In this document: positions 1-5,407 of the stretch, piece by piece
Position numbering within the stretch: the first letter of the stretch is position 1
Layout: each line of letters begins with the position of its first letter
NCBI GenBank assembly: GCA_913009765.1
Contig: CAJVYT010000308.1
Coordinates: forward strand, 1-5,407
Reading direction: 5' to 3'
From: an uncultured candidate division Zixibacteria bacterium
Lineage (GTDB): Bacteria; Zixibacteria; MSB-5A5; GN15; FEB-12
DNA: 5,407 bases
Translations under genes and position numbers: made by a program
The notes under the pieces: generated by a model
Databases searched by the model: none
What the model saw: the letters and a program-made list of their open reading frames with translations, nothing else
Told to the model about the DNA's origin: nothing

Positions 1-475
1 TGTCACACCCATACATTATGGACACCCATGCCTTTACCCGCCCTTCCCTGTTAATTGGCAATGTCTTTAGATGATATTCCGGGTTATCATTTAAAGCTGA
101 GAATTGAGAATCGAGAATCGAGAATTGCAAACCATTATTAAGCCAATCAGAAAGGCTGTCAATATTCCCAGGGCCGAATACAAAGTCCACGATCGGAAAT
201 CTTTTAAACAGGGAACTGCCTATTTGCTGGGCAATACAGCCTGCCACAGCTATCTTCAGATTCGGATTTTTTGCCTTTGCTGTTTTAAGCCGTCCCAGAT
301 CGCTGAAGACCTTGTGTTCTGCCTTTTGCCTGATACTGCAGGTATTTAGAACTATTACGTCGGCGTCAGCAGTCCCATCCGTGCTCTCATAGCCTGATTC
401 CGCAAAAATCCCGGCGATCTTCTCAGAATCGTGGACATTCATTTGACACCCGTAGGTTTTCAAGAAAAACTTCAT
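1..475 (-). CDS. miaB: tRNA-2-methylthio-N6-isopentenyladenosine synthase MiaB, N-terminal part (runs off the window)
   Basis: MiaB is a radical-SAM methylthiotransferase that adds a methylthio group to i6A37 of tRNAs reading UNN codons. The open frame runs 158 codons from ATG at 475 to the window edge with no stop. It starts MKFFLKTYGCQMN, the classic UPF0004 N-terminus. The three auxiliary-cluster cysteines are at C10 (TYGCQMN), C46 (LNTCSIR) and C80 (VAGCIAQ). FGPGNID (100-106) follows, and VSIMYGC places the first radical-SAM cysteine at C157, just before the edge. The spacing is that of MiaB itself rather than RimO or MtaB. The start is fixed by homology and by a GGAG Shine-Dalgarno at 483-486. 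Two oddities stand out. Residues 117-126 are encoded by an in-frame heptamer repeat in the linker before the radical-SAM core. The first eleven codons also form one arm of a 28-bp hairpin with sequence immediately upstream. Confidence 0.96.
   Translation of the reverse strand, partial: MKFFLKTYGCQMNVHDSEKIAGIFAESGYESTDGTADADVIVLNTCSIRQKAEHKVFSDLGRLKTAKAKNPNLKIAVAGCIAQQIGSSLFKRFPIVDFVFGPGNIDSLSDWLNNGLQFSILDSQFSALNDNPEYHLKTLPINREGRVKAWVSIMYGCD
99..126. repeat. Four-unit heptamer tandem repeat inside miaB
   Basis: Four consecutive 7-bp units (GAGAATT, GAGAATC, GAGAATC, GAGAATT) lie inside miaB. They encode roughly residues 117-126 (QFSILDSQFS) in the variable linker between the UPF0004 and radical-SAM domains. 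At 28 bp the array is not a multiple of three overall, yet the frame stays open on both sides. Copy-number change by one unit would shift the frame. Confidence 0.85.
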
Positions 476-522
476 ATTGAGTCTCCAAATAAGTTTTTCT
501 TGAAAACCTGACCACGGGTGTC
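445..522 (-). repeat. Hairpin A: long inverted repeat spanning the miaB start codon
   Basis: Outer arms 445-453 and 514-522 are perfect 9-bp complements (GACACCCGT / ACGGGTGTC). Inner arms 454-472 and 491-509 are perfect 19-bp complements. The only interruption is a one-sided 4-nt bulge at 510-513, GGTC when read on the minus strand. The 18-nt loop (473-490) holds the miaB Shine-Dalgarno and ATG. Arm 445-472 is the coding sequence for miaB residues 2-11 and is constrained by protein function, so arm 491-522 is presumably the copied one. The design (outer stem, 4-nt bulge on the 5' arm, inner stem starting AGGTTT) matches hairpins B-I, but in reverse orientation. Confidence 0.93.
473..486 (-). 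promoter_or_regulatory. miaB translation initiation site exposed in a hairpin loop
   Basis: On the minus strand the loop reads ATTTGGAGACTCAATATG. GGAG lies at 486-483 and the ATG at 475-473, with 7 nt between them. The rest of the initiation region is locked in a 19+9 bp stem. In a transcript that includes the stem, ribosome access would depend on this loop. Whether this regulates miaB is inference. Confidence 0.7.
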
Positions 523-523
523 A

Positions 524-561
524 CCCCCACGTCTAGTTTTACAATCGTGAAACTGTGGGGG
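524..561 (+). repeat. Hairpin B (repeat family), 5 bp beyond the GIY-YIG stop
   Basis: Outer stem CCCCCAC (524-530) pairs with GTGGGGG (555-561). GTCT (531-534) bulges on the 5' side only. Inner stem AGTTTTAC (535-542) pairs with GTGAAACT (547-554) with one G-T wobble, around the loop AATC. It starts 2 nt after hairpin A and ends 4 nt before the stop codon of the nuclease gene. There is no T-run on the minus strand, so it is not a typical intrinsic terminator. Confidence 0.92.
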
Positions 562-565
562 TTTC

Positions 566-856
566 TTATTTTGATTTTTGGAACTGTTCATATCTTTCGA
601 TTAGTTCTTCTTTTTCTTTCCTCGTCAACTTCTTTAAATTTCTTTCAGCATGTAACGCATTTTTATAATATCTATATTCCTTGGCGTAGACCAGTTTTAC
701 CGGTGATTTACCTCTTAGATACTTTGCTCCGTTTCCTTTATTATGCAGTTTGATTCTGCTTTCCAGATTATTTGTGTAACCAGTATAATATGTCCCATTT
801 TTACATTTAACGATATATACATAAAACACGTCTTTTCGCTTGATCTTATCTCTCAT
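566..856 (-). CDS. Single-domain GIY-YIG nuclease (UPF0213/YhbQ-like)
   Basis: This 96-aa protein is almost entirely one GIY-YIG domain. The paired tyrosine motifs are YVYIV (12-16) and YYTGYT (23-28). The catalytic arginine is R34 in LESRIKLHNKG, and H38 is the usual following histidine. GAKYLRGKSPVKLVY (43-57) is the conserved family middle. The metal-binding glutamate is E71 in HAERNLKKL. Length and motifs match stand-alone UPF0213-type proteins, so it appears intact and catalytically competent to cut one DNA strand per metal site. The C-terminus is lysine/glutamate-rich and has no added DNA-binding domain. The start at 856 is preceded by GGGG with a 4-nt gap, and that GGGG belongs to hairpin C. 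The biological role of the family is poorly defined. Its position among nine related hairpins suggests a link to their spread or processing, but this is inference. Confidence 0.93.
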   Translation of the reverse strand: MRDKIKRKDVFYVYIVKCKNGTYYTGYTNNLESRIKLHNKGNGAKYLRGKSPVKLVYAKEYRYYKNALHAERNLKKLTRKEKEELIERYEQFQKSK

Positions 857-859
857 ACA

Positions 860-894
860 TCCCCACGTTCAGGTTTGGGACAAACCTGTGGGGA
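860..894 (+). repeat. Hairpin C (repeat family), directly upstream of the GIY-YIG start
   Basis: Outer stem TCCCCAC (860-866) pairs with GTGGGGA (888-894). GTTC (867-870) bulges on the 5' side only. Inner stem AGGTTTG (871-877) pairs with CAAACCT (881-887) around the loop GGA. Both stems are perfect. It ends 3 nt from the nuclease ATG and is followed in the same orientation by hairpin D. Confidence 0.92.
861..866 (-). promoter_or_regulatory. Ribosome binding site of the GIY-YIG gene supplied by hairpin C
   Basis: On the minus strand the 3' arm of hairpin C reads GTGGGG, ending 4 nt before the ATG at 856. It is the only purine-rich Shine-Dalgarno-like sequence near that start. Folding of hairpin C would hide it, so translation of the nuclease could be restrained by its own flanking repeat. 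Confidence 0.5.
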
Positions 895-898
895 TCAT

Positions 899-931
899 CC
901 CCGTGTCCAGTTTCGGAACTAATCTACGGGG
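899..931 (+). repeat. Hairpin D (degenerate member of the repeat family)
   Basis: Outer stem CCCCGTG (899-905) pairs with TACGGGG (925-931), including one G-T pair. Inner stem AGTT (909-912) pairs with AACT (917-920). The 5' side keeps the GTCCAG signature (905-910), but the 3' side has gained unpaired AATC (921-924), so this copy has drifted. It lies in tandem with hairpin C, 4 nt away. Confidence 0.7.
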
Positions 932-961
932 GCACTTATAAGTCCTAAGAAAAATCTTCAT
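926..961 (-). other. miaB-start-like fragment 1 (decayed)
   Basis: Read on the minus strand from ATG at 961, the sequence encodes MKIFLRTYKCPR. This matches the methylthiotransferase start MK-F-L-x-T-Y-x-C seen in the intact miaB at 475. It then runs into hairpins D and C, where the frame ends. Upstream (962-1003) the DNA is very AT-rich, with a TATAGT at 982-977, so this may be a relic of an older miaB leader and start. Twelve codons is short, so coincidence is possible. Confidence 0.4.
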
Positions 962-1003
962 CGCACTATGTATTTTACTATATTTTATGTTTTGATTTAA
1001 AAA

Positions 1004-1033
1004 GGCACCAGTAGGTTTTGAGAAAAATTTCAT
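1004..1033 (-). other. miaB-start-like fragment 2 (frameshifted copy)
   Basis: On the minus strand from ATG at 1033 the sequence aligns base by base with the first 31 nt of miaB (from 475). It shows four substitutions and one missing base after TTTTTCT. The missing base changes the reading to MKFFSKPTGA. At DNA level it is the closest relative of the miaB start in the window. It suggests duplication of the miaB 5' end together with its hairpin. Confidence 0.6.
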
Positions 1034-1062
1034 ATTTTGCTCAAAACCTGGACACGGGTGTT
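1004..1062 (-). repeat. Hairpin E: long reverse-orientation member resembling hairpin A
   Basis: Inner arms AGGTTTTGAG (1013-1022) and CTCAAAACCT (1040-1049) are perfect 10-bp complements around a 17-nt loop. Outer arms 1006-1012 and 1054-1060 pair with one mismatch, extendable by two G-T pairs. The one-sided bulge at 1050-1053 reads GTCC on the minus strand. Like hairpin A it carries a miaB-like ATG at the loop edge and abuts a forward hairpin (F), whose outer arm it overlaps by 4 nt. Confidence 0.85.
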
Positions 1063-1100
1063 CCCAAGTCTAGTTTTACAAACGTAAAACTGAGGGAACA
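1059..1100 (+). repeat. Hairpin F (repeat family) at the truncation point of the recombinase
   Basis: Outer stem TGTTCCC (1059-1065) pairs with GGGAACA (1094-1100). Inner stem AGTTTTAC (1072-1079) pairs with GTAAAACT (1084-1091) around the loop AAAC. The 5' side carries extra AAGTCT and the 3' side GA. The outer stem sequence differs from the CCCCAC type in both arms, which is compensatory change. The recombinase coding sequence stops exactly at its edge (1101). Confidence 0.9.
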
Positions 1101-1162
1101 GGGCGTTCGGTAGAGTAGCCGCTTATCCCAGCATCTTGATAGATTTTAAATATCTCACATGT

Positions 1163-1198
1163 CCCCATGTCTTGTTTTGCGCCTGTGAAACCATGGGG
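1163..1198 (+). repeat. Hairpin G (repeat family) inside the recombinase
   Basis: Outer stem CCCCATG (1163-1169) pairs with CATGGGG (1192-1198). TCTT (1170-1173) is unpaired on the 5' side only. Inner stem GTTTTGC (1174-1180) pairs with GTGAAAC (1185-1191) using two G-T pairs, around the loop GCCT. It forms a tandem pair with hairpin H, 2 nt away, and together they split recombinase pieces 2 and 3. Confidence 0.9.
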
Positions 1199-1200
1199 GT

Positions 1201-1242
1201 CATCCCCATGTCCAGTTTCATGCCAGTGAAACTATGGGGATG
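1201..1242 (+). repeat. Hairpin H (repeat family) inside the recombinase
   Basis: Outer stem CATCCCCAT (1201-1209) pairs perfectly with ATGGGGATG (1234-1242). GTCC (1210-1213) bulges on the 5' side only. Inner stem AGTTTCA (1214-1220) pairs perfectly with TGAAACT (1227-1233). It is the cleanest member of the family. The recombinase codon GGG (1245-1243) directly abuts its outer edge. Confidence 0.94.
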
Positions 1243-1300
1243 CCCTTCCCTATCAGCAAAGGATTCAAGGTATTCTCTCTGGACCTCAAGAGAATACTCG

Positions 1301-1354
1301 TCCTCACGTTTTAGATTTGCAATTGTTAATCTTAGGATAGCAAATCTGTGAGGA
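1301..1354 (+). repeat. Hairpin I (repeat family) inside the recombinase
   Basis: Outer stem TCCTCAC (1301-1307) pairs with GTGAGGA (1348-1354). GTTTT (1308-1312) is unpaired on the 5' side only. Inner stem AGATTTGC (1313-1320) pairs with GCAAATCT (1340-1347) around a 19-nt loop. Both stems are perfect, yet each differs from hairpin C at paired positions, so pairing is conserved through compensatory change. It splits recombinase pieces 1 and 2 between DQAKEG and YSLEVQ. Confidence 0.92.
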
Positions 1355-1420
1355 GCCTTCTTTTGCTTGGTCTTCGGTGGAGACGCGAATGTAAATGGCA
1401 ACACTCAAACTCATAACTTG

Positions 1421-2116
1421 TTATGCCTCTTTTTTTAAGAATTTCTTCTGGTCTTCCTTCAACACATCCCTATGTGGATTATTCCACTGAAACCGCTCAA
1501 ACAGCCATAAAATATAAGATAAAGACAATTCACTCGATCGTCCAAGCAACCCCTTAGCACTGACTATTTGCTCATAAGGTATCACATCCAGAGAACTTAC
1601 AAGCCCTCCCATCAAGTCACGGTCAAAACTAAAAGAGGTAAGCTTTCTGCCCTTGTTGTTGCACAGCTCAACTTTTATGTAGATCTCACCACCCAAAATA
1701 TTTTTTTCAACGAGACGGGATGCAAACTCAAATATTTCGGTGCCACTGTAAAGGGCATTTATAAAGCCCAAAATGCTGCCGGGCTTCACATCCCTGTATT
1801 TCTCGCCATACCACGGGTCATCCATAATCCAGTCTTCCCTAACAGAGAAAAGGTGTATGAACTGGCCACTTTGAAAAAAGCGAAACATCTCCTTGTGAGC
1901 TCCGGAGTCAGTGAGAGACTCAACCCAGTCAAGGCCGTTGGACCTGCCTTCCCTGTCGTAGTGAGGATAATCCCATCCGCGCAAGGATACCTTTGATTCC
2001 TCAATAATCCTTGTGCACTCGCTAAGCGTTGAAATTCTTTTCTCATCAAACACAGAAGGCCTTATAATCACCTTCCAGTAGCCACGAGACTTTATAACAT
2101 TTAACAGTTCTTCCAT
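1421..2116 (-). CDS. Uncharacterised protein translated together with an AlbA_2-domain protein
   Basis: I do not recognise a named domain in this 231-aa protein. Visible features are WKVIIRP (14-20), LRGWDYPHY (45-53) followed by an acidic/basic stretch, a GLDWVES segment (61-67), LFSVREDW (89-96) and FERFQWNNP near the C-terminus (207-213). The C-terminus is very lysine-rich (KKFLKKEA). It has no signal peptide or clear membrane helix, so it is probably cytoplasmic. The ATG overlaps the stop of the AlbA_2 gene by one base (TAATG), with AAGGA about 9 nt upstream. The two products are therefore probably made in matched amounts and may act as a complex. The aromatic and arginine-rich N-terminal motifs look like a conserved functional surface. 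The next gene downstream is the broken serine recombinase. Function is unknown; a role in defence is inferred only from neighbours. Confidence 0.85.
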   Translation of the reverse strand: MEELLNVIKSRGYWKVIIRPSVFDEKRISTLSECTRIIEESKVSLRGWDYPHYDREGRSNGLDWVESLTDSGAHKEMFRFFQSGQFIHLFSVREDWIMDDPWYGEKYRDVKPGSILGFINALYSGTEIFEFASRLVEKNILGGEIYIKVELCNNKGRKLTSFSFDRDLMGGLVSSLDVIPYEQIVSAKGLLGRSSELSLSYILWLFERFQWNNPHRDVLKEDQKKFLKKEA

Positions 2117-2721
2117 TAACTTAAGTCCTTAATTTGCTCGTCAAACTTATTTTCATTAATACTGTCAGGCGTTTCAACCTCTATGCCTATCCTTGCTGTT
2201 CTGGAAAAAAACTTCCTTATGCCTTTTTCGATGGCAACATCAAGAATTTCCCTCATCTCGGTCTGGCCGGGAACCGCTATGCTTTCCGGTTTTCTTCTCG
2301 AACGGGTGTACATTTTTCCCCTGACAAGGTTTGTTGTTGTGCCGTCTTTTTTGCAAATGACCGGGATTTCATCAAACTCGTTAACCTGAACAATTAAGAA
2401 CTCCTTTCCATCATAAGCCAGAGGCCAGAGATAAAAGTTGACGTAAGGATCAGCGAACTCTGACGTTTTGTCAGCCATGTTGTCCTCGTTAAAAGTTGCC
2501 TTGTCAGTGCTGCTTATTCCGGCAGGCACATATGAGCCGTCGTCCTGCTCTTCCATGCCAATGAGAATAAATCCGCCGTCCCTGATGTTGCTCATAGAAA
2601 GAATCGTACGAATAATTTTCTCGGCAAAACCGGTGTCAGTCCAGGGCATAGAACTCTTATACTCTATGTTTTGCTCCTCTCTTCCCAGCTTTATTATTTC
2701 TACTAATTCCTGCTCGGTCAT
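2116..2721 (-). CDS. Schlafen AlbA_2-domain protein (putative nucleic-acid-binding or RNase-like)
   Basis: This 201-aa protein has the AlbA_2 (divergent AAA_4, PF04326) pattern from residue 1 to about 165. It shows REEQNIEYK (14-22), then SNIRDGGFILIGMEE (44-58) as the glycine-turn strand, then a strand with IPVICKKDGT (119-128), then RGKMYTRSRRKPES (134-147). In Schlafen nucleases two glutamates five residues apart and a lysine two further on line the active centre. E15, E20 and K22 show that spacing, and E57/E58 fall near the third acidic position. An RNase-like centre is therefore plausible but not shown. There is no helicase or winged-helix extension, so it is the short form. A GGGG lies 12 nt before the ATG, a weak site. 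It sits 20 nt after the HTH gene and overlaps the 231-aa gene, in one operon. Such proteins occur in phage-defence and regulatory settings. Confidence 0.88.
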   Translation of the reverse strand: MTEQELVEIIKLGREEQNIEYKSSMPWTDTGFAEKIIRTILSMSNIRDGGFILIGMEEQDDGSYVPAGISSTDKATFNEDNMADKTSEFADPYVNFYLWPLAYDGKEFLIVQVNEFDEIPVICKKDGTTTNLVRGKMYTRSRRKPESIAVPGQTEMREILDVAIEKGIRKFFSRTARIGIEVETPDSINENKFDEQIKDLS

Positions 2722-2741
2722 ATATGAATTATTCCCCAGTC

Positions 2742-2921
2742 CTACCCTTCATTAAGCTTTTCTTTCCACTCTTTTATCTTTTTAATCTCCTTTTCTGTAA
2801 ATACCGGATAATTGCGATAATCTCGTTTGGGCGTCACCCACCCTTTTTTAATCCAATAATAGAGCCCTTGGCGGGTAAGACCCAGTTCTTTTGCGGCTTG
2901 GCTTACATTATATCGCTTCAT
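2742..2921 (-). CDS. Small MerR/excisionase-type helix-turn-helix DNA-binding protein
   Basis: The 59-aa product starts MKRYNVSQAAKELGLTRQG. The helix-turn-helix is NVSQAAKELGLTRQGLYYWIKKG (residues 4-26), a MerR/HTH_17-type fold. The wing follows with the YPVFTEKEI pattern (38-46), then a lysine/glutamate-rich helix (IKEWKEKL). I chose ATG 2921 because the HTH begins at once and GAGG sits 5 nt upstream. An in-frame extension to 2978 would add 19 residues with no family similarity and would place the promoter inside the gene. It is the first gene of the operon and lies beside the divergent OLD promoter region, so it is a natural candidate for operon autoregulator. An excisionase-like role with the downstream recombinase is an alternative. 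Confidence 0.88.
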   Translation of the reverse strand: MKRYNVSQAAKELGLTRQGLYYWIKKGWVTPKRDYRNYPVFTEKEIKKIKEWKEKLNEG

Positions 2922-2930
2922 GGATTCCTC

Positions 2931-2959
2931 ACTATACATCACTTTACACTCTTTGTCAA
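2931..2959 (-). promoter_or_regulatory. Sigma-70 promoter of the HTH-AlbA_2 operon, nearly leaderless
   Basis: On the minus strand TTGACA (2959-2954) and TATAGT (2936-2931) are separated by exactly 17 nt. Transcription should begin near 2924, only about 2-4 nt before the ATG at 2921. The message would then be essentially leaderless, and the GAGG at 2930-2927 would lie upstream of the transcript. The spacer holds repeated AGTG motifs that could be an operator. Confidence 0.75.
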
Positions 2960-3036
2960 TTGGCCTTAGTCTCGTCACTAAAAGATAGAGTCAGAATAAA
3001 GAATTATTTCTTCCTGTAATCATCAACTTTAAAACC

Positions 3037-3045
3037 TGCTATAAT
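3037..3045 (+). promoter_or_regulatory. Candidate extended -10 promoter for the OLD gene
   Basis: TGCTATAAT carries a perfect -10 hexamer with the TGN extension. No good -35 lies 16-18 nt upstream, as expected for an extended -10 site. It would give a leader of about 150 nt before the OLD start. Confidence 0.45.
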
Positions 3046-3080
3046 GATGTATATTTCAAATAGTAATCATTGATGTTAAT

Positions 3081-3108
3081 CTGACATGACTAAGAAAATC
3101 TCTATAAT
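3081..3108 (+). promoter_or_regulatory. Candidate sigma-70 promoter for the OLD gene
   Basis: CTGACA (3081-3086) matches five of six -35 consensus bases, and TATAAT (3103-3108) is a perfect -10. The spacer is 16 nt. The predicted start near 3115 falls inside a short dyad at 3109-3124. Confidence 0.55.
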
Positions 3109-3124
3109 CACTTGTTATGAAGTG
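3109..3124 (+). promoter_or_regulatory. Dyad at the predicted OLD transcription start (possible operator)
   Basis: CACTT (3109-3113) and AAGTG (3120-3124) form a 5-bp inverted repeat around 6 nt, directly after the TATAAT. The heptamer AGTGTAA overlaps its right arm (3121-3127) and also occurs on the minus strand within the operon promoter spacer (2950-2944). Binding by the HTH protein is conjecture. Confidence 0.3.
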
Positions 3125-3203
3125 TAATAAATCGGCCACAAGCTGAAACAGTTTTTGCCTGTGAGGCATAATTTAATGATAAAAGGATTTTAAGAAATTA
3201 CCC

Positions 3204-5156
3204 ATGCATATACGTGAATGTACAATATCTAATATAACCAGCTATCGAAATTCCACCACATTAAAATTCTCACCGAAGTTAAACATTTTCATTGGCCCCA
3301 ATGGCGGGGGTAAAACTAACGCCATACAAGCTCTATGGCTTCCTCTTCAAAGGTTTTTATTTAGTCAATATCAAATTAATATAGACGACCCCAAAGCAAA
3401 AAAAATTGATACGCGTGATCAAATGAAAGGTCGTTACGAACAAGATTTGCAAGCCCACGATATAGATAAAGATACTGAGCTTAATATCGTAATAGCTACC
3501 GATAGTGCTGACGCTAGCAATATTGGTTTAATTAAAAAATACATGGATGAATTGAAATCGGAATTTCTTCCGGACTACTTTTCTGAATTAGAAAAGATAT
3601 CTGATGAACACATAAATGATATACAGGAAGGATGCGACATTTCTTTCTCCGTTGTAAACGGCCGACTCACATTACCACCAGTTGATAGTCTAGAAAGTCG
3701 GTTCTTGTCCTACTGTAGAGTAATTAATATGGTCTCTCGGACTAGAAACAGAGAATTATCTTCCCAAATAAACAACCCGGTCTTTTTTTTGCAGTCCTTA
3801 AGGCAGTCTACTGTTGGGTACTCGATCGGAATTGCTGGAGTTCAGCATCAATCACTTCATGAGAATTTAAACAATATTATTTCTTCCGGCGGCACAGGAA
3901 TATCACAGCTTGCATCGCAACATTTTGGCCTGTTAATGCAGAATGCCGTTGATAAGTCATCAAAAAGCATTGGGGATGTAGCCCAAGCACTGTTCGATGC
4001 TGAACCGGATGTAATGCTTTTTCGCAATTATCTTGGGTTATTGAGTTATGAATGGAATCTGGTGCAGCGAAGCTACCAATTCGGAAACTATGTGTCCGAA
4101 TATAAGAAAGAAGGAGTAATAATTGAACCAAATAAATTCAGTTCCGGTGAAAAAGAAATTATAAGCTTCTTGGATGCAATAATTTCCACAAAAGTTAGTA
4201 ATGGAATCGTGCTCATTGATGAACCGGAATTGCATTTACACCCAAGATGGCAATCTATATTGCTAGATCTGATTCAAGTATTTTCAGATAAACGTAATTT
4301 GCAGTTTATTTTTTGCACCCACTCCCCTGTGTTCGTAACTCATGAAACCATTGACGCAGTAACTCGTATTTATCTTAAAGATGGGTGTAGCAGGCATGCC
4401 TCAATACATGCTGCAGATACCTTGCCCAATAAAGCACATCTTGTACGCATGATTAACAGCCACAACAACGAACGCATATTTTTTGCAGATCATGTTGTCC
4501 TTGTTGAAGGCATAATGGACCGTTTAGTTTTCGACAGTTTAGTGAAATTAATTGGTGATAGGTTTACTAGGCGAAAGTCAACAGAAGTAGTCGAAGTACA
4601 TGGAAAGCATAATTTCGCATCATACAAAAGTGTTTTAGATATAGTGAAAATGCCTAGTTCAATTGTTGCTGATCAGGATTATATTTTGAATATAGGGACC
4701 GAGGAACTAAAGGGCCTTTTTGTAACAAATTGTGATGGTATAGATAGAAAGGTCTTATTAGATAAAAAAAGCAGAGACTCTAATACTCTAATCGAAGCTA
4801 TAGAGAAGGCAGCCGACACCGGAAGCTTTAATCAAGTTTTAGATGTAATTAATTATATAAAAAAAAGAATTACCAAATTAAAAGAAGACATTACCGAAGA
4901 GGAAATACAAAACCTCAATGCTTATATTTCTTCAAAGGTAGCTGAAGAAATATACGTATTAAGATTAGGAGAAATCGAGGATTACTTGCCTCCTGGCATA
5001 AACTCCGTTGGAAGTTTAATTGTCTTTCTTGAAGACCCAGACTGGGTGCGCCACCTACAGCAAGAGGCGCGCAACGAGTTGCTAGATATTGTCACTTCTA
5101 TTCTGCAACTTTCGCAGCCAGATAAAATGGCTATCCAGACTGAGTACATGACCTGA
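3204..5156 (+). CDS. OLD-family nuclease: ABC-type ATPase fused to a Toprim domain
   Basis: This 650-aa protein has an N-terminal SMC/RecF-like ATPase and a C-terminal Toprim nuclease. Walker A is GPNGGGKT (31-38). The signature is FSSGEKEI (312-319). Walker B is VLIDEPELHLHP (336-347), with D339 and E340. The switch histidine is H373 in FCTHSPVF. The Toprim part begins VVLVEGIMDRLVF (431-443), giving E435 and D439, and continues to VADQD (488-492), giving metal ligands D490 and D492. All expected catalytic residues are present. OLD enzymes are ATP-regulated, metal-dependent DNA nucleases known from phage P2 exclusion and from Gabija GajA. No UvrD-like gajB follows within the window, so a stand-alone class 1-like enzyme is favoured. 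The Shine-Dalgarno is weak (AGGA 16 nt upstream), and the start is chosen because the N-terminal beta-strand begins at residue 2. Its codons are more AT-rich than those of the minus-strand genes. Confidence 0.95.
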   Translation: MHIRECTISNITSYRNSTTLKFSPKLNIFIGPNGGGKTNAIQALWLPLQRFLFSQYQINIDDPKAKKIDTRDQMKGRYEQDLQAHDIDKDTELNIVIATDSADASNIGLIKKYMDELKSEFLPDYFSELEKISDEHINDIQEGCDISFSVVNGRLTLPPVDSLESRFLSYCRVINMVSRTRNRELSSQINNPVFFLQSLRQSTVGYSIGIAGVQHQSLHENLNNIISSGGTGISQLASQHFGLLMQNAVDKSSKSIGDVAQALFDAEPDVMLFRNYLGLLSYEWNLVQRSYQFGNYVSEYKKEGVIIEPNKFSSGEKEIISFLDAIISTKVSNGIVLIDEPELHLHPRWQSILLDLIQVFSDKRNLQFIFCTHSPVFVTHETIDAVTRIYLKDGCSRHASIHAADTLPNKAHLVRMINSHNNERIFFADHVVLVEGIMDRLVFDSLVKLIGDRFTRRKSTEVVEVHGKHNFASYKSVLDIVKMPSSIVADQDYILNIGTEELKGLFVTNCDGIDRKVLLDKKSRDSNTLIEAIEKAADTGSFNQVLDVINYIKKRITKLKEDITEEEIQNLNAYISSKVAEEIYVLRLGEIEDYLPPGINSVGSLIVFLEDPDWVRHLQQEARNELLDIVTSILQLSQPDKMAIQTEYMT

Positions 5157-5285
5157 ACAAACCTCAATATACTTTATTTCTCCTGTTAATCCTTAATACT
5201 TTAATCCCTCCGAGTTATTGATAAGTAGGTGTAATGTTCAACTTACAGTGTTAATCAGTTATTGTCTGTTAGATCAAAGTCTCTC

Positions 5286-5304
5286 CTTCTCCTTTTGGGG
5301 GAAG
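5286..5304 (+). repeat. Small hairpin in the 3' intergenic region
   Basis: CTTCTCC (5286-5292) pairs with GGGGAAG (5298-5304), with one G-T pair and a TTTTG loop. It lies about 130 bp after the OLD stop and has no T-run, so it is a poor terminator candidate. Confidence 0.35.
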
Positions 5305-5328
5305 CTGGCACACAAAAGTCGCTGTGGA

Positions 5329-5346
5329 ATCCCGAAGCATCGGGAT
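5329..5346 (+). repeat. Perfect 7-bp hairpin in the 3' intergenic region
   Basis: ATCCCGA (5329-5335) pairs perfectly with TCGGGAT (5340-5346) around the loop AGCA. It lacks the one-sided bulge of hairpins A-I and so belongs to a different family. Confidence 0.6.
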
Positions 5347-5377
5347 GAAGCCGACTGACTGTGACTGCTGGGACGGC

Positions 5378-5403
5378 CCTCTGGAATTCGTAGAATTCCG
5401 AGG
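5378..5403 (+). repeat. Strong hairpin near the right edge, possible terminator or REP-like unit
   Basis: CCTC (5378-5381) pairs with GAGG (5400-5403), and GGAATTC (5383-5389) pairs with GAATTCC (5393-5399), around the loop GTA. One bulged T (5382) interrupts the stem. ATTT follows and the window then ends, so a terminator T-run cannot be judged. The stem contains two EcoRI-type GAATTC palindromes. Confidence 0.55.
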
Positions 5404-5407
5404 ATTT

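Follow-up and report, generated by a model that had tools for sequence, protein, structure and literature searches.

Hairpin insertions in a serine recombinase remnant next to miaB in an uncultured Zixibacteria bacterium

Introduction

Why does a serine recombinase gene lie in three pieces that are separated by hairpins, next to a small nuclease gene and the tRNA-modification gene miaB? The question is raised by a stretch of 5,407 nt (hereafter the window) at the beginning of contig CAJVYT010000308.1 of an uncultured candidate division Zixibacteria bacterium. A sequence-only reading of this DNA had proposed that hairpins entered the recombinase gene repeatedly and that the third junction, at a hairpin designated F, ends the gene. 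Comparison with related loci suggests two things beyond that reading, namely that the hairpins belong to a family linked with the adjacent GIY-YIG gene and that the recombinase would be the integrase of elements sitting in miaB. The window contains the following genes:

Start codon at 475-473, minus strand: 5' part of miaB, which leaves the window (Pfam UPF0004, 1.9e-33 over 127-475)
566-856, minus strand: GIY-YIG nuclease gene, 96 amino acids (PF01541, 5.5e-19)
1414-1099, minus strand: serine recombinase gene in three pieces
1421-2116, minus strand: gene without assigned family
2116-2721, minus strand: AlbA_2 gene
2742-2978, minus strand: MerR-like helix-turn-helix gene
3204-5156, plus strand: OLD/GajA/PtuA-like (Gabija-like) ATPase gene with a TOPRIM domain

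Hairpins at sites 1 and 2 of the recombinase gene

The interrupted part of the recombinase gene is composed as follows; bit scores refer to R1, the model of the palindrome family that is described below, and identities to the recombinase of locus L053 (genome G063):

1356-1414, minus strand: piece 1 of a large serine recombinase, from the start codon to DQAKEG (89.7% DNA identity over 29 BLAST-matched nt)
1297-1355, minus strand: site-1 insert of 59 nt (net 58) with the hairpin 1302-1353 (33.1 bits, not used in building R1)
1244-1296, minus strand: piece 2 of the large serine recombinase, YSLEVQREYLESFADREG (83.0% DNA identity, 53 nt)
1158-1243, minus strand: site-2 insert of 86 nt (net 83) with the tandem hairpins 1204-1239 and 1163-1198
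1099-1157, minus strand: piece 3, EIFKIYQDAGISGYSTERP, the gene being truncated at its end (84.7% DNA identity to the intact gene, 59 nt)

DNA folding gave a z-score of -5.34 for hairpin 1302-1353, -3.40 for hairpin 1204-1239 (45.0 bits, used in building R1) and -1.79 for hairpin 1163-1198 (28.0 bits). The recombinase gene of L053 is uninterrupted, and all three window pieces can be aligned to it in the same order, with 83-90% DNA identity, which bears out the earlier view that they derive from one recombinase and not from several. In L053, a single nucleotide separates the counterparts of pieces 1 and 2, as against 59 nt in the window; for pieces 2 and 3 the spacing is 3 nt in L053 and 86 nt in the window. 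The net insertions therefore amount to 58 and 83 nt, precisely the lengths that had been read from the letters, and the absence of both inserts from L053 likewise confirms the proposed near base-level junctions.

Empty sites, for which the sequence-only reading had suggested a search, were found as well. Site 1 is empty in L001 and L053, and it is uninterrupted in 23 of 30 Omnitrophota recombinase loci (L227-L256), these 23 being the ones that the script could read. Filled sites also occur among the relatives. In L049 (genome G017), both sites are filled and the site-1 hairpin, as judged by eye, carries two further hairpins in its loop, while L189 (G081) has a hairpin at site 1 and L177 (G131) one that lies four bases beyond it. 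Site 2 of L001 is filled by an outer hairpin with a second hairpin in its loop, and L001 has an extra hairpin between QRE and YLE that is absent from the window and L053. L001 and L049 each have a hairpin that corresponds in the alignment to 1163-1198 of the window; the whole site-2 insert is absent from L053. No target duplication, which the sequence-only reading had proposed to look for, was seen at sites 1 and 2 when they were compared by eye in the alignment with relatives.

Hairpins next to genes can be terminators and the window is a single record, which could speak for terminators or unrelated intergenic DNA between pieces of several recombinases, or for a misassembly. However, the match of the three pieces to one gene in order refutes this explanation for sites 1 and 2, filled sites recur in L049, L189 and, at site 2, L001, and the palindrome family is spread over many genomes, so that we regard it as extremely improbable. 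The comparison gives good support to the view that, at sites 1 and 2, hairpins were inserted into what had been a gene. For the filled state of site 1, common descent, transfer of the fragment and repeated insertion after GAAGG would all fit.

The third junction

Beyond the last recombinase codon, the window continues with one further stretch:

1005-1098, minus strand: site-3 stretch of 94 nt, consisting of hairpin F (1062-1097) and a palindrome (1007-1059) that resembles the hairpin H2 described below; absent from L001 at this place

Hairpin F scores 42.9 bits (used in building R1; z -3.63), and the palindrome 1007-1059 scores 21.6 bits (E 0.0033; z -5.86). The latter has the opposite orientation to hairpin F and keeps a legible, decayed miaB start, MKFFSKPTG. 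In both the window and L001, the recombinase is lost after CGCCCTG or CGTCCTG; L001 then goes directly to CTTTTTAATTAAAAC, whereas the window has the 94 nt and then CTTTTTAAATCAAAAC. Since the recombinase of L001 stops at the same base without a hairpin, hairpin F did not end the gene. Thus, of what had been said about the third junction, the additional stretch behind the last codon stands and the role of hairpin F does not. The shared truncation also implies that the gene was cut before, or independently of, hairpin F. Either a gain in the window or a precise loss in L001 could have produced the present difference.

The integrase and the start of miaB

An intact relative at L268:7402-9033, the same gene as in L053, encodes 544 amino acids with the Resolvase, Recombinase and Zn-ribbon domains of a large serine recombinase of about 500 residues or more (PF00239, 5.5e-43; PF07508, 2.9e-21; PF13408, 1.9e-9), of which the window holds the first part only. 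For the analysis of its surroundings, 29 loci with large serine recombinase (LSR) genes were considered, namely L053 and the 28 best Omnitrophota loci (L227-L254); L255 and L256 (37-38% identity) as well as second LSR copies in G125 and G145 were left out. Comparison of these loci revealed that miaB follows the integrase in 27 of the 29 (26 by tblastn, L237 by motif). The stop codon of the integrase lies inside miaB in 24 of them, at ...GGNTGYCARATGA (22 found by script, L235 and L244 by reading). In L228, L231 and L242 the integrase frame ends earlier with miaB still next, and in L229 and L234 it reads into GGTTGGCCGTTGTC instead. By this comparison, the window recombinase is apparently a decayed large serine integrase, the wreck of one associated with miaB.

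Moreover, the relatives contain displaced fragments of the target, a trait of elements that restore their target gene. These left-behind miaB starts, for example ...KKVYLSTYG and ...KKVFLRTFG, break at GGNTG and continue with about RCCGTTGG. Two of them lie upstream of miaB in L003, two in L010 and four in L006, where the contig ends before any miaB. The four tandem fragments of L006 (1587, 2962, 4573 and 5038) fall within 3.5 kb, with a GIY-YIG gene between the last two. Of 48 distinct places with a GGNTGRCC junction, 43 have a miaB-start-like peptide in front of it, 30 of the loci having been fetched by that very pattern. In these 43 places, the left end continues after the pattern-fixed positions 1-3 with G (36), T (27), T (35), G (36) and G (28), which is again partly fixed by the pattern. 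An in-frame start codon lies within 45 codons in 24 of the 30 fetched places. The left end RCCGTTGG was not found in the window itself.

The pattern ACNTWYGGNTGRCCGNTG, whose source loci belong to some of the genomes searched, matches 72 times in 56 of 237 Omnitrophota genomes, compared with 2 matches of the backward pattern, which points to the miaB start as a widespread landing place. Among the first 20 genomes listed, a same-strand miaB lies downstream in 8, and 11 of the other 12 reach the contig end; L320 has no miaB within 19 kb of its left-behind start. Together, these comparisons give good support to the view that a miaB island exists, and catalysis of the insertions in miaB by the LSR would fit them. 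Left-behind starts that are inverted relative to miaB were seen in L257 (3396), L269 (13115), L012 (2447) and L266 (7936), and in L242 the region of the miaB start is present a second time, inverted; inversion between sites may occur.

The GIY-YIG cassette and hairpin H2

Between the recombinase remnant and miaB, further hairpins surround the GIY-YIG gene:

448-519, plus strand: hairpin H2 with a 4-nt bulge and inner arms that are complementary at 19/19 positions (27.9 bits, E 1.1e-4; z -8.89)
525-560, minus strand: hairpin H1, in the opposite orientation to H2 (45.5 bits, E 7.5e-9, used in building R1; z -2.52)
861-893, minus strand: hairpin upstream of the GIY-YIG gene (45.1 bits, used in building R1; z -2.65)
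899-931, minus strand: second hairpin upstream of the GIY-YIG gene, partly decayed (29.4 bits, E 4.7e-5; z -1.65)

One arm of H2 is the miaB start (MKFFLKTYG), and the other is an inverted copy of it. The GIY-YIG protein of the window has the PDB relatives 1zg2 and 1ywl (UPF0213), and the closest relative found is encoded in L001 (Nitrospirae, 83%). The domain has the conserved Tyr, Tyr, Arg and Glu: Tyr14, Tyr24, Gly26, Arg34 and Glu71 of the alignment are identical in all 44 GIY-YIG rows. The 44 GIY-YIG loci considered (the window, L001-L013, L047, L048, L050 and L076-L102) include some from Nitrospirae, Desantisbacteria, Omnitrophota, Elusimicrobia, Phycisphaerae and Scalindua; L013 and L079 share one flank and are counted twice, and ten further Omnitrophota places were left out.

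In 20 of these 44 loci, miaB lies within 1 kb downstream of the GIY-YIG gene (19 by motif and L003, with KNYGCQMN, by hand), and in 24 it does not. Of the 20 GIY-YIG-adjacent miaB genes, 11 have a start that is spanned by a bulged H2 without mismatches, and all 11 have an oppositely oriented hairpin between the GIY-YIG gene and H2. As judged by eye, the palindrome over the miaB start lacks a bulge in some of the others (for instance L088, L099 and L102). Among 28 miaB genes from genomes around G001, the only mismatch-free H2 is that of G001 itself, which is GIY-YIG-adjacent; two matches with one mismatch were taken as chance. The cassette lies between a recombinase remnant and miaB in the window, in L001 (Nitrospirae) and in L177 (G131, Omnitrophota). 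In L011 (5261-6501, Scalindua), about 780 nt with reading frames separate the GIY-YIG gene from the miaB start, and a second miaB start follows about 450 nt further on.

The arms of H2 are mismatch-free across genomes whose miaB start sequences differ, as would be expected if H2 were not carried by an element but created at every insertion, the resident miaB start being copied by fold-back. However, an H2 with a miaB-like start also occurs away from intact miaB, in the site-3 stretch of the window and in L006, where this start runs into a left end, and in L009 the start preserved on the left side of the cassette is a different one. We consider fold-back copying improbable.

The palindrome family

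The model R1 was built from 18 examples, mostly hairpins near GIY-YIG genes, that were picked by a Watson-Crick scan. The seven window hairpins of the same orientation match it with E-values between 7.5e-9 and 1e-4, four of the seven being among the 18 building sequences, and their folding z-scores range from -1.65 to -5.34, with the weakest values at 899-931 and 1163-1198. A scan of the whole window for stem-bulge-stem structures found seven, whereas 100 shuffled versions gave 1.5 on average and 5 at most.

The consensus of the examples is about CCCC-RYAG-nTTT-loop-AAAn-CT-nnAC-RYGGGG. An outer stem is followed by an inner stem that starts with A, nearly always AG, and the bulge lies on the 3' side with C as its last base in 18/18 examples. 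Although the Watson-Crick picking of the examples favours such a result, 97.4% of the cells are paired, 8 of 13 pairs have both-sided changes, no cell has a one-sided change such as G-C to G-T, and the covariation score was reached by 0 of 500 shuffles. For the window, no Rfam family was found at gathering score; MIR7696 and mir-1264 matched the long H2 palindrome below their gathering scores and were taken as chance.

Comparison among genomes further revealed that the relatives of the window carry the short palindrome in many dispersed copies, a REP-like trait. At E ≤ 0.1, R1 has matches in 14 of the 38 genomes chosen, among them G028 (39 places), G017 (34), G216 (23), G217 (43) and G007 (2); at E ≤ 0.001, it finds 26 places in G028, 21 in G017, 5 each in G001 and G216, and 2 in G217. 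Inspection by eye revealed whole units of G028 inside others right after the bulge, which ends with GAC or GAT (L136, L143, L144 and L145), and many units of G017 in the loops of others. The nested units of G028 delimit the mobile unit almost to the base, and many hairpins of its loci L135-L154 share a tail of similar sequence on the 3' side, for example GCTTCGC. In G217, at least 19 matches spread over many contigs have one identical score (26.1 bits, E 0.03) and perhaps represent a recently amplified relative of the palindrome.

Which gene accompanies the hairpins?

The R1 runs on 237 Omnitrophota genomes and on 61 genomes around G001 used stricter filters and scored part of the candidates. 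Among the Omnitrophota, with thresholds of E ≤ 1e-25 for GIY-YIG (40 genomes) and E ≤ 1e-3 for R1 (29 genomes), R1 occurs in 15 of 40 genomes with the GIY-YIG gene and in 14 of 197 without it (Fisher p 3e-6, odds ratio 7.8). Around G001, where GIY-YIG was found at E ≤ 1e-20 in 4 genomes and R1 in 3, the fractions are 2/4 and 1/57 (p 0.01). Most of the hairpins behind R1 lie close to GIY-YIG genes, so that at those loci the link is to some extent a product of the model's construction. It is also a loose one: 14 of the 29 hairpin-bearing Omnitrophota genomes have no GIY-YIG copy at E ≤ 1e-25, G017 combines 34 hairpins (E ≤ 0.1) with only a distant GIY-YIG match (1.6e-19), and G020 and G033 carry the GIY-YIG gene but yielded no R1 hairpins. 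GIY-YIG matches of lower strength are widespread, occurring in 34 of the 38 genomes at E ≤ 1e-5. A pattern search of viral contigs for GIY-YIG relatives gave 29 stretches, of which none was a relative.

By their size, hairpin form, inverted pairs and dispersal, the palindromes resemble REPs and REPINs, and PF01797, the family of the RAYT (Y1/HUH) protein, was found in 11 of 14 hairpin-bearing genomes. They could thus be ordinary REPs spread by a RAYT encoded elsewhere in the genome, with the GIY-YIG gene as a bystander. However, PF01797 is equally common among the other chosen genomes (19 of 24), and in the hairpin-bearing G028, G216 and G007, whose completeness may limit the search, it was not found. 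Moreover, it is the presence of GIY-YIG that goes with the hairpins, and H1 and H2 are located at the GIY-YIG gene. Given this lack of association among the 38 chosen genomes, the RAYT was rejected as the mobiliser, and we think it quite unlikely that it spread the hairpins.

Attachment sites of serine integrases are imperfect palindromes. H2 includes the GGNTG junction, and the window, L001, L177 and L012 each have integrase fragments in the neighbourhood of a GIY-YIG gene. These observations would agree with palindromes that are derivatives of attachment sites moved by the serine integrase, the GIY-YIG protein being cargo. However, a bulged H2 was found at 0 of 26 LSR-adjacent miaB genes (L229, L234 and L237 could not be scored), and R1 is not in excess where a close, intact-type LSR is present: it occurs in 1 of 28 Omnitrophota genomes with such an LSR and in 28 of 209 others (odds ratio 0.24, p 0.22). 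The serine integrase was rejected as the mobiliser on this ground, and an origin of the palindromes from attachment sites appears unlikely to us.

A two-layer explanation

The explanation that we consider probable has two layers. In the first, the recombinase pieces would be the dead LSR of an element that was once integrated in miaB. The proposed junction of such elements with miaB lies at the codons Tyr/Phe-Gly|Cys (GGN TG^Y); a replacement miaB start would come with the right end, and the old start would remain, fused to the left end with about RCCGTTGG. Because a replacement start is supplied and the old one is left at the left end, successive elements could accumulate in tandem ahead of miaB and leave it intact. 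In the second layer, a cassette with the GIY-YIG nuclease gene would take the place next to miaB. At its end would lie H1 and H2, two bulged palindromes in inverted orientation, and the new miaB start would be part of H2. Single palindromes and one H1-H2 pair may then have spread as small mobile units; these would have inserted into, or ended up beside, the integrase remnant, which no longer had a function, and in relatives they became nested in one another. The GIY-YIG protein presumably nicks the bulged palindromes in single-stranded DNA and so spreads them.

A more specific version, which we offer tentatively as a possible one, is a REP-like spread that is independent of RAYT. Here, the GIY-YIG nuclease would recognise bulged hairpins in single-stranded DNA and move single and paired copies into genes and each other, and its cassette would home to the miaB start because it carries a palindrome with one arm that can serve as a functional new start of miaB.

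Relation to known systems

In the open-access literature, no paper was found on elements at the start of miaB or on GIY-YIG proteins with REP-like repeats, and we know of no mobiliser that has been assigned to REP-like repeats without RAYT. The Ssn proteins of Neisseria and other bacteria are site-specific single-strand GIY-YIG nucleases that cut at a dispersed repeat. The present system is similar in combining a small GIY-YIG protein with a dispersed repeat as its presumed target. It differs in that the palindromes are bulged, lie inside genes and each other and are paired at the cassette end by miaB, and in being known from sequence alone. The palindromic elements of Rickettsia also lie within protein-coding sequence, but they keep the reading frame, whereas the gene described here is dead. 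SCCmec combines a large serine recombinase, one conserved target gene and tandem accretion; there the target is rlmH and here it is the start-codon end of miaB.

REPs and REPINs with RAYT are short palindromes, single or in inverted pairs, with many copies per genome and one nuclease gene (PMC8266576, PMC2817692, PMC3116915). The palindromes described here are likewise short, single or in inverted pairs, numerous per genome in relatives of the window and tied to one nuclease gene, but there is no link with PF01797, the partner is a GIY-YIG gene and one unit carries a gene start. The dusA-specific islands are described as integrating at the 5' end of a tRNA-modification gene, which is replaced by island sequence (PMC4482086). 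The miaB elements, too, replace the 5' end of a tRNA-modification gene; there, however, the dusA integrase is compared with IntI, XerDC and IntG, which we read as the tyrosine type, whereas here an LSR, miaB and tandem elements are involved. The ssrA islands of Dehalococcoides share with the present elements a large serine recombinase, one conserved target gene and tandem accretion, but their target is the 3' end of ssrA (PMC3146451) and not the start-codon end of miaB.

Since each element would bring a new start codon, elements could accumulate at miaB without harm to the target gene, and they are a source of new serine integrases whose target, within a conserved gene, is defined. A GIY-YIG partner of REP-like repeats could be examined directly with a single small protein and short oligonucleotides.

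Genes behind the left ends

Ten of the 26 largest frames behind the left end were scanned for protein families. They include Fic, Fur, a nucleotidyltransferase and a DUF6088/AbiEi-like protein, as well as a glycosyltransferase, a chloride channel (a transporter), a sulfatase, a methyltransferase and two proteins without a family. AbiEi/AbiEii lies beside the recombinase remnant in L001. In the window, the genes at 3204-5156 (plus strand), 2116-2721 and 1421-2116 (both minus strand) are possibly defence cargo of the miaB island. As judged by eye, a broken relative of the MerR-like gene directly precedes the recombinase in L049 (from about position 146), an arrangement of MerR-like gene and recombinase that we take to be reminiscent of IS607-like pairs.
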